Shown piece by piece: positions 1 to 64,000 of a stretch of DNA of 64,000 bases (positions are counted from its first letter, which is position 1; the number at the start of each line of letters is the position of its first letter). The stretch comes from Thauera sp. JM12B12 (GTDB taxonomy: Bacteria > Pseudomonadota > Gammaproteobacteria > Burkholderiales > Rhodocyclaceae). The stretch is from contig NZ_CP154859.1 of assembly GCF_039614725.1 (NCBI RefSeq), forward strand, positions 2,418,001-2,482,000. Reading direction: 5' to 3'. Under the pieces are notes generated by a model. It saw only the letters and a list, made by a program, of their open reading frames with translations. It was not told where the DNA came from and did no database searches. The position numbers were made by a program, and so were the translations under genes.

Positions 1-610
1 GCGGCACCAGCAGGCCCCGCGTCACCGCCGTCGCCGCCAAGCGCGCAACCTCGTCCGCGCGCGGCACCGCCTCTGGCCGGCACCCCGTGAGGCGCCCCAG
101 ATGACGGGCGCCGAGCTCCTCGGGCCAGACCTGGAACGCCGAGCCCGCGGCAAACCAGTCCCCGGTGGGCAGTTCGACGTCGAGCGGCGCGCTGCACCGG
201 ACACTGCCCACAAGCGCGGGCATGCCATCCGCGTCGCGTGCAAATGCCGCATGGTAGACCTCCCCCATGCGCGCATCGGTGGCGACGAACACGCGCGCTG
301 TATCGATCTGCAGGGCGAGCGCCTGCAGGCTGTTGACGACCGCGATGCCGAGGTCCGCGCCCAGCGCGATTCCCTGGGCAACGCCGCATGCAAGACGCAG
401 GCCGGTGAAGGCCCCGGGGCCGGCACCGAAGGCGACCGCGTCGAGTTGCGCAACAGCGACATCGGCCTCGGCGAGCAGCTCGCGCAGATCGCGCAGAATC
501 GCTTCGGAATGATTCGCGGCGCCTCGTATGCGCCGCACCAGCAGTTCGCCGCCATGCATCAGGGCGACGCTGCCGTGCTCGCACGCGGTTTCGATGGAGA
601 GGATGTTCAT
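1..610 (-). CDS. tsaB: TsaB, tRNA threonylcarbamoyladenosine biosynthesis protein (3' end outside window)
   Basis: The protein begins MNILSIETACEHGSVAL and carries the ASKHA-fold glycine-rich stretch FGAGPGAFTGLRLACGVAQG at about residues 65-84. This is typical of TsaB, the inactive TsaD-like partner that forms the TsaB-TsaD-TsaE complex making t6A at position 37 of ANN-decoding tRNAs. About 203 codons are visible; the usual length is 220-235, so only the C-terminus is missing beyond base 1. It is read leftward, 77 bp after the small exported protein on the same strand. Confidence 0.93.
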   Translation of the reverse strand, partial: MNILSIETACEHGSVALMHGGELLVRRIRGAANHSEAILRDLRELLAEADVAVAQLDAVAFGAGPGAFTGLRLACGVAQGIALGADLGIAVVNSLQALALQIDTARVFVATDARMGEVYHAAFARDADGMPALVGSVRCSAPLDVELPTGDWFAAGSAFQVWPEELGARHLGRLTGCRPEAVPRADEVARLAATAVTRGLLVP

Positions 611-687
611 GGGGCCGCTATTCTACCGGCTGCAAGCGTGAGCCGGAGCGCGCCGAGCGCCGGCGGCATCGCGCCAGCGGATGCGGC

Positions 688-1065
688 TCAGCGTTTGCCC
701 TTGCGCTTGGGCGCTTGTTCGGGATAGGCCCCGCGTGCCGCGTTGCGAAGGTGCTCGCGCAGGCTGCTGCGCTCCTCCTCGCTCATCTTGCGCCGCTGAA
801 CGGCCGACTCGCTGGCGTGGTCCTGGCCACCGAGCGTGTTACGCCAGTCCCGATGACCGCGGTTGGCAGCCGGCTCCCTGGCATCAGGGTTACCGTCGCT
901 CGCAAACAGGCCACCGCCAGGTTGCGCGTGGGCGATCGACACACTGCCCGCACTGAGGCCCATGATCGCGACGATCAGCGCCCCGACCCGGCATCGCGCG
1001 CGCAAGCTGCGCTGCATCGGATGACGTTCGAGGAATACGGCGATCTGATACGAAAAGCTCTTCAT
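688..1065 (-). CDS. Small exported protein of unknown function
   Basis: I do not recognise this protein by name. From the ATG at 1065 it has 125 residues: a cationic N-terminus, a hydrophobic segment (VGALIVAIMGLSAGSVSIAHA) with a plausible signal-peptidase site after AHA, a Gly/Asn/Arg-rich middle, and a charged tail (KMSEEERSSLREHLRNAARGAYPEQ, then KRKGKR). The tail resembles the short acidic-basic helix seen at the C-terminus of many small betaproteobacterial periplasmic proteins. No start has a clear ribosome site: GTG at 1101 and ATG at 1017 are alternatives. It precedes tsaB on the same strand. Confidence 0.55.
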   Translation of the reverse strand: MKSFSYQIAVFLERHPMQRSLRARCRVGALIVAIMGLSAGSVSIAHAQPGGGLFASDGNPDAREPAANRGHRDWRNTLGGQDHASESAVQRRKMSEEERSSLREHLRNAARGAYPEQAPKRKGKR

Positions 1066-1306
1066 GGAGGACGATCGACGATCGGGCGGAAGAAGGCGCA
1101 CGCCTGAGCCCGATGGCGCGAAATGAGGACACCCGGAACATACGGCAATCCGGGCCGCTTCGGTAGCCCGCTCGGCCGGATCTGGCGCGTGTTTGTAAGG
1201 CGATATTGCACGCCAACCACATGCTTACGAAGGGTTACCCCAAGGCCCGCCCGGCGACACGCGGAGACGCTGGCACGGGTTCATTTCTCAGGCTAGCATT
1301 CCGCGC

Positions 1307-2074
1307 ATGAACCAGAAAACACGCTATCGCATTCTCGTCGTGGACGATGACGCCCGCTTGCGCGAGCTGCTGTCACGCTACCTCCAGGAGCAGGGCTTCG
1401 CGGTCAAGGCAGTGGGTGACGCGCCGATGATGGACCGCGCCTTGCATCGCGAGCACTACGATCTCATCGTGCTCGATCTCATGCTGCCCGGCGAGGACGG
1501 GCTGGCGATCTGCCGCCGCCTGCGCGCGGCCGAGAATCAGATCCCGATCATCATGCTCACCGCGAAGGGCGACGATGTCGATCGGATCGTCGGCCTTGAG
1601 ATGGGTGCCGACGACTACATCGCCAAGCCCTTCAATCCGCGCGAGCTTGTTGCCCGCATCCAGGCGGTGATGCGACGCCAGCCGCAGACGCTGCCGGGCG
1701 CGCCGACGCCCGAGGACGAGATCGTCGTGTTCGGGCGCGTCAGGGTGAACCTCGGCACGCGTGCGCTGGTGCGCGATGGCGAGGAGATCCAGCTCACCAC
1801 CGGCGAGTTCTCGCTGCTCAAGGTGCTGCTCACCCACCCCCGCCAGCCGCTGTCGCGCGACAAGCTGATGGAACTGGCGCGCGGTCGCGAATATGGCGTG
1901 TTCGATCGTGCGATCGACGTGCAGGTGTCGCGCTTGCGCAAGCTGGTCGAGGACGATCCCGCCAAACCACGTTACATCCAGACCGTCTGGGGCTTCGGCT
2001 ATGTCTTCGTTCCCGACGACAGCAAGTCGCCCGCCGAGACGGACGACGGCGCAGCGGGCGGCACCGGCAGCTGA
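1307..2074 (+). CDS. ompR: OmpR-type DNA-binding response regulator
   Basis: A 255-residue regulator with an N-terminal receiver domain (acidic pocket D13-D15, phospho-acceptor D57 in LIVLDLMLPGEDG, switch T85, K107) and a C-terminal winged-helix domain (TTGEFSLLKVLLTHPRQPLSRDKLMEL, then DVQVSRLRKLVEDDP). The sequence closely follows OmpR proper, which acts with EnvZ on outer-membrane porin and osmotic-response genes. The kinase gene starts 10 bp downstream, so the two are almost certainly co-transcribed. Confidence 0.93.
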   Translation: MNQKTRYRILVVDDDARLRELLSRYLQEQGFAVKAVGDAPMMDRALHREHYDLIVLDLMLPGEDGLAICRRLRAAENQIPIIMLTAKGDDVDRIVGLEMGADDYIAKPFNPRELVARIQAVMRRQPQTLPGAPTPEDEIVVFGRVRVNLGTRALVRDGEEIQLTTGEFSLLKVLLTHPRQPLSRDKLMELARGREYGVFDRAIDVQVSRLRKLVEDDPAKPRYIQTVWGFGYVFVPDDSKSPAETDDGAAGGTGS

Positions 2075-2084
2075 AGACCGCGGA

Positions 2085-3518
2085 ATGACGCAAGCGCAGA
2101 CGGCCCAGCCCGGGCCACGGCCGGCGCCGCCCGCGCGCCGCAGGTCATGGCTGCCGCGGACCTTGCTGTGGCAGACCTTCCTGCTGGTCGCACTTCTGCT
2201 CATTCTTGCCCTGGGTACGTGGTCGCAGATCTTCCGCTACTTTCAGGAGCCGGCGCGCGCGCGAGACGTGGCGCAGATGGTAGTGTCGGTGGTCAACCTC
2301 ACCCGCACCGCACTCATCAACGCCGACTTCGACCGCCGCATCGACCTGCTCATCGATCTCGCCGCACTCGAGGGGATCCGCATCTACCCGGCCGAGGCGA
2401 CCGACGAGCTGATCCCGCTCGACGACACCCGGCCGATGCGCCTGCTGATGGCCGATGTGCGCCGCCAGCTCGGTGACCACACCCGCTTTGCCTCGCGCTG
2501 GAAGTCGCTGGAGGGCTTCTGGGTGAGCTTCCGCCTCGACCCTGACGACGCCCAGGACGAATACTGGGTCATGCTGCCCGCCGAGCGGATCGAGAACCCG
2601 GACAGTTTCGGCTGGCTGGGCTGGGGCAGCGGCGCCTTACTCGCAGCCCTGCTCGGTGCCTATCTGATCGTCGCGCGGATCAACGCCCCGCTGCGACAAC
2701 TCGCCCGCGCCGCGAGCATCGTCGGCAGTGGCGATACGCCGCCGCCGCAGGAGGAGGACGGCCCGCAGGAGATCGCCGTCGTCGCCCGCGCCTTCAACCG
2801 CATGACGGGCAATCTCGCGCGCATGGACGAGGATCGCGCGCTGATCCTCGCCGGTGTCTCTCACGACCTGCGTACACCGCTGGCACGCCTGCGGCTGGGA
2901 ATCGAGATGTCGGGCGCACCCGAAGGCGAGGTTACGGCCATGGTCGCCGACATCGAGGAAATGGACCGCATCATCGGACAGTTCCTGGACTTCGGTCGCG
3001 GCGACGCACAGGAGGCCGTGTCGCCGACCGACCTCGTCGCCCTGGTACGCGAGGTGACCGAGCCCTACCGTCTGCGCGGCGTCGATATCCGTCTCGCCGT
3101 CCCGGAAGCCCTGCTCGCCCCCGTTCGCACGCTGTCGATACGGCGCGCGCTTGCCAACCTGATCGACAATGCCCTGCGCTACGCCGAAGGGAACGAAGTG
3201 CTCGATGTCCGAGTCGATGCGGATGCCGGCCTGGCTCGTATCGAGGTGGCGGACCGCGGCCCAGGCATTCCGGAGCACGAGGTGGAACGCCTCCGACGTC
3301 CGTTCACCCGCCTCGAGAAGGCGCGCAGCAACACCAAGGGCGCGGGACTGGGCCTTGCCATCGTGGACCGCGTGATGCGCGCGCACCACGGCCATCTCGA
3401 CCTGCTGCCGCGCGAGGGCGGCGGATTGCGCGCTGTACTCTGCCTTCCCCTCGGGGCCTCGACCGCCTTCCGGGATAAAATGCCGCGCTCCGAATCGGGT
3501 GCACCACGAGAATCATGA
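2085..3518 (+). CDS. envZ: EnvZ-type sensor histidine kinase
   Basis: A 477-residue membrane kinase. Residues 23-45 ([21 protein letters not shown]) form the first membrane helix, a periplasmic region follows, and a second helix lies near 180-200 ([19 protein letters not shown]). After it come a HAMP linker, the dimerisation box [19 protein letters not shown] with phospho-acceptor H260, and the ATPase N, G1 and G2 boxes ([26 protein letters not shown]). The ATG at 2085 follows ompR closely; the open frame extends upstream only as an overlap with ompR. Presumed to control OmpR phosphorylation. Confidence 0.92.
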
Positions 3519-4123
3519 AATTCCTCTTCGACCTTCTGCCTGTCATCCTCTTCTTCGCAGCCTACAAGATAGGCGGTGCCAATCCTGACGCTGCGCATGC
3601 GATGGCGACAGGCTGGCTGGGCGACGGCATCGCCCCCACCCAGGCGCCGATCCTGATCGCGACCTTCGTGGCCATCCTGGCAACCATGCTGCAGATCGCG
3701 CTCGTGTGGCTGAAGCACCGCAAGGTCGACACGATGCTGTGGGTCAGCCTCGCGATCATCGTCGTCTTCGGTGGGGCCACCCTCTTCTTCCACAACCCGA
3801 CCTTCATCAAGTGGAAGCCGACCGCGCTCTACTGGCTCTTCGGCGGCGTGCTGCTCGGATCGGCCTGGCTGCTGCAACGCAACCTCATCCGCAAGATGCT
3901 CGAGGCGCAGATCAAGCTGCCCGATCCTGTGTGGGGGCGGCTGAACCTCGCGTGGGCGGGTTTCTTCATCGCGATGGGCCTGCTCAACCTTTACGTCGCC
4001 TACAACTTCAGCGAAGAAGCGTGGGTCAATTTCAAGATGTTCGGCGGCATGGGCCTGATGCTGGCCTTCGTGCTCGCTCAAGGCTTCTACCTGTCCCGCC
4101 ATATGGAAGAGGAAACCAACTGA
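3515..4123 (+). CDS. yciB: YciB/IspZ inner membrane protein (intracellular septation protein A)
   Basis: A 202-residue polytopic protein starting [21 protein letters not shown], the characteristic opening of the YciB family. It has about five or six hydrophobic segments and the family signature [16 protein letters not shown] followed by [21 protein letters not shown]. YciB proteins are involved in cell-envelope and septum maintenance. The start overlaps the envZ stop in ATGA and the stop overlaps the next start by one base, which indicates translational coupling across 1307-4706. Confidence 0.93.
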
Positions 4124-4422
4124 TGTTCTATGCACTGATCGGCGAAGACGCCCCCGGCACACTGCAAACCCGGCTTGCCGTTCGCCCCGAGCACGTCGCG
4201 CGCCTCGAGGCGCTGCGCGACGAGGGTCGCCTGCTGCTTGCCGGGCCGATGCCGGCCATCGATTCGCCGGACCCGGGTCCGGCGGGTTTCGCCGGCAGCC
4301 TGATCGTCGCCGAGTTCGAATCGCTCGCGCAGGCTGAGGCCTGGGTGCGCGACGATCCGTATGTGCGTCATGGCGTGTTCGCCCGCACCACCGTGCGCCC
4401 ATTCCGGAAGACGCTGCCGTGA
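4123..4422 (+). CDS. YciI family protein
   Basis: A 99-residue protein of the YciI-like ferredoxin-fold family: [34 protein letters not shown], then SLAQAEAWVRDDPYVRHGVF. The conserved His (H20 region, RPEHVARL) and the DDPY motif proposed to form the active site are both present. Its biochemical role is not established. It follows yciB with a one-base overlap, an arrangement common in betaproteobacteria. Confidence 0.88.
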   Translation: MFYALIGEDAPGTLQTRLAVRPEHVARLEALRDEGRLLLAGPMPAIDSPDPGPAGFAGSLIVAEFESLAQAEAWVRDDPYVRHGVFARTTVRPFRKTLP

Positions 4423-4706
4423 GCGCCGGGACGGTCGCCCGGATCCGGGAAATCCTTTCCGACCGCTTCGATGCGCACGTCCTCGACATCGAGGACGACA
4501 GCGCCCTGCACGCCGGCCATGCTGGAGCACGTGACGGGGGCGGTCACTACCGGGTTTTTATCGTATCGCCCGCTTTCGAGGGCTGCAGCAGAGTGCTGCG
4601 ACAGCGTATGATCTACGACGCGCTTGGCGACATGATGAAGCAGGATATTCATGCGCTCGCCATCCGCGCGCTCTCGGCCGCCGAGGCCAACAAACAAGGA
4701 CACTGA
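4419..4706 (+). CDS. bolA: BolA family protein
   Basis: A 95-residue BolA/IbaG-type protein starting at GTG 4419, overlapping the YciI stop by 4 bp. The sequence shows GGHYRVFIVSPAFEGCSRVLRQRMIYDALGD..IHALAIRALS, matching the class II KH-like BolA fold. BolA proteins partner with monothiol glutaredoxins in Fe-S/redox signalling and affect cell shape under stress. The residue before the C-terminal helix is His in IHAL, as is normal for the family. Confidence 0.9.
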   Translation: MSAGTVARIREILSDRFDAHVLDIEDDSALHAGHAGARDGGGHYRVFIVSPAFEGCSRVLRQRMIYDALGDMMKQDIHALAIRALSAAEANKQGH

Positions 4707-4716
4707 AGGAATCTCC

Positions 4717-5499
4717 ATGAAACTTTTCCCGAGCCGCCTCGCCGTCGCCCTGCTGGCCGGCTTCCTGGCCCTCCCCGTCGTCGCTGCCGACCCGGTCGCG
4801 CGCGTGAATGGCGTTGCCATTCCTTCCGCCATGGCCGAAGCCATGCTGGCGGAGCAACGCGCGCAGGGCACGCCCGATAGCGAGCAACTTCAGAACGCGG
4901 TGCGCGAGGAGCTCATTCGCCGCGAGGTGCTGAGCCAGGAAGCTGCAAAGAAGGGGCTCGACAAGAAGGCCGAGGTGCAGGCGCAGATGGACATGGCCCG
5001 CCAGGCGATCCTGATCCGCGCCTACCTGCAGGACTATGTACGCGCCAACCCGATCAACGACGCCGACCTCAAGAAGGAATACGACGCCATCAAGAGCCGC
5101 ATGGGCGACAAGGAATACAAGCCGCGTCACGTGCTGGTCGAAACCGAGACCGAAGCCAAGGCGGTCATCGCTCGCCTGCAGAACGGCACCCCGTTCGAGG
5201 AAGTGGCCAAGGAGTCGCGCGACCCGGGTTCGAAGGATCGTGGTGGCGAGCTCGGCTGGAGCAATCCGGGCATGTTCGTGAAGCCGTTCTCGGACGCCAT
5301 GGTCAAGCTTCAGAAGGGCAAATACACGAGCACGCCGGTGAAGAGCGATTTCGGCTATCACGTGATCCAGCTCGACGACGTACGCGATGTCCAGGCGCCC
5401 CCGTTCGACGAGGTCAAGCCGCAGCTTCAGCAGCGCCTTCAGCAACAGAAGGTCGAGCGCCACGTCCTCGAGCTGCGCGAGAAGGCCAAGGTCGACTGA
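4717..5499 (+). CDS. Periplasmic parvulin-type peptidyl-prolyl isomerase
   Basis: A 260-residue protein starting MKLFPSRLAVALLAGFLALPVVAADPV, a signal peptide with cleavage after VAA. A SurA/PpiC-like N-terminal helical region (residues 25-120) precedes a rotamase domain at about 128-225: KPRHVLVETETEAKAV, GTPFEEVAKESRDPGSKDRGGELGW and SDFGYHVIQLDD. It catalyses prolyl cis/trans isomerisation of proteins crossing or folding in the periplasm. The start chosen gives the only complete signal peptide. A strong terminator follows at 5601. Confidence 0.92.
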   Translation: MKLFPSRLAVALLAGFLALPVVAADPVARVNGVAIPSAMAEAMLAEQRAQGTPDSEQLQNAVREELIRREVLSQEAAKKGLDKKAEVQAQMDMARQAILIRAYLQDYVRANPINDADLKKEYDAIKSRMGDKEYKPRHVLVETETEAKAVIARLQNGTPFEEVAKESRDPGSKDRGGELGWSNPGMFVKPFSDAMVKLQKGKYTSTPVKSDFGYHVIQLDDVRDVQAPPFDEVKPQLQQRLQQQKVERHVLELREKAKVD

Positions 5500-5600
5500 A
5501 CGCCAACGACATGAGCGCCCGATGTGGCGCTCATCCGTGGGGGCTGGACGTCCGTTCCCGCCTGGTGGCGCCGGCGGTCACGAGGCGTCCTGCAAATGAA

Positions 5601-5635
5601 AACGCTGCGAGGCATCGCCCCGCAGCGTTTTTTTG
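5601..5635. terminator. Bidirectional intrinsic terminator
   Basis: A perfect 9-bp inverted repeat (AACGCTGCG at 5601-5609, CGCAGCGTT at 5621-5629) is followed by a run of seven T on the plus strand. On the minus strand the stem is followed by TTTCATTT. It sits between the convergent isomerase and acyl-CoA dehydrogenase genes and can end both transcripts. Confidence 0.88.
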
Positions 5636-5674
5636 TTCGCCTGGCCTGGCGATCTTCCGCCAGGCCTTGGTGCA

Positions 5675-7471
5675 TCAGAACAGCTCTTCGGGCAGCTCGA
5701 GCGCGCCCGGCGCACCGTTGACCACGCTGTAGGCCAGGCCGCCGGCCTGTGCGAGCACGTGGTCGGCATAGAAGCGCGCAGTGACGATCTTGCCCTTGTA
5801 GAAGCCTGCATCGCCCTCGCCCGCTTCGAGCTTGCGCTTGGCCACCAACGCCGCACGCGCCATCTGCCAGCCGCCCGCCACGATGCCGAGGAGCTTGAGG
5901 AAGGGGACGGAGCCGACCGATGCCGCCTTGATGTCCTTGGCGTAGGTGGCGAGGATATAGGCGACGGCCTCTTCCACCGCCGAGATCCCGGACTTCAGCG
6001 AACGTGCGATCGCCGCGAAGCGCTCGTCCTGCACGGCGCTCACCTCGGCCTCCACGGCGCGCATCATCTTCACCACCGCGCCGATGGTCGCGCCATTCTC
6101 GCGCGCGATCTTGCGCCCGATCAGGTCATTGGCCTGGATCGCGGTCGTGCCCTCGTAGATCGTGGTGATGCGGGCATCACGGAAGTGCTGCGCTGCACCG
6201 GTCTCCTCGATGAAGCCCATGCCACCGTGCACCTGCACGCCGTCGGAGGTCACGTCGATCGAATTTTCGGTGCACCAGCCCTTGACGACCGGGATCATCA
6301 GGTCGACGAAGGCCTGGTTCTGTGCGCGCACCGCCTCGTCGGCGTGGTTGTGGGCCTTGTCGATGGCGGCACCGACGACGTAGGCGAGCGCACGCATCGC
6401 TTCGGTCTTGCTCTTCATGTTCATGAGCAGACGACGCACGTCGGCGTGGTGCAGGATGTTGACCTTCGGGCCGCCGCGGACGCCGGCGTCGGTGCCCTGG
6501 ATGCGGTCCTTGGCGTACTGGAGCGCGTGCTGATAAGCGCGCTCGGACAGCGCCAGACCTTCCATGCCGACGGCGAAGCGGGCTTCGTTCATCATGATGA
6601 ACATGTATTCCAGGCCACGATTCGGCTCGCCCACGAGCGTGCCGATCGCACCACCGCGGTCGCCGAAGGCGAGCACGGCGGTCGGGCTGGCGTGGATGCC
6701 GAGCTTGTGCTCGATGGACACGCAATGCACGTCGTTGCGTGCGCCCAGGCTGCCATCGGCGTTGACGAGGAACTTGGGCACCACGAACAGCGAGATGCCC
6801 TTGACACCCTCGGGCGCGTCCGGAAGGCGGGCGAGGACGAGGTGCACGATGTTGTCGGTAAGGTCGTGCTCGCCGTAGGTGATGAAGATCTTCTGGCCGA
6901 AGATCTTGTAGGTACCGTCACCCTGAGGCTCGGCCTTGGTGCGCACCGCCGCGAGGTCGGAGCCGGCCTGCGGCTCGGTCAGGTTCATCGTGCCGGTCCA
7001 CTCGCCCGCGATCATCTTCGGCAGGTACAGATTCTTCTGCTCGTCGGTACCGCGCAGCATCAGCGCCTCGATCGCGCCGCTGGTCAGCATCGGGCACAGC
7101 GAGAAGGCCATGTTGGCCGACTTCCACATTTCCATGACTGCAGTGGCAAGCAGCTTGGGCAGGCCCTGGCCGCCGTACTCCGGGTCGCAGGGGAGCGCCG
7201 TCCAGCCCGACTCGGTGAACTGCTTGTAGGCATCCTTCCAGCCCGGCGCGGTGGCAACCTCGCCGTCCTTCCACTTGGCGCCTTCCTGATCGCCCGTCCA
7301 GTTCAGCGGAGCGAGCACGCCGCTCGCGAACTTGTCCGCCTCCTCGAGGATCGCGTCGACGAGGTCGGCAGAGACCTCCTCGTTACCGGGCAACTGCATG
7401 ACTTCATCCAGACCTGCGAGCTCTCGCATCACGAATTGCATGTCGCGGACGGGGGCGTTGTAGCTACTCAT
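5675..7471 (-). CDS. Acyl-CoA dehydrogenase (long form with C-terminal extension domain)
   Basis: A 598-residue flavoenzyme starting MSSYNAPVRDMQFVMRELAGL. It has the long acyl-CoA dehydrogenase architecture: an N-terminal helical domain, a beta-barrel domain (MNLTEPQAGSDLAAVRTKA, FITYGEHDLT), a C-terminal four-helix domain with VHGGMGFIEETGAAQHFRDARITTIYEGTTAIQANDL (catalytic Glu of YEGT near residue 437), and an extra C-terminal domain as in FadE/DmdC-type enzymes. It oxidises an acyl-CoA at the alpha-beta bond and passes electrons to ETF, whose genes lie upstream in the same apparent operon. The chain length of the substrate cannot be judged. Confidence 0.93.
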   Translation of the reverse strand: MSSYNAPVRDMQFVMRELAGLDEVMQLPGNEEVSADLVDAILEEADKFASGVLAPLNWTGDQEGAKWKDGEVATAPGWKDAYKQFTESGWTALPCDPEYGGQGLPKLLATAVMEMWKSANMAFSLCPMLTSGAIEALMLRGTDEQKNLYLPKMIAGEWTGTMNLTEPQAGSDLAAVRTKAEPQGDGTYKIFGQKIFITYGEHDLTDNIVHLVLARLPDAPEGVKGISLFVVPKFLVNADGSLGARNDVHCVSIEHKLGIHASPTAVLAFGDRGGAIGTLVGEPNRGLEYMFIMMNEARFAVGMEGLALSERAYQHALQYAKDRIQGTDAGVRGGPKVNILHHADVRRLLMNMKSKTEAMRALAYVVGAAIDKAHNHADEAVRAQNQAFVDLMIPVVKGWCTENSIDVTSDGVQVHGGMGFIEETGAAQHFRDARITTIYEGTTAIQANDLIGRKIARENGATIGAVVKMMRAVEAEVSAVQDERFAAIARSLKSGISAVEEAVAYILATYAKDIKAASVGSVPFLKLLGIVAGGWQMARAALVAKRKLEAGEGDAGFYKGKIVTARFYADHVLAQAGGLAYSVVNGAPGALELPEELF

Positions 7472-7505
7472 ATGTCTTTGCGCTCCAGAAGATTGTGAAA
7501 AGCAC

Positions 7506-8171
7506 TCATTTGTCGAGGAGATAGCGGCGATCGTCGAACGCGGCAACCCATCCGGGTCGATACACCACCATCAAGGTGATCACTGCACCGCTGATCCAGG
7601 CCTCGGAGAAGCCGAGCAACAGGAAGAACGGCAGGTATTCGCTGAGCAGGAACTCCACCGTGTAGGCCCCCGCGCTGGCCAGGGCCGCGGCGGCCACCGC
7701 GCCCTGAACCATCACGGTCAGCGCGGCACAGGCAAAACTGATCACGAACACGAAGATGAAGAAATGCGCGGGCAGCCAACGCTCCACCGCGCGCTGCAGA
7801 CCATGGGCCACGGCCACCGGAATGGCGATCATCAGCACGAAATTGACCGGCCAGTCCATCCATTCGATCACCCCGTTGAGCATCACGCCCGTCAAGGCCA
7901 GGGCCATCGCGAGGACCGCGAGCCATGGACCGAGCGCGAGGGTCGCGGCCATCGCGCCGAGCAGATGCAGGTTCAGTCCGGGCTTCACCCCCGCACGCAT
8001 GGTCCACAAGAGCATCAGGCCGACGGCGAAGCCCAGCAGCAGGTTGAGCTGCGGCCCGTCGCGCAGCCGCCCCCATGGCGCACGACGCAGGGTCAGCAAC
8101 AGACCCAGCACCGTGAGCGCCAGCATGATGCCCTGACCTGCTCCGGAAAAAAGCGTCGCAGGAAGGTCCAT
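7506..8171 (-). CDS. CbiM-like integral membrane protein (COG3235-type energy-coupling permease)
   Basis: A 221-residue, strongly hydrophobic protein with six or seven membrane segments. It resembles the CbiM-like COG3235 group of predicted energy-coupling-factor permeases (WTMRAGVKPGLNLHLLGAMAATLALGPWLAV, PVNFVLMIAIPVAVAHG, YLPFFLLLGFSEAWISGAVITLMVVYRP). It begins MDLPA and so lacks the N-terminal Met-His used by CbiM/NikM to bind Co or Ni. No ATPase or T-component gene is adjacent. It lies between etfA (21 bp) and the acyl-CoA dehydrogenase (34 bp), apparently co-transcribed with both. Substrate unknown. Confidence 0.8.
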   Translation of the reverse strand: MDLPATLFSGAGQGIMLALTVLGLLLTLRRAPWGRLRDGPQLNLLLGFAVGLMLLWTMRAGVKPGLNLHLLGAMAATLALGPWLAVLAMALALTGVMLNGVIEWMDWPVNFVLMIAIPVAVAHGLQRAVERWLPAHFFIFVFVISFACAALTVMVQGAVAAAALASAGAYTVEFLLSEYLPFFLLLGFSEAWISGAVITLMVVYRPGWVAAFDDRRYLLDK

Positions 8172-8192
8172 GCGCGTGGGCGGCGAGCGCGA

Positions 8193-9122
8193 TCAGATCG
8201 CGCCGGTCAGTTCCGGCACCACCTGGAAGAGGTCGCCCACCAGGCCGTAGTCGGCGACCTGGAAGATCGGCGCTTCCGGATCCTTGTTGATCGCCACGAT
8301 CACCTTGGAGTCCTTCATCCCTGCCAGATGCTGGATTGCGCCCGAGATGCCGATCGCGATGTAGAGCTGCGGCGCGACGATCTTGCCGGTCTGCCCGACC
8401 TGGTAGTCGTTGGGCACGAAACCCGCATCGACCGCGGCCCGCGAGGCTCCGAGCGCAGCACCGAGCTTGTCGGCGAGCGGCTCGAGCAACTGGTGGTAGT
8501 TCTCGCCGCTACCCAGGCCTCGGCCGCCGGAAACGATGACCTTGGCCGCGCCGAGCTCGGGCCGTGCGCTCTTGACGATCTCGCGGCTCACCAGGCTGGC
8601 GACGCCAAGGTCGGCGGCTGCAGCGACGGCCTCCACCGGCGCGGCATTGCCCTCGCCTGCGGCGTCGAAGGCGGTCGTGCGCACGGTGATGACCTTCACC
8701 GCATCGGCGCTCTTCACGGTCGCCATGGCGTTGCCGGCATAGATCGGGCGCACGAAGGTATCGGCTGCCTCGATGGCGACGATGTCGCTGATCTGGGCAA
8801 CGTCGAGCAGCGCAGCCACGCGCGGCAGCATGTTCTTGCCGGCCGGGGTGGCGGGAGCGAGCACGTGGCTGTAGCCAGTGGCCAGGCCCTTCACCAGTTC
8901 GGCGACGTTCTCGGCGGTCTGCGCTTCGTACTGCGGCGCATCGCACACCAGCACCTTGGCCACGCCGGCGATCTTGGCCGCAGCTTCGGCCACGGCGGCG
9001 CAGCCTGCGCCCGCCACGAGAACGTGCACATCGCCACCCAGCTTGGTGGCAGCAGTCACGGTGTTGAGCGTGGCCGCCTTGATCGATTGGTTGTCGTGTT
9101 CAGCAATGACGAGAATGGCCAT
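8193..9122 (-). CDS. etfA: Electron transfer flavoprotein, alpha subunit
   Basis: A 309-residue protein starting [25 protein letters not shown]. The C-terminal FAD-binding domain is clear: [84 protein letters not shown]. With EtfB it carries electrons from acyl-CoA dehydrogenases to ETF:quinone oxidoreductase. It starts 2 bp after the etfB stop. Confidence 0.97.
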
Positions 9123-9124
9123 GT

Positions 9125-9874
9125 TCAGATCACCTTCGCAACGTTCTTGAGTTTGTCGACCAGCTGGGCCACGTCGGCCACGCGCTCACCGGCGCTGCGC
9201 TTGGGCGGCTCGGACACTTTCAGGGTCGCCAGGCGCGGGGCGACATCGACACCCAGATCGGCCGGCTTGACCGTATCGAGGGGCTTCTTCTTGGCCTTCA
9301 TGATGTTGGGCAGCGTGGCATAACGCGGCTCATTGAGGCGCAGGTCGGTGGTCACGACGGCCGGCAGCTTCACCGCAAGCGTCTCGAGACCGCCGTCGAT
9401 CTCGCGCGTCACCTGGGCCTTGCCGTCAGCCAGGGTCACCTTGGAGGCGAAGGTCGCCTGCGGCCACCCGGCCAGCGCGGCCAGCATCTGGCCCGTCTGG
9501 TTGGCGTCGTCGTCGATCGCCTGCTTGCCGCAGATCACCAGATTGGGCTGTTCCTTGTCGCACACCGCCTTCAGCAGCTTGGCGACCGCCAGCGGCTGCA
9601 GCTCGACATCCGTCTCGACCAGGATGCCACGGTCGGCACCAATGGCCATCGCCGCGCGCAGGGTCTCCTGGCATGCGCCGACACCGCAGCTCACCGCCAC
9701 CACTTCGGTGACGACGCCGGCTTCCTTCAGGCGCACGGCCTCCTCGACCGCGATCTCGTCGAAGGGGTTCATGCTCATCTTGACGTTCGCCAGATCCACG
9801 CCGCTGCCGTCGGCCTTGACGCGAACCTTGACGTTGTAATCGACAACGCGTTTGACGGGTACGAGAACTTTCAC
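9125..9874 (-). CDS. etfB: Electron transfer flavoprotein, beta subunit
   Basis: A 249-residue protein starting at GTG 9874 (read [20 protein letters not shown]) with an AAGGAG ribosome site just upstream. It shows the AMP-binding and recognition-loop region typical of Etf[33 protein letters not shown] and the ETF-beta signature [32 protein letters not shown]. It leads the leftward operon etfB-etfA-permease-acyl-CoA dehydrogenase, transcribed divergently from the TetR-type gene. Confidence 0.97.
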
Positions 9875-9980
9875 TCTGCCGCGCTCCTTGTATGTGCTGA
9901 TTGAGTTACCGGCGATGCGCCGGACACGCTGATTATGTCACCGCGCTCACCCGAAGGCACTGCTGCGGAGCAGCACGAGC

Positions 9981-10045
9981 CATACGGGAGAGTATGGCGC
10001 ATACGGTAGCGTATGGAGGCAGAATCGTCAATACTACGCCGTATG
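9981..10045. promoter_or_regulatory. Triple operator ATAC-N6-GTAT in the etfB/tetR divergent region
   Basis: Three inverted repeats share ATAC-N6-GTAT: at 9982-9995 (CATACGGGAGAGTATG), at 10001-10014 (CATACGGTAGCGTATG, a perfect 6-bp-arm palindrome) and at 10031-10044. They occupy the gap between divergent etfB and the TetR-family gene, and the last two overlap the two candidate start codons of that gene. This is the usual arrangement for autoregulation plus control of the facing operon. Binding by this particular regulator is inferred. Confidence 0.7.
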
Positions 10046-10648
10046 GAAAACACTGTAAAAAAACCGCGTAGCCAACTCGACCGCGACGCCTGGGTTGCGG
10101 GCGCCGTCGAGGTTCTGGCTGAAGAAGGCATCGCCGGCCTGCGCGTCGAAGTACTCGCCAAGCGCCTCAAGGTCACCAAGGGAAGCTTCTACTGGCATTT
10201 CACCGACCGCCGCGACCTCCTGCTGGCGGTGCTCAGCCATTGGAAGGAAGGCCGCATCCGCGACATCATCAAGCAGACGCGCGCCCAGGCCGGCCGGGAG
10301 CTGGAACAGATCTACCATGTGATCGACGTGTACAGCGCGAGCCGCAGCCGGCGCGGGATGATGATCGAGCTCGCCGTTCGGGACTGGGCGCGGCGCGACG
10401 CCGAGGCCGGCGCGATCGTCGCCGAGGTGGATGACGTTCGCCTGCGCTGCGCGCGCGAGCTGTTCCTCGCCTGTGGCGTGCCGATGGAAGAAGCCTCCAG
10501 CCGCTGCATGCTGCTCTACGCCTATGTGTTCGGCGTGTCGCTGATGATCTACGAGAAGTTCGACAGCGACGTTGTCCGCCTCAAGCGCGACATCGCCGAT
10601 CTGATCGCGCGCTCATCGGCAATGGCCGACGCACCGAAGGCGGCCTGA
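10043..10648 (+). CDS. TetR family transcriptional regulator
   Basis: From ATG 10043 the protein has 201 residues. The N-terminal helix-turn-helix reads DAWVAGAVEVLAEEGIAGLRVEVLAKRLKVTKGSFYWHFTDRRDLLLAVL, a typical TetR DNA-binding domain; the rest is an all-helical ligand domain. ATG 10013 would add ten residues. I prefer 10043 because TetR domains usually begin 8-15 residues before this point. Neither start has a clear ribosome site. By position it probably represses itself and the etf/acyl-CoA dehydrogenase operon in response to an acyl-CoA-like ligand. Confidence 0.88.
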   Translation: MENTVKKPRSQLDRDAWVAGAVEVLAEEGIAGLRVEVLAKRLKVTKGSFYWHFTDRRDLLLAVLSHWKEGRIRDIIKQTRAQAGRELEQIYHVIDVYSASRSRRGMMIELAVRDWARRDAEAGAIVAEVDDVRLRCARELFLACGVPMEEASSRCMLLYAYVFGVSLMIYEKFDSDVVRLKRDIADLIARSSAMADAPKAA

Positions 10649-10650
10649 TC

Positions 10651-11421
10651 TCAGGCTGGGAGCCAGCCGCCGAGTGCGTTGCGGGCGTTCCGCCCGGTGG
10701 TGGCCGCCACCTCGTCCACGCTGATTCCGCGCAGCTCAGCCAGGATGGCCGCGTAGCGGGCCAGGTTCGCAGGGACGTTGCGCGCTCCCTGGCCCCAGGC
10801 GGGCGGAATGTCCGGCGCGTCGGTCTCGAGCACGATCGCATCGAGCGGCAGACTGCGCGCGAGCTCCCGGATCCGCGTCGAACCCTCGAAGCTCATCGCC
10901 CCGCCGAAACCGAGCCGAAAGCCGAGGTCGATGAACATCTGCGCCTGTTGCCTGCTGCCGTTGAACGCGTGAGCGATGCCGCCGGGAACCTCGATGCGGC
11001 GCAGCTGCTTGAGGATCGGGTCGACCGCGCGCCGCACGTGCAGGATCACCGGCAGGGCATGTCGACGCGCAAGCTTGAGCTGGGCGACGAAGAATTCTAG
11101 CTGCCGCTCGGGATCCACATCGGTGAAGAAATTGTCGAGGCCGATCTCGCCGACCGCTCGCGCCTCCCCGCGCGCGAGCAACCCCTCGAGCACGCCGAGG
11201 TCGTCCTCCTGCGCACCCATCACGTACAGGGGGTGGATGCCGAGTGCGGGACAGACATCGGTGCGCGTGGTGGCGAGCGCGCGTACGCGCTCGAAGCTCG
11301 CGCGATCCACCGCCGGCACCACGAAGCCCCGCACGCCGACGGCGCGTGCCGCGGCGATGAGCTCATCGCGGTCGGCGTCGAATTCACCGGCGTCGAGATG
11401 AATGTGGGAGTCGATCAGCAT
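10651..11421 (-). CDS. tatD: TatD family metal-dependent hydrolase
   Basis: A 256-residue TIM-barrel hydrolase starting MLIDSHIHLDAGEFDADRDELI (metal ligands H6 and H8). Other family motifs are VGEIGLDNF (metal Glu), LPVILHVRRA (His), GIAHAFNGS (His) and IVLETDAPDIPP (Asp). TatD proteins are 3'-5' DNA/RNA exonucleases or related amidohydrolases. GTG at 11436 would add MGEGA. It ends 2 bp from the convergent TetR gene and starts 21 bp after the enoyl-CoA hydratase. Confidence 0.9.
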   Translation of the reverse strand: MLIDSHIHLDAGEFDADRDELIAAARAVGVRGFVVPAVDRASFERVRALATTRTDVCPALGIHPLYVMGAQEDDLGVLEGLLARGEARAVGEIGLDNFFTDVDPERQLEFFVAQLKLARRHALPVILHVRRAVDPILKQLRRIEVPGGIAHAFNGSRQQAQMFIDLGFRLGFGGAMSFEGSTRIRELARSLPLDAIVLETDAPDIPPAWGQGARNVPANLARYAAILAELRGISVDEVAATTGRNARNALGGWLPA

Positions 11422-11442
11422 CGCCCCCTCACCCACCGCGCC

Positions 11443-12243
11443 TCAGCGCCCCTTGAACTCGGGCTTGCGCTTGGCGATGAAGGCGTCAATGCCCTCGGCA
11501 GCATCCTCGCACATCATGTTGCAGGCCATCGTCTCGGAGGCGAGCTGGTAGGCGGCATCCAGCCCCATCTCGAGCTGCTTGTAGAACATCTGCTTGCCCA
11601 TGCGGACCGCGGCCGGCGACTTGGCCACGATGGACGCGGCGAGGCGCTCGACCTCCGCATCGAGCTGCTCGAGCGGCACCACGCGATTGACGAGCCCGCG
11701 CCGTTGCGCCTCGTTCGCGTCGATGAAGTCGCCCGTCACCAGCATCTCGAAGGCCTCCTTTCGCCCCATGTTGCGCGACAGGCCGACGCTCGGCGTCGCA
11801 CAGAACAGACCGACGTTGATGCCCGAGACGGCAAAGCGGGCGGTGTCGGCAGCGACCGCCAGATCGCACATCGAGACCAGCTGGCAGCCCGCAGCGGTCG
11901 CGATGCTGTGAACGCGGGCGATGACGGGCTGCGGAAGCTCGGTCAGCTTCATCATGAACTTGCCGCACAGACGGAACAGGCGCTGCTGGAACTCGAGGGT
12001 GTGGTTGCCACGCATCTCCTTGAGGTCGTGGCCGGCGCAGAACGCCTTACCCTCGCCGGCGATGACGACGACGCGCACGCTGTCGTCGCGGGCGATCTCG
12101 TCAACGGCCGCGATCAAGGTCTCGAGCATCTCGAAGGACAGCGAGTTGAACTGCTGCGGACGGTTGAGGGTGAGCGTGGTGACGCCGCCCTGGTCACGGC
12201 GCAACAGGATGGATTCGCGGGTCTCGGTGGTGGCGATGCTCAT
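11443..12243 (-). CDS. Enoyl-CoA hydratase/isomerase family protein
   Basis: A 266-residue crotonase-fold protein starting MSIATTETRESILLRRDQGGVTTLTLNRPQQFNSLSFEML with GAGGAG upstream. The oxyanion-hole segments are AGEGKAFCAGHDLKEM and AATAAGCQLVSMCDLAVAADTARF-like. The usual second catalytic Glu of true hydratases (near the VGLFCATPSVGLSRNMGRKEA segment) is not in its normal place, as in the ECHDC3-like group, so the reaction is uncertain. It sits with an acyl-CoA ligase and the ETF operon, suggesting acyl-CoA degradation. Confidence 0.88.
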   Translation of the reverse strand: MSIATTETRESILLRRDQGGVTTLTLNRPQQFNSLSFEMLETLIAAVDEIARDDSVRVVVIAGEGKAFCAGHDLKEMRGNHTLEFQQRLFRLCGKFMMKLTELPQPVIARVHSIATAAGCQLVSMCDLAVAADTARFAVSGINVGLFCATPSVGLSRNMGRKEAFEMLVTGDFIDANEAQRRGLVNRVVPLEQLDAEVERLAASIVAKSPAAVRMGKQMFYKQLEMGLDAAYQLASETMACNMMCEDAAEGIDAFIAKRKPEFKGR

Positions 12244-12296
12244 GCTGGGGTCTCCTCGACGTGGTGTTGAGCGGGCGGCGAGCGCGCACCCTCCAG

Positions 12297-12312
12297 TTAA
12301 CGTTAACGTCAA
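12297..12312. promoter_or_regulatory. LiuR-like palindromic operator upstream of the enoyl-CoA hydratase
   Basis: TTAACGTTAACGTCAA is a near-perfect palindrome 53 bp upstream of the hydratase start. It fits the TTnACGTnnACGTnAA type of site known for LiuR-like MerR regulators of branched-chain and fatty acid catabolism in proteobacteria. The protein that binds it is not in this window; assignment is by motif only. Confidence 0.5.
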
Positions 12313-12372
12313 TCAGCGCTCGGCGCCAGCCCTCGGAACGCTGCGGAAGCACACGCCTCCGCAGCGCCGGAC

Positions 12373-14025
12373 TCACTCGAACGCGTCGGTCGACTTCGCC
12401 TTCTCGCGCAGGACGAACTTTTGGATCTTGCCGGTCGAGGTCTTCGGCAGCTCGCCGAAGATGATCCGCTTCGGCACCTTGAAGCCGGCCAGGTGCTCGC
12501 GGCAATGCGCGACGATCGCCTCGCTTGTGGCCTCGGCGCCGTCGCGCAGCTCGACGAAGGCGCAGGGAACCTCTCCCCACTTCTCGTCGGGAAGCGCGAC
12601 CACCGCCGCCGCCATCACCGCGGGGTGCTTGTAGAGCGCATCCTCGACCTCGATCGAGGAAATGTTCTCGCCACCGGAGATGATGATGTCCTTGGAGCGA
12701 TCCTTGATCTTGACGTACCCATCGGGCTGCATGACCGCGAGGTCGCCGGTGTGGTACCAGCCGCCACGAAACGACTCGGCAGTGGCGTCCGGATTCTTCA
12801 GGTAACCCTTCATGACCAGGTTGCCACGGAACATGATCTCACCCATGGTCTCCCCGTCCCAGGGCACCGGCTCCATGGTGGCTGGATCCATCACCGTGAT
12901 CCCTTCCTGGGCGTGATAGCGCACGCCCTGGCGCCCGTTCAGCGTCACCTGCTCGGCAAGCGGCAGCGCGCGCCATTCGTCGTGCTTCGCGCACACCGCG
13001 GCCGGTCCGTAGGTCTCGGTGAGGCCATAGACGTGGGTGATGTCGAAGCCGATCTTCGCCATCCCCTCGATCACCGCGGCCGGGGGTGGCGCGGCCGCCA
13101 CCAGTCCCGAGACCTTGTGATTGATGCCCTTGCGCCACTCTTCCGGAGCATTGGCCAGCATCGAATGCACGATCGGCGCGCCGCAGTAGTGAGTGACGCC
13201 ATGTTCGCGAATGGCATCGAAGATCAGGCGCGGATCGACCCGCCGCAGGCAGACGTTCACGCCTGCATTGGCGGCCATCGTCCATGCGAAGCACCAGCCG
13301 TTGCAGTGGAACATCGGCAGCGTCCACAGGTACACCGCATGCGGCGGCATGCCCCAGGAGACGATGTTCGACATCGCGTTGAGGTAGGCGCCGCGGTGGT
13401 GATACACCACGCCCTTGGGGTTGCCGGTGGTGCCCGAGGTGTAGTTGAGCGAGATCGCCTCCCACTCGTCGGCGGGCTGCTCGAAGACGAAGTCCTCGCT
13501 GCCCTCAGCGAGAAGCGCCTCGTACTCGTGCGTACCGACGCGCTCGCCGGGACCGCTGTACTCGGGGTCGTCGACATCGACCACGATCATGTCCGCGCGG
13601 CCGGCAAGCTCGATGGCCTTCTTCACCATGCGCGAATACTCGCGGTCGGTGAGGAGAACCTTTGCCTCGCCGTGGTTGAGGATGAAGGCGACCGCTTCGG
13701 CGTCGAGGCGGGTGTTGATCGTGTTCAGGACCGCACCACAGGCAGGGACGCCGAAGTGGGCCTCGAACATCTCGGGCGTGTTGTTCAGGATCGCGGCGAC
13801 CGTGTCGCCCTTGCCCACGCCGAGCTGCTTGAGCGCCGAGGCGAGGCGCCGCGCACGCGCATAGCTCTCACGCCAGGTGAGACGGCGCGCACCGTGGATC
13901 ACGGCCACGCGATCCGGATAGACGTAGGCGCTGCGCTCAATGAACGTGAGCGGGGTGAGCGCCACGTAGTTCGCTGCATTCTTCTCGAGCCCTACTGCGT
14001 AAGGCGATTGTCCGCTCTCGCTCAC
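12373..14025 (-). CDS. Acyl-CoA synthetase (AMP-forming)
   Basis: A 550-residue ANL-superfamily ligase. It has the P-loop YTSGTTGNPKGVVYHHRG (about residues 194-211), the A5 motif VYGLTETYGP, the A7/A8 motifs GGWYHTGDLAVMQPDGYVKIKDRSKDIIISGGENISSIEVE, and the C-terminal catalytic Lys in LPKTSTGKIQKFVL. It activates a carboxylic acid through an acyl-adenylate to its CoA thioester. The closest style is the medium-chain/methylmercaptopropionate-type ligase group, but the substrate is not fixed by sequence. It lies 129 bp upstream of the hydratase gene, the gap holding the LiuR-like site. Confidence 0.92.
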   Translation of the reverse strand: MSESGQSPYAVGLEKNAANYVALTPLTFIERSAYVYPDRVAVIHGARRLTWRESYARARRLASALKQLGVGKGDTVAAILNNTPEMFEAHFGVPACGAVLNTINTRLDAEAVAFILNHGEAKVLLTDREYSRMVKKAIELAGRADMIVVDVDDPEYSGPGERVGTHEYEALLAEGSEDFVFEQPADEWEAISLNYTSGTTGNPKGVVYHHRGAYLNAMSNIVSWGMPPHAVYLWTLPMFHCNGWCFAWTMAANAGVNVCLRRVDPRLIFDAIREHGVTHYCGAPIVHSMLANAPEEWRKGINHKVSGLVAAAPPPAAVIEGMAKIGFDITHVYGLTETYGPAAVCAKHDEWRALPLAEQVTLNGRQGVRYHAQEGITVMDPATMEPVPWDGETMGEIMFRGNLVMKGYLKNPDATAESFRGGWYHTGDLAVMQPDGYVKIKDRSKDIIISGGENISSIEVEDALYKHPAVMAAAVVALPDEKWGEVPCAFVELRDGAEATSEAIVAHCREHLAGFKVPKRIIFGELPKTSTGKIQKFVLREKAKSTDAFE

Positions 14026-14213
14026 TTCACGTTCCTCCTCGTCCTGATGTGCCCGCCTTGGCGGCGGCTCGTTGGTATCGTTCGGGCGCTGTGGTGCGCG
14101 CCTGCATTCAACCCGGGGGCACGCCCGTGGTCAAGGGCAGCGAGGAAAGGCGTGGATCAGGGCGCCACGCATGCGCGCGGCGCGTGCGGGCCGGTGCGTG
14201 AGGCAGAGGGCGG

Positions 14214-15716
14214 TCAGGCGGTCGGCGTGCGCAGGCTCAGCGCCCGCACATAGAGCGCGCGACCGAGCCCCTGCCACTGGCGGCGCTCCTCTTCGAGCGC
14301 GGCGGCGGTGAGCGGCAGCTTCTGCAGCCAGCCCGGCGCCGCGGTGAGGGTGAAGCCCCGCCCTTCGCGTCCCAGCGTCACGGGCGGCAGCCCGCGCGCA
14401 TCGCGCGCACGGTGGATGACCACCGCCAGGCGCAGACAGGCGATCAGCAGCCAGTCCACGCTGCCCGCGTCGATCGATGCCACCCGCTCGAGCTTGCCGC
14501 GATGCGCGAGCACCAGCCGCGCCAGGCGCGCCTGGTCCATGCGCGAGAAGCCCGGCATGTCCGCATTGCCGACGATGTAGGCACTGTGCTTGTGATAGCT
14601 CGAATGCGCGACCGAGATCCCGATCTCATGCAGCATCGCCGCCCAACGCAGGAACCGGTGGTCGATGTGCTCGGACTCGGCCATCCCGGGCTCGAGTTGC
14701 GCGAGCAATGCGCAGGCCGTGTCCGCCACCTGCTGCGCCTGGCGCAGGTCAACGCCATAGCGCCGCATGAAGGCGCCGACGGTGGCGTCGCGCAGGTCGT
14801 GATGGTGATAGCGCCCGAGCAGGTCGTAGAGCACGCCAAGGCGCAATGCACCTTCGGAGAACACCATGTGCTCCAGGTCGAACTCCTTGAACACGGCGTT
14901 CATGATCGCGAAGCCGCCGAGGATCACCGGCAGACGGTCCCCCTTGAGGCCGGCGAGATCCACGGCGTCGACGCTGCCGGCACGCAGCAAGGCCGCCTTG
15001 AACTGCTCGAGGCCGTCCCGGGTGATGCCGCCGCGCGAGAATCCGTTCTGCTCGAGGATCTCGAGCAGCGCCTTCGCCGTGCCGCTGGAGCCGACCGCCT
15101 CCTCCCAGCCCGCTTCGCGATAGGCGGCGGAAATCGTCTGCAGTTCTCGCCGTGCGGCGAGCTCGGCGTCCTTGAGGCTGCGCTTGTCGATCCTGCCATC
15201 GGGGAAGAAGCGCAGGCTGAATCCCACGCAACCCATGTAGCGCGACTCGAGCAGCAGCGGCTCGAAGCTCTTGCCGATGATGAACTCCGTGGAGCCGCCG
15301 CCGATATCGACCACGAGTTGCTGCTTGTGGGGGTCCGGCAGCGTGTGCGCGACGCCGACATAGATCAGGCGCGCTTCCTCACGACCGGCGATGACCTCGA
15401 TCGGGAAGCCGAGCGCCGCCTCGGCACGAATCAGGAACTCGGGTGCGTTCTTCGCCACCCGCAGCGTGTTCGTCGCCACCGCGCGTACGCGCTCGGGCGG
15501 GAAGTCGCGCAGGCGCTCCTGGAAGCGCTGCAGGGCCACCACCCCACGCTGCTGCGATGCGAGGTCGAGCTTCTTGTCGGGCGACAGGCCGGCAGCCAGC
15601 CGCACCGCCTCCTTGAGGCCATCGAGCGGATAGATCTGGTCATTGACGATACGCCCGACCTGAAGCCGGAAACTGTTCGAACCCAAATCGATCGCTGCAA
15701 TCAGATCTCGCATCAT
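14214..15716 (-). CDS. ppx: Exopolyphosphatase (Ppx/GppA family)
   Basis: A 500-residue protein starting MMRDLIAAIDLGSNSFRLQVGRI. It has the ASKHA phosphate motifs DLGSNSFRL and VVDIGGGSTEFIIG, and a C-terminal HD-like region (RWAAMLHEIGISVAHSSYHKHSAYIVGNADMPGF). It removes terminal phosphate from polyphosphate, and possibly pppGpp in GppA-like members. The gene is divergent from ppk, so synthesis and breakdown of polyphosphate share one intergenic region. ATG 15713 is an equally possible start. Confidence 0.94.
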   Translation of the reverse strand: MMRDLIAAIDLGSNSFRLQVGRIVNDQIYPLDGLKEAVRLAAGLSPDKKLDLASQQRGVVALQRFQERLRDFPPERVRAVATNTLRVAKNAPEFLIRAEAALGFPIEVIAGREEARLIYVGVAHTLPDPHKQQLVVDIGGGSTEFIIGKSFEPLLLESRYMGCVGFSLRFFPDGRIDKRSLKDAELAARRELQTISAAYREAGWEEAVGSSGTAKALLEILEQNGFSRGGITRDGLEQFKAALLRAGSVDAVDLAGLKGDRLPVILGGFAIMNAVFKEFDLEHMVFSEGALRLGVLYDLLGRYHHHDLRDATVGAFMRRYGVDLRQAQQVADTACALLAQLEPGMAESEHIDHRFLRWAAMLHEIGISVAHSSYHKHSAYIVGNADMPGFSRMDQARLARLVLAHRGKLERVASIDAGSVDWLLIACLRLAVVIHRARDARGLPPVTLGREGRGFTLTAAPGWLQKLPLTAAALEEERRQWQGLGRALYVRALSLRTPTA

Positions 15717-15835
15717 CGTCGTCGGAACTGACGCACGTGGCGCCGAAGGGGCGGATTCTAGCACCGCACTCTGCGCAGCCGGAGCCCGCGGCGCGGGCCG
15801 GCCGGGCCTGGAAACCCCCGCCCGGCGGGCGATCG

Positions 15836-15869
15836 CTGTCATGAAGACGCAAAGAAAGTGTCACATAAT
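15836..15869 (+). promoter_or_regulatory. Possible Pho-box-like repeats and -10 element upstream of ppk
   Basis: CTGTCAT at 15836-15842 and GTGTCAC at 15858-15864 match PhoB half-sites and are 22 bp apart, two 11-bp Pho-box units; the middle unit (15847-15853) is poor. CATAAT at 15864-15869 could be the -10. ppk is in the Pho regulon in several proteobacteria. The match is weak. Confidence 0.27.
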
Positions 15870-15900
15870 CATGAATGCCGCATCGCGCACAGGACTGCCC

Positions 15901-17982
15901 ATGTTTACGCCTCGATCGAATCTCCCGTACCCGCCAGAACATTTTCTCAACCGCGAACTCTCGCTGCTGCAGTTCCAGCGCCGCGTGCTGGCGCAGGCGG
16001 CCGACTCGACCGTGCCGCTGCTCGAGCGCCTGCGCTTCCTGTGCATCGTGTCGAGCAACCTGGACGAGTTCTTCGAGATCCGTGTCTCCGGCATCAAGGA
16101 GCAGATCCGCATCGGCAGCCGGAAGTCCGGCGAGGACGGGATCGCGCCCGCAGACCTGCTCGAGCGCGTCAGCGACGAGGTCCATGACATCATCTCGGAG
16201 CAGTACGAACTGCTCAATGACGACATCCTGCCGGCGCTGGAAAAGGAAGGCGTGGTGTTCCTGCGCCGTACCCTGTGGACCGATGCCCAGCGCGCCTGGA
16301 TCCACGACTATTTCATGCGCGAAGTGATGCCGGTGTTGACGCCGATCGGCCTCGATCCCGCCCACCCCTTCCCGCGCGTGCTCAACAAGAGCCTGAACTT
16401 CGCCGTCGAGCTCGAGGGTCGCGACGCCTTCGGTCGCGACTCGGGCGCGGCAATCGTGCAGGCGCCGCGCGCGCTGCCGCGCGTGATTCGCCTCCCACGC
16501 ACACTCTGCGAGCAGGAATACTGCTTCGTATTCCTGTCCTCCATCCTGCACGCCCACGTCGGCGAGCTGTTCACCGGCATGAACGTGCTCGGCTGCTACC
16601 AGTTCCGCGTCACCCGCAACTCGGACCTGTTCGTCGACGAGGAGGAGGTCAAGGACCTGCGCGCCTCCCTCAAGGGCGAACTGCAGCAGCGCCACTTCGG
16701 TGACGCGGTGCGCCTCGAGGTCGCCGACAACTGCTCGGAGGAGATGGCGACCTTCCTGCTGCAGCACTTCCACCTGATGCCTGACGACCTCTATCGCACA
16801 CCGGGCATCGTCAACCTGGTGCGGCTGATGCAGGTGCCCGACTGGGTCGAACGCCCCGACCTCAAGTACGCGCCCTTCGTCCCCGGCCTGCCCAAGGCGC
16901 TCGACAAGCGTCGCCATGTCTTCACCGCCATTCGTAGCGGCGACATCCTGCTCCACCACCCCTTCCAGAGCTTCGCGCCGGTCATCGAGCTTCTGCGCGC
17001 GGCCGCCGACGACCCTCAGGTGCTGGCGATCAAGATGACGGTGTATCGCACCGGCACCGATTCGGTGCTGATGGAACACCTCGCCCGCGCCGCGCAGAAG
17101 GGCAAGGAAGTGACCGTGGTGCTGGAGCTCATGGCGCGCTTCGACGAGGAGGCCAACATCACCCTGGCCAACCGTCTGGAAGAGGTCGGCGCGCACGTGG
17201 TGTACGGCGTGTTCGGCTACAAGACGCACGCCAAGCTGCTGATGATCGTGCGCCGCGAGGACGATGGCCTGCGCCGCTATGTGCACATGGGTACCGGCAA
17301 CTACCACCCGCGCACCACGCGCTTCTATACCGACTTCGGCCTGCTCACCTGCAACCGCGAGATCGGCGAGGACGTCGCAGCCGTGTTCAAGCAGCTCACC
17401 GGCCTGGGGACGGCAACCGAACTGCGCCACCTGTGGCAGGCGCCGTTCACCCTGCAGCCGAACGTTGTCGCCGCCATCCGGCGCGAGGCCGAGATCGCAC
17501 GCGCGGGCGGGCGCGGCCGCATCATTGCCAAGATGAATGCGCTGCTCGAACCGGAAACGATCGAGGCTCTGTACGAGGCCTCGCAGGCGGGCGTGGAGGT
17601 CGATCTGATCGTGCGCGGCCCTTGCGCACTGCGGCCCGGCGTGCCCGGGCTGTCGGAGAACGTCCGGGTGCGATCGGTGGTCGGCCGCTTCCTCGAGCAC
17701 CATCGCATCTTCCACTTCTATGCCGACGGCGAAGACCGGATGTACCTGTCGAGCGCGGACTGGATGGACCGCAACTTCTTCCGCCGCATCGAGATCGCCT
17801 TCCCGGTGCTCGATCCGCGCCTCAAGCGCCGCGTCATGAAGGAGGGCCTGCGCCCCTACCTCGGCGACAACTGCCAGGCCTGGGACATGCAGTCTGACGG
17901 CAGGTACCGCCGCAAGCACCCGCGCAGCGTCCGCCGCGCGGCCCAGCTGATCCTGCTGAAGGAGCTTGCCGCGAGCAGTTGA
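15901..17982 (+). CDS. ppk: Polyphosphate kinase 1
   Basis: A 693-residue PPK1 starting MFTPRSNLPYPPEHFLNRELSLLQFQRRVLAQA. The Ppk N-domain has SSNLDEFFEIRVSGIKEQI. The two phospholipase-D-like catalytic domains include KMTVYRTG, VVLELMARFDEEAN, GYKTHAKLLMI (autophosphorylated His near residue 443) and VGRFLEHHRIFHFYADG. It reversibly polymerises ATP gamma-phosphate into polyphosphate. In-frame ATGs at 15841 and 15871 exist, but only 15901 has a good ribosome site (AGGA, six bases before) and a typical N-terminus. Confidence 0.96.
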   Translation: MFTPRSNLPYPPEHFLNRELSLLQFQRRVLAQAADSTVPLLERLRFLCIVSSNLDEFFEIRVSGIKEQIRIGSRKSGEDGIAPADLLERVSDEVHDIISEQYELLNDDILPALEKEGVVFLRRTLWTDAQRAWIHDYFMREVMPVLTPIGLDPAHPFPRVLNKSLNFAVELEGRDAFGRDSGAAIVQAPRALPRVIRLPRTLCEQEYCFVFLSSILHAHVGELFTGMNVLGCYQFRVTRNSDLFVDEEEVKDLRASLKGELQQRHFGDAVRLEVADNCSEEMATFLLQHFHLMPDDLYRTPGIVNLVRLMQVPDWVERPDLKYAPFVPGLPKALDKRRHVFTAIRSGDILLHHPFQSFAPVIELLRAAADDPQVLAIKMTVYRTGTDSVLMEHLARAAQKGKEVTVVLELMARFDEEANITLANRLEEVGAHVVYGVFGYKTHAKLLMIVRREDDGLRRYVHMGTGNYHPRTTRFYTDFGLLTCNREIGEDVAAVFKQLTGLGTATELRHLWQAPFTLQPNVVAAIRREAEIARAGGRGRIIAKMNALLEPETIEALYEASQAGVEVDLIVRGPCALRPGVPGLSENVRVRSVVGRFLEHHRIFHFYADGEDRMYLSSADWMDRNFFRRIEIAFPVLDPRLKRRVMKEGLRPYLGDNCQAWDMQSDGRYRRKHPRSVRRAAQLILLKELAASS

Positions 17983-18062
17983 GCGGCCCGGCCCGCCGCG
18001 AGGCCCCTGCGGCGCCACCGACAGGGTGCCGCCGCTGCATCTTCACGCTCGCCGGCAAACCC

Positions 18063-20267
18063 TCATTTGCGCTGCGCGTCGATGACGCCCGAGACCTCGC
18101 GGATGAGCGTGATCGCGCGCTGGACCTGCTTGATGCCCCCGACTTCCATCGTGAAGCGCATGTAGGCCGTGCCCTTCTTGGTCAGGGTGTTGACCGCGAT
18201 CACGTTGAGCTTCTCGCGCGACAGGACTTCCGAGATGTCGCGCAGCAGGCCCTGACGGTCGCTGGCCTGGACCGTGATATCGACCTGATAGAGCGCGGTA
18301 CGGCTGTCGTGGGCTTTCTCGCCCCACTCGGCAGGAATCACGCGCTCGGGGTGCTTGCGTGCAAGTTCCTGGAAATCCGCGCAGTCGACACGGTGGATCG
18401 AGATGCCCCGGCCACGCGTCACGAAGCCCTCGACCGCATCGGGCGGCGCCGGCTTGCAGCAGCGCGACAGCGAGGTCATCAACTTGCCCACACCGACGAT
18501 CAGGATCTTGTCCTGGTTGTCGCCCGAGCGGCTGCGGCTGACCACGAACTCCGGCGCCGTCCCGGCCCCGGGCTCGGGTGCGTTGCCCTCGCGCAAGGCG
18601 GTCTGCACCGCCCGCGGTCCGACCTCCCCGCGCCCGGCCGCGAGGTAGAGCGCCTCGGCGTTCTTGAAGCCCATGCGCTCGGCGAGGCCGTCGATGTTGG
18701 CCTGAGCGTGGCCGTCGCGCTGCATCTCCTTGGTGACGAAGCTACGCCCGCGGTTGAGCAGTTCCTCCTCGTCGAGCTGGGCGAAATACTGCTTGATCTT
18801 CGTGCGCGCACGGGAGGTGGCGACATAGCCTTGGCGGGTATCCAGCCAGTCGCGCGAGGGGCCACCTTCCTTCGCGGTGACGATCTCGACCGTCTGCCCG
18901 CTCTCGAGCTGAGTGTTGAGGGGCACGAGGTGGCCATCGACCTTCGCACCGCGGCAGTGATGCCCGACGTCGGTGTGCAGCCGGTAGGCGAAATCCACTG
19001 GCGTGGCCCCGCGCGGCAGGTCGACGACCTTGCCCTGAGGCGTCAGGACGTAGAGCGTGTCGTCGAGCGAGGCGCGCTTGAACTGCTCCATCCAGTGCGC
19101 GGCATCGGTGACCTCGTCGCGCCAGGACAGCAGATTGCGCAGCAGGGCGATCTTCTCGTCGTAGTCGCCACCGTCCTTGGCGCCTTCCTTGTAGCGCCAG
19201 TGCGCGGCGACTCCGAGCTCGGCGTGCTTGTGCATGTCGAAGGTGCGGATCTGCACCTCGAGCGCGCGACCGTCGCCCGCCAGCACCGCCGTATGCAGCG
19301 ACTGGTAGTTGTTGCCCTTGGGCTTGGTGATGTAGTCGTCGAACTCCTGCGGGATGGGGTGCCACATCTGGTGCACGATGCCGAGGACGGTGTAGCAGTC
19401 CTTGATCTCGGGCACCAGCACGCGCAGGGCGCGGATGTCGAAGACCTGCGAGAAGTCGAGGCGCTTCTTCCGCATCTTGTTGTAGATGCTGTAGATGTGC
19501 TTGGCACGTCCGGTGATCTCGGCCTCGATTCCCACCGTCGCGAGCTCGCTGCGCAGGCGCGCGATCGCGTCTTCGATGAACTGCTCGCGCTCGACGCGGC
19601 GCTCGTCCAGCATCTTGGCGATGCGCTTGTAGGTGTCGGGCTCGATGAAGCGGAACGACAGATCCTCGAGTTCCCACTTGATCTGCCAAACGCCCAGGCG
19701 GTTGGCGAGCGGGGCGTAGATGTCCAGGCTCTCGCGCGCCACATCCACCCGCGCGTCGCCCGGCAGGTCGGTGTAGTAGCGCAGGGTCTGGGTGCGCGAG
19801 GCCAGCCGCACGAGCACGACGCGAATGTCCTCGACCATCGCCAGCAGCATCTTGCGCAGGACCTCGGTCTGGGCGCGGATCTCGGGCGCCGAGGTGGTCG
19901 CGGTCAGGCGGGTGAGCACGCGCAGTCCGTTGAGCCTGTGCAGACCACGCACCAGACCGGCGACGACCGCGCCGAAGCGGCCGACGAGTTCTTCGGCCGG
20001 GTCCTCGAGCTCTTCCCAGACGGCGAACAGCAGCGCCGCCAGCCGCGTCTCGGCGTCGAGGCGAAGCGAAGCCGCGATCAGGGCGGCACCAAGCGCGTGC
20101 GTCCAGATCGCCTCGCCGGTACCGAGAACCTTGCCTTCGTAGAGCTCGGCAATCCAGTCGAGGGCATCCTCGAGACGTCTGCGATCCTCCGCCTCGAGGC
20201 CGGCAGACAGGAGGTCGATCGGGGCGGCGGTATCGCCCTGGGCGATGGCGTGAGTGACGGAAACCAT
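18063..20267 (-). CDS. relA: RelA, ribosome-associated (p)ppGpp synthetase
   Basis: A 734-residue long RSH protein. The N-terminal hydrolase-like domain is degenerate: the HD/ED metal motif of SpoT is replaced by FAVWEELEDP, so hydrolase activity is not expected. The synthetase domain has GRAKHIYSIYNKMRKKRL and DIRALRVLVPEIKDCYTVLG..PKGNNYQSLHTAV. A TGS domain follows (VYVLTPQGKVVDLPRGATPVDFAYRLHTDVGHHCRGAKVDG), then a C-terminal ACT domain ending VSGVIDAQRK. It makes (p)ppGpp when uncharged tRNA sits on the ribosome. The start at 20267 gives the usual RelA length. Confidence 0.94.
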   Translation of the reverse strand: MVSVTHAIAQGDTAAPIDLLSAGLEAEDRRRLEDALDWIAELYEGKVLGTGEAIWTHALGAALIAASLRLDAETRLAALLFAVWEELEDPAEELVGRFGAVVAGLVRGLHRLNGLRVLTRLTATTSAPEIRAQTEVLRKMLLAMVEDIRVVLVRLASRTQTLRYYTDLPGDARVDVARESLDIYAPLANRLGVWQIKWELEDLSFRFIEPDTYKRIAKMLDERRVEREQFIEDAIARLRSELATVGIEAEITGRAKHIYSIYNKMRKKRLDFSQVFDIRALRVLVPEIKDCYTVLGIVHQMWHPIPQEFDDYITKPKGNNYQSLHTAVLAGDGRALEVQIRTFDMHKHAELGVAAHWRYKEGAKDGGDYDEKIALLRNLLSWRDEVTDAAHWMEQFKRASLDDTLYVLTPQGKVVDLPRGATPVDFAYRLHTDVGHHCRGAKVDGHLVPLNTQLESGQTVEIVTAKEGGPSRDWLDTRQGYVATSRARTKIKQYFAQLDEEELLNRGRSFVTKEMQRDGHAQANIDGLAERMGFKNAEALYLAAGRGEVGPRAVQTALREGNAPEPGAGTAPEFVVSRSRSGDNQDKILIVGVGKLMTSLSRCCKPAPPDAVEGFVTRGRGISIHRVDCADFQELARKHPERVIPAEWGEKAHDSRTALYQVDITVQASDRQGLLRDISEVLSREKLNVIAVNTLTKKGTAYMRFTMEVGGIKQVQRAITLIREVSGVIDAQRK

Positions 20268-20427
20268 GGCGCGATTATCCCACATCGGACTATCCGTCGA
20301 TCGCGTCTTCGGTCGCGCAATGAGGCTCACCCCGCTCGTCCCGCACATGCACCGTGTGCGATGATTCCCACGCCGTACCTCCACTTTCGCCCGCTTCATC
20401 ACACACGATCGAACGTCAAACCTTCCG

Positions 20428-21228
20428 ATGCTGGGCTTCGTCAGACGACTTCTGGGTCTTGCCGCACCCGCACCCGAGATCAGCGCCGAACATTGGCAGC
20501 GGGTGGAGCGCACCCTGCCCTTCCTCGACTACCTGCCGCCGCAGGATCGCGGCCGACTGCGCGACATGGCGCTCGAGCTCCTGCGTCGCAAGGAGTTCCA
20601 CGGCGCCCAGGGCCTGCAGCTCGATGACGACATGTTGCTGGCGATCGCCCTCCAGGCCTGCCTGCCGGTGCTCAACATCGGCCTGCAGGCATACGACGGA
20701 TGGGTCGGCGTGGTCGTCTATCCCGGCGACTTCGTCATTCCGAGGCGCATCGTCGACGAGGCGGGCGTGCTTCACGAATACGATGACGAGGTGCTTGGCG
20801 AAGCCTGGGAGGGCGGACCGGTGCTGCTCTCCTGGTTCGGGGAGGACGACGGGCCCGCCGGCGTGAATGTGGTGATCCACGAGTTCGCGCACAAGCTCGA
20901 CATGGAGAACGGCGGGGTCGATGGCCTGCCCCGCTTGCGTCCGGGGATGTCGCGCGCGGCCTGGGCCGATGCTTTCGAGGGCGCGTATGTGGCGTTCTGC
21001 GACGAGGTCGATCGCGGCGCCGAGACCGATATCGATCCCTATGGCGCGGAACATCCGGGGGAGTTCTTCGCCGTCGTTTCGGAAGCCTTCTTCGAGAGCC
21101 CGGGACGTCTGCGCGCCCGCTTTCCAGCGGTCTACGCACAACTCGCGCAGTTCTACGGGCTCGACCCGGCTGCGCGCGAACTGCGCGAAAGGGCGGGCGC
21201 CACGTCGGAGGAACCACCCCATGGCTGA
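20428..21228 (+). CDS. mtfA: MtfA-type zinc peptidase
   Basis: A 266-residue protein of the MtfA (Mlc titration factor A) family. The zinc-binding motif HEFAHKLDMENG is at about residues 151-162, and the downstream Glu/His region HPGEFFAVVSEAFFESP is also present. In Escherichia coli MtfA binds the glucose repressor Mlc and has aminopeptidase activity; here no Mlc homologue is in view, so its target is unknown. The last 8 bp overlap the next gene. Confidence 0.92.
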   Translation: MLGFVRRLLGLAAPAPEISAEHWQRVERTLPFLDYLPPQDRGRLRDMALELLRRKEFHGAQGLQLDDDMLLAIALQACLPVLNIGLQAYDGWVGVVVYPGDFVIPRRIVDEAGVLHEYDDEVLGEAWEGGPVLLSWFGEDDGPAGVNVVIHEFAHKLDMENGGVDGLPRLRPGMSRAAWADAFEGAYVAFCDEVDRGAETDIDPYGAEHPGEFFAVVSEAFFESPGRLRARFPAVYAQLAQFYGLDPAARELRERAGATSEEPPHG

Positions 21229-21685
21229 GCCCAGAAGACTGCTGATCATCTATCACACCCAGAGCGGCAATACCGGCCGACTCGCCGACGCAGCATTTGC
21301 CGGGGCGCGGCGGGTGCAGGGTGTTGAGACCGTGATCAAGCGCGCCTTCGATGCCGGCACGGACGACCTGCTCGCCTGCAATGGCCTGCTGCTGGGCACG
21401 CCGGAGAACTTCGGCTACATGTCCGGGGCACTCAAGGACTTCTTCGATCGCACCTACTACCCCTGCGAGGGCAAGCTCACCGGACTTCCCTACGCGATCT
21501 TCGTGAGCGCCGGCAATGACGGGAGCGGCGCCGTCCGCGAGATCGGCCGCATCGCCAACGGATACGGCTGGAAGGCGGTGGCCGATGCGCTGATCGTGCG
21601 CAAGGCGATCACCGACGCGGCGCTCGCCGACGCCGCCGAGCTCGGGGAGGCGATGGCGGCCGGCGTCGAGATGGGCATTTTCTGA
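21221..21685 (+). CDS. Flavodoxin-like NAD(P)H-dependent reductase
   Basis: A 154-residue flavodoxin-fold protein starting MAEPRRLLIIYHTQSGNTGRLADAAFAGAR. The FMN phosphate loop HTQSGNTGRLA (residues 12-22) and the isoalloxazine-contact segments GTPENFGYMSGALKDFFDRTYYPC and VSAGNDGSGAVREI are intact. It probably transfers electrons from NAD(P)H to a quinone or small acceptor. It starts inside the mtfA reading frame (8-bp overlap), so the two are coupled. Confidence 0.88.
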   Translation: MAEPRRLLIIYHTQSGNTGRLADAAFAGARRVQGVETVIKRAFDAGTDDLLACNGLLLGTPENFGYMSGALKDFFDRTYYPCEGKLTGLPYAIFVSAGNDGSGAVREIGRIANGYGWKAVADALIVRKAITDAALADAAELGEAMAAGVEMGIF

Positions 21686-21803
21686 GCCCCGGCGAACCGG
21701 CAACGGACCTCCGACGCCGGCTGCGGCGGCCTGGTCGCGCTCGCGCCAGCCTCACGTGTCGCCTCGCACGCAAGCGGTTTTCACATGCCGGAAACAATCG
21801 ACG

Positions 21804-21833
21804 TTGGCAGACCCCGCCGGTCTGGCCTAAGCT
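21804..21833 (+). promoter_or_regulatory. Predicted promoter with an inverted repeat in its spacer
   Basis: TTGGCA (21804-21809) and TAAGCT (21828-21833) are 18 bp apart. The spacer holds a perfect 6-bp inverted repeat, CAGACC (21808-21813) and GGTCTG (21819-21824). This is compatible with a sigma-70 promoter whose activity is controlled by a protein bound between the -35 and -10. It is 78 bp before the host-attachment-family gene. Confidence 0.35.
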
Positions 21834-21911
21834 GAAAGCGCATCTGTCGTTCGAACCTGTCGTTGCCGCCGCGGCGGCCCCAACTCGTCCCCTAGCAACG
21901 GAGGGTGCTTC

Positions 21912-22352
21912 ATGGCCATTACCTGGATTTTGGTTGCCAACGCCAGCCTGGCGAAGCTGTACGCGAACCTCGGCCCCAACAAGGGGCTGACGCTGGTCAA
22001 GGAACTGATCCACCCCGAAAGCAGGCAGAAAAACGGCGATCTCGTCTCCGACCGCGCTGGAGCGATGGGCTCGGTCGGCTCCGGCGGCGGCTCGATGCAG
22101 CCGCAGACGCTTCCCAAACAACACGAGGCCAAGATCTTTGCGCAGGAACTCGCCCAGGCGCTCTACCAAGGGCGAACCAGCAATGCATTCAAGCGCGCCA
22201 TCCTGATCGCACCACCCGCCTTCATGGGCTTGCTGAATTCGGTCATCGACGGCCCCACGGCACAGTTGATCACCGACCGATTCGAAAAGGACTACACCAA
22301 GACGCCCGAGAACGAACTCGGCGAACGTCTGGGGTCGGCAATCTTTCTTTGA
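21912..22352 (+). CDS. Host attachment protein family member (PF10116-like)
   Basis: A 146-residue soluble protein starting MAITWILVANASLAKLYANLGPNKGLTLVKELIHPESRQKNGDLVSDRAGAM. It matches the family described as proteins required for attachment to host cells (HPESR..DLVSDRAG; KRAILIAPPAFMGLLN). It has no signal peptide or membrane helix, so a direct surface role is doubtful; the fold is related to eRF1-domain nuclease-like proteins. It has its own promoter region and a terminator at 22539. Confidence 0.88.
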   Translation: MAITWILVANASLAKLYANLGPNKGLTLVKELIHPESRQKNGDLVSDRAGAMGSVGSGGGSMQPQTLPKQHEAKIFAQELAQALYQGRTSNAFKRAILIAPPAFMGLLNSVIDGPTAQLITDRFEKDYTKTPENELGERLGSAIFL

Positions 22353-22538
22353 TGGAGGGCTTCTCGCTTCGCTTCAAGACCACGCATTCACTCGCCGAAG
22401 GCCGCCTGGCCGGGGCAAAGGAGGAAGCGTTTGAAGGTAACGCCAGGGCTTCACCCAATTTGCTGAACGCAACAATCACTTGAATCGATCGTCTCCACTC
22501 GGGAGACCGGAGCCACTCGACCGGGGCTCCACAAACGA

Positions 22539-22562
22539 CGGGGCGCTGGGCGCCCCGTTTTC
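22539..22562 (+). terminator. Intrinsic terminator between the attachment-family gene and thpR
   Basis: CGGGGCG (22539-22545), a 5-nt loop and CGCCCCG (22551-22557) are followed by TTTTC. It is 186 bp past the attachment-family stop and directly beside the thpR stop on the other strand. The minus-strand copy is followed by TCGTTT, so it may also end thpR. Confidence 0.7.
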
Positions 22563-22565
22563 ATT

Positions 22566-23165
22566 TCACGACGTTCGCCAAGGCGCCGGCTTGCCATCGC
22601 CCGCCAGTGGCCAGCGCGCGAGGACGCGGTAACCTGCTCCCTTGGCCGTGCGCTCCGAAGCGACCAGCACGAAGCTCGCCACCGGCCAATGGATTGCCTC
22701 GGCCTGTTGCGCGACGGGCGCCCGCTGCGCGTTGCGGACCAGGGTCACGTGGGGCGAGAAGCCGCGCGCCTCGAGCGCGAAGCCCGCCGCAGCCAAGCGC
22801 TCTGCCAGCGCCCGGGCGAGTTCGTCCAGCGCGGCGGGTGACCGGGACGGACCGCACCACAGGACGCGATTGCCGTGCCAGCTTCCGATGCGGTCCAGCG
22901 CCAGCGTAAAGCGCTCGATGCGCATGGAGCGTGCGATCCCCTGCAGGGCCTCGAGCCGCTTGGCCGCGACCTCGCCGAGAAAGGCCAGCGTCAGGTGGAG
23001 GGTGTCGCGACGCATCGCGCGACCACCGCACGAAGTCTTCAGGCCGCTGGCGCGCGCATGCAAGGCCGCTGCGGTGGCGGCATCCGGCCAGAGCGCGAAG
23101 AACACCCGCTGGTGGTCCGCCACACCCCGGTCCGACACGCCCTCCTCCGTGGTGTCCTCAGTCAT
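22566..23165 (-). CDS. thpR: RNA 2',3'-cyclic phosphodiesterase (2'-5' RNA ligase family)
   Basis: A 199-residue two-histidine phosphoesterase. Both HxTx motifs are present: [13 protein letters not shown] (about residues 54-66) and [10 protein letters not shown] (about 139-148). Members hydrolyse 2',3'-cyclic phosphates on RNA and can ligate tRNA halves in vitro. The first 20 residues ([20 protein letters not shown]) are a leader outside the fold. The start overlaps the ispF stop by 8 bp, so it is the third gene of ispD-ispF-thpR. Confidence 0.9.
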
Positions 23166-23652
23166 GCTCCGCGCGGGCGAGCAAGGCCACGACCTGCGCC
23201 GCGACGCCTTCGCCGCGCCCAGTGAAGCCGAGCTTCTCCGTCGTCTTGCCCTTGATGTTGATCGCGTCCTCGTCCATGCCGAGATCGGCGGCGATGTTGC
23301 GCACCATCGCGGGGGCATGCGGCAGGATGCGTGGCGCCTTGCAGATCAGCGTGGCGTCGACGTTCACCACCACCCAGCCCTGGGCCCGCACGCGCGCGAA
23401 CGCTTCGCGCAGCAGGGCGCGGCTGTCGGCGCCGGCATGCGCCGGATCGGTATCGGGAAACAGCCGGCCGATGTCGCCCAGGCCCGCTGCGCCCAGCAGC
23501 GCATCGGTGAGCGCATGCAGCAGCACATCGGCGTCGGAGTGTCCGAGAAGCCCCTGCTCGAACGGGATGTTGACACCCCCCACGATCAGCGCCCGCCCCG
23601 GAACCAGCGCGTGCACGTCGAAACCCTGGCCGATGCGGAAGGGAAAGCTCAT
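23158..23652 (-). CDS. ispF: 2-C-methyl-D-erythritol 2,4-cyclodiphosphate synthase
   Basis: A 164-residue IspF starting [62 protein letters not shown]. The zinc ligands D12, H14 and H46-type are in GFDVHAL and [12 protein letters not shown]. The C-terminal [16 protein letters not shown] motif is present. It makes the cyclic diphosphate of the MEP isoprenoid pathway in the cytoplasm. It overlaps ispD by 4 bp. Confidence 0.97.
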
Positions 23653-24359
23653 GTGTTCGATCCTTGTCGGTTCTGCAGTATCCACTCGGCCAGGTGCAGG
23701 TCGAGCGGATAGGTGACCTTGAGATTGGTGGCGTCGCCCTGAACGAGGCGCGGACGCAAGCCGGCCGCCTCGATCGCGCTCGCCTCGTCGGTGACGTCCT
23801 TGGCGTGCTCGAGCGCGCGGCGCAGCATGACATAGCGAAACATCTGCGGCGTCTGTGCCTGCCACAGGCTGTCGCGCGGCACGGTCGCGAGCACGTGGCG
23901 GTGCGCATCGGCGCGTTTGAGCGTATCGGCGACCGGGACGGCCAGCAGCCCGCCGACCTCCTCGTGGGCCAGTTCGCGCACCAGCTTGTCGACGTGCCAG
24001 GGGGCAAGGCAGGGGCGCGCAGCGTCGTGCACCAGCACCCAGTCGCTCTGCGCCGCCTCGCCTGCGATCGTGCGCAGCCCGCCCAGCACGCTGTCGGCAC
24101 GCGTGGCTCCACCGCAGAACAGCGGGCACAGCTTGGGGCCCAGGGCCGACCAGTCGTGACGCGACCACTCGATGTCATCCACCGACAGCACGACGAACAC
24201 GCGATCGATCTCGGGCGCAGCGCAGAGCACCGCGAGCGCATGATGGATCAGCGGCTTGCCGAGCAGCGGAAGGTATTGCTTTGGACGCGTCGCCCCCATA
24301 CGCGAGCCGGTACCGGCGGCGGGAACGATGGCGAAATGTCGGGCTTGGAAGTTCTGCAT
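23649..24359 (-). CDS. ispD: 2-C-methyl-D-erythritol 4-phosphate cytidylyltransferase
   Basis: A 236-residue IspD with the CTP-binding loop [32 protein letters not shown] near the N-terminus and [19 protein letters not shown] and [15 protein letters not shown] downstream. It couples CTP to methylerythritol phosphate in the MEP pathway. The start MQNFQARHF is the only one giving a normal length. Separate but overlapping ispD and ispF genes are usual in betaproteobacteria. It is divergent from amrB. Confidence 0.96.
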
Positions 24360-24497
24360 GGCGCGCATTCTAGCCGGGCACGCACGACGCCGTGCGGCTT
24401 GCCGAGCAAGCTGCGCGGCGTGCGCCAGCGGCATGGTGTGCGCGAGCGGCAGCGCGCCGAACGCCGGGCCACGCCTGCAGGGCTGCGGCTCGAGGCC

Positions 24498-24503
24498 TAT
24501 AAT
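24498..24503 (+). promoter_or_regulatory. Consensus -10 element upstream of the AmmeMemoRadiSam cluster
   Basis: TATAAT lies 43 bp before the amrB start in an otherwise GC-rich divergent gap. No good -35 is seen at 16-18 bp (the hexamer at 17 bp is CTGCAG). It is a likely core promoter for 24546-27730. Confidence 0.45.
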
Positions 24504-24545
24504 TGAAAGCGTTCTCGCCAAACCGCCTTTGCAGAGGATGCCCCG

Positions 24546-25370
24546 ATGGCGCTTGCGTCCATTCGCCCGCCGGCCGTTGCCGGCCAGTTCTACCCGCAGG
24601 ACGAGCGCGTACTGCGTACACAGCTTGCCGAGATGCTCAGCACCGCCGTGGCGCTCGAAGCCGCACCGCAGCCGAAGGCGATCATCGTGCCGCACGCCGG
24701 CTACATCTACTCCGGCCCGGTGGCGGCGAACGCCTATGCGCAACTGGGGCCGCTGCGCCAGTCCATCCATCGTGTCGTCATGCTCGGGCCGACCCACAGG
24801 GTGCCGATTCGCGGCTTCGCGCTCCCGGCGGCGCAGACCTTCGCGACGCCACTCGGTGACGTTCCGGTTGCACGCGCCGACTGGCTGGACCTGCAGGCGC
24901 GGGACGACGTCCTCGTCGACGATCGCCCGCACGCCTTCGAGCATTGCCTCGAGGTTCAGCTGCCCTTCCTGCAGATGATCCTCGAGCGCTTCGAGATCGT
25001 CCCGATCCTGGTCGGCGACGCCCCCACCGATGCGGTCGCGAGCCTGATCGAATCGCTGTGGGGCGGGCCAGAGACGCTGATCCTGATCAGCTCCGATCTC
25101 TCCCATTACCTCAGCTACCGCGAGGCGCAATGGTCGGACCGTGCGGCGGTCGAACAGATCCTGGCGCTGCGTCCCGGACTGGACCATGAGCAAGCCTGCG
25201 GCGCCACGCCCATCAACGGCCTGCTGGTGGCCGCTCACGCGCATCAGCTCCGGGCGCACCTCCTCGACCTGCGCAACTCCGGCGACACCGCGGGCGACCG
25301 CGCCCAGGTCGTCGGATACACGAGCATCGCCTTCTGCGAGACGGAACCCCTCAGCCATGTCCGACACTGA
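24546..25370 (+). CDS. amrB: AmmeMemoRadiSam system protein B (Memo family)
   Basis: A 274-residue Memo-like protein starting MALASIRPPAVAGQFYPQDERVL. Family residues are seen in IIVPHAGYIYSGPVAANAYAQL, VVMLGPTHRVPIRGFALP, HAFEHCLEVQLPFLQMIL, LILISSDLSHYLSY and ACGATPINGLLVAA; these supply the His/Asp/Cys cluster that matches the metal site of Memo1 and class III dioxygenases. The function in bacteria is unknown. It is the first of four overlapping genes. Confidence 0.92.
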   Translation: MALASIRPPAVAGQFYPQDERVLRTQLAEMLSTAVALEAAPQPKAIIVPHAGYIYSGPVAANAYAQLGPLRQSIHRVVMLGPTHRVPIRGFALPAAQTFATPLGDVPVARADWLDLQARDDVLVDDRPHAFEHCLEVQLPFLQMILERFEIVPILVGDAPTDAVASLIESLWGGPETLILISSDLSHYLSYREAQWSDRAAVEQILALRPGLDHEQACGATPINGLLVAAHAHQLRAHLLDLRNSGDTAGDRAQVVGYTSIAFCETEPLSHVRH

Positions 25371-25919
25371 TTTTGGCGCCACCCTGCTCACGCTCGCCCG
25401 CCAGGCCATCGCCCATCGTCTCGGGCGCGGTCCGGCGCCGACGGTGCCCGACGATCCGCGCCTGCGCGAGAAGGGCGCCAGCTTCGTCACCCTCACCCGC
25501 GATGGCGAGCTGCGCGGCTGCATCGGCAGCCTGCGTCGTTCGCGCCTGCTCGGCGACGACGTCGTCGCCAACGCGGTCGCCGCCGCAACCGAGGATCCGC
25601 GCTTCCCGCCGCTGGCCGCCGACGCGCTCGACGCGATCGCGATCGAGGTCTCGGTGCTGTCCGAGCCCGAGTTCCTCGATTTCGCCGGGGAGCAAGAGCT
25701 GCTCGCACAGCTGCGCCCCGGAGAAGACGGGCTGATCATCTTCTCCGGCTGCCGCAGCGCCACGTTCCTGCCCCAGGTGTGGGACCAGCTGCCCGAGCCG
25801 CGTCAGTTTCTCGCCGCGCTCAAGGAAAAGGCGGGGCTGTCGTCCAGGCGCGAGCAAGCCGGCCTGATGGCCGCGCGCTACCACGTGCAGAAGTGGAAGG
25901 AGACTGAACAGGAGGCCTC

Positions 25920-25923
<4 letters not shown>
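25357..25923 (+). CDS. amrA: AmmeMemoRadiSam system protein A (AMMECR1 family)
   Basis: A 188-residue AMMECR1-domain protein: MSDTDFGATLLTLARQAIAHRLG, then GASFVTLTRDGELRGCIGSLRRSRLLGDDVVANAVAAATEDPRFPPL with the invariant LRGCIG motif, and SGCRSATFLPQVWDQLPEPRQFLAALKEKAGL. The ATG at 25357 overlaps amrB by 14 bp. AMMECR1 proteins have no proven activity. Its fixed association with Memo and a radical SAM protein suggests one shared reaction. Confidence 0.92.
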
Positions 25924-27073
<1,150 letters not shown>

Positions 27074-27077
<4 letters not shown>

Positions 27078-27730
27078 AACTGCGTCACACCCAGCTCAGC
27101 ATCCCTGCCAACGGCGTATGGCTGGACGGCATGCTGGCGCACGCGCCGGATGTCCGGGCGCTGGCCCTGTGCCTTCACTCGCACGGCCACCCCTCGCTCG
27201 AACAGCCTGCGCGTCCGGTGGAGCTGGCTTTGCAGGCTGCGGGATTCGCCACCATGGTGATCGACCTGCTGACGCGCCAGGAGGCTCAGCGCGACCCGGA
27301 CGCCACGTACAACATTCCGCGCCTCACCGAGCGCATCCTCGCGGCGACCGAGTGGGCGACCCATCAGCCACCCCTGACCGGTTTGCCGCTCGCCCTGGTC
27401 GCCAGCGGCACCGGCTGCGCCGCAGCCATCCGCGCCGCGGTGCGCGCGCCCGAGCGCTTCAGCGCCATCGCCTGCCTGGGCGGACGCGCCGACCTCGCCG
27501 GGGCCGAGCCCCTGCGTGCGGTGCGTACACCTGTGCGCCTGATCGTCACCCCGGGCACGACCGAGGCGGGCATTCTCGAACGCGCCTATCCGCTGATGAG
27601 GGGCGACCATCACTGGTTGGCGCTCCCCCCCAGCGACAACGAGCGCGAGCTCGAGCTTCTCGCAGCGCGCGCAGCCACGACCTGGTTGCGCCAGCACCTC
27701 CCGCAGGTCGAGGGGTCGGCGCAACCGTGA
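27074..27730 (+). CDS. Alpha/beta-hydrolase-like protein with degenerate nucleophile elbow
   Basis: A 218-residue protein starting at GTG 27074 (overlapping the amrS stop in GTGA). It resembles small dienelactone-hydrolase-type proteins: LALCLHSHGHPSL, GFATMVIDLLTRQE, then LALVASGTGCAAAIRAAVRAPERFSAIACLGGRADLAG, LIVTPGTTEAGI and a late His. In relatives the elbow reads G-A-S-T-G; here the aligned stretch is A-S-G-T-G, so the nucleophilic Ser position holds Gly. It may be inactive or use another residue. Its fourth place in the AmmeMemoRadiSam operon is the main clue to its role. Confidence 0.72.
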
Positions 27731-27742
27731 GTGCGACCGCGC

Positions 27743-28435
27743 CTAATCGCGGAAGGAAACCCACTCCTCGAGTGGCGCGCGCTCGGTCCTGAGCGTGTTC
27801 TCCACCGCGTCGGGATCCGCGTAACCGAGCGACATGCCGCAGATCAGGGTTTCGTTCTCGGGGATGCCGACCTCCTGGCGGATCAGGCGATGAAACTGGA
27901 TCAGCGCCGCCTGCGGGCAGGTGTCCAGCCCACGCGCCCGGGCGGCAAGCATGACGTTCTGCAGGAACATGCCGTAGTCGAGCCAGGAGCCCTGCTCCAT
28001 GACCCGGTCCACGGTGAAGATCAGGCCGACCGGTGCGTCGAAGAAGGTGTAGTTGCGCGCGAACTGTTCGTGCATGCGCTTCGCGTCGCCCTTCTGGATG
28101 CCGAGCAGGCCATAGAGTTGCATGCCGACCTTGCGTCGGCGGTCGATGTAGGGCGACACCCACTGCCTGGGGTAGTACTGCCAGGGATCGGAATGGGTCG
28201 CTGCCTCCTCGGGATCGTCGAATGCCGCCAGCAGTCGCTCGCTGACGCGCGCCTTGGTCTCGCCGGTCAGCACCCAGGCCTTCCAGGGCTGAATGTTGGT
28301 CCCTGAAGGCGCACGCGCCGCGACGGCGAGAATCCCGGCGATGAGCTCGCGTGGCACCGGATCGGGCAGAAAGGCGCGGCAGGAATAACGGCTCGTCATG
28401 ACTTCGTCGACGGCGGACTGCAGGGGGTTGCTCAT
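27743..28435 (-). CDS. Nitroreductase family protein
   Basis: A 230-residue FMN-dependent nitroreductase starting MSNPLQSAVDEVMTSRYSCRAFLPDPVPRELIAGILAVAARAPSGTNIQPWKAWV. The SRYSCRAF and APSGTNIQPW segments bind FMN phosphate and ribityl; the C-terminal GMSLGYADPDA segment is also typical. It reduces nitro groups or quinones with NAD(P)H. Ends convergent with the hydrolase-like gene (12 bp). Confidence 0.9.
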   Translation of the reverse strand: MSNPLQSAVDEVMTSRYSCRAFLPDPVPRELIAGILAVAARAPSGTNIQPWKAWVLTGETKARVSERLLAAFDDPEEAATHSDPWQYYPRQWVSPYIDRRRKVGMQLYGLLGIQKGDAKRMHEQFARNYTFFDAPVGLIFTVDRVMEQGSWLDYGMFLQNVMLAARARGLDTCPQAALIQFHRLIRQEVGIPENETLICGMSLGYADPDAVENTLRTERAPLEEWVSFRD

Positions 28436-28506
28436 GGCTCCGGGGGCTCCTATGTGATGATGGGCGAGCGTGAATGGACAGCGGCGGTGGCGGCGCTCCT
28501 GTGCCG

Positions 28507-28522
28507 TTGACGTCAACGGTAA
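28507..28522. promoter_or_regulatory. Second LiuR-like palindrome, upstream of the nitroreductase
   Basis: TTGACGTCAACGGTAA shares 12 of 16 positions with the site at 12297 and contains the 16-bp perfect palindrome CCGTTGACGTCAACGG (28504-28519). It lies 72 bp before the nitroreductase start and about 100 bp before a TAGAAT -10-like element (28608-28613) for the rightward SprA-related gene. Confidence 0.42.
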
Positions 28523-28645
28523 TTGATTGCGTGAAACGCGTCACTCCGTGCCACCTCGCATGGACACGGCGGCGTATCGCAGCCGCGCATCGGAACTGCC
28601 GCTGGGCTAGAATAAAAACCTTATCAATCAAGCCACTCGAATCGC

Positions 28646-29359
28646 ATGGCCATTTCACCCGCCAGTGCATCGGCTTGGGCGTACCTGTTGGCCGGCGCAT
28701 CGCCCTACGCTTCTGCACTTCGTGACAGGGCTGACGGAACGGCCGGCGGCTCGGCTGGCCGGCAGCCACAGGACGAGGCGCGCGTGGCCGAGCCCGGCGC
28801 GGGCGGACCGGCGACCACGCGCAGCGCGGAACTCTCGGAAGACGATCTGCGCGAGCTCCGGCAGCTGCAGACGCGCGACCGCGAGGTGCGGGCGCACGAG
28901 ATGGCTCACGTCGCGGCCGGCGCGGGACTGGTCACCCGTGGCGCCAGCTACACCTACCAGACCGGACCCGACGGCCAACGCTACGCCATCGGCGGCGAGG
29001 TCAGCATCGACACCTCTCCCGGGCGCACACCCGAGGAAACGCTCGCCAAGGCCGAGCGGGTCCGCGCCGCGGCGCTCGCCCCTGCCGACCCCTCGCCGCA
29101 GGATCGTCAGGTCGCCTCGCAGGCGACCCGCATGGCCATGGACGCACGCATGGAGATCGCCCGCCAGGCCTTCGAACGCGGCGAGGCCGGCAGTCTGTCC
29201 GCGGGCGCCGAAGCCGTCGGCGGCACGCGGGGGGAACAGGGTGCCGCGGCCATGGACACCGCCTCCGCCTACCTCGCACGCCAGGCACGCACGGCCTACG
29301 AGGTCGCGGCCGGATCCGCGGCGGCAGTGCCCGCGCCCGCTCTCGATCTGATGGCCTGA
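28646..29359 (+). CDS. SprA-related family protein (putative metallopeptidase)
   Basis: A 237-residue protein of the SprA-related family. After a low-complexity Ala/Gly-rich N-terminus (1-60) comes a conserved block with a zinc-type motif: LQTRDREVRAHEMAHVAAGAGLVTRGASYTYQTGPDGQRYAIGGEVSIDTSP (HEMAH at 84-88) and a helical region SPQDRQVASQATRMAMDARMEIARQAFE. No signal peptide is evident. The activity of this family is not established. Confidence 0.85.
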   Translation: MAISPASASAWAYLLAGASPYASALRDRADGTAGGSAGRQPQDEARVAEPGAGGPATTRSAELSEDDLRELRQLQTRDREVRAHEMAHVAAGAGLVTRGASYTYQTGPDGQRYAIGGEVSIDTSPGRTPEETLAKAERVRAAALAPADPSPQDRQVASQATRMAMDARMEIARQAFERGEAGSLSAGAEAVGGTRGEQGAAAMDTASAYLARQARTAYEVAAGSAAAVPAPALDLMA

Positions 29360-29470
29360 GCGCAATCGGAGCCTTTTTTGCGGGGATAATGCGCGCCTGC
29401 GGCGGCCTGTCCCACTCAGCCCGGCAACGCCCTCATCGCATCGCACAGCAGCAACCCCGACTGGAAAACC

Positions 29471-32400
29471 ATGCCCACTTCCCTAGACGCCCTCCTCCGC
29501 CCCTTGTCGACGCTCGTGCTGCCCAAGCCGGGCGCAAGGCTGGAAGTCGGCGCTCTGGCGGGTTCGGCCGACGCGCTCGCGCTCGCCCAGCTCGCCAACC
29601 GCGGCCGCATGCTGGTGGTGATCACCGCCAACCCGCTCGACGCCCAGCGCCTGCAGGACGAGATCGCCTGGGTCGCGCCCGGCCTGCGCGCGCACCTGCT
29701 GCCCGACTGGGAGACCCTGCCCTACGACACCTTCTCGCCGCATCAGGACCTCATCTCCGAGCGCCTGTCGACGCTCTACGCCATCTCCCGCGGCGAGGCC
29801 GACATCGTGCTGGTGCCTGCCTCCACCGCGCTCTATCGCATGGCGCCGCCTAGCTATCTGGCGGCCTACACCTTCTTCCTCAAGCAGGGCGCAAGGCTCG
29901 ACGTCGAGCAGTTCAAGGCGCAGATGGCGCTCGCCGGCTACGCGCACGTGACCCAGGTCGTGAGCCCGGGCGAGTTCTCGGTGCGCGGCGGGCTGGTCGA
30001 TCTATTCCCGATGGGCTCGCCGCTGCCCTTCCGCATCGATCTCTTCGACGACGAGGTCGAGAGCATCAAGACCTTCGACCCCGACACCCAGCGCACGGTG
30101 TACCCGACCAAGGAGATCCGCCTGCTGCCGGCGCGCGAGTTCCCGATCGACGACAAGGGCCGCACGCGCTTTCGCAGCCGCTTCCGCGAGACCTTCGAGG
30201 GCGACCCGACGCGCGCGTCGATCTACAAGGACGTCTCCAACGGCATCGCGCCCGCGGGCATCGAGTACTACCTGCCGCTGTTCTTCGACGAGACCGCGAC
30301 CCTGCTCGACTACCTGCCCGCTGATACCCCGGTGCTGCTGCACCGCGACGTGCCGGCGGCGATCGCCGAGTTCTGGAAGGACACGCGCTCGCGCTACGAC
30401 CTGCTCAAGGGCGATCGCACCCGCCCGGTGCTGGCGCCCGAGCAGCTCTTCCTGAGCGACGAGGCCTTCTTCATCGCGCTGAAGAACCTGCCGCGACTGA
30501 CGATCGGGGCCGAAGCCGTCGCCAACACGGCCGACGCGCTCGCGCTGCCACCGCCCGAGGTCGCGGTCGAACGCAAGGCCACCGACCCGCTGCACAAGCT
30601 CAAGGCCTTCCTCGCCGGCTTCGACGGCCGCGTGCTGCTGCTGTCGGACTCGCCCGGCCGGCGCGAGACCATGGCCGAGTTCTTCGCCGAATACGAGGTG
30701 CGCCCCGAGGCCACCGCCGACTTCGGTGCCTTCCTGGATTCGGACGCCCGCCTCGCGCTCGGCGTCGCCCCGCTCGCGCGCGGTTTCGTGCTGCCCGCGG
30801 CCAGGCTCGCGGTGCTCACCGAGACCGAGCTCTACGCCGCCACCGCGCGCAGCCGCGTGCGCCGCGACGCGCGCAAGGCCGCCACCATGGAGGGCTGGCT
30901 GCGCGACCTGTCCGAGCTCAAGGTCGGCGACCCGGTGGTGCACGTGTCGCACGGCATCGGCCGCTACCTCGGCCTCCTCCACATGAACCTCGGCGAGGGC
31001 GACACCGAGTTCCTGCACCTGGAATACAACGGCGGCGACAAGCTCTACGTGCCGGTGTCGCAGCTGCACGTGATCACCCGCTACGCCGGTGCCGACCCGG
31101 ACGCGGTCGACCTGCACCGCCTCGGCTCGGGCCAGTGGGAGAAGGCCAAGAAGAAGGCTGCGATGCAGGTGCGCGACACCGCCGCCGAGCTGCTCGCGCT
31201 CTACGCCCAGCGCGCCGCCCGCCCCGGTCACCGCTTCGACTTCAGGCAGCACGACCTCGAGGCCTTTGCCGAGGGCTTTGGTTTCGAGACCACGCCCGAC
31301 CAGCAATCGGCCATCGATGCGGTGGTGAGCGACATGAGGTCCGGCCGCCCGATGGACCGTCTGGTGTGCGGCGACGTCGGTTTCGGCAAGACCGAGGTCG
31401 CGTTGCGCGCGGCCTTCATCGCGGTGGCCGACGGCAAGCAGGTCGTGGTGCTGTGCCCGACCACGCTGCTTGCCGAACAGCACTACCAGACCTTTGCCGA
31501 CCGCTTCACCGACTGGCCGATCAGGATCGCCGAGCTGTCGCGCTTCAAGTCCGCCAAGGAGCAGGCCGAAGCGCTGCAGCTGCTGTCCGAGGGCAAGGTC
31601 GACATCATCATCGGCACCCACCGCCTGCTGCAGAAAGACGTCGTCTTCAAGCGCCTGGGGCTGGTGATCATCGACGAGGAGCACCGCTTCGGCGTGCGCC
31701 AGAAGGAGGCCTTGAAGCAGCTGCGCTCCGAGGTCGACATCCTGACCCTGACCGCCACCCCGATCCCGCGTACCCTGGGCCTGGCGATGGAAGGCCTGCG
31801 CGAGTTCTCGGTGATCGCCACGCCGCCGCAGAAGCGCCTTTCGATCAAGACCTTCGTCCAGCCCTCGAGTCGCGGCGTGATCCGCGAGGCGGTGCTGCGC
31901 GAGTTCAAGCGCGGCGGCCAGGTGTATTTCCTGCACAACGAGGTCGACACCATCGACAACATGCGTAACGACCTCGAGGAGTTGCTGCCCGAGGCCCGCA
32001 TCGTCGTCGGCCACGGCCAGCTGCCCGAGCGCGAGCTCGAGCGCGTGATGCGCGACTTCACCCAGCAGCGCGCCAACCTGCTGCTGTGCACCACCATCAT
32101 CGAGACCGGCATCAACATCCCCACCGCCAACACCATCATCATCAACCGTGCAGACCGCTTCGGCCTCGCGCAGCTGCACCAGCTGCGCGGCCGCGTCGGC
32201 CGCAGCCACCACCAGGCCTACGCCTACCTGCTGACCATGCCGGGCGCCAAACCGACCGCGCAGGCGCAGAAGAGGCTGGAAGCGATCGCGATGATGGAGG
32301 ACCTCGGCTCCGGCTTCTACCTGGCGATGCACGACCTCGAGATCCGCGGCGCCGGCGAGGTGCTGGGCGAGAACCAGTCGGGTGAGATCCAGCAGGTCGG

Positions 32401-32950
32401 CTTCAGCCTGTACACCGAGATGCTCAAGCGCGCGGTCAAGGACCTGCAGGCCGGCAAGGAGCCCGACCTGTCGCAGCCGCTGGAAGTGGTCTCCGAGATC
32501 AACCTGCACACGCCGGCGCTCTTGCCCACCGACTACTGCCCCGACGTGCAGGAGCGCCTGACGCTGTACAAGCGCCTGGCCAACTGCGACATCGAGGACG
32601 ACCTGCGCGCGCTGCAGGAAGAGCTCATCGACCGCTTCGGCGAACTGCCGCCGCAGACCGCCGCACTGATCGAAACCCACCGCCTGCGCATGCTGGTGAA
32701 GGACTACGGCGTGCACAAGCTCGACGCCTCGGATGCGCAGATCAGCGTGCAGTTCGCCAAGGACGCGCCGATCGACCCGGTGAAGGTCATCTTCCTGATC
32801 CAGAAGGACCGCAGCACCAAGATGGCCGGCCCGGAGAAGCTGGTGCGCCGCGCCAGCCTGCCCAACCTCAAGGACCGGGTGAAGGCGGTGAAGGACCTGC
32901 TCGACGCGGTGAGAGCCGACCCAGTGAAGGCAAGTGGGGTGAAGGCTTAA
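29471..32950 (+). CDS. mfd: Transcription-repair coupling factor
   Basis: A 1159-residue Mfd. Domains in order: UvrB-like N-terminus (about 1-470, including FSPHQDLISERLSTLYAI), the CarD-like RNA-polymerase-interaction domain (LKVGDPVVHVSHGIGRYLGLLHM from about 484), helicase motifs with Walker A CGDVGFGKTE near 633 and IIDEEHRFGV near 735, TATPIPRTLG, LHQLRGRVGRSHHQAYAYLL, and the C-terminal TRCF domain. It removes stalled RNA polymerase at lesions and recruits UvrA. It is followed 13 bp later by corA. Confidence 0.97.
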   Translation: MPTSLDALLRPLSTLVLPKPGARLEVGALAGSADALALAQLANRGRMLVVITANPLDAQRLQDEIAWVAPGLRAHLLPDWETLPYDTFSPHQDLISERLSTLYAISRGEADIVLVPASTALYRMAPPSYLAAYTFFLKQGARLDVEQFKAQMALAGYAHVTQVVSPGEFSVRGGLVDLFPMGSPLPFRIDLFDDEVESIKTFDPDTQRTVYPTKEIRLLPAREFPIDDKGRTRFRSRFRETFEGDPTRASIYKDVSNGIAPAGIEYYLPLFFDETATLLDYLPADTPVLLHRDVPAAIAEFWKDTRSRYDLLKGDRTRPVLAPEQLFLSDEAFFIALKNLPRLTIGAEAVANTADALALPPPEVAVERKATDPLHKLKAFLAGFDGRVLLLSDSPGRRETMAEFFAEYEVRPEATADFGAFLDSDARLALGVAPLARGFVLPAARLAVLTETELYAATARSRVRRDARKAATMEGWLRDLSELKVGDPVVHVSHGIGRYLGLLHMNLGEGDTEFLHLEYNGGDKLYVPVSQLHVITRYAGADPDAVDLHRLGSGQWEKAKKKAAMQVRDTAAELLALYAQRAARPGHRFDFRQHDLEAFAEGFGFETTPDQQSAIDAVVSDMRSGRPMDRLVCGDVGFGKTEVALRAAFIAVADGKQVVVLCPTTLLAEQHYQTFADRFTDWPIRIAELSRFKSAKEQAEALQLLSEGKVDIIIGTHRLLQKDVVFKRLGLVIIDEEHRFGVRQKEALKQLRSEVDILTLTATPIPRTLGLAMEGLREFSVIATPPQKRLSIKTFVQPSSRGVIREAVLREFKRGGQVYFLHNEVDTIDNMRNDLEELLPEARIVVGHGQLPERELERVMRDFTQQRANLLLCTTIIETGINIPTANTIIINRADRFGLAQLHQLRGRVGRSHHQAYAYLLTMPGAKPTAQAQKRLEAIAMMEDLGSGFYLAMHDLEIRGAGEVLGENQSGEIQQVGFSLYTEMLKRAVKDLQAGKEPDLSQPLEVVSEINLHTPALLPTDYCPDVQERLTLYKRLANCDIEDDLRALQEELIDRFGELPPQTAALIETHRLRMLVKDYGVHKLDASDAQISVQFAKDAPIDPVKVIFLIQKDRSTKMAGPEKLVRRASLPNLKDRVKAVKDLLDAVRADPVKASGVKA

Positions 32951-32963
32951 GCGAGGGACGACC

Positions 32964-33929
32964 ATGCTCATCAACTGCACCGCCTACCAGCACGGTCGCA
33001 AGCTCGCCGACCTCCCCGTGGAGGACATCAGCGACTACCTGCAGCAGCCCGACACCTTCGTCTGGGTCGCGCTCAAGGACGCCACGCCCGAAGAGCTCGC
33101 GGTGATGAAAGAGGAGTTCGGCCTGCACGAGCTGGCCGTAGAGGACGCCAACCACGGCCATCAGCGCCCCAAGGTCGAGGAGTACGACGACGAACTCTTC
33201 GTGGTCATGCACCTGATCGAGGAGCGCGAAGGCAAGCTCGAGGTCGGTGAGGTGCATGTTTTCGTCGGCCCCAACTACATCCTCTCCGTGCGCAACAACA
33301 GCACGCGCGATTTCCTCGGCGTGCGTGCGCGCTGCGAGCGTGAGCCGAAGATGCTCGCCAAGGGCGCAGGCTTCGTGCTTTATGCGCTGATGGACGCGGT
33401 CGTCGACCGCTATTTCCCGCTCATCGAGAAACTGGAGAACGAGGTCGAGGCGCTCGAGGAGCGCATCTTCACCAAGGGCGCGGGCAACTCGAACATGCGC
33501 CGGCTGTACCGGCTCAAGCGCAAGGTCACCCTGCTCAAGCACGCCGTGCTGCCGCTGCTGGAAGCCGCCGGCAAGCTTCACAGCGGACGCGTGCCCGAGG
33601 TCTGCGCCAAGAGCCGGCACTACTTTCGCGACGTCTACGACCACCTGACGCGCATCAACGCCTCGCTCGACGGCATCCGCGACACCATCGGCACCGCCAT
33701 CCAGGTGAACATCTCGCTGGTCACCATCGACCAGACCGAGGTCAGCAAGCGCCTGGCGGCCTGGGCCGGCATCTTCGCGGTGGCCACCGCCTTCGCCGGC
33801 ATCTGGGGCATGAACTTCAGCCACATGCCCGAGCTGGAGTGGGAGTACGGCTATTTCGCCGGGCTCGGCGTCATCATCGGCGCGAGCGCCTTCCTGTGGT
33901 GGCGCTTCCGCAAGGCGCGCTGGCTGTAG
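32964..33929 (+). CDS. corA: CorA-type magnesium/cobalt transporter
   Basis: A 321-residue CorA/MIT-family channel. The long cytoplasmic N-terminal funnel includes LKDATPEELAVMKEEFGLHELAVEDANHGHQRPKVEEYDDELFVV. The two C-terminal membrane helices are AAWAGIFAVATAFAGIWGMNF, with the GMN selectivity motif, and YGYFAGLGVIIGASAFLWWRF. The basic C-terminus RKARWL is typical. It moves Mg2+ across the inner membrane. Confidence 0.95.
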   Translation: MLINCTAYQHGRKLADLPVEDISDYLQQPDTFVWVALKDATPEELAVMKEEFGLHELAVEDANHGHQRPKVEEYDDELFVVMHLIEEREGKLEVGEVHVFVGPNYILSVRNNSTRDFLGVRARCEREPKMLAKGAGFVLYALMDAVVDRYFPLIEKLENEVEALEERIFTKGAGNSNMRRLYRLKRKVTLLKHAVLPLLEAAGKLHSGRVPEVCAKSRHYFRDVYDHLTRINASLDGIRDTIGTAIQVNISLVTIDQTEVSKRLAAWAGIFAVATAFAGIWGMNFSHMPELEWEYGYFAGLGVIIGASAFLWWRFRKARWL

Positions 33930-33997
33930 CGCGGCAAACGCCGCAGCGCTGAAGGTCGCCGACGGGGAAGTCGCGATCCCGGCGCCCCCCGCAGCCT

Positions 33998-34627
33998 TCA
34001 GCCGGGCTGCGACACCGCCAGTTTCAGCCCGAAGCCCAGGAACACTGCGCCAGTGAGGCGGTCGAGCGCGGCGACGACCGCGGGCCTCTGCAGAAGTCGC
34101 ACCGAGCGCCCGGTCAGCGCGATCAGCAGCGCGAACCACAGCAGCGACATCGCCACATGGATCGCGGCGAGCAGAAAACTGAACCCCGCCATGCCGACAC
34201 CGGCAGGTACGAACTGCGGCAACAGGGTCAGGTAGAAGATGCCGACCTTCGGATTGAGGGCATTGGTGAGGAAGCCCTTGGCGAAGGCCGAGCCCACTGT
34301 CTCCCCGCCCGCCACCAGGGCCGGTGCGTCCGACCGCACGCCGCGGCTGCGCAACAGCGCGAAACCCTGCCACACCAGATAGGCCGCTCCGATGAACTTC
34401 ACCACGGTGAATACCGAGCCGGACGCTGCCAGCAGCGCCCCCAGCCCGGTCGCCACCGCCGCCCCCCACAGCAGACACCCCGCCGCGATGCCCAAGGCCG
34501 CGCCCAGCCCCCGTCGCGCGCCGGCCGAGATGGAAATGCGCAGCACCAGTGCGGTGTCTATCCCGGGCGTCGCCGCGAGCACGATGGCGGCCAGGGTGAA
34601 GGCGACAAGGCTCTGTTCGACGGTCAT
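33998..34627 (-). CDS. LysE/RhtB family amino-acid exporter
   Basis: A 209-residue membrane protein with about six helices and the family opening LAAIVLAATPGIDTALVLRISISAGARRGLGAALGIAAG. The middle motif AFAKGFLTNALNPKVGIFYLTLLPQF and the C-terminal GAVFLGFGLKLAV are also typical. It exports an amino acid or derivative; the substrate is not predictable. Convergent with corA. Confidence 0.9.
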   Translation of the reverse strand: MTVEQSLVAFTLAAIVLAATPGIDTALVLRISISAGARRGLGAALGIAAGCLLWGAAVATGLGALLAASGSVFTVVKFIGAAYLVWQGFALLRSRGVRSDAPALVAGGETVGSAFAKGFLTNALNPKVGIFYLTLLPQFVPAGVGMAGFSFLLAAIHVAMSLLWFALLIALTGRSVRLLQRPAVVAALDRLTGAVFLGFGLKLAVSQPG

Positions 34628-34681
34628 GAATGGCTCGGCGCGCGTGAAAACCGGCGCGGAGTATAGCGCCCGGCGCGCGGA

Positions 34682-35251
34682 TCAGCCCCCGTTCACCTCG
34701 CGGTGGCGGTAGCAATCCGCCACATGGTCATTGACCATGCCCACCGCCTGCATGAAGGCGTAGCACACCGTCGGCCCGACGAAGCGGAAGCCCAGTCGCT
34801 TCAGTTCGCGGCTCATGGCCTTCGATTCCACCGTCTCGGCCGGTACGTCCGCGAGCAAGCGCCGCCCACCGTCACGCGGCACGCCATCGACGAATTTCCA
34901 TAGCAGCGCGTCCAGCGAGCCGAAGTGCGTCTGCGCCTCCAGCGTGGCGCGCGCGTTGGCGATCGCCGACTCGATCTTCAGCCGGTTGCGCACGATGCCG
35001 GCGTCAGCCATCAGCCGCTCCACGTCGGCCGACGTGTAGCGGGCGACCTTGTCGGCATCGAAGTCGGCGAAGGCGCGGCGGTAGTTCTCGCGCTTTCTCA
35101 GGATGGTGATCCAGCTCAACCCCGCCTGCGCGCCTTCGAGCACCAGCATCTCGAAGAGGTGGCGGTCGTCGTGGTTGGGCACGCCCCATTCGAGGTCGTG
35201 GTAGGCGGTGTAGAGCGGGTCGGTGCCGCACCAGGCGCAGCGGTTGGTCAT
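34682..35251 (-). CDS. tag: DNA-3-methyladenine glycosylase I
   Basis: A 189-residue Tag enzyme starting MTNRCAWCGTDPLYTAYHDLEWGVPNHDDRHLFEMLVLEGAQAGLSWITILRKRENYRRAFADFD. Zinc ligands are the N-terminal Cys (C5) and His (H18) with the C-terminal His/Cys region (VNDHVADCYRH). The catalytic-pocket Glu/Trp/Tyr positions in GAQAGLSWITIL are intact. It excises 3-methyladenine from alkylated DNA. Confidence 0.95.
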   Translation of the reverse strand: MTNRCAWCGTDPLYTAYHDLEWGVPNHDDRHLFEMLVLEGAQAGLSWITILRKRENYRRAFADFDADKVARYTSADVERLMADAGIVRNRLKIESAIANARATLEAQTHFGSLDALLWKFVDGVPRDGGRRLLADVPAETVESKAMSRELKRLGFRFVGPTVCYAFMQAVGMVNDHVADCYRHREVNGG

Positions 35252-35587
35252 TGCGGGGCTCCAGCATGCAAGTGGGTGGGCGCTGATCGTGCAGAGGGCG
35301 CGCCCCGGGCCGGCGGCAGCCGGCTGTTGATCCTGCGGTGAGGGTAGCCCATGAGCGCCTGCGCGGGCACAGGTGCATGGGCTTCGCGTCCTGAGCCGCG
35401 GCCCACGCTTGCGGAGGATGGCGACCTGACCGAGGGCGCGCGCGAAGGCCGTGGCGGAGATCCTGATACCATCGGTCGCCTTCAGCCCGATCACCCGTCG
35501 GGCATCGAGCGACGACCGGGTGCGGTCTCTCTCAAGGCGGATTTCCATGTACCCGGGCGCATGGCGCGGTGATCAGGGAGGCAGGAC
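35252..35587. other. Intergenic region without a supported gene
   Basis: The 336 bp between tag (leftward) and the PAP2 phosphatase (rightward) hold the two divergent upstream regions. An open frame at 35351-35572 has no recognisable domain and no ribosome site. I see no repeat or RNA gene here. Confidence 0.6.
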
Positions 35588-36274
35588 ATGTTGCGAATGG
35601 GACGAGAGGGACCCGAGCTTCGCGTCCTCGGAGGCATTCTGGCGGCGAGCTCGGCGCTGTGGGTGTTCGTCGAGATCGCCGAAGAAGTTGTCGAGGGCGA
35701 CGCGCGCGCCATCGACACGGCGATCCTGATGGCGTTTCGCGCACCCGGCGACGCAAGTGACCCCCTTGGCCCGCCCTGGCTGGACGCGTTCTCGCGCGAC
35801 ATCACTGCGCTGGGCAGCCCGGGCGTGCTCGGCCTGCTCGTGGCGGCGACCTGCCTGTTCCTGCTGCTCGCCCGGCGCCGGCGGACCGCGCTGTTCGTGC
35901 TCGGCGCGACCGCAAGCGGCGCGCTCGCCAGCGTCCTGCTCAAGCTGTCCTTCAATCGTCCGCGTCCCGATCTGGTGGCGCACCACGCCTATGTCACGAG
36001 CGCGAGCTTTCCCAGCGGTCACGCGATGCTCTCGGCGCTCGTCTATCTGACGCTCGGCGCGCTCCTCGCGCGCCTCGTAACCGCGCGGCGCCTCAAGCTC
36101 TACCTGATGTCGGTCGCCCTCGTGCTGTCCGCGCTCATCGGCCTGAGCCGGATTCATCTCGGCGTGCACTGGCCGAGCGACGTGCTCGCCGGCTGGGCCG
36201 GAGGGGCCGCCTGGGCGCTGGGCTGGTGGGCTGCGGCGCAGACGATTCACCTGGGTGAGGAGATCGAGCGGTGA
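35588..36274 (+). CDS. PAP2 family membrane phosphatase
   Basis: A 228-residue membrane protein with the three PAP2 signature segments: KLSFNRPRPD (C1), PSGHAM (C2) and SRIHLGVHWPSDVLAGW (C3, catalytic His). About five or six hydrophobic helices are present. Such enzymes dephosphorylate phosphatidate, undecaprenyl diphosphate or similar lipids at the outer face of the inner membrane. The following dgkA overlaps by 4 bp, pairing a lipid phosphatase with a lipid kinase. Confidence 0.92.
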   Translation: MLRMGREGPELRVLGGILAASSALWVFVEIAEEVVEGDARAIDTAILMAFRAPGDASDPLGPPWLDAFSRDITALGSPGVLGLLVAATCLFLLLARRRRTALFVLGATASGALASVLLKLSFNRPRPDLVAHHAYVTSASFPSGHAMLSALVYLTLGALLARLVTARRLKLYLMSVALVLSALIGLSRIHLGVHWPSDVLAGWAGGAAWALGWWAAAQTIHLGEEIER

Positions 36275-36615
36275 AGGGCCAAGGGCTGCTCCGTCGCCTC
36301 GGCTTTGCGCTCTCGGGTCTGGCACTGGCCTTCAGCCGCGAGCGCAGCGTGCGAACGCACGTGCTGGCCGGCGCGGCCGTGCTCGCCGTGCTGCTGCTCA
36401 CGCGGCCGCCCGCGGTGTGGTGGGCGATCGCCGCACTGGCGGTCGGCCTCGTGCTCGTGGCGGAGTTGCTCAACACCGCGATCGAAGCCTTGGCCGACCG
36501 GCTCCATCCGGAGCGGCATCCGGAGATCCGCGTGGTGAAGGACGTCGCCGCCGCAGCCGTGCTGCTCGCCAGCATCGTCGCGGTCCTCGTCGCGATCATT
36601 TTCGTGCTGCGCTGA
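36271..36615 (+). CDS. dgkA: Diacylglycerol kinase
   Basis: A 114-residue small membrane kinase starting at GTG 36271. The family core AELLNTAIEALADRLHPERHPEIRVVKDVAAAAVLLASI contains the catalytic Glu and the KD motif, with three transmembrane helices. It phosphorylates diacylglycerol to phosphatidate, and related Gram-positive enzymes act on undecaprenol. Overlap with the PAP2 stop in GTGA implies coupling. Confidence 0.93.
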   Translation: MKGQGLLRRLGFALSGLALAFSRERSVRTHVLAGAAVLAVLLLTRPPAVWWAIAALAVGLVLVAELLNTAIEALADRLHPERHPEIRVVKDVAAAAVLLASIVAVLVAIIFVLR

Positions 36616-36790
36616 GCGCCCGCGTGGCAGCCCGGCCAGCGGCGGCAGCGCGCCGGAGTCGGTGCAGTGCGACGCGATGGGCGAACGGGGCGGCGGACAC
36701 GCGCCCCGGAGGCCGGAAATCCGCAACGACATGCCCAGGCGCCGGCGCTACAATTGCAAGCTTTCCAGGCCGCAACCGGAGCCCCCTGCA

Positions 36791-37870
36791 ATGCCGCTCA
36801 CCCAGACCGAAAACCTCAACGTCCTCGCCTTCGACCACATGCCCTCGCCCGAGGAGATCAAGGCGCGCGTGCCGCTCACCGAGCGCGCGGCGGCTGCGGT
36901 GGTGGCGGGTCGCAAGGCGGTGATGGACATCCTCGATCGCACGGATCCGCGCGTGTTCGTGGTGGTCGGGCCGTGCTCGATCCATGATCCGGTGGCAGGC
37001 CTGGACTATGCGCGCCGGCTGAAGAAGCTCGCCGACGAGGTTTCGGACACGATGCTGCTGGTGATGCGCGTCTATTTCGAGAAGCCGCGCACCTCGACCG
37101 GCTGGAAGGGCTTCATCAACGACCCGTTCATGGACGATTCCTTCCGCATCGACGTCGGCATGGAGCGCGCGCGCAAGTTCCTGCTCGACGTATGCGAGAT
37201 CGGTCTGCCGACCGCGACCGAGGCACTCGACCCGATCGCGCCGCAGTACTACGGCGACCTCATCTCATGGACCGCGATCGGCGCCCGCACCTCGGAATCG
37301 CAGACGCACCGCGAGATGGCCTCGGGCCTGTCCACCCCGGTCGGATTCAAGAACGCCACCGATGGCGACCTCGAGGTGGCGATCAACGCCATCATCTCGG
37401 CAGGCAGCCCGCACAGCTTCCTCGGCATCAACAACCATGGCCAGTCGGCGATCACCCGCACCCGCGGCAACCGCTACGGCCACGTCGTGCTGCGCGGCGG
37501 CGGCGGCCGTCCCAACTACGACACGGTTTCGGTATCGCTCGCCGAGCAGGCGCTCGCCAAGGCCAAGCTGGCGAAGAACATCGTGGTCGACTGCTCGCAC
37601 GCCAACTCGTGGAAGAAGCCCGAATACCAGCCTCTGGTGATGAAGGACGTGATGCACCAGATCCGCGAGGGCAACCAGTCGGTGGTGGGCCTGATGATCG
37701 AGAGCAACATCGAGGCCGGCAATCAGCCGATTCCGGCCGACCTCTCTCAGCTCAAGTACGGCTGCTCGGTCACCGACGCCTGCGTGGGCTGGGACACCAC
37801 CGAGGACATGATCCGCAACGCCGCTGCCGTGCTGCGTGACGTGCTGCCCCGCGTGGAGCGGCGCGCATGA
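36791..37870 (+). CDS. aroG: 3-deoxy-7-phosphoheptulonate (DAHP) synthase, class I
   Basis: A 359-residue class Ia DAHP synthase: VFVVVGPCSIHDPVAGLDYARRLKKL, YFEKPRTSTGWKGFINDP, ATEALDPIAPQYYGDLISWTAIGARTSESQTHREMASGLSTPVGFKN, and the C-terminal metal ligands in DCSHANSWKKPEYQ and the DACVGWDTTE segment. It condenses PEP with erythrose 4-phosphate, the first step to aromatic amino acids. TACAAT at 36749-36754 may be its -10. It overlaps serB by 4 bp. Confidence 0.96.
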   Translation: MPLTQTENLNVLAFDHMPSPEEIKARVPLTERAAAAVVAGRKAVMDILDRTDPRVFVVVGPCSIHDPVAGLDYARRLKKLADEVSDTMLLVMRVYFEKPRTSTGWKGFINDPFMDDSFRIDVGMERARKFLLDVCEIGLPTATEALDPIAPQYYGDLISWTAIGARTSESQTHREMASGLSTPVGFKNATDGDLEVAINAIISAGSPHSFLGINNHGQSAITRTRGNRYGHVVLRGGGGRPNYDTVSVSLAEQALAKAKLAKNIVVDCSHANSWKKPEYQPLVMKDVMHQIREGNQSVVGLMIESNIEAGNQPIPADLSQLKYGCSVTDACVGWDTTEDMIRNAAAVLRDVLPRVERRA

Positions 37871-38700
37871 ACCTTGTCGTGCTGGCCAGCGACGTCGACA
37901 GCGTCGCGCTGAAGAACGTCGCCAAGCTCACCGAGACGCGCGAGATCGAGCAGATCACCACGCGCTCGTTCCGCCTCGTTGGCGCCAAGCCGCACGAAGG
38001 CCTGGTCGCCGCCTGCGCCGAGGGCGGGCTCGATCATGTGTGGTTGCCCGAGGGGCGCAAGCTGGGCGACTTCGGTCTCTTCGTCACCGACATGGACTCG
38101 ACGCTGATCAACATCGAGTGCATCGACGAAATCGCCGACATGCAGGGCCTCAAGCGCGAGGTGGCGGCGATCACCGAGGCGGCGATGCAGGGCGAGATCG
38201 ATTTCCGCGAATCGCTCACCCGCCGCGTCGGCTTGCTCGCCGGCTTGCCGGAGTCCGCGCTCGCCGAGGTCTTCGATCACCGCCTCCAGCTCAATCCGGG
38301 CGCCGAGCGCCTGCTGCAGGGGCTGCAGCGCGCGGGCATCCAGACCATGCTTGTCTCGGGCGGCTTCACCTATTTCACCGAGCGGCTCAAGGTGCGCCTC
38401 GGCTTCGATCACGCTCACGCCAACGAACTCGAGGTGATCGACGGCAAGCTCACCGGCAAGGTGGTGGGCGACATCGTCGACGGCGAGGCCAAGGCGGCCC
38501 ATCTGGAGCGCGTGCGCGACGCGCTCGGCCTGAAGCCGGAGCAGGTGATCGCCGCCGGCGACGGCGCCAACGACATCCCGATGCTGCGCGCGGCGGGCTT
38601 CGGCGTCGCCTTCCACGCCAAGCCGGTGCTGCGTGACGTCGCGCACTGCTGCCTCGACCACACCGGCCTCGACGGCATCCTCGACATCTTCGGTAGCTGA
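37867..38700 (+). CDS. serB: Phosphoserine phosphatase
   Basis: A 277-residue HAD-type SerB. The catalytic motif is FVTDMDSTLIN (nucleophile D75, acid D77). It is followed by ECIDEIAD, FRESLTRRVGLLAGLP, MLVSGGFTYFTERL (motif II Ser) and VIAAGDGANDIPMLRAAGFGVAFHAKP (motifs III/IV). The N-terminal 70 residues are the short regulatory domain common in beta- and gammaproteobacteria. It makes serine from phosphoserine. Confidence 0.95.
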   Translation: MNLVVLASDVDSVALKNVAKLTETREIEQITTRSFRLVGAKPHEGLVAACAEGGLDHVWLPEGRKLGDFGLFVTDMDSTLINIECIDEIADMQGLKREVAAITEAAMQGEIDFRESLTRRVGLLAGLPESALAEVFDHRLQLNPGAERLLQGLQRAGIQTMLVSGGFTYFTERLKVRLGFDHAHANELEVIDGKLTGKVVGDIVDGEAKAAHLERVRDALGLKPEQVIAAGDGANDIPMLRAAGFGVAFHAKPVLRDVAHCCLDHTGLDGILDIFGS

Positions 38701-38720
38701 CCGTTCATCGGCCCGACCGA

Positions 38721-38788
38721 TTCGCGGGCACGCCCGCTCCCACGGACGCTGAGCTCGAGGTACCCGTGGGAGCGGGCTTGCCCGCGAA
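38721..38788. repeat. Inverted pair of REP-like palindromic elements
   Basis: Two near-identical 25-bp units face each other at 38721-38745 and 38764-38788. The core is CGGGCACGCCCGCTCCCAC and its reverse complement with one difference (AC versus AG arm). Each unit is itself palindromic around GCGGGC..GCCCGC. The sequence strongly resembles REP elements of Pseudomonas. The pair sits between convergent serB and the ABC ATPase, where it may protect or end the transcripts. Confidence 0.85.
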
Positions 38789-38812
38789 CGCGCGAAGCGC
38801 GCCCCGCTCGCC

Positions 38813-39508
38813 TCAGCGGGCGTCCTCTTCCACCAGGCGTCCGGCCTGCATGCGCAGCACGCGCCCGCAGCGGCGCGCGAGCGACTCGTCATGGGTGACC
38901 AGGATCAGCGTGGTGCCCGCCTCACGGTTGAGCGAGAACATGAGCTCGATGATCGCCTTGCCGGTCTCGGCATCGAGGTTGCCGGTCGGCTCGTCGGCCA
39001 GCAGCACGCGCGGATTCGGCGCGAATGCGCGCGCGAGCGCAACACGCTGCTGCTCGCCGCCGGACAGGTGTTTGGGGTAGTGCCGCAGGCGGCTGCCCAG
39101 ACCGACACGCTCCAGCCACTGGGCGGCCACCGCACGCGCATCGGCCATGCCCGCCAGTTCCAGCGGCAACATGACGTTCTCCAGCGCGGTGAGCGCGGGC
39201 AGGAGCTGGAAGGACTGGAACACGAAACCGATCGACTCGCCGCGCAATGCCGCACGTGCATCCTCGTCGAGGCCAAAGAGGTCGATGCCCTGCAGGCGCA
39301 CGGCCCCGTGCCCGGGAACATCGAGGCCGGCAAGCAATCCCAGCAGCGTCGATTTACCCGAACCCGAGGCGCCGACGATCGCGACCGACTCGCCGGCGCC
39401 CACCGCAAAACTCACGTCCTGCAGAATGTGGAGGTCGCCCTGACCGTCGGCGAGCCGCACCTGCTTGGACAGGCCATCGACCTCGATGACCGGATTGGAG
39501 ATTTCCAT
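38813..39508 (-). CDS. ybbA: ABC transporter ATP-binding protein (YbbA/LolD type)
   Basis: A 231-residue ATPase starting MEISNPVIEVDGLSKQV. It has Walker A GASGSGKST, the Q-loop FVFQSFQLLPALTALENVMLPLEL, signature LSGGEQQRVALARA, Walker B VLLADEPTGNLD and the H-loop LVTHD. The divergent pairing with tesA matches the ybbA-tesA locus of other proteobacteria, but no FtsX-like permease gene follows here. ATG 39523 would add five residues (MNRSG). Its start codon overlaps that of tesA on the opposite strand. Confidence 0.92.
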   Translation of the reverse strand: MEISNPVIEVDGLSKQVRLADGQGDLHILQDVSFAVGAGESVAIVGASGSGKSTLLGLLAGLDVPGHGAVRLQGIDLFGLDEDARAALRGESIGFVFQSFQLLPALTALENVMLPLELAGMADARAVAAQWLERVGLGSRLRHYPKHLSGGEQQRVALARAFAPNPRVLLADEPTGNLDAETGKAIIELMFSLNREAGTTLILVTHDESLARRCGRVLRMQAGRLVEEDAR

Positions 39509-40178
39509 GCCGCTACGATTCATCACGCGCTTCGTCTTCCTGTTGTTCTTCGCCGCCGCACACATCGCCAGCGCGGCAACCCCGCCCGCCGGCAACCCTG
39601 ACGCACCGGCCATCCTCGTCTGGGGCGACAGCCTGTCCGCCGGCTATGGCCTGGACAGGGGGCAGGACTGGCCCACCCTGTTGCAGACGCGGCTGCAGGA
39701 CAAAGGGTTCCGCCATGTCGTCGTCAATGGCAGCGTTTCCGGTGAAACCTCGTCCGGCGGCCGCACCCGCCTGCCCGCCGCGCTGGCCGAACACGCACCC
39801 GCGATCGTGATTCTCGAGCTCGGCGCCAACGACGGACTGCGCGGACTGCAGCCCAGACTGCTTGCCGACAACCTGAAGGCGATGATCGACGCCGCAACCG
39901 CATCCGGCGCGCAGGTGCTGCTGGTTGGCATGCAGATGCCGCCGAACTACGGCCCGGCCTACACCCGCCGATTCAGCGCGGTGTTCCGCGACCTGGCCGA
40001 AAGCGAGGAGCTTCCGCTCGTCCCCTTCCTGATGGAAGGCTTTGCCGACCGTCCCGAGCTGTTCCTGGCCGACGGTATTCACCCGACGGCCGAGGCCCAG
40101 GGGCTGATCCTCGATACGGTATGGCATAGCTTGCAGCCCATGCTCACAGGCGCCACGGCGCAGGCGCGGCGGCGCTAG
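39507..40178 (+). CDS. tesA: Periplasmic GDSL arylesterase/lysophospholipase (TesA-type)
   Basis: A 223-residue SGNH hydrolase with a signal peptide (MPLRFITRFVFLLFFAAAHIASA). The block motifs are ILVWGDSLSAGYGL (catalytic Ser), NGSVSGETSSGG, ILELGANDGLRG and the C-terminal DGIHPTAEAQ (Asp/His). It hydrolyses acyl esters or thioesters in the periplasm. GGAG at 39496-39499 is its ribosome site and lies within the ABC ATPase coding region. Confidence 0.94.
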   Translation: MPLRFITRFVFLLFFAAAHIASAATPPAGNPDAPAILVWGDSLSAGYGLDRGQDWPTLLQTRLQDKGFRHVVVNGSVSGETSSGGRTRLPAALAEHAPAIVILELGANDGLRGLQPRLLADNLKAMIDAATASGAQVLLVGMQMPPNYGPAYTRRFSAVFRDLAESEELPLVPFLMEGFADRPELFLADGIHPTAEAQGLILDTVWHSLQPMLTGATAQARRR

Positions 40179-40184
40179 GCACTC

Positions 40185-41225
40185 TCAGCCGACAAGCACG
40201 CGCGCTGCGCCTGCGCGCATCTCGCCGATCACCACGCCTGGAGCGCCCTGCTCGGCTGAGATCGCGGCCTGCACGGCGTCCACCGTGTCGGCGGCGCAAG
40301 CGATCAACAGTCCGCCCGAGGTCTGCGGGTCGGTGACGAGCTTGCGCTGCCACTCGGGGGCGTCCGCCGGGAGCGTGACGCTGGCGCCGTAGCTCGCCCA
40401 GTTGCGCGTCGACGCGCCGGTGGCGACGCCGTCCTGCACCAGGGCGCGCGCCTCCTCGATCACCGGCAAGGCCGCGAAACGCACTGCACCGGTGAGCGAC
40501 GCGCCGCGGCACATCTCGAGCAGGTGACCAGCGAGGCCGAAGCCGGTGACATCGGTCACCGCATGCACGCCATCGATGTCCGCGAGCTTCGCGCCGACGC
40601 GATTGAGCGTGGTCGTCCAGCGGATCATCTGCGCGTAACCGTCTTCCGACAGCCGGCCCTTCTTCAGGCCCGCGGACAGGATGCCGATGCCGAGCGGCTT
40701 GGTCAGGATCAGCACGTCGCCCGCCTTGGCGCCGGCATTGGTGCGCACCCGCGCCGGATCGACCACGCCGAGGCCGACCAGGCCGTAGATCGGCTCGAGC
40801 ACGTCGATCGAATGCCCGCCCGCAATCGGGATGCCGGCGTCGCGGCAGACTTCGGCGCCGCCCTTGAGGATCTCGCCGATCACCTCGGGCGGCAGCTTGT
40901 CGAGCGGCATGCCGACGATCGCCAGGGCCATGATGGGCGTGCCACCCATCGCGTAGACGTCGGAGAGCGCATTGGTGGCGGCGATGCGGCCGAAGTCGCG
41001 CGGATTGTCGACGATCGGGGTGAAGAAGTCGGTGGTGGCGACGATGGCCTGGCGCTCGTTGAGCTTGAACACCGCGGCATCGTCGGCGGTGTCGGTGCCG
41101 ACCAGCAGCTCGGGCGGCACCAGGCCCGCCGGCATGGTGGCGAGCAGCTCGGAGAGCACGCCAGGGGCGATTTTGCAGCCGCAGCCGCCGCCATGGGAGA
41201 ATTCGGTCAGTCTGATTTCGTTCAT
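40185..41225 (-). CDS. selD: Selenophosphate synthase
   Basis: A 346-residue SelD starting MNEIRLTEFSHGGGCGCKIAPGVL. The catalytic Cys15/Cys17-Lys18 motif is Cys, not selenocysteine. Other conserved segments are DDAAVFKLNERQAIVATTDFFTPIVDNPRDFGRIAATNALSDVYAMGG and AGGHSIDVLEPIYGL. It makes selenophosphate from selenide and ATP. It is divergent from mnmH (58 bp), the enzyme that uses selenophosphate on tRNA. Convergent with tesA (6 bp). Confidence 0.96.
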   Translation of the reverse strand: MNEIRLTEFSHGGGCGCKIAPGVLSELLATMPAGLVPPELLVGTDTADDAAVFKLNERQAIVATTDFFTPIVDNPRDFGRIAATNALSDVYAMGGTPIMALAIVGMPLDKLPPEVIGEILKGGAEVCRDAGIPIAGGHSIDVLEPIYGLVGLGVVDPARVRTNAGAKAGDVLILTKPLGIGILSAGLKKGRLSEDGYAQMIRWTTTLNRVGAKLADIDGVHAVTDVTGFGLAGHLLEMCRGASLTGAVRFAALPVIEEARALVQDGVATGASTRNWASYGASVTLPADAPEWQRKLVTDPQTSGGLLIACAADTVDAVQAAISAEQGAPGVVIGEMRAGAARVLVG

Positions 41226-41283
41226 GTTTCCGAAGGAGAAAGCGACGCGCGGCGCAATGGGCGCCGCGCGTCGTGTCAACATC

Positions 41284-42330
41284 ATGCAAAAAAGCGTCGC
41301 GACCGTAGCACAGCTGTCCGGCTTTGACGAGATCATCGACGCGCGCACGCCGGCCGAGTTCGCCGAGGATCACATCCCCGGGGCGATCAACCTGCCGGTG
41401 CTCGACAACGAGGAGCGCATCGTCATCGGGACCCTGTACAAGCAGCAGTCCGCATTCGATGCCCGCCGGCTCGGCGGTGCGCTGGTGGCGGCAAACATCT
41501 CCCGCCACATGCTCGCGGCGATGCAGGACAAGCCGAAGAACTGGCGCCCGTTGATCTACTGCTGGCGCGGTGGCCAGCGCAGCGGTTCGTTCGCCACCTG
41601 GCTGCGCATGGTGGGCTGGGACGCCTGCCAGCTCGAAGGCGGCTACAAGGCCTTTCGCCACCACGTCATCGCCGAAATCGAGCGCATCGTGCCCACTCTG
41701 GACCTGCGCATCGTCTGCGGCCCCACCGGAAGCGCAAAGACGCGCGTGCTCGAGGCGCTTGCGACCCAGGGTGCGCAGGTGCTCGATCTGGAGGATCTGG
41801 CGGCGCACAAGGGCTCGGTATTGGGCGCCCTGCCCGACCGTCCGCAGCCGGCGCAGAAGGGCTTCGAGACGCGATTGTGGGATCGCCTGCGGCGGCTCGA
41901 TCCTGCCCGCCCGGTGCATGTCGAGGCCGAAAGCCGAAAGATCGGCCTGCTCTTCGTCCCCGAGCCGCTCATCCTGGCGATGCGACGCGCGCGCTGCATC
42001 CTGATCGATGCCACGCGCGAGGCCCGGCTCGACTTCCTGGTGCGCGACTATGCCTATCTCGGCGACGACGTCGGCGCGCTCCAGGACAAGCTGCACCGGC
42101 TGCGCGAACACCAGAGCCGCGAAACCCTCGAGCGCTGGAAGACGCTCGCCGCGGCACACGCGCTCCGCGAGCTCTTCGGCGAGCTCATCGACCAGCACTA
42201 CGACCCGCTCTACCATCGCTCGCAGAACGTCAATTACGCCGGTTACAACGAAGCCCTGCGGGTGGAGACGGACGATCTGAGCGCGGCGGGCATCCGCAAC
42301 CTCGCCACCCGCATCCTCGCCCGGCCCTGA
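41284..42330 (+). CDS. mnmH: tRNA 2-selenouridine synthase
   Basis: A 348-residue MnmH/SelU. The N-terminal rhodanese domain carries the catalytic Cys in LIYCWRGGQRSGS (C93). A P-loop domain follows with VCGPTGSAKTRVLEAL (about 143-157) and the conserved ESRKIGLLFVPEPL. It replaces sulfur by selenium at wobble U34 of Lys, Glu and Gln tRNAs, via a geranylated intermediate. Its partner selD is divergent; no selA or selB is in the window. Confidence 0.95.
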   Translation: MQKSVATVAQLSGFDEIIDARTPAEFAEDHIPGAINLPVLDNEERIVIGTLYKQQSAFDARRLGGALVAANISRHMLAAMQDKPKNWRPLIYCWRGGQRSGSFATWLRMVGWDACQLEGGYKAFRHHVIAEIERIVPTLDLRIVCGPTGSAKTRVLEALATQGAQVLDLEDLAAHKGSVLGALPDRPQPAQKGFETRLWDRLRRLDPARPVHVEAESRKIGLLFVPEPLILAMRRARCILIDATREARLDFLVRDYAYLGDDVGALQDKLHRLREHQSRETLERWKTLAAAHALRELFGELIDQHYDPLYHRSQNVNYAGYNEALRVETDDLSAAGIRNLATRILARP

Positions 42331-42354
42331 GCGCCCGCCTGCTTCGCCGGCGGC

Positions 42355-42954
42355 TCAGGGGAGGCGGGGGATCGTCGTCGCCTTCACCGCGCAGATGCGC
42401 TGAACCACGGCGCTGCGCGGCACGGCGGTTTCGCCCTGCTCGAACGCGATCACCGTCCAGCCCGCGCCCACACGCTCGAGCAACTCGCCCGGGCGCAGCA
42501 GGAAGGCCGGATTGGATGGCTTGCCGAAGCGCTCGTTTCCGATCATGAAGGTCTCGTAGATGAACAAGCCCCCCGCACGCACGAGGCCGAGCAGCGCATC
42601 GAAGCGCGCGCGATGGAGATAGTTGGTGACGACCACCGCATCGAAGGTCTCACCCTGCAAGGGCCAGTCATCGTCCTCGAGTTCGAGCCTCCGCGCCTGC
42701 ACGCCGGGAACGGCCGCGAGCGGACGAAGCGCGTCCGGGTCGCGATCGACGGCATGGACCTGCAGCCCGCGCGCGGCGAGCGCGCGCGCATGGCGGCCAC
42801 TGCCGCAGGCATAGTCGAGCACGGTGGCGCCCTCCGGGATCAGCGGCGCGAAGCGCAGGACCCATGGCGAGGGTGCGGCAGCCGCACCGGCCGCCATCGG
42901 GTGTGAGAGGGGGGCAGGCGCGGCCAGGCCGCTGCGGGAGGCGTGGTCAGACAT
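42355..42954 (-). CDS. Class I SAM-dependent methyltransferase
   Basis: A 199-residue methyltransferase-fold protein. The SAM-binding motif I is VLDYACGSGRHARALAARGLQVHAVDRDPDAL (about 45-75), and motif IV is FDAVVVTNYLHRARFDALLGLVRAGGLFIYETFMIGNERFGKPSNPAFLLRPGELLE, which resembles TehB-like and related small-molecule methyltransferases. The start at 42954 (MSDHASRSG) is preferred; 42975 is possible. Substrate unknown. Confidence 0.88.
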   Translation of the reverse strand: MSDHASRSGLAAPAPLSHPMAAGAAAAPSPWVLRFAPLIPEGATVLDYACGSGRHARALAARGLQVHAVDRDPDALRPLAAVPGVQARRLELEDDDWPLQGETFDAVVVTNYLHRARFDALLGLVRAGGLFIYETFMIGNERFGKPSNPAFLLRPGELLERVGAGWTVIAFEQGETAVPRSAVVQRICAVKATTIPRLP

Positions 42955-43152
42955 TCTTCGTAGGTCCGCTGGCATCGAAGCCCGCATTCTATGCGCGGCA
43001 GGCTGCGTGGCGCCCTCCTCCGGGGCGCTGCCCGCCGCGGTCGTGCTTGCCGGCTGCGAACTATGCTATACAGGACTCACTTCATTTCTCGCCAGCCCCC
43101 CGCTGCGACGCGATCGTCCCCGCTACCCATCGCTTCGCACGGCAGCGCTCCA

Positions 43153-44568
43153 GTGAAAGATCGTCTGCAGCCCCGCGCTCACCGTATCCCCCAGCGTCTC
43201 GCCTGCGCGGCCCCTCGGGTCGTCTCGAGCGCTGCGCTTCTGCTCATGCCCGGCCTGGCGCTGGCAGCCTCCGATGAAGGGTCCTTGGCACTCGGCTCGA
43301 TGGCGCTCCTCCTCGCCGGGCTGATCCTCGGCCACCTGCTCGGGTCGCGCTCGGCGCGAGCGCGCAGCGCCAGGCCGGACCGCCACGAAAGGCCCGGAAC
43401 GACCGAGGCGGCCACCCCGCCCGCGCCGCTGGCTGGCGCCGCCGTCAGCGCCCCCGCTCCCGCCCGCCCGCCCTACCTGGAAGTGGTCGACTCGGTGCAT
43501 CAGGTGCTCTTCCGGACCGACACCGAGGGTCGGCTGGTCCTGCTCAACGACTACTGGAACGCGCTCTCCGGCTACACGCTCGAACAGAGCCGCGATCGCC
43601 CGCTGTGCGACTTCCTGCATCCCGACGACCGCGCCCGCGCCCGCGATGCCTTGCGCGACCTGCTGCGCGGCGAGCTGCCGACCTGGACGGGCGAGCTGCG
43701 CCTGCGCACGCGGGGCGGGGAGATCCGCTGGATCGAGGTCGACTGCTGCCGGGTGACGGAAAAGGACGGTGCCGACGCGTGGGTCGCCGGGGCGCTCGAC
43801 GACATCTCGGCACGCAAGATCGCCGAACTCAGCCTGCGCAACCTCAACCAGGAACTCGAGGCGCGCGTGCGCGCCCGCACCGCCGAGCTCGAGGCGGCGA
43901 ACCGCGAGCTGGAAGCCTTTTCGTACTCGGTGTCGCACGACCTGCGTGCCCCCCTGCGCGCGATCGACGGCTTTGCCCGCATCCTGGCCGACGATGCCGG
44001 CGAGCGCCTCGAACCCGCGCAGCGCGAGCAACTCGAGCGCATCCGCAGCGCAGCCGAGCGCATGGCGGTGCTCATCGACGCGATGATCGACCTCGCCAGC
44101 GTGACCCGCCAGCCGCTCCGACGCGAAACGGTCGACCTTTCCCAGCTTGCAGAATCGGTGATTCGCGAACTGCACGCCGAAGAACCCGAGCGCAAGGTGG
44201 TGGTCGAGATCACGCGGGACCTCACGGCCAGCGCCGACCCCTCGCTGGCTCATGTGCTGCTGGACAACCTGTTGCGCAACGCGTGGAAGTTCACCCGCCG
44301 CGCGCCCGACGCCCGCATCGGCTTCGGCGCCCGCCGCGAGGGCGGGCGCACGGTGTACTGCGTCGAGGACAATGGCGCCGGATTCGATATGACTTACGCA
44401 GACAAGCTCTTCAAACCCTTCCAGCGCCTGCATGCCCAGAGCGAATTCCCCGGCACCGGTATCGGGCTGGCGACCGTGCAACGCATCATCGAGCGCCACG
44501 ACGGCCGAATCTGGGTTGACGCCCGGCCCGGCGCGGGCGCACGGTTCTGCTTCGTCCTGGGTCGGTGA
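43153..44568 (+). CDS. Membrane-associated PAS sensor histidine kinase
   Basis: From GTG 43153 the protein has 471 residues. Two hydrophobic segments (about 24-40 and 46-62) are followed by a Pro/Ala linker, a PAS domain with PAC (YLEVVDSVHQVLFRTDTEGRLVLLNDYWNALSGY to GALDDISARK), a coiled coil, the phospho-acceptor box FSYSVSHDLRAPLRAIDGFARIL (H262), and an ATPase domain (NLLRNAWKFTRR, EDNGAGFDM, GTGIGLATVQRII). No response regulator is adjacent. The signal is unknown. The start is uncertain: ATG 43063 would add 30 residues. Confidence 0.85.
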   Translation: MKDRLQPRAHRIPQRLACAAPRVVSSAALLLMPGLALAASDEGSLALGSMALLLAGLILGHLLGSRSARARSARPDRHERPGTTEAATPPAPLAGAAVSAPAPARPPYLEVVDSVHQVLFRTDTEGRLVLLNDYWNALSGYTLEQSRDRPLCDFLHPDDRARARDALRDLLRGELPTWTGELRLRTRGGEIRWIEVDCCRVTEKDGADAWVAGALDDISARKIAELSLRNLNQELEARVRARTAELEAANRELEAFSYSVSHDLRAPLRAIDGFARILADDAGERLEPAQREQLERIRSAAERMAVLIDAMIDLASVTRQPLRRETVDLSQLAESVIRELHAEEPERKVVVEITRDLTASADPSLAHVLLDNLLRNAWKFTRRAPDARIGFGARREGGRTVYCVEDNGAGFDMTYADKLFKPFQRLHAQSEFPGTGIGLATVQRIIERHDGRIWVDARPGAGARFCFVLGR

Positions 44569-44749
44569 GCCGGACTGTTCCGGATACCCGCAGGCAGAAC
44601 AAGGACAAAAATGCGACACATCGCACGCAGGCGGTTTGTGCACCGCAGTATAATTTTGACCTGATCCAGCAGGCTGACGCGCACGGTCGCGCCCTGCCCC
44701 TCGTCACACAGCGTCACACAGCATTCAACAAGTCAGTCGGGTTCCAATC

Positions 44750-47437
44750 ATGAAAGACAAGCACTACCTCACACCGCTGCTGGAACCACGCTCGGTCGGC
44801 ATCATCGGCGCCAGCGAACGCGAGTCCTCGCTCGGCAACGTGCTCATGCGCAACATGCTCGACGCCGGCTACAAGGGCAAGCTCTTCGCCATCAACCCCA
44901 AGCACGAGAAGGTGCATGGGGTTGCCTGCTACAAGTCGGTCGAGGACGTGCCGCAGCGCCTCGACCTCGTGGTGATCGCCGTTCGTGCGGAGAAGGCCCC
45001 TGCGCTGATGGACGCCTGCGGGCGCGCCGGCGTCAAGGCCGCCATCCTGCTCTCCGCAGGTTTCTCCGAAGCGGGTCCGCGCGGCGCGCTGCTCGAGCGC
45101 CAGGTGATCGAGGCTGCCCACCGCCACCGCATCCGCCTGCTCGGCCCGAACTGCCTGGGCATCATGCGTCCGCAGCTCGGCGTGAATGCGACCTTCGCCC
45201 ACGCGTCGGCGCTCAAGGGCAGCATCGGCCTCATCTCGCAGTCGGGCGCGCTGTGCGCTGCCATCCTGGACTGGGCCAAGCCCAACAACGTCGGCTTCTC
45301 GGCGGTGGTCTCGCTGGGTTCCTCGTCGGACATCGATTTCGGCGAGGTGCTCGAATACATGATCTCGGACCCGCGCACCGAGAGCATCTTCCTCTACGTC
45401 GAAGGTATCCGTGACGCCCGCCGCTTCATGAGCGCGTTGCGCGGCGCCGCACGCGTCAAGCCCGTGCTCCTGATCAAGACCGGCCGCCACCCCAACGCCT
45501 CGCGCGCGATCCTGTCCCACAGCGGCGCACCGATGGGCGACGACGCGGTGTTCGACGCGGCCCTGCGCCGCGCGGGCGTAATCCGCCTCTACAACATGGG
45601 GCAGCTGTTCGCGGCCGCCAACGCGCTGTTCTCGCACTTCCGCCCGCGCGGCAACCGCCTCGCGATCATCACCAACGGCGGCGGGCCGGGTGTCATGGCA
45701 GCCGATCGCGCGGCCGACATCGGCATCCCGCTCGCCGAACTCTCCGAAGGCACGGTCGAGAAGCTCAATGCCGTCCTGCCCTCGGGCTGGTCGCACGGCA
45801 ACCCGATCGACATCCTCGGCGACGCCGATCCCGAGCGCTACCAGAAGGCGCTGCGCGCCGTGCTCGAGGGCCCGAACGTCGATGGCGTGCTGGTGATGCT
45901 GACGCCGCAGGCGATGAGCAACCCGACCGGCGTGGCCGAGGCGGTGATCGAGCTCGAGAAGACCGCCGACAAGCCGGTCGTGACCTGCTGGATGGGCGAG
46001 GAACTGGTGACCGAGGCGCGGCAGAAGTTCAACCTCGCCGGCATCCCCAACTTCCGTACGCCGGAGCCGGCGGTCGAGCTGTTCAGCCACATCTCGGCCT
46101 ACTACCGGAACCAGAAGCTGCTGATGCAGACGCCGGCCTCGCTGTCGCACCTGCCGCCGCCCTCGATCGAGAGCGCGCGCCTGGTGATCGAGATGGCGCT
46201 GTCCGAGCGCCGCAAGAAGCTCAACGAGATGGAGTCGAAGGCCCTGCTCGCCGCCTTCCGTATCCCCATCGCCCAGACCGTGGTCGCGCGCTCGGCGGCC
46301 GAGGCGATGGTGCTGGCGGCCGAGATCGGCCTGCCGGTCGTGATGAAGATCGACTCGCCCAGCATCGCCCACAAGTCGGACGTCGGCGGCGTGCGGCTGA
46401 ACATCCGCAGCCTGGCCGCAGTGCGCTCGACCTACCAGGAGATCCTCGACGAGGTCAAGCGCGTGCAGCCCGATGCGGTGATCAACGGCATCGCCATCGA
46501 GCCCATGATCCAGAAGCGCAACGGCCGCGAGCTGGTGGTCGGCGTCAAGCGCGACCCGGTGTTCGGCCCCGCCATCACCTTCGGCGAGGGCGGCAACCTG
46601 GTCGAGGCCAACCGCGACATCGCGGTCGCCCTGCCGCCGCTCAACAGCTTCCTGGTCGGCGACATGATCCGCTCCACGCGCATCTCCGCCCGGCTCGGCG
46701 AGTTCCGCAACATGCCCGCGGTGGACATGAATGCGCTCGAGCTGGTGCTGCTGCGCATCTCGGAGATGGTCTGCGAGCTGCCGTGGATCACCGAGATGGA
46801 GATCAACCCGCTGATCGTGGACGAGAACGGCGTGGTCGCGGTGGACGCCAGCATCATCGTCGACAACGTGTCGCCGACCGCCGACCGCTACGACCACATG
46901 GCGATCCATCCCTACCCGTCGCACCTCATCAGCACCTGGACGGTGCCCGATGGCACCACGGTGACGATCCGTCCGATCAAGCCGGAGGATGCGGAGCTCG
47001 AGGTCGATTTCGTCCGCCGCCTGTCTGCCGAGACCAAGTACTACCGGTTCATGAACACCATGCGCGAGCTGCCGCCGGCGATGGTGGCACGCCTGACGCA
47101 GATCGACTACGACCGCGAGATGGCCTTCGTCGCCACGCTCGCTGTCGACGGCGTCGAGAACGAGATCGGCGTTTGCCGCTATGCGGTGAACCCGGACGGC
47201 GAATCCTGCGAGTTCGCGGTGGTGGTGGCCGACGACTGGCAGCACCGCGGCCTCGCCCGCAAGCTGATGGGCGTGCTCATCGAGACCGCGCGCAGCCGCG
47301 GCATCCAGTACATGAACGGCGTCTTCCTCGCCAACAACGAGCGCATGCTCAAGTTCGTTCAGAAGCTTGGATTCGTGCTCAGCAACGACCCGGAAGACAG
47401 CTCGGTCAAGCTCGGCGTGCTGGCGCTGCAGGACTGA
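44750..47437 (+). CDS. ADP-forming acyl-CoA ligase fused to a GNAT acetyltransferase (Pat-like)
   Basis: An 895-residue, three-part protein. Residues 1-460 are the CoA-binding and ligase domains (VGIIGASERESSLGNVLMRNML, LLGPNCLGIMRP, ISQSGALCAAILDWA), with SHSG giving a His at 257, the phospho-His position of ADP-forming acetyl-CoA synthetases. About 480-710 is an ATP-grasp domain (GLPVVMKIDSPSIAHKSDVGGV). About 735-895 is GNAT (VVVADDWQHRGLARKLMGVLIETAR). Pat/YfiQ proteins of this shape acetylate lysines of enzymes such as acetyl-CoA synthetase. TATAAT at 44649-44654 may be the -10. Confidence 0.9.
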   Translation: MKDKHYLTPLLEPRSVGIIGASERESSLGNVLMRNMLDAGYKGKLFAINPKHEKVHGVACYKSVEDVPQRLDLVVIAVRAEKAPALMDACGRAGVKAAILLSAGFSEAGPRGALLERQVIEAAHRHRIRLLGPNCLGIMRPQLGVNATFAHASALKGSIGLISQSGALCAAILDWAKPNNVGFSAVVSLGSSSDIDFGEVLEYMISDPRTESIFLYVEGIRDARRFMSALRGAARVKPVLLIKTGRHPNASRAILSHSGAPMGDDAVFDAALRRAGVIRLYNMGQLFAAANALFSHFRPRGNRLAIITNGGGPGVMAADRAADIGIPLAELSEGTVEKLNAVLPSGWSHGNPIDILGDADPERYQKALRAVLEGPNVDGVLVMLTPQAMSNPTGVAEAVIELEKTADKPVVTCWMGEELVTEARQKFNLAGIPNFRTPEPAVELFSHISAYYRNQKLLMQTPASLSHLPPPSIESARLVIEMALSERRKKLNEMESKALLAAFRIPIAQTVVARSAAEAMVLAAEIGLPVVMKIDSPSIAHKSDVGGVRLNIRSLAAVRSTYQEILDEVKRVQPDAVINGIAIEPMIQKRNGRELVVGVKRDPVFGPAITFGEGGNLVEANRDIAVALPPLNSFLVGDMIRSTRISARLGEFRNMPAVDMNALELVLLRISEMVCELPWITEMEINPLIVDENGVVAVDASIIVDNVSPTADRYDHMAIHPYPSHLISTWTVPDGTTVTIRPIKPEDAELEVDFVRRLSAETKYYRFMNTMRELPPAMVARLTQIDYDREMAFVATLAVDGVENEIGVCRYAVNPDGESCEFAVVVADDWQHRGLARKLMGVLIETARSRGIQYMNGVFLANNERMLKFVQKLGFVLSNDPEDSSVKLGVLALQD

Positions 47438-47440
47438 TCG

Positions 47441-48289
47441 ATGGCGGCCAAGATCGAGCACATCGACCACCACGGGCAGCCGGCGCTGCATCTCGCCACC
47501 GCGGCGGGCGCGCGCGCGGTCGTCGCCCTGCAGGGGGCCCAGGTGCTGTCGTGGTCGCCACCGGGCGGTGGTGAGCGCCTGTACCTGAGTCCGCGCGCGG
47601 TGTTCGACGGCAGCACGCCGATTCGCGGCGGCATCCCGGTGTGCTTCCCGCAGTTCGCCGACCTCGGCCCCCTCACCGCCCACGGTTTCGCGCGCACGCT
47701 ACGGTGGACGCTGGCCACCGAGCGCACGGGCGACGACTTCGCACTGGTCAGCCTCCGGCTCGTCGATGACGACGCGACGCGCGCCGTCTGGCCCCATGGT
47801 TTTGCCGCCGAGCTCTCGGTCCTGATCGAGGACAGCCGGCTCGACCTCGAGCTCGAGATCGACAACACCGGCGGCGAGGCCTTCGATTTCACCGCTGCGC
47901 TGCACACCTATCTCGGCGTGCGCGAGGTGGAGGAATCGCGGATCGAGGGCCTGCATGGCTTCGAGTATCGCGACAAGACCGACGCCAACCGCATCAGGCG
48001 CGACAGCGGCGACGTGCTGGTGATCGAGGCCGAGACCGACCGGGTGTATCACGACGTCAACCGCCCGCTGCTGCTGCGCGAATACGACCGTAGCCTGGGC
48101 ATCAACGGCGACGGATTCCCCGACGTGGTGGTGTGGAATCCGTGGGTCGAGCGCAGCGCCGCGATCGCCGACCTGCCCGACGACGGCTTCCGCCGCATGC
48201 TCTGCATCGAGGCCGCGGTCGCGCGCCAGCCGGTACGCCTGCCCGCCGGCGAAAGCTGGTGGGGCCGGCAGACCCTGGTCGCGCTCTGA
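47441..48289 (+). CDS. D-hexose-6-phosphate mutarotase (aldose-1-epimerase family)
   Basis: A 282-residue YeaD-like beta-sandwich enzyme: VALQGAQVLSWSPPGGGERLYLSPRAVFDGSTPIRGGIPVCFPQFADLGPLTAHGFARTLRW carries the first catalytic His (AHGFAR). TAALHTYLGV carries the second, and VVWNPWVERSAAIADLPDDGFRRMLCIEAA the C-terminal Glu. It interconverts anomers of glucose 6-phosphate. It starts 3 bp after the acyl-CoA ligase stop. Confidence 0.92.
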   Translation: MAAKIEHIDHHGQPALHLATAAGARAVVALQGAQVLSWSPPGGGERLYLSPRAVFDGSTPIRGGIPVCFPQFADLGPLTAHGFARTLRWTLATERTGDDFALVSLRLVDDDATRAVWPHGFAAELSVLIEDSRLDLELEIDNTGGEAFDFTAALHTYLGVREVEESRIEGLHGFEYRDKTDANRIRRDSGDVLVIEAETDRVYHDVNRPLLLREYDRSLGINGDGFPDVVVWNPWVERSAAIADLPDDGFRRMLCIEAAVARQPVRLPAGESWWGRQTLVAL

Positions 48290-48381
48290 GATCCTGCGTG
48301 ACGGCCGCCCGAGGTTGATCCCGGAGGGCGGCTTGCTGCACTATCGCGCCCTTCCCTTTTCGCACCGCCGCCGTCCTCCCC

Positions 48382-50736
48382 ATGCTCCCCCCGATCGAAC
48401 ACCGCATCGCCGACGAGCTCGGCGTCTCGCCGCGCCAGGTCATGGCCGCCGTCCAGCTCCTGGACGACGGCGCCACCGTGCCCTTCATCGCCCGCTACCG
48501 CAAGGAAGTCACCGGCGGCCTGGACGACACCCAGCTGCGCACGCTGGAAGAGCGCCTGGGCTACCTGCGCGAGCTCGAGGATCGCCGCGCCACCGTGCTC
48601 GCCTCGATCGAGGAACAGGGCAAGCTCAGCGCCGAGCTGCGCGCCGAGGTCGAGCATGCCGACACCAAGCAGCGCCTCGAAGACCTCTACCTGCCCTACA
48701 AGCCCAAGCGCCGCACCAAGGCACAGATCGCGCGCGAGGCCGGCATCGGCCCGCTCGCCGAGGCCTTGCTCGCCGACCCGAACCTGACGCCCGAGCTCGA
48801 AGCCGAGAAGTACCTCAACGCCGAGGCCGGCTTCGCCGACACCAAGGCGGTGCTCGACGGCGCCCGCCAGATCCTGATGGAACACTTCGCCGAGGACGCC
48901 GCCCTGCTCGGCGAGCTGCGCGCCTACCTGCACGAGCACGGCCAGGTGCGCGCGAGCGTGATCGAAGGCAAGGAGACCGAAGGCGCCAAGTTCCGCGACT
49001 GGTTCGACTTCGCCGAGCCGATCGCCACCATGCCCTCGCACCGCGCGCTGGCGCTGCTGCGCGGGCGCAACGAGGGTGTGCTGCGCCTGGCGCTCGATGT
49101 GGAACGCGCCGACCCCGAGGCCCCGCACCCCTGCGAGGGCCGCATCGCGGTGCGCTTCGGCATCCGCAACCAGGGCCGCGCGGGCGACCGCTGGCTGCTT
49201 GAAACCGCGCGCTGGGCGTGGAGCGTGAAGATCTCCATCCATCTCGAGCTCGAGCTGATGAGCGAGCTGCGCGAGCGCGCCGAGGAAGAGGCGATCCGCG
49301 TCTTCGCGCGCAACCTCAAGGACCTGCTGCTCGCCGCCCCCGCCGGCACGCGCGCCACCATCGGCCTCGACCCGGGCATCCGCACCGGGGTCAAGGTCGC
49401 GGTGGTGGACGCCACCGGCAAGCTGGTGGACACCGCCACCGTGTATCCCTTCGAGCCGCGCCGCGACCGCGAGTCCGCGATCGCCACCATCGCCGCGCTG
49501 GCGAAGAAGCACGCCGTGGAGCTGATCGCGATCGGCAACGGCACCGCCTCGCGCGAGACCGACGCGCTGGTGGCCGAGCTGATGAAGCGCTACCCCGAAC
49601 TGGCCCTGACCAAGATCGTCGTCTCGGAAGCCGGCGCCTCGGTGTACTCGGCCTCCGAGCTCGCCGCGCGCGAGTTCCCCACGCTCGACGTCAGCCTGCG
49701 CGGCGCGGTGTCGATCGCCCGCCGCCTGCAGGACCCGCTCGCCGAGCTGGTCAAGATCGACCCCAAGTCGATCGGCGTCGGCCAGTACCAGCACGACGTT
49801 AACCAGGGACGGCTGGCGAAGAGCCTGGACGCGGTCGTCGAGGACTGCGTGAACGCGGTCGGTGTGGACGTAAACACGGCTTCCGCGCCGCTGCTGGCGC
49901 GCATCTCGGGGCTCAACGCCACCCTCGCCGGCAACATCGTCGAGTACCGCAACACCCAGGGGCCGTTCCGCAGCCGCGACGCGCTGAAGGCGGTGCCGCG
50001 CCTCGGGCCGAAGACCTTCGAGCAGGCCGCCGGCTTCCTGCGCATCCCGAGCGGCGACAACCCGCTCGACGCCTCCTCGGTGCACCCGGAGGCCTACCCG
50101 GTGGTCGAGCGCATCCTCGCCAGGGTGCAGAAGAGCGTGCGCGAGCTGATGGGCAACGACAGCTTCCTGAAGAGCCTCAAGCCCGCCGAATTCACCGACG
50201 AGCGCTTCGGCCTGCCCACCGTGCAGGACATCCTCGCCGAACTCGAGAAGCCCGGCCGCGACCCGCGCCCGGAGTTCCGCACCGCGAGCTTCCGTGAGGG
50301 CGTCGAGACCCTGAAGGACCTGCAGCCCGGCATGCTGCTCGAGGGCGTGGTCACCAACGTCACCAACTTCGGCGCCTTCGTGGACATCGGCGTGCATCAG
50401 GACGGCCTGGTGCACATCTCGGCGCTGTCGAACACCTTCGTCAAGGACCCGCACAGCGTGGTCAAGGCGGGCCAGGTGGTGAAGGTCAAGGTGCTGGAAG
50501 TCGACATCCCGCGCCACCGCATCGCGCTCACCATGCGCCTGGGCGACGAGACGCCGCGCCGCGAAGCCGGTGCGCGCGCCGACACCCGCCCCAGCCAGCC
50601 CGTTCGCGAGGGCAGCCGCGGGCGCCGTCCGAACGAGCACGACCGCGCCAACGGCAGAGCGTCCGCTCGCGCGAGCGCGCCTGGTGGCGGCAATGCCCTG
50701 GCCGAAGCCTTTGCCCGTGCCCGCGGCAGCAAGTGA
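48382..50736 (+). CDS. tex: Tex, S1-domain RNA-binding transcription accessory protein
   Basis: A 784-residue Tex protein. In order: the N-terminal helical region ([39 protein letters not shown]), a YqgF/RNase-H-like domain ([34 protein letters not shown]), helix-hairpin-helix repeats ([37 protein letters not shown]), and a C-terminal S1 domain ([36 protein letters not shown]). A basic Arg/Gly/Ala-rich tail follows. It binds nucleic acid and affects transcription. Confidence 0.95.
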
Positions 50737-50799
50737 GCGCGACGATCGGGCGCGACCGCACGCGGGCGTGACGCGAATCAACGAGCACACGGACCTCTC

Positions 50800-51153
50800 A
50801 TGAATCCGACCCTATACGGCATCAAGAACTGCGACACCATGAAGAAGGCCTTTGCCTGGTTCGAGGGCGCCGGTGTCGCGCATGAGTTCCACGACTACAA
50901 GAAAGCCGGCATCGACGCCGCAACGCTCGCGCGCTGGTGCGACCGGCTCGGCTGGGAAGCGCTCGTCAACAGGCGCGGCACCACCTGGCGCAAGCTCGCA
51001 CCCGAGCAGCAGGCGATCGTCGATACCGCGGGCGCGATCGCGCTGATGCAGGCGCAACCCAGCCTGATCCGTCGCCCGGTCGTCGAGTTCCCCGACGGCG
51101 AACTGCTCGTCGGCCTGGACACCGCTGCGCTCGAACGCCTTTGCAGAGGCTGA
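50800..51153 (+). CDS. ArsC/Spx family reductase (YffB-like)
   Basis: A 117-residue thioredoxin-fold protein starting MNPTLYGIKNCDTMKKAFAWFEGAGVAHEFHDYKKAGIDAATLARWCDRLGWEALVNRRGTTWRKL. The single conserved Cys is C10 in KNCDTMKK, and the RRP motif (IRRPVVEF) is present as in ArsC and YffB. The group uses glutathione; an arsenate role is not shown. It lies just upstream of the Hsp33-like gene. Confidence 0.9.
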   Translation: MNPTLYGIKNCDTMKKAFAWFEGAGVAHEFHDYKKAGIDAATLARWCDRLGWEALVNRRGTTWRKLAPEQQAIVDTAGAIALMQAQPSLIRRPVVEFPDGELLVGLDTAALERLCRG

Positions 51154-51186
51154 GCCCCTCTCGCCCGCGGGAATAACCGGACGCCC

Positions 51187-52053
51187 ATGATGAACAAGAC
51201 CCTCCCCTCCAGCTACGTGCAGCGCTTCCTGCTCGAAGACCTCGACATCCGAGGCGCGGTCGTGCGCCTGACCGATGTCTGGCAAGCGATGCAGGCCGGT
51301 CGCGGCTACCCGCAGCCGGTCGCCCGCCTGCTTGGCGAGATGAGCGCAGTGTCTACGGTGATCGCAGGCAACCTCAAGCAGCCCGGCCGCCTGACCTTCC
51401 AGATCACCGGTCACGGTCCGGTGAGCCTGCTGGTGATCGACTGCGCCGCGACGCTCAACCTGCGCGGCTATGCGAAAGCGCAGGATGTCCCGGGGGGCGG
51501 CGGGCTGAACGAGCTCGTCGGTGACGGTCGGCTGCAGCTTTCGCTCGACATCGAGGGGCTGGAGCAGCCATATCAGAGCCTCGTGCCGCTCGAAGGCGAG
51601 AGCATCGCCGAGGTCTTCGAGCACTACCTGGCGCAGTCCGAACAGCAGCCCGCGGGTCTCTGGCTCGCCTGCAGCGCGGACGCCGCAGTGGCGCTCTTCG
51701 TGCAGAAACTGCCCGGCGCCGATCTCAAGGACATCGACGGCTGGGATCGCGTGCAGCAACTGGCGCACACCGTTCGCGAGGACGAGCTGCTCGGCCTCGA
51801 GGCCACCGAGATCCTGCGCCGCCTGTTCGCCGAGGAGAACGTGCGTGTCTTCGAGGCTCGTCCGGTGACCCACGACTGGCCGGCGGACCCGGAGAAGGTC
51901 GCGACCATGCTGCGCTCGCTCGGTGAGGCGGAGGTGCGCGCGGTCCTCGAGGAGCATGGCGAGATCGTGGTTCATGACGACCTCTCGAACCATACCTATC
52001 GCTTCGACGCGGCAGACGTCGATGCCCTCTTCCGTCCGCCGACCCTGCACTGA
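51187..52053 (+). CDS. hslO: Hsp33 family chaperone lacking the zinc/redox cysteines
   Basis: A 288-residue Hsp33. The N-terminal domain is well kept ([69 protein letters not shown]). The C-terminal redox switch normally has CxC and CxxC zinc ligands. Here the matching segments read [20 protein letters not shown] and [16 protein letters not shown]: all four cysteines are replaced. The only Cys residues are in the N-terminal half (IDCAAT, LACSAD). The holdase is therefore unlikely to be activated by disulfide formation. Confidence 0.9.
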
Positions 52054-52160
52054 ACACGCGATCGGTGCCAGTCGGACGGGCGCATGACAGGCGCGCGAGC
52101 ATGCTTGCCCGATCGCCTGCCGATCAGTACACTTCGTTGATTTTGAAGACCCTTCAGCCC

Positions 52161-52931
52161 ATGTCCGCCAACGCGTCCGTCCGCCCGATCGAGTTCCGCA
52201 ACACGACGCTGGGCGCGACCATTGCCGTGCTGCAGGCCGCGGAGCCAACCACGCTGGCCGATGCGATGCACAAGATGCTCGGCGGCATGCCCGATTTCTT
52301 CAATGGCGAGGCAGTGATCCTCGACTTCGGTGCGGTCTCGCAGTTGCCCGCGCGCATCGACTGGTCGGGGCTGCAGTCACTGCTGCGTCGCTACCGCCTG
52401 CAGCCGATTGGCGTCATCCGCCTCCCCGACGAGCATCACGAGGTCGCGCGCCGTGCCGGGCTGGCGCTCATCGATCCTGCGCAGCTCGTGGCACAGGCGC
52501 CTGCCGACGCCGCGCCGCGCCCTGCGCCCCGCCAGGAACCCGCACCCGCCCCGGTTGCGCCTCCGGCGCCGGCGGCAGCAAGCACCACGCCGACGATGTT
52601 CGTCGATCGTCCGCTGCGCTCAGGCCAGCAGGTCTATGCCCGCGGCACCGATCTGGTGCTGCTCGGTGGCGTGAGTCCCGGCGCGGAGGTCATCGCCGAC
52701 GGCAGCATCCACTGCTACGGCCCCTTGCGCGGCCGCGCCATCGCCGGCGCCCAGGGCGACCAAGGCGCGCGCATCCTGGCCAGCAACTTCGGCCCCGAGC
52801 TCGTCTCCATCGCCGGCGTTTTCCGGACCTTCGAGCGCGGCATCCCGGAGGCCTACGCCGGCAAGCCGACCCTCGTCCGCCTGACCGGCGCCGAACACAC
52901 ACTCAACATCGAAGCGCTGAAGCTCGACTGA
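52161..52931 (+). CDS. minC: Septum site-determining protein MinC
   Basis: A 256-residue MinC. The N-terminal FtsZ-inhibiting domain (PIEFRNTTLGATIAVLQAAEPTTLADAM to LIDPAQLV, about 1-112) is joined by a Pro/Ala linker (about 113-148) to the C-terminal beta-helix (SGQQVYARGTDLVLLGGVSPGAEVIADGSIHCYGPLRGRAIAGAQGDQGARILASNFGPELVSIAG). It blocks Z-ring formation away from midcell when bound to MinD. ATG 52161 gives a normal N-terminus. First gene of minCDE. Confidence 0.96.
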   Translation: MSANASVRPIEFRNTTLGATIAVLQAAEPTTLADAMHKMLGGMPDFFNGEAVILDFGAVSQLPARIDWSGLQSLLRRYRLQPIGVIRLPDEHHEVARRAGLALIDPAQLVAQAPADAAPRPAPRQEPAPAPVAPPAPAAASTTPTMFVDRPLRSGQQVYARGTDLVLLGGVSPGAEVIADGSIHCYGPLRGRAIAGAQGDQGARILASNFGPELVSIAGVFRTFERGIPEAYAGKPTLVRLTGAEHTLNIEALKLD

Positions 52932-52962
52932 GCCAGCCACACAGCATCACAAAGGGGAAACC

Positions 52963-53775
52963 GTGAGAGTCATCGTTGTAACGTCCGGCAAGGGCGGCGT
53001 GGGCAAGACCACCACCAGTGCAGCCTTCGCCTCGGGGCTCGCCTTGCGCGGCTTCAAGACCGCGGTCATCGACTTCGACGTCGGCCTGCGCAACCTCGAC
53101 CTCATCATGGGCTGCGAACGCCGCGTGGTGTACGACCTGGTGAACGTGGTCAACGGCGAGGCCCGGCTCAACCAGGCCCTGATCAAGGACAAGCACTGCG
53201 ACAACCTCTTCATCCTCCCGGCGTCGCAGACGCGCGACAAGGATGCGCTCACCGAGGATGGCGTGGAGAAAGTGCTGCAGGAGCTTGAGCACATGGGCTT
53301 CGATTACGTGGTGTGCGACTCCCCGGCCGGCATCGAGCGCGGCGCGGTGATGGCGCTGACCTTCGCCGACGAGGCGGTCGTCACGACCAACCCCGAAGTT
53401 TCCTCCGTGCGCGACTCCGATCGCATTCTCGGCATCCTGCAAAGCAAGTCGAAGCGCGCCCGCGAAGGTGGCGAACCGGTCAAGGAACATCTCCTGATCA
53501 CGCGCTACTCCCCGAAGCGCGTCGAGGACGGCGAGATGCTCTCGTACAAGGACGTGCAGGAGCTGCTTCGCGTGCCGCTGATCGGCGTGATCCCCGAATC
53601 GGAATCGGTGCTCCACGCCTCCAACCAGGGCACGCCGGCGATCCACCTCAAGGGTACGGACGTCGCCGAAGCCTACGCCGACGTCGTCAGCCGCTTCCTC
53701 GGCGAGGACCGCCCGCTGCGCTACGTGAGCTACGAGAAGCCCGGCCTCATCAAGCGCCTGTTCGGAGGCAAGTGA
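52963..53775 (+). CDS. minD: Septum site-determining protein MinD
   Basis: A 270-residue ParA-type ATPase starting at GTG 52963, with AAAGGGGAAA upstream. It has the deviant Walker [10 protein letters not shown] (residues 9-17), [25 protein letters not shown], and the C-terminal amphipathic membrane-targeting helix ([10 protein letters not shown]). On the membrane it carries MinC and is removed by MinE. Confidence 0.97.
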
Positions 53776-53776
53776 C

Positions 53777-54037
53777 ATGTCCTTCCTCGCCCGCCTCTTC
53801 GGCGAAAAGAAGAAGACCGCGGAGATCGCCAAGAACCGTCTGTCCCTGCTCATCGCCCACGAGCGAGCGGGCGGCAGTACCACCGCCGACTTCCTGCCTG
53901 CGCTCCAGCGCGAGCTGATCGAGGTCATCTCGAAGTATGTCGCGGTCAATCCGGACGACATCAAGGTACACCTCGACAAGCAGGACAACATGGAGGTGCT
54001 CGAGGTGAACATTGTGCTGCCGGAGCAGAACCGCTGA
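53777..54037 (+). CDS. minE: Cell division topological specificity factor MinE
   Basis: An 86-residue MinE starting [32 protein letters not shown]. The N-terminal membrane-binding helix and MinD-activating segment ([12 protein letters not shown]) are clear, and the C-terminal topological domain ends [10 protein letters not shown]. It stimulates MinD ATPase and sets Min oscillation. It starts 1 bp after the minD stop. Confidence 0.96.
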
Positions 54038-54046
54038 AGCCGACCC

Positions 54047-54131
54047 GCCCGGATGGTGAAACTGGTAGACACAAGGGACTTAAAATCCCTCGGCGCAAGC
54101 CGTGCGGGTTCGATCCCCGCTCCGGGCACCA
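54047..54131 (+). tRNA. tRNA-Leu (UAA)
   Basis: An 85-nt class II tRNA. The acceptor arms GCCCGGA and TCCGGGC pair perfectly, followed by A and an encoded CCA (54129-54131). The anticodon loop CTTAAAA gives TAA at 54081-54083, and a variable arm (TCGGCGCAAGCCGT region) is present. T-loop GGTTCGATCCC is intact. It starts 9 bp after the minE stop. Confidence 0.97.
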
Positions 54132-54215
54132 GCTTGGCTTCGCCCCCTCTGGCAGGGTGATGCCGGCTCCCGTGCGCTGCCGGCGCACCGCCTCCGCGAC
54201 CCGACTCCGCGCTGC

Positions 54216-54659
54216 ATGATCGTCCTCGATCTCTCCTGCACCAACGCGCATCGCTTCGAGGGCTGGTTCGCCTCCAGCGCGGACTTCGAATCCCAGCTCG
54301 CGGGTGGCCTGGTCGCCTGTCCCTCATGCGGCGACACACGGGTTCAGCGGCTTCCAAGCGCGCCTTATGTCCTCACGCGGAGCGCGCCTGCGCCCAAGCC
54401 CCCGGCGGCCTACGACACCTCGCACGCTGCCCCGGCCCTGCCGTCTCAAGTCGTCGCCCAGGTCGTGGGCGCCCTGCGCGAAATGGCGCGCAAGGCCGAG
54501 GACGTGGGCGATCGCCTGGCCGAGGAGGCTCGCCGGATCCACCACGGTGACGCCGAGGCACGCGACATCCGTGGTGCCGCCTCCCGGGACGACATCGCGG
54601 AACTCCTCGACGAGGGCATCGTCGTCCTCCCGGTGCCGCCGGACGAGAACGCGCATTGA
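54216..54659 (+). CDS. DUF1178 family protein
   Basis: A 147-residue protein of the DUF1178 family: MIVLDLSCTNAHRFEGWFASSADFESQLAGGLVACPSCGDTRVQRLPSAPYV, a zinc-ribbon-like module (C8, C36, C39), and a C-terminal helical region ending RGAASRDDIAELLDEGIVVLPVPPDENAH. The family function is unknown. No strong ribosome site precedes the ATG. Confidence 0.87.
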   Translation: MIVLDLSCTNAHRFEGWFASSADFESQLAGGLVACPSCGDTRVQRLPSAPYVLTRSAPAPKPPAAYDTSHAAPALPSQVVAQVVGALREMARKAEDVGDRLAEEARRIHHGDAEARDIRGAASRDDIAELLDEGIVVLPVPPDENAH

Positions 54660-54716
54660 GCCGCGCACGCACTCGCGCAACGGCCCCACGGGGCTAGCGA
54701 CCCGCCACAGCGCCGA

Positions 54717-55895
54717 TCACGTCCGCACCAAGGCCAGCGGAACCAGCATCTCGTCCGCGCTCAGGCCGCCATGGACCCCGATCATTTCATGCGCAACCTC
54801 ACCCTCGACGTGATCGACGATCGTCCATCCTGGTTCCATCAGCAGCACATGGCTGCCCACCCGTTCGGCGAGGCGCGCATGCGGCCGCCCCGGGCCAAGC
54901 AGACCTGAACCGAGAAACGCGTCGCCCGGAACGAGCGCGGCCTTGCCGGGAAGGTGCTCGCGCGCCCAGGCCTCGAACTCGCACTTCGCACCTTCGCGTA
55001 CCCGGCAGAATGCCAGCCTTCTTTCGCCGAACAACGGCGCGGCGAGCATCGCCGCGACCTCGCCGTCTGACGGCAGGTCAATGCAGCGCTCAGGACTCGA
55101 ATCCGTAAAACCGTGATCGGCCGTCACCATCAGGCGCACGTCGCGCCCCGCCAGGGCGTGCTGCAGCCGACGGAAGAGATCATCGACGCGCGAGAAACAG
55201 CGCAGCGCCTCGGCCGAACGGCTGCCATGGAGATGGCTGAGGGCGTCGAAGACCGGGTAGTAGGCGTGAATGAGCCCCCCGCTGGTCCTGAGCGCATCGG
55301 CCATCGCAAGGATGGCGGCACCGAAATCCTCCAGCCCCATGTAGGGCTCGATATGGGCGCCGCGGGCATGATGCAGGCTGAAGCGCGAGAAGGCGATATC
55401 GGCGGGCGATACCAGATTCACCGGGCGACACGCGTGGTGAAACATCGGCGCAACCGGATACAGGCGCGGCAGCAGGCGAAAGGCCTCGACCGGCGGTCCG
55501 CCCCGCTGCGTGAGCGGCAGCGGGGCGATCACCCCGCCGAAGCGCCGGTCGTGGATGAACCAGCCGTTGAGACCGTGCGATGCCGGAGCCACTCCGGTCA
55601 ACAACGTGGTCACTGCGCTCGCCGTCGTGCTCGGACACACCGACGTCAAAGTAGCCCTGCGCGCCGCCTCGAGCGCGGAGCCCCTCCCTGCCGTGCGCAG
55701 GAAACGATCGCCGAGGCCATCGATCACGAGCAGGACGACCAGCGCCCGTTCACCGTCTGCGATCTCGCCTGCCGCCCAGCCGGCTTCGGGCGAGTGGAGC
55801 CAGTGCCGCAGACTCGCGGCGAGCCCGAACAGCCCCCCCTCGCCGTAGTCCGGCAGGATGGCGTCAGCAGGCAGGGGAAACTGGATGTCGAGCAT
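54717..55895 (-). CDS. Alkaline-phosphatase-superfamily protein (type I phosphodiesterase/nucleotide pyrophosphatase family)
   Basis: A 392-residue protein from ATG 55895 (MLDIQFPLPADAILPDYGEGG). It has the metal/nucleophile segment VVLLVIDGLGDRFL, a Thr nucleophile in TSVCPSTTASAVTTLLTGVAPASHGLNGW, and the metal His/Asp in GRDVRLMVTADHGFTDSS. It has no signal peptide, so it is probably cytoplasmic. It may hydrolyse a phosphodiester, but the substrate is unknown. Confidence 0.86.
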   Translation of the reverse strand: MLDIQFPLPADAILPDYGEGGLFGLAASLRHWLHSPEAGWAAGEIADGERALVVLLVIDGLGDRFLRTAGRGSALEAARRATLTSVCPSTTASAVTTLLTGVAPASHGLNGWFIHDRRFGGVIAPLPLTQRGGPPVEAFRLLPRLYPVAPMFHHACRPVNLVSPADIAFSRFSLHHARGAHIEPYMGLEDFGAAILAMADALRTSGGLIHAYYPVFDALSHLHGSRSAEALRCFSRVDDLFRRLQHALAGRDVRLMVTADHGFTDSSPERCIDLPSDGEVAAMLAAPLFGERRLAFCRVREGAKCEFEAWAREHLPGKAALVPGDAFLGSGLLGPGRPHARLAERVGSHVLLMEPGWTIVDHVEGEVAHEMIGVHGGLSADEMLVPLALVRT

Positions 55896-55960
55896 GGCGG
55901 CGCAAGCGTGGGCCGGCGTGCGCCCGTGACGCAACGCATCAACGCCCGGGCGCATCAGAC

Positions 55961-55996
55961 AAAAAAGCCGGATGAGCACATTGTACTCATCCGGCT
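55961..55996 (-). terminator. Intrinsic terminator of the tRNA-Gly/Cys/Gly unit
   Basis: An 11-bp perfect stem (AGCCGGATGAG at 55966-55976 with its complement at 55986-55996) is followed on the minus strand by TTTTTT (55961-55966 read in reverse). It lies just past the last tRNA-Gly. Confidence 0.9.
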
Positions 55997-56004
55997 GCTT
56001 GTTC

Positions 56005-56080
56005 TGGAGCGGGAAACGAGTCTCGAACTCGCGACCTCAACCTTGGCAAGGTTGCGCTCTACCAACTGAGCTATTCCCGC
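56005..56080 (-). tRNA. tRNA-Gly (GCC), copy 2
   Basis: A 76-nt tRNA read leftward: GCGGGAA acceptor arm, anticodon loop TTGCCAA (GCC), T-loop GTTCGAG, discriminator T and encoded CCA at 56005-56007. Identical to the copy at 56297. Confidence 0.97.
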
Positions 56081-56149
56081 TTTGCCGACAGGGCGCGAAC
56101 TATATCAAGTTCCCTACCCTGCCGCAATACTGCAAAACCACTTTACTGC

Positions 56150-56223
56150 TGGAGGCGCGACTCGGAATCGAACCGGGGTACACGGCTTTGCAGGCCGCTG
56201 CATAACCACTCTGCCATCGCGCC
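56150..56223 (-). tRNA. tRNA-Cys (GCA)
   Basis: A 74-nt tRNA read leftward: GGCGCGA acceptor arm, anticodon loop CCTGCAAA region giving GCA, T-loop GGTTCGATTCC, and encoded CCA (56150-56152). It lies between the two tRNA-Gly genes. Confidence 0.97.
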
Positions 56224-56296
56224 ACGACCTTTTCGGCCGGTTGCTCCGCGCTGCTGGAGCCTCCGGATCGGGCTGACGCCCGATCGTCGAATTCTT

Positions 56297-56372
56297 TGGA
56301 GCGGGAAACGAGTCTCGAACTCGCGACCTCAACCTTGGCAAGGTTGCGCTCTACCAACTGAGCTATTCCCGC
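56297..56372 (-). tRNA. tRNA-Gly (GCC), copy 1
   Basis: A 76-nt tRNA read leftward, identical to the copy at 56005-56080, with encoded CCA at 56297-56299. It is the first of the three tRNAs. The pgsA stop is 161 bp upstream, so the tRNAs may be processed from the pgsA transcript or have their own promoter. Confidence 0.97.
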
Positions 56373-56533
56373 TCGGGAAAGACCGCCATTATAGGCAAAA
56401 TTTTCTGATCGTCAACCTCTTTTGAGGCCATGCAAGGCAGCGGATCGCCGCGTGAGAACACTTGACCGGGACCGGTTCGGCGGCCGTTGCCACCACCGTT
56501 CGCCTTCCTGCCGGGCGCGGTGCGCCGCGAACC

Positions 56534-57109
56534 CTATTGCCCGAGCTTTCCCTGCAGCAAGGGCATGGCCCGGTGCAGGTAATAGCCCATCGACCACAGG
56601 GTCAGTGCCGCGGCGACATAGATCAGGATGTTGCCGAACATGCGCATGTCGACACCGTAGATCGGCGCGTTGAAGAGCAGCATCGGGATCGCAACCATCT
56701 GCGCCGCCGTCTTGAGCTTGCCGACGTAGGCCACTGCCACGCTCGCCGACTGCCCGACGCGCGCCATCCATTCACGGAGCGCGGAGATCGTGATCTCGCG
56801 CCCGATGATGACCACCGCGATCAGCGCGTCCACACGCGACAGCTGGACGAGGAGGATCAGCGCCGCCGCCACCATCAGCTTGTCGGCAACCGGATCCAGG
56901 AACGCGCCGAAAGCGGAGGTCTGGCCGAGCGCGCGCGCAAGGTAGCCGTCGAACCAGTCGGTGACGGCAGCCACGACGAAGATGAGCGTGGCGACGAGGT
57001 TCTTCGTCTGCGCCCCCATCAGCGCCTCAGGCAGGTAGAACATGCCGACGAAGATCGGGATCAGGACGATGCGCGCCCAGGTCAGCGCATTCGGAATATT
57101 GAGCGGCAT
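56534..57109 (-). CDS. pgsA: CDP-diacylglycerol--glycerol-3-phosphate 3-phosphatidyltransferase
   Basis: A 191-residue membrane enzyme starting MPLNIPNALTWARIVLIPIFVG. The CDP-alcohol phosphotransferase motif DWFDGYLARALGQTSAFGAFLDPVADK (about 51-77) has all conserved Asp residues, and four or five membrane helices follow. It makes phosphatidylglycerol phosphate. It precedes the tRNA-Gly/Cys/Gly unit on the same strand, a conserved order in many proteobacteria. Confidence 0.95.
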   Translation of the reverse strand: MPLNIPNALTWARIVLIPIFVGMFYLPEALMGAQTKNLVATLIFVVAAVTDWFDGYLARALGQTSAFGAFLDPVADKLMVAAALILLVQLSRVDALIAVVIIGREITISALREWMARVGQSASVAVAYVGKLKTAAQMVAIPMLLFNAPIYGVDMRMFGNILIYVAAALTLWSMGYYLHRAMPLLQGKLGQ

Positions 57110-57278
57110 GCCTCGGCGCAACTCGCGTGATTCAGGAAGCGCCGAGTATATCTCAGTGGCGGGTCCGCTCGGCTCGCGGGGGCCGTGCACACAGCCCCCC
57201 TGGCAGTCTGTAACATCACGCATGCAATTCCACCCGCGCCGCGCACCCCCACTGCATTTTTCGCCAAGCCCTCCCGTG

Positions 57279-58934
57279 ATGCACGACCTCCTGCAATCGT
57301 CCGCCTGGCCTGCGCTTAAGGCCCGGCGCGACGCCCTCCTCGGCACCGACCTGCGCACCCTGTTCCGTACCGACCCCGAGCGAGCCCGCCGCATGCAGGC
57401 GAGTGCCTGCGGCATCACCCTCGACTACTCCAAGAACCTGCTGTGCGCCGAGTCGCTGGCATTGCTGTTGAGGCTGGCGGCCGAGGCGGATCTGCCCGCG
57501 CGCACCGCCGCCCTGTTCGCCGGCGCGCACCTGAACGCCACCGAGGACCGCGCCGTGTTGCACATGGCCCTGCGCGCTCCGCCGGGACGCGAATGGATGG
57601 TCGATGGGGTGGACATCGCCGCCGAGGTGCACGCGGTGCGCCGGCGCATGCGCGCATTCGCCGAGCGCTTGCGGGACGGGACCTGGCTCGGTCATGGCGG
57701 CAATCCGATCACCGACGTGGTCAATATCGGCATCGGCGGCTCGGACCTCGGGCCGGCCATGGTGTGCGAGGCGCTGCGCGACCAGGCCCACCCACGGCTG
57801 CGCATGCATTTCGTCTCCAACGTCGATGGCGTCCAGATTGGAGACGTGCTGCGCGGCTGTCGCCCCGAGACCACGCTCTTCATCGTCGCATCGAAGACCT
57901 TCACCACCCAGGAAACGCTGGCGAACGCCCGCGCCGCGCGCGCATGGCTGATCCACCATGCGGGGTCGGCGGAGGCGGTCGCGCGCCACTTCGTGGCGGT
58001 ATCGACCAGTGCCGCCGCGGTCGCGGCCTTCGGCATCGATCCCGCCAACATGTTCGGCTTCTGGGACTGGGTCGGCGGACGCTTTTCGCTGTGGAGCGCA
58101 ATCGGCCTGCCCATCATGGTCGCAATCGGACCGGAGCGTTTCGACGCTCTGCTCGCCGGCGCGCATGCGATGGACGAGCACTTCCGCAGCGCACCGCTGG
58201 CGGCCAACCTGCCCGTGCTGATGGCGCTGTGCGGTATCTGGAACGTCAACTTCCTCGAGTTGCCGAGCCAACTCATCGCACCCTACCACCAGCGCCTGCA
58301 CCGTCTCCCGGCCTACCTCCAGCAGCTCGACATGGAGTCCAATGGCAAGTCCGTGCGCCTCGACGGCAGCGCGGTACCCTGCCCCACGAGCCCGATCCTG
58401 TGGGGCGAGCAAGGCATCAACGGCCAGCATGCATACTTCCAGCTCCTCCACCAGGGGACGCAGAAAGTCGCCGTGGACTTCATCGGCGTGCTCGAACCCG
58501 GGCGAGCGGATGAAGGCCTGCACCGCATCGCCTTCGCCAACCTCGTAGCCCAGGCCGAAGCCCTGATGCGCGGCCGCACGGCTGCCGAAGCCGAAGGCGA
58601 GATGCGGGCAGCCGGCCTGCCCGAGGAGCGTATCCGGGAACTGCTTCCCCATCGCGTGTTCGGCGGCAACCGGCCGAGCAACGTGCTGCTGCTCGAGCGC
58701 CTCGACCCCCGCACGCTCGGCGCGCTGATCGCCGCCTATGAGCACCGCACCTTCGTGCAGGGCGCGATCTGGGGTGTCAACAGCTTCGACCAATGGGGCG
58801 TGGAGCTCGGCAAGCAGCTCGCCGCACGCGTGCTCGACGAGCTCGATCCGGCCACCCCTGCGGTGGCTTCGGAGGCGCACGACGGCAGCACCCGCGGCCT
58901 GATCGAACGTTATCGCGCGCAGCTCGCCTGCTGA
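57279..58934 (+). CDS. pgi: Glucose-6-phosphate isomerase
   Basis: A 551-residue Pgi starting MHDLLQSSAWPALKARRDALLG. Signatures are NIGIGGSDLGPAMV, SKTFTTQETLANA, DWVGGRFSLWSAIGLPI, QLDMESNGKSV and SFDQWGVELGKQLA. It interconverts glucose 6-phosphate and fructose 6-phosphate. In-frame starts upstream (57222, 57276) would add untypical residues. Confidence 0.95.
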   Translation: MHDLLQSSAWPALKARRDALLGTDLRTLFRTDPERARRMQASACGITLDYSKNLLCAESLALLLRLAAEADLPARTAALFAGAHLNATEDRAVLHMALRAPPGREWMVDGVDIAAEVHAVRRRMRAFAERLRDGTWLGHGGNPITDVVNIGIGGSDLGPAMVCEALRDQAHPRLRMHFVSNVDGVQIGDVLRGCRPETTLFIVASKTFTTQETLANARAARAWLIHHAGSAEAVARHFVAVSTSAAAVAAFGIDPANMFGFWDWVGGRFSLWSAIGLPIMVAIGPERFDALLAGAHAMDEHFRSAPLAANLPVLMALCGIWNVNFLELPSQLIAPYHQRLHRLPAYLQQLDMESNGKSVRLDGSAVPCPTSPILWGEQGINGQHAYFQLLHQGTQKVAVDFIGVLEPGRADEGLHRIAFANLVAQAEALMRGRTAAEAEGEMRAAGLPEERIRELLPHRVFGGNRPSNVLLLERLDPRTLGALIAAYEHRTFVQGAIWGVNSFDQWGVELGKQLAARVLDELDPATPAVASEAHDGSTRGLIERYRAQLAC

Positions 58935-58994
58935 GCTTTCACGCTGGCCCCGCGAGCGGGACACGCACCAGCGCCGCCAGCATTCCGAGTTTCT

Positions 58995-59029
58995 CTGCCA
59001 TCCTGACCGCGCTGGCAGCCTGCTGGCAG
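58995..59029 (+). promoter_or_regulatory. Candidate enhancer (UAS) of the MBL-fold gene's sigma-54 promoter
   Basis: CTGCCA (58995-59000) and TGGCAG (59013-59018) form an inverted repeat, and a second TGGCAG follows 11 bp on (59024-59029). They lie 95-125 bp before the predicted start of transcription, the normal distance for sigma-54 enhancers. The same half-sites occur at 63868-63903. Confidence 0.38.
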
Positions 59030-59095
59030 CGCCTGGCGCCGCAGTGGCCGCCCACAGGGTGCGCCGTCAGGCGTGCCGCTGCCCGAGATCAGCAT

Positions 59096-59111
59096 TGGCA
59101 CGCTTCTTGTC
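59096..59111 (+). promoter_or_regulatory. Sigma-54-like promoter upstream of the MBL-fold gene
   Basis: TGGCACGCTTCTTGTC matches the -24/-12 consensus TGGCACG-N4-TTGCW at all key positions except the -12 GC, which is GT. It lies 62 bp before the ATG and points at the gene. Confidence 0.58.
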
Positions 59112-59172
59112 TGCGTCTGACCTCGGACGCGGCGAGCTGAGCCCGCGCGGACGATCGCAACCGAGGCCTGCC

Positions 59173-59835
59173 ATGTATTTCCATCCGCTCCATAGCGCCG
59201 ACTCGAGCCAGATCGGCTACCTGCTCGCCGACCTCGATGAACAGGAGGCGGTCGTCATCGATCCGCCACCGCGCGAGACCGAACTCGTCCTCGCCCTGCT
59301 CACCGAACGCAGCCTGCGCCTGTGCCATGTGCTGCGCACGCACGTACATCTCGTCGATGCTGCGGACTGCAGCCCGCTGTGTGACCGCAGCAGCGCGCAG
59401 CTCGTGGTCGGCGAAGCGGCCGCCCTGCCAAGCGGATGCCAGGCCGACGTGCTGCGCGCTGCGCACGGCACCCGGCTCGTCTTCGGCAACGAGGTGGTGC
59501 GCGTGCTGAGCACACCGGGCCATACGCCGGGCTGCCTCAGCTATCTCTGGCGCGACCGCCTGTTCTGCGGCGACGCTTTCGACGTCGGCAGCTGCAGCGC
59601 GGGTGACGGCGAGGCCGACCCCGGCATGCTGTTCGACACGCTCACGCGACGCCTCTTCACCTTGCCCGAGCAAACGCTCGTATTTCCGGCACACCCGCTC
59701 CACGGACGCCATGTGGCCACGCTCGGCGAACTGCGCGCGCGTTACGCACCGCGCCTGAAGCACAGCCGGGACGGATTCATCAGCGACGTGATCCAGCGCC
59801 GCGAGCGCCTGCCCGGCCGCGGGCTCAGGGCTTGA
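59173..59835 (+). CDS. Metallo-beta-lactamase-fold protein (persulfide-dioxygenase-like)
   Basis: A 220-residue protein from ATG 59173 (MYFHPLHSADSSQIGYLLAD). It resembles the ETHE1/persulfide dioxygenase group. The ligands of the mononuclear iron site are kept: H57 in RTHVHLVD, H117 in TPGHTPGCL and D134 in CGDAFDVG, with a late His in VFPAHPLHG. The usual THxHxDH motif is altered: D and the last H are V61 and D62. Sulfur dioxygenase activity is possible but unproven. A sigma-54-like promoter precedes it. Confidence 0.8.
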   Translation: MYFHPLHSADSSQIGYLLADLDEQEAVVIDPPPRETELVLALLTERSLRLCHVLRTHVHLVDAADCSPLCDRSSAQLVVGEAAALPSGCQADVLRAAHGTRLVFGNEVVRVLSTPGHTPGCLSYLWRDRLFCGDAFDVGSCSAGDGEADPGMLFDTLTRRLFTLPEQTLVFPAHPLHGRHVATLGELRARYAPRLKHSRDGFISDVIQRRERLPGRGLRA

Positions 59836-60295
59836 GGGGCTCCCACCCTGGATGGTCGTACTCTCGACCGTAGTAATTGAGCGTCTCGACCACGCGCATC
59901 AGGCCGAGACGCTTGCCCGGCACGCGTGGCGCGCTGCGCATGAGGCCGGCGCCATCGCCGATGTCGCCAAGCATCCATTGCAGGTGACGGCCCGCCTTGC
60001 TGTGAAAGTCGCGCCCCGCGGCAAGCGCCGAAAGCTGGCGCTCGATCTCGGTGGCAAGCGCCACGTAGCCCGCCTCGTCGAGCGGTTCTGCGGCATCGCC
60101 CGCGAGACGGGCTGCGACGGTCTCACGCAACGTGGCCATCGCGTCACGCAGGCTTTCGTCGGTGGGGCGCGGCTTTTCGTCACCGGGTGCCTGCAGCCTG
60201 GGTTGCGGGGCGCCTCCTTCGGCGGCGAGCGCGGGCACGGGCCCGGCGAGCGCAGCGGCCAAGGCGAGCGCGGCGAGGGGGACAGTCGATCGCAT
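59825..60295 (-). CDS. Exported protein of unknown function
   Basis: I do not recognise this 156-residue protein. A signal peptide (MRSTVPLAALALAAALAGPVPALA, cleavage after ALA) leads a mature helical protein with the features GYVALATEIERQLSAL, DFHSKAGRHLQWMLGDIGDGAGLMRS and a C-terminus LNYYGREYDHPGWEPLKP. It has no Cys and is probably soluble in the periplasm. The conserved HSKAGRHLQWMLGDI block could be a ligand site. It overlaps the MBL-fold gene by 11 bp, tail to tail. Confidence 0.72.
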   Translation of the reverse strand: MRSTVPLAALALAAALAGPVPALAAEGGAPQPRLQAPGDEKPRPTDESLRDAMATLRETVAARLAGDAAEPLDEAGYVALATEIERQLSALAAGRDFHSKAGRHLQWMLGDIGDGAGLMRSAPRVPGKRLGLMRVVETLNYYGREYDHPGWEPLKP

Positions 60296-60364
60296 GCTTT
60301 GCTCCGGATGAGGATCGGACCGGCGGATGCTACCCGTCTGCCCCGCAGAAAGGCTTGAACTGAA

Positions 60365-62986
60365 TCAAGCCGCGTCATCTCCCGCACCCGCTGCATCATC
60401 TCCCGCGCCCGCAATCGTCACCGCCAGCCGCTGCCCCGCGGCATCGGCATAGAGCGTGAGCACGCCCCGCGCGGGATCGGCGACGTGAACCACGTCTGCC
60501 CATTCGGCATCGCCCGGGAGGAGCTCGCCCAGGCGGTTCGGCCAGCGCAGGATGGCGTCTTCATCGATCTCGTTGCCGGCCAACCTGGGAAAGAGGGCGA
60601 AGTAGAGCAGATCGGCCTCGATCAGCTCGTTGAGGAAATGCGTGCCGAGGGAAACGTCCGGGACCAATGTGTCGTGCATCGCGACGATCTCGCACAGCGC
60701 CGCCACGTGGTTGATCTCGGAGAACAGCACCGGAATGCCGAGGAACGGATCCTTGGATCCCCAACGCCCGGGGCCGAGCATCAGCACGCAGCGCCCCCCG
60801 GCGAGCGCATTGAGGCGCCCGAGGACCCGCGTTACCGCGAGCCGGCGCGCCTGATTGAGCGCGCCATAGGCCGCCGGTCGAACATATACGACGCGTTCGG
60901 GCCGGATCACGCGCCCCGGCCCGATCACCGCACCGCGCGCGCTGAGCAGCCTCGTCGCATCCGCCGGCGGCACGACTTCGGCCACCCCCTCGACGCTGCG
61001 CACCTGCATCGGCCGGCACTGCAGCAGGTTGATGCGATAGCCACCGTCCGGCACGAAGTTGAGCGCAAACTCGATCTCGACCGCATGCGCATAGGCGTCG
61101 TGCAGGCGGGCGAGCAGGAGGCGCAGGTCGGCTACGAAGTCCGTGCGCGCGATCAGTCCGTCGAAGGTGAGGAAGGCGGGACGGTCCGGACCTTCCCGCG
61201 TGGTAAACAGCGCCTCGGGAAAATCCGCCTGGCCGCGCACCAGCTCCGCGAAGGGGCCGGTGACCACCTCGTTGCGCGTGAGATCGAGCGTATCCATGCG
61301 GCGCTGGGCGTGGCGGGCGATCGCGCCGAAGTTCGTCTCGGGTCGCAACTCCGGCGCGTTGAGCGCGATGAGCCGGGTGTAATCGTCGTCGGCGCGGTCC
61401 ACCGCCCGCGTACCGAGACCCGCCACCAGGCGCACGACGCCGGCCCTCATGTCGATGCGCGGATTCCACGGATAGGGATTGACCGAGAGCCCCACGCCGG
61501 CCGCGTGCGGGTGGAAATAGCGCCCGCCCGCGGTACCCGACACGCGCATGATCAACAGCGCCATCTGCTCGTGCTCGTCGAGCAGGCCGCGTCGCTGGCG
61601 GTAGCGCAGCGCCTGCTCCGAGAGCGTGCTCGCATAGACCTGGCGCACCGCATCGAGCAGGTCGGCGAGCCGCTTCTCGCGCGGGCCCTGGTTCACGCAG
61701 AACACGCTGTCGTACTGCCCGGCGAAGGCATTGCCATAGCGGTCTTCGAGCCGGGAACTGGAGCGCACGATGAAGGGCCATTCGCCGAAGTAGTCGAGCA
61801 TGGCCTCGAACTGGCGCACCGTCGAATCGGGGAAGCTACCGCGCAGGATGCGCGCGCGCGCGCCATCGTCCCCGTCCAGCCCCTGCAGGAAGCCCGCCGG
61901 ATCGCGCTGACGCCGCCGGATCCACCACAACCCGTTGCGCACAAAGAAGGTGTCGAACACCTCGCTGCCGACATAGAAGGAGTCGTGCGCCTCGAGCCGA
62001 GCATGCAGCCCGGACGCATCGCGGCGCAGGACCGCGCGCGCCACCAGCATGCCCGCCGCCTTGCCACCGATGGTACCGATGCCGATCATGCGCGCCCGCA
62101 CTTCGAGCAGATCGTCGAGCGTGAGGTAGCGCTCGAGCAGACGCTGGAGACCGGCCTCCTCCGGAAACAGCAGGCGGGCCAAGCGGGCGAACCAGCTGGC
62201 CTCGGCGGCCGTGTCGGGCGCCCCGGCCCGACGCAGGGCGGACACCGTGCGCGCTGCGTCGAAGAGCTGCTGCCAGTGACTGCGGATCTGCTCGTCCTCG
62301 AGCCCGGGCCAGCCCGAGCCCGCCAGGATCTCGGCCACCGTGCCGCTGTCGGCCACCGGGCGGAAGCGGTCGCCCGCCTCCCAGGCGTGGATCAGGTTCA
62401 TGGCCGCGGCCGACCGGTGCTGCACCTTTATCGGCTTGACGTAGAGCCGGTCACGGCAGCGGAACACGTCCAGCAGGTACTGCGTGGTCTCGGTGATCAT
62501 GTCCATCCCGGCGTGCGCATGCCGGTTCCGCAACACACCGAAGTAGGTCACCGTATCCAGATCGAAGAGCCGCGGGCAGGTCAGGCGAAAGAAGTTGCCG
62601 AGCATGCGGTCGGACTGCCAGGCGTCGGCCAACTCGGACAGGCAGTCGAACACGTAGAGCGCCTGCGGGCCTGCGGCCTCGATGACCGAGTGCACCTGAT
62701 CCACGAAGGCGTCGAAACCATCCTCCGGGCGGGGGCGGTGGATCTCGGCCCCGCCGTCCTCGGGGAGCAGCGTCGCATGGCTGGCGAAGCGGAAGTAGAT
62801 CAGCCGGTCGCCGCGCGCCAGCGCCGCGGCTGCATACGGACGCACCAGCGCGCCATAGTCGGCGAGCGACTGGATCTGCCAGACGATGTTGTCGCCCGGC
62901 GCGACGCCGGAGAGCACGGCGTCGAGTCCTGGCAGGCCGGTGGTGGGCGCGAAGCCGCGCGCGCGGGGGATGGGCGTCGGGTTCAT
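60365..62986 (-). CDS. Large PEP/pyruvate-binding (PPDK N-terminal) protein with KaiC-like N-terminus
   Basis: An 873-residue protein. Residues about 15-270 look like a RecA/KaiC domain (GLPGLDAVLSGVAPGDNIVW, IYFRFASH, ALYVFDCLSELADAW), but the P-loop GxxGxGKT is absent. About 300-700 is the PPDK N-terminal ATP-grasp domain (GTIGGKAAGM, FIVRSSSRLEDRYGNAFAGQYDSVF, EFALNFVPDGGYRINLLQCRPMQ). A C-terminal module has LGPGRWGSKDPFLGIPVLFSEI. The PPDK phospho-His and PEP domains are missing. It ends in an imperfect GAGDDAA repeat. The biochemical role is unknown. Confidence 0.85.
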   Translation of the reverse strand: MNPTPIPRARGFAPTTGLPGLDAVLSGVAPGDNIVWQIQSLADYGALVRPYAAAALARGDRLIYFRFASHATLLPEDGGAEIHRPRPEDGFDAFVDQVHSVIEAAGPQALYVFDCLSELADAWQSDRMLGNFFRLTCPRLFDLDTVTYFGVLRNRHAHAGMDMITETTQYLLDVFRCRDRLYVKPIKVQHRSAAAMNLIHAWEAGDRFRPVADSGTVAEILAGSGWPGLEDEQIRSHWQQLFDAARTVSALRRAGAPDTAAEASWFARLARLLFPEEAGLQRLLERYLTLDDLLEVRARMIGIGTIGGKAAGMLVARAVLRRDASGLHARLEAHDSFYVGSEVFDTFFVRNGLWWIRRRQRDPAGFLQGLDGDDGARARILRGSFPDSTVRQFEAMLDYFGEWPFIVRSSSRLEDRYGNAFAGQYDSVFCVNQGPREKRLADLLDAVRQVYASTLSEQALRYRQRRGLLDEHEQMALLIMRVSGTAGGRYFHPHAAGVGLSVNPYPWNPRIDMRAGVVRLVAGLGTRAVDRADDDYTRLIALNAPELRPETNFGAIARHAQRRMDTLDLTRNEVVTGPFAELVRGQADFPEALFTTREGPDRPAFLTFDGLIARTDFVADLRLLLARLHDAYAHAVEIEFALNFVPDGGYRINLLQCRPMQVRSVEGVAEVVPPADATRLLSARGAVIGPGRVIRPERVVYVRPAAYGALNQARRLAVTRVLGRLNALAGGRCVLMLGPGRWGSKDPFLGIPVLFSEINHVAALCEIVAMHDTLVPDVSLGTHFLNELIEADLLYFALFPRLAGNEIDEDAILRWPNRLGELLPGDAEWADVVHVADPARGVLTLYADAAGQRLAVTIAGAGDDAAGAGDDAA

Positions 62987-63206
62987 CCTGCAACCCTAGC
63001 GCGGCCTGCGCTGCTTGAACAGCAGCCCGGGCCGCAGCCGGCAACGAGCGCCGCAAGGCGGGAACTTTTTGGGCGGCAGCGAACCCTTAGGATCGCGCGT
63101 TCGCCGGGCGAGCATTCGCGGCACGCCGTTTGCTTCTCCAGCGTGCGCATGCCGGCAGCCGCCCTTCGCCCAGCCCAGTCGACCTTCCAGCAAACAGACC
63201 AAGATC

Positions 63207-63668
63207 ATGCCCCGCCCGACCCTGTCCGTCCGCCTTGCCCTTCTTTCCTTGTCCGCCCTTACGCTGGCCGCATGCTCGAGCGAGATTCCCGACACCCATC
63301 CCGAGCAACCGGTGACCAAGCGCCAGCAGGCCTTCAAGGCGATGCTGCGCAGCTTCGAGCCGATGGGAACGATGCTCAAGGACCGTCGCTACGACCCCGA
63401 CGCCTTCGCGCGCCTGGCGAATGAGCTTGCCAGCCTGCGCGAACGACCCTGGTCGCATTTCGGCCCCGATACCAACTACCCGCCCACCAAGGCCCTCCCT
63501 GCCGTTTGGGAGAAACCGGCCGATTTCGAGCAGCGCCGCACATCCTTCATCGAAGCCAGTGACCGGCTGATCGCCGCCGCCACTGCGCGCAACGAAGCAG
63601 ACGCCCGCAGCGCCTACGCCGAGGTCCAGGACAGCTGCAAGGCCTGCCACCGCGATTTCCGCAGATAA
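63207..63668 (+). CDS. Cytochrome c'-type lipoprotein
   Basis: A 153-residue protein with a lipoprotein signal peptide (MPRPTLSVRLALLSLSALTLAAC, lipidated C23). The mature four-helix domain ends in the haem-binding site CKACHRDFR (C144, C147, H148), in the C-terminal place typical of cytochrome c'. Such proteins bind NO or transfer electrons in the periplasm. Membrane anchoring is less usual for the family. Upstream gene is divergent. Confidence 0.88.
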   Translation: MPRPTLSVRLALLSLSALTLAACSSEIPDTHPEQPVTKRQQAFKAMLRSFEPMGTMLKDRRYDPDAFARLANELASLRERPWSHFGPDTNYPPTKALPAVWEKPADFEQRRTSFIEASDRLIAAATARNEADARSAYAEVQDSCKACHRDFRR

Positions 63669-63678
63669 GTCGGAGAGG

Positions 63679-63786
63679 AAAAGGGCGAAGCGGGCCGGAG
63701 GACTTCATCGGGCCGACGCTGCAGGGGGCAAGACCGTTGAGGGGAGACGATCACGCAGCGCTCACGACTCGGTCCCGCTTCGCACA
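63679..63786 (-). ncRNA. Candidate sigma-54-dependent small RNA
   Basis: The perfect sigma-54 promoter at 63797-63812 would start transcription near 63786. From there, GCGAAGCGGG (minus strand, 63783-63774) pairs perfectly with CCCGCTTCGC (63694-63685), closing a structure of about 100 nt, followed by CCTTTTCC (T-run at 63682-63679). A nested 6-bp stem pairs CGCTGC with GCAGCG (63760-63755 with 63722-63717). Unpaired stretches contain TCTCCCC and GCCCCC. No minus-strand gene lies downstream before 62986. This is a prediction from sequence only. Confidence 0.45.
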
Positions 63787-63796
63787 GCAGTAGATC

Positions 63797-63812
63797 AGCA
63801 AAGCCCGTGCCA
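63797..63812 (-). promoter_or_regulatory. Perfect sigma-54 promoter
   Basis: On the minus strand TGGCACGGGCTTTGCT matches TGGCACG-N4-TTGCW at every position, with -24 GG at 63811-63810 and -12 GC at 63799-63798. It lies in an intergenic region, 118 bp downstream of the regulator's stop codon, and points toward the candidate RNA. Confidence 0.78.
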
Positions 63813-63867
63813 GGTTGCTTCAGCCCCGCCGTCCGGGCGTTTCAAGCCGCTCCTGTGCGAAAGCTCA

Positions 63868-63903
63868 CTGCCATCTACTGCCTTGAGGCAGCCATTGCTG
63901 CCA
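63868..63903. promoter_or_regulatory. Candidate enhancer (UAS) with overlapping inverted repeats
   Basis: CTGCCT-TG-AGGCAG (63878-63891) and GGCAGC-CATT-GCTGCC (63887-63902) are two overlapping perfect 6-bp-arm inverted repeats, flanked by CTGCCA at 63868 and 63898. They centre about 98-110 bp upstream of the predicted start of the small RNA, the usual place for an enhancer-binding protein. Confidence 0.5.
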
Positions 63904-63929
63904 GCTTGGCGTATTGGAGACAGCTCGGC

Positions 63930-64000
63930 CTATCCTTCGCCCGCCGCCGTATCCTCGCCGCCGCGTTCCACCAGTCCGAACTCCTTGAGCCGCCGGTAGA
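63930..64000 (-). CDS. C-terminus of a Fis-type (probably sigma-54-activating) regulator (truncated by window edge)
   Basis: The last 23 codons read YRRLKEFGLVERGGEDTAAGEG and a TAG stop (complement of 63930-63932). YRRLKEFGL is the recognition-helix ending of the Fis-type helix-turn-helix found at the C-terminus of sigma-54 enhancer-binding proteins (..TLYRRLKEYGL). The rest lies beyond base 64000. Its position just before a sigma-54 promoter supports this reading. Confidence 0.6.
   Translation of the reverse strand, partial: YRRLKEFGLVERGGEDTAAGEG

Follow-up and report, generated by a model that had tools for sequence, protein, structure and literature searches.

We identified, in a 64,000-nt stretch of the Thauera sp. 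JM12B12 genome (the window), a candidate gene for a structured small RNA of ~108 nt, which is probably made from a sigma-54 promoter under a FisR-like activator and acts in trans through C-rich loops. The sequence supports the promoter, the repeats upstream of it, the structure, the U-run, the conservation and the link to the activator; transcription, the inducer, action in trans and the targets are what we infer beyond it. On our best reading, the RNA would found a new family of sigma-54-dependent small RNAs in a FisR-type sulfur-stress regulon. A conserved RNA that matches no known family and lies beside a FisR-like gene suggests that a small RNA takes part in the sulfide response of Thauera and its relatives. 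If this is true, the sulfide/persulfide response of bacteria common in denitrifying and wastewater communities would have a post-transcriptional arm.

A predicted small RNA gene behind a sigma-54 promoter

A sequence-only reading of the window had proposed that a sigma-54-dependent small RNA, so far undescribed, is encoded next to an enhancer-binding protein gene, and the promoter, the repeats, the structure, the U-run, the co-occurrence with the activator and the absence of an Rfam family all bear this out. The promoter, described there as leftward and matching at every position, reads TGGCACG, GGCT and TTGC in succession on the minus strand (63812-63798) and agrees with the sigma-54 consensus at 11/11 scored positions. 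Counting the last C of the promoter as -12 predicts a +1 at 63786, the same start as had been proposed. Further, no minus-strand open reading frame of at least 60 amino acids overlaps 63679-63812, in line with the claim that the gap holds no gene on that strand. The perfect 10-bp pair between the ends of the RNA and the T-run just after the cytochrome gene were likewise found where they had been described (Table 1): the convergent plus-strand gene, which encodes a c'-type cytochrome (Pfam Cytochrom_C_2), ends at 63668, 10 bases from the U-run.

The pattern TGGCACGN4TTGC occurs seven times in the 4.17-Mb genome, compared with once for the reversed control, and three of the seven sites lie within 10 kb at this locus: one precedes the RNA of the window (copy A), one a 1-Cys peroxiredoxin gene, and one a second RNA copy (copy B). 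Because of these counts, and because promoter and RNA are conserved in relatives unlike their flanks, we do not attribute them to chance. Copy B lies 9 kb away in the same genome (C1:2490883-2490993, minus strand), with a perfect sigma-54 site upstream, and precedes a second Rieske gene. This second gene is a stand-alone gene of the bc1 type (L008:15254-15856, genome C1:2490253-2490855, minus strand), and the housekeeping-like petA is found at C1:1175860-1176432. Also on the minus strand of the window, 60365-62986 encodes an 873-aa protein with a PPDK_N (pyruvate phosphate dikinase ATP-binding) domain, the ~300 N-terminal residues of which have no Pfam match; a relative of this protein lies near the RNA and the cytochrome in several other genomes.

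Table 1. Positions of the predicted RNA and associated features in the window
Feature	Position	Strand	Basis or remark
Sigma-54 promoter TGGCACGGGCTTTGC (-24/-12)	63798-63812	minus	Sequence; genome pattern count; conserved in homologues
Predicted small RNA, copy A, ~108 nt	63679-63786	minus	Predicted +1 and transcript; 3' end in U-run
P1 5' arm GCGAAGCGGG	63774-63783	minus	Sequence and folding
P1 3' arm CCCGCTTCGC	63685-63694	minus	Sequence and folding; perfect complement of 5' arm, 10 bp
U-run UUUU after P1, intrinsic-terminator-like	63679-63682	minus	Sequence; run common to homologues
P3 5' arm	63754-63761	minus	Alignment and folding; compensatory changes in copy B and relatives
P3 3' arm	63716-63723	minus	Alignment and folding
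P4 5' arm GAUCGU	63747-63752	minus	Alignment and folding
Apical C-rich loop CUCCCCUCA, CCUC core, candidate seed	63738-63746	minus	Folding
P4 3' arm ACGGUC	63732-63737	minus	Alignment and folding
C-rich 3' internal loop UUGCCCCC, second candidate seed	63724-63731	minus	Homologues and folding
Upstream repeats TGGCAG/CTGCCA, probable enhancer sites of activator	63868-63903		Inverted repeat CTGCCTTGAGGCAG at 63878-63891
FisR-like enhancer-binding protein gene, 3' end (462 aa)	63930-64000	minus	Extends past the window to genome 2483318

The RNA is predicted to fold into a single rod

When each copy was folded alone, P1 was closed in 23/23 copies, with a mean z of -3.0 (range -1.5 to -5.2), and CCUC stood in an apical loop in 22; one copy of the 23, L045, has a different fold inside P1. 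The sequence-only reading had described one nested stem between the end arms. The pairing was confirmed, but the RNA folds as one long rod from P1 to P4 rather than around a single stem, with a short side hairpin in some copies. The C-rich single-stranded stretches noted there can now be placed more exactly, as the apical loop and a 3' internal loop, the latter with ACCCC or CCCCC. A run of at least four U lies near the end of P1 in 27/28 copies examined.

In alignment A5 (23 sequences, the second G251 copy not included), which was fitted to the structure, 94.8% of 582 cells form standard pairs, compared with 31-56% in slid controls. Changes on both sides occur somewhere in 20/27 pairs, a count partly inflated in P1 by a register shift between copy types. 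For these two reasons, we gave the individual folds more weight than A5. A compensatory change is evident in P3, where CGCUGC/GCAGCG in copy A is replaced by CGCCAC/GUGGCG in copy B, and Pseudothauera lacus (L176) has the same rod built from different stems, with AACGUC and GACGUU enclosing ACCUC at its tip. These comparisons support the view that the conserved element is a structured small RNA gene whose stems are kept by two-sided change.

Homologues are found in Thauera and related genera

A DNA search with 63660-63830 in 61 genomes matched 12 (our own included), all of the same genus, and copy B was 75% identical to copy A over the matched 107 bases; a plasmid DNA search gave no match. Covariance model R1, built from 13 sequences, gave 27 matches in 29 Thauera genomes at E up to 1 (all E-values are rough, owing to a short calibration). 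Eighteen of these, in 16 genomes, were accepted for a sigma-54 site at the expected distance, and the other nine had no such site. Weak matches were accepted because of this site, so that acceptance by promoter is partly circular for them. In a family-wide search of 297 genomes, R1 added G251 and G137, of two other genera.

Among 24 loci examined for the site, nine have 9-11/11 positions at -23 to -29 and fourteen have 8 or fewer. The fourteen were left out for having no sigma-54 site, as were L075 and L249-L252. The second G251 copy (L067/L254) has a 10/11 site at -26 with repeats upstream, a loop that contains CCUC, and eight consecutive U. Two low-scoring matches, at E 0.007 (G001) and 0.0025 (G137), have perfect sigma-54 sites, a feature that is not part of the model. 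In each of G008, G014 and G018, model R2 detected a divergent copy ahead of the second Rieske gene, with a site of 10-11/11; order-wide (399 genomes), R2 gave one match besides our own genome, without a sigma-54 site. The R3 family search (395 genomes) recovered the three divergent copies and added G752, of a further genus, with a 10/11 site and an RNA that reads the same as that of named locus L178. Among named activator loci (the best 80 of 115), the R3 matches at E up to 10 numbered 15. Nine were strong and came from Thauera-type records; the others were L176, L178 and L175 at E 0.0013-0.0046, L182 at 0.29, and two weak ones, L209 and L234, which were left out of the copy count.

Altogether, 24 copies were retained, 21 in 18 Thauera genomes (two of them in our own) and three in G137 and G251, of two other genera; four genomes (G000, G004, G008 and G251) have two copies each. 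Five further copies in named relatives (L175, L176, L177, L178 and L182) were recognized from site and fold on weaker evidence, and L177 and L182 are the least certain, having been assigned by eye, with L182 at the R3 value given above and L177 not listed by R3.

We compared the window copy with six homologues. Identity in the first 101 bases of the RNA was 75-89% and in the promoter 67-87%, compared with 9-47% in 29/30 flank comparisons; the exceptional flank, 75% identical downstream, is that of G004, where the same cytochrome gene follows. Judged by these identities, the RNA and its promoter are conserved and the flanks are not. Rfam gave no match at the RNA, either in the window region (E up to 10) or at ten homologous loci (E up to 1). 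A literature survey covering mostly open-access journals turned up neither this RNA nor any small RNA under FisR; in the parts of the surveyed papers drawn on here, sulfide and persulfide responses involve protein regulators and enzymes, and none ties a small RNA to FisR. Near the RNA in G137, L062:2301-2469 gives a sub-threshold Rfam match to the Vibrio RNA AS7 (67 bits; gathering score 90).

The RNA co-occurs with a FisR-like activator

The activator has PAS_4, Sigma54_activat and Fis-type HTH domains (Pfam), and GAFTGA is present in 15/15 orthologues. Its cysteines 25, 53, 64 and 71 are invariant in the 14/14 orthologues that reach this region, Cys 191 and Cys 362 are found in 15/15, and the seventh, Cys 340, varies. 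According to the parts of two FisR papers drawn on here, sulfane sulfur joins Cys53 to Cys64 of the Cupriavidus protein through a tetrasulfide (PMC9495516), and the Acinetobacter protein drives a sulfide-oxidation operon with a predicted sigma-54 promoter (PMC7315123). By its sequence, with Cys53/Cys64, a sigma-54 AAA+ domain and a Fis-type HTH, the Thauera activator looks like a FisR-type regulator. Because FisR is a sulfane-sulfur sensor, we favor sulfur over nitrogen or carbon as the candidate signal.

The activator is present in 19/29 Thauera genomes (E up to 1e-120). The RNA was found in 18 of these 19 and in none of the ten genomes without the activator; the nineteenth, G019, is a partial genome in which the activator match is truncated. 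In the ten activator-less genomes, R1 gave no match with a sigma-54 site, and R3 gave no match in the eight that it listed. The co-occurrence has a Fisher p of 5.5e-7, treating related genomes as independent. In G002, G017 and G022, the RNA and the activator lie on different contigs or far apart, yet both are present. As contrary evidence, the sequence-only reading had named close relatives that retain the flanking genes but have lost both the promoter and the pairing arms. Such a case was not seen in full form, as the 18/19 count indicates, but G002 and G022 (taken as T. propionica and T. linaloolentis) are a partial exception, in that they have no sigma-54 site within 700 nt behind the activator gene and carry the RNA elsewhere, before a Rieske gene.

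The 4,200 bases upstream of the 20 promoters scored contain the hexamer TGGCAG/CTGCCA 49 times, with at least one before each promoter; the 54,368 bases taken from other parts of these loci contain it 55 times (11.7 versus 1.0 per kb). Inverted repeats of the form CTGCC-N4-6-GGCAG are found at four places in our own 18-kb cluster, three of which are the copy A promoter, copy B, and the stretch between the activator and peroxiredoxin genes. From this distribution, the repeats are probable enhancer sites of the activator.

Among the genes of the cluster, one encodes a metallo-beta-lactamase-fold protein that is nearest to a sulfur transferase/dioxygenase model, below its cut-off; others encode a SLAC1-type transporter, a 1-Cys peroxiredoxin, a Rieske protein above the bc1-subunit cut-off and a NifX-like protein below cut-off. 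These neighbors are in keeping with a sulfur role. In G008, a second FisR-like activator gene (G008:C1:2264274-2265626, 81% identical) lies ~13 kb from the second Rieske gene and the divergent RNA copy.

In the sequence of events that we propose, the FisR-like activator would bind the upstream CTGCCA/TGGCAG repeats and would be switched on by sulfane sulfur linking Cys53 and Cys64, whereupon sigma-54 RNA polymerase would make the ~108-nt RNA. Transcription would end at a terminator whose two arms are the RNA's own ends. The finished rod would expose two unpaired C-rich elements, the apical loop with CCUC and the 3' internal loop with ACCCC or CCCCC, which would most likely pair in trans with G-rich ribosome-binding sites and so lower translation of the targets in sulfur stress.

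Small RNA or leader of a Rieske transcript

Since a second Rieske gene follows most copies, the chief alternative to a small RNA with a function of its own is a leader role. On this account, the RNA would be the 5' leader of a sigma-54-dependent Rieske (or NifX-like) transcript and would control read-through or translation, and copy A would be a leftover. Indeed, in 16 of the 21 loci with context, the RNA is closely followed on its own strand by a Rieske gene, whether intact or broken; in another, the second G251 copy, a NifX-like gene comes after the U-run. Further, Gallionellaceae-type loci L192, L193, L196, L198 and L202 have, downstream of the activator, a sigma-54 site and a rod with CUCCUCUC that has no U-run and leads into a NifX-like gene ~30 nt on; in L216, too, the rod that follows a sigma-54 site lacks a U-run and continues into a NifX-like gene, and in L186, L188 and L189 (Cognatazoarcus, Azoarcus), a Rieske gene is preceded by a 9-10/11 site and a rod that lacks a U-run. 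In seven Zoogloea-type loci, assigned by eye, the Rieske gene follows its own sigma-54 site and a short leader with no rod, and for this reason we regard Rieske as a usual target of the FisR-type regulator. Yet a leader would need the Rieske gene always directly downstream, and it is absent from that position in 5/21 loci. Four of these (the window, G004, G005 and G008) have neither a Rieske nor a NifX-like gene there and nevertheless keep RNA, promoter and U-run. The NifX-linked G251 copy ends in eight U. The copies of G005 and G008 are 87-88% identical to the window copy, compared with 89% for those of G015 and G010 (G004, 75%; G009, 84%), so that, by sequence identity, three of the four copies with neither gene behind them are as conserved as copies with one. 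What follows the RNA is the convergent cytochrome gene in the window and G004, and a gene that we take from its sequence to encode a radical-SAM protein in G005 and G008. In addition, the model found no RNA copy at the second Rieske gene of G005, which lies 3 kb away. L176 and L178 have a second terminator-like hairpin between the RNA and the Rieske gene, in tandem with the first, and the RNA is intact in G010 and G020, where the Rieske gene looks broken, a break that may be an assembly error. Because the RNA is conserved without Rieske and intact beside a broken one, and because of the second hairpins and the G005 Rieske gene without an RNA, we favor an RNA with its own function and consider a pure leader unlikely.

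The two roles could also be combined, with most transcripts terminating as small RNA and some reading through to Rieske, which would be compatible with our preferred explanation and is rather unlikely, though a little less so than a pure leader. The RNA end is terminator-like, and in the loci read, the Rieske gene begins ~50 nt on, leaving little room for another promoter, but the four loci without Rieske do not need such a dual role. The Gallionellaceae-type rod, which has no terminator, may be distantly related to the RNA, and the second G251 copy, with activator, RNA with U-run and NifX-like gene, looks like a bridge between the two arrangements; the RNA may have arisen as a leader or double as one. 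The high identity over ~110 bp, with its sharp edges, could also reflect a DNA-level element, such as an attachment site or a protein-binding array, or part of a small protein missed by annotation. We regard this as very improbable, since the stems change on both sides with pairing kept, distant members keep the fold although their stem sequences differ, and a sigma-54 site (9-11/11) stands at nearly the same distance before each accepted copy. As to a peptide, an ATG near the 3' end of the RNA is missing in some homologues, and we rejected a coding function.

A separate housekeeping-like Rieske gene is listed in 28/29 Thauera genomes, and the incomplete G010 has only fragments of the second Rieske gene. 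The activator tree is poorly resolved, and the number of Rieske losses is therefore uncertain. Within the stretch examined, a Rieske relative (at least 35% identity) lies in 52/80 activator loci (the best 80 of 115).

Comparison with known regulatory RNAs and FisR regulons

CbrB-CrcZ and NtrC-NrsZ of Pseudomonas are sigma-54-dependent small RNA genes tied to an enhancer-binding protein, and the Qrr RNAs of Vibrio, under LuxO, are sigma-54-dependent siblings. The Thauera RNA resembles CrcZ and NrsZ in being a predicted sigma-54-dependent gene linked to an enhancer-binding protein, but it carries C-rich loops in a closed rod rather than A-rich motifs that bind Crc/Hfq, and its activator has a PAS-type domain with FisR cysteines rather than a phosphoreceiver domain. 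Of the likeness to these Pseudomonas pairs drawn in the sequence-only reading, the layout of regulator, promoter and RNA stands; the nitrogen/carbon analogy is not supported, the activator resembling the sulfane-sulfur sensor FisR; its remark that the A-rich CA motifs of CrcZ are absent holds, the RNA sequence being C-rich. The likeness to Qrr lies in sigma-54-dependent siblings (two copies in four genomes here), and the differences lie in the single rod, compared with several stem-loops, and in the signal. Membership of the CrcZ, NrsZ or Qrr families was rejected because Rfam gave no match at the RNA.

The FisR regulons of Cupriavidus and Acinetobacter, in the parts of PMC9495516 and PMC7315123 drawn on here, share with the Thauera locus a sigma-54 activator, with Cys53/Cys64 in the Cupriavidus protein, and sulfur-detoxification genes nearby, here a dioxygenase-like metallo-beta-lactamase-fold protein and the SLAC1-type transporter; they differ in that protein-coding operons (sqr, pdo, tauE) are described, and a term search of PMC7315123 did not return 'small RNA'. 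NmsRA and NmsRB of Neisseria, in the part of PMC5362039 drawn on here, are likewise Betaproteobacterial sibling RNAs, with anti-Shine-Dalgarno motifs and metabolic-gene targets, but are tandem copies with -35/-10 promoters under RelA rather than sigma-54. For the Thauera siblings, a candidate signal, a promoter and candidate seed elements can be named, and they raise the question of why the RNA so often precedes a duplicate Rieske gene. A bolder reading, which we rate slightly below the combined role and as rather unlikely, is that a FisR-type sensor of reactive sulfur drives sibling RNAs whose two C-rich elements act in trans on ribosome-binding sites of respiratory genes, and that a promoter of this kind at the sibling locus also yields a substitute Rieske protein. 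A single signal would then turn off part of the normal electron-transport chain through RNA and provide a replacement subunit as protein.

Candidate targets of the C-rich loops

By analogy with RNAs such as NmsR, and because two conserved elements are unpaired and C-rich, we propose an anti-Shine-Dalgarno mechanism in which the CCUC loop and the C-rich internal loop probably pair with ribosome-binding sites. RNAduplex was run against 306 start regions, comprising 305 crudely called ones (400 kb and our own cluster) and petA, and gave no convincing target among them; pairing energies were no better than shuffled. Housekeeping petA was rejected as the main target, its start region ranking 46-168 of 306 for the RNAs of the window genome; the petA start region GGGAAGAGGGTCATG does fit the CCCUCUU loop of the divergent copies in G008, G014 and G018. 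Pairing of the apical loop with the Shine-Dalgarno sequence of the copy's own downstream Rieske gene was also set aside, as inspection by eye revealed no conserved pairing.

In the 306-region sample, the best internal-loop sites lay in one operon, at nqrD for copy A and nqrB for copy B. We rejected both as targets because genomes that lack the RNA carry such sites as well: the nqrD site is present in G012, G023 and G027, and a one-base variant of the nqrB site in G023, as judged with a pattern that located only some of the sites. The operon that holds these two start regions is nqrA-F (L130:12368-18286). For position preference at the Shine-Dalgarno sequence, 2/60 shuffles scored as high as the copy A apical loop, compared with 5 to 26 of 60 for five other segments.
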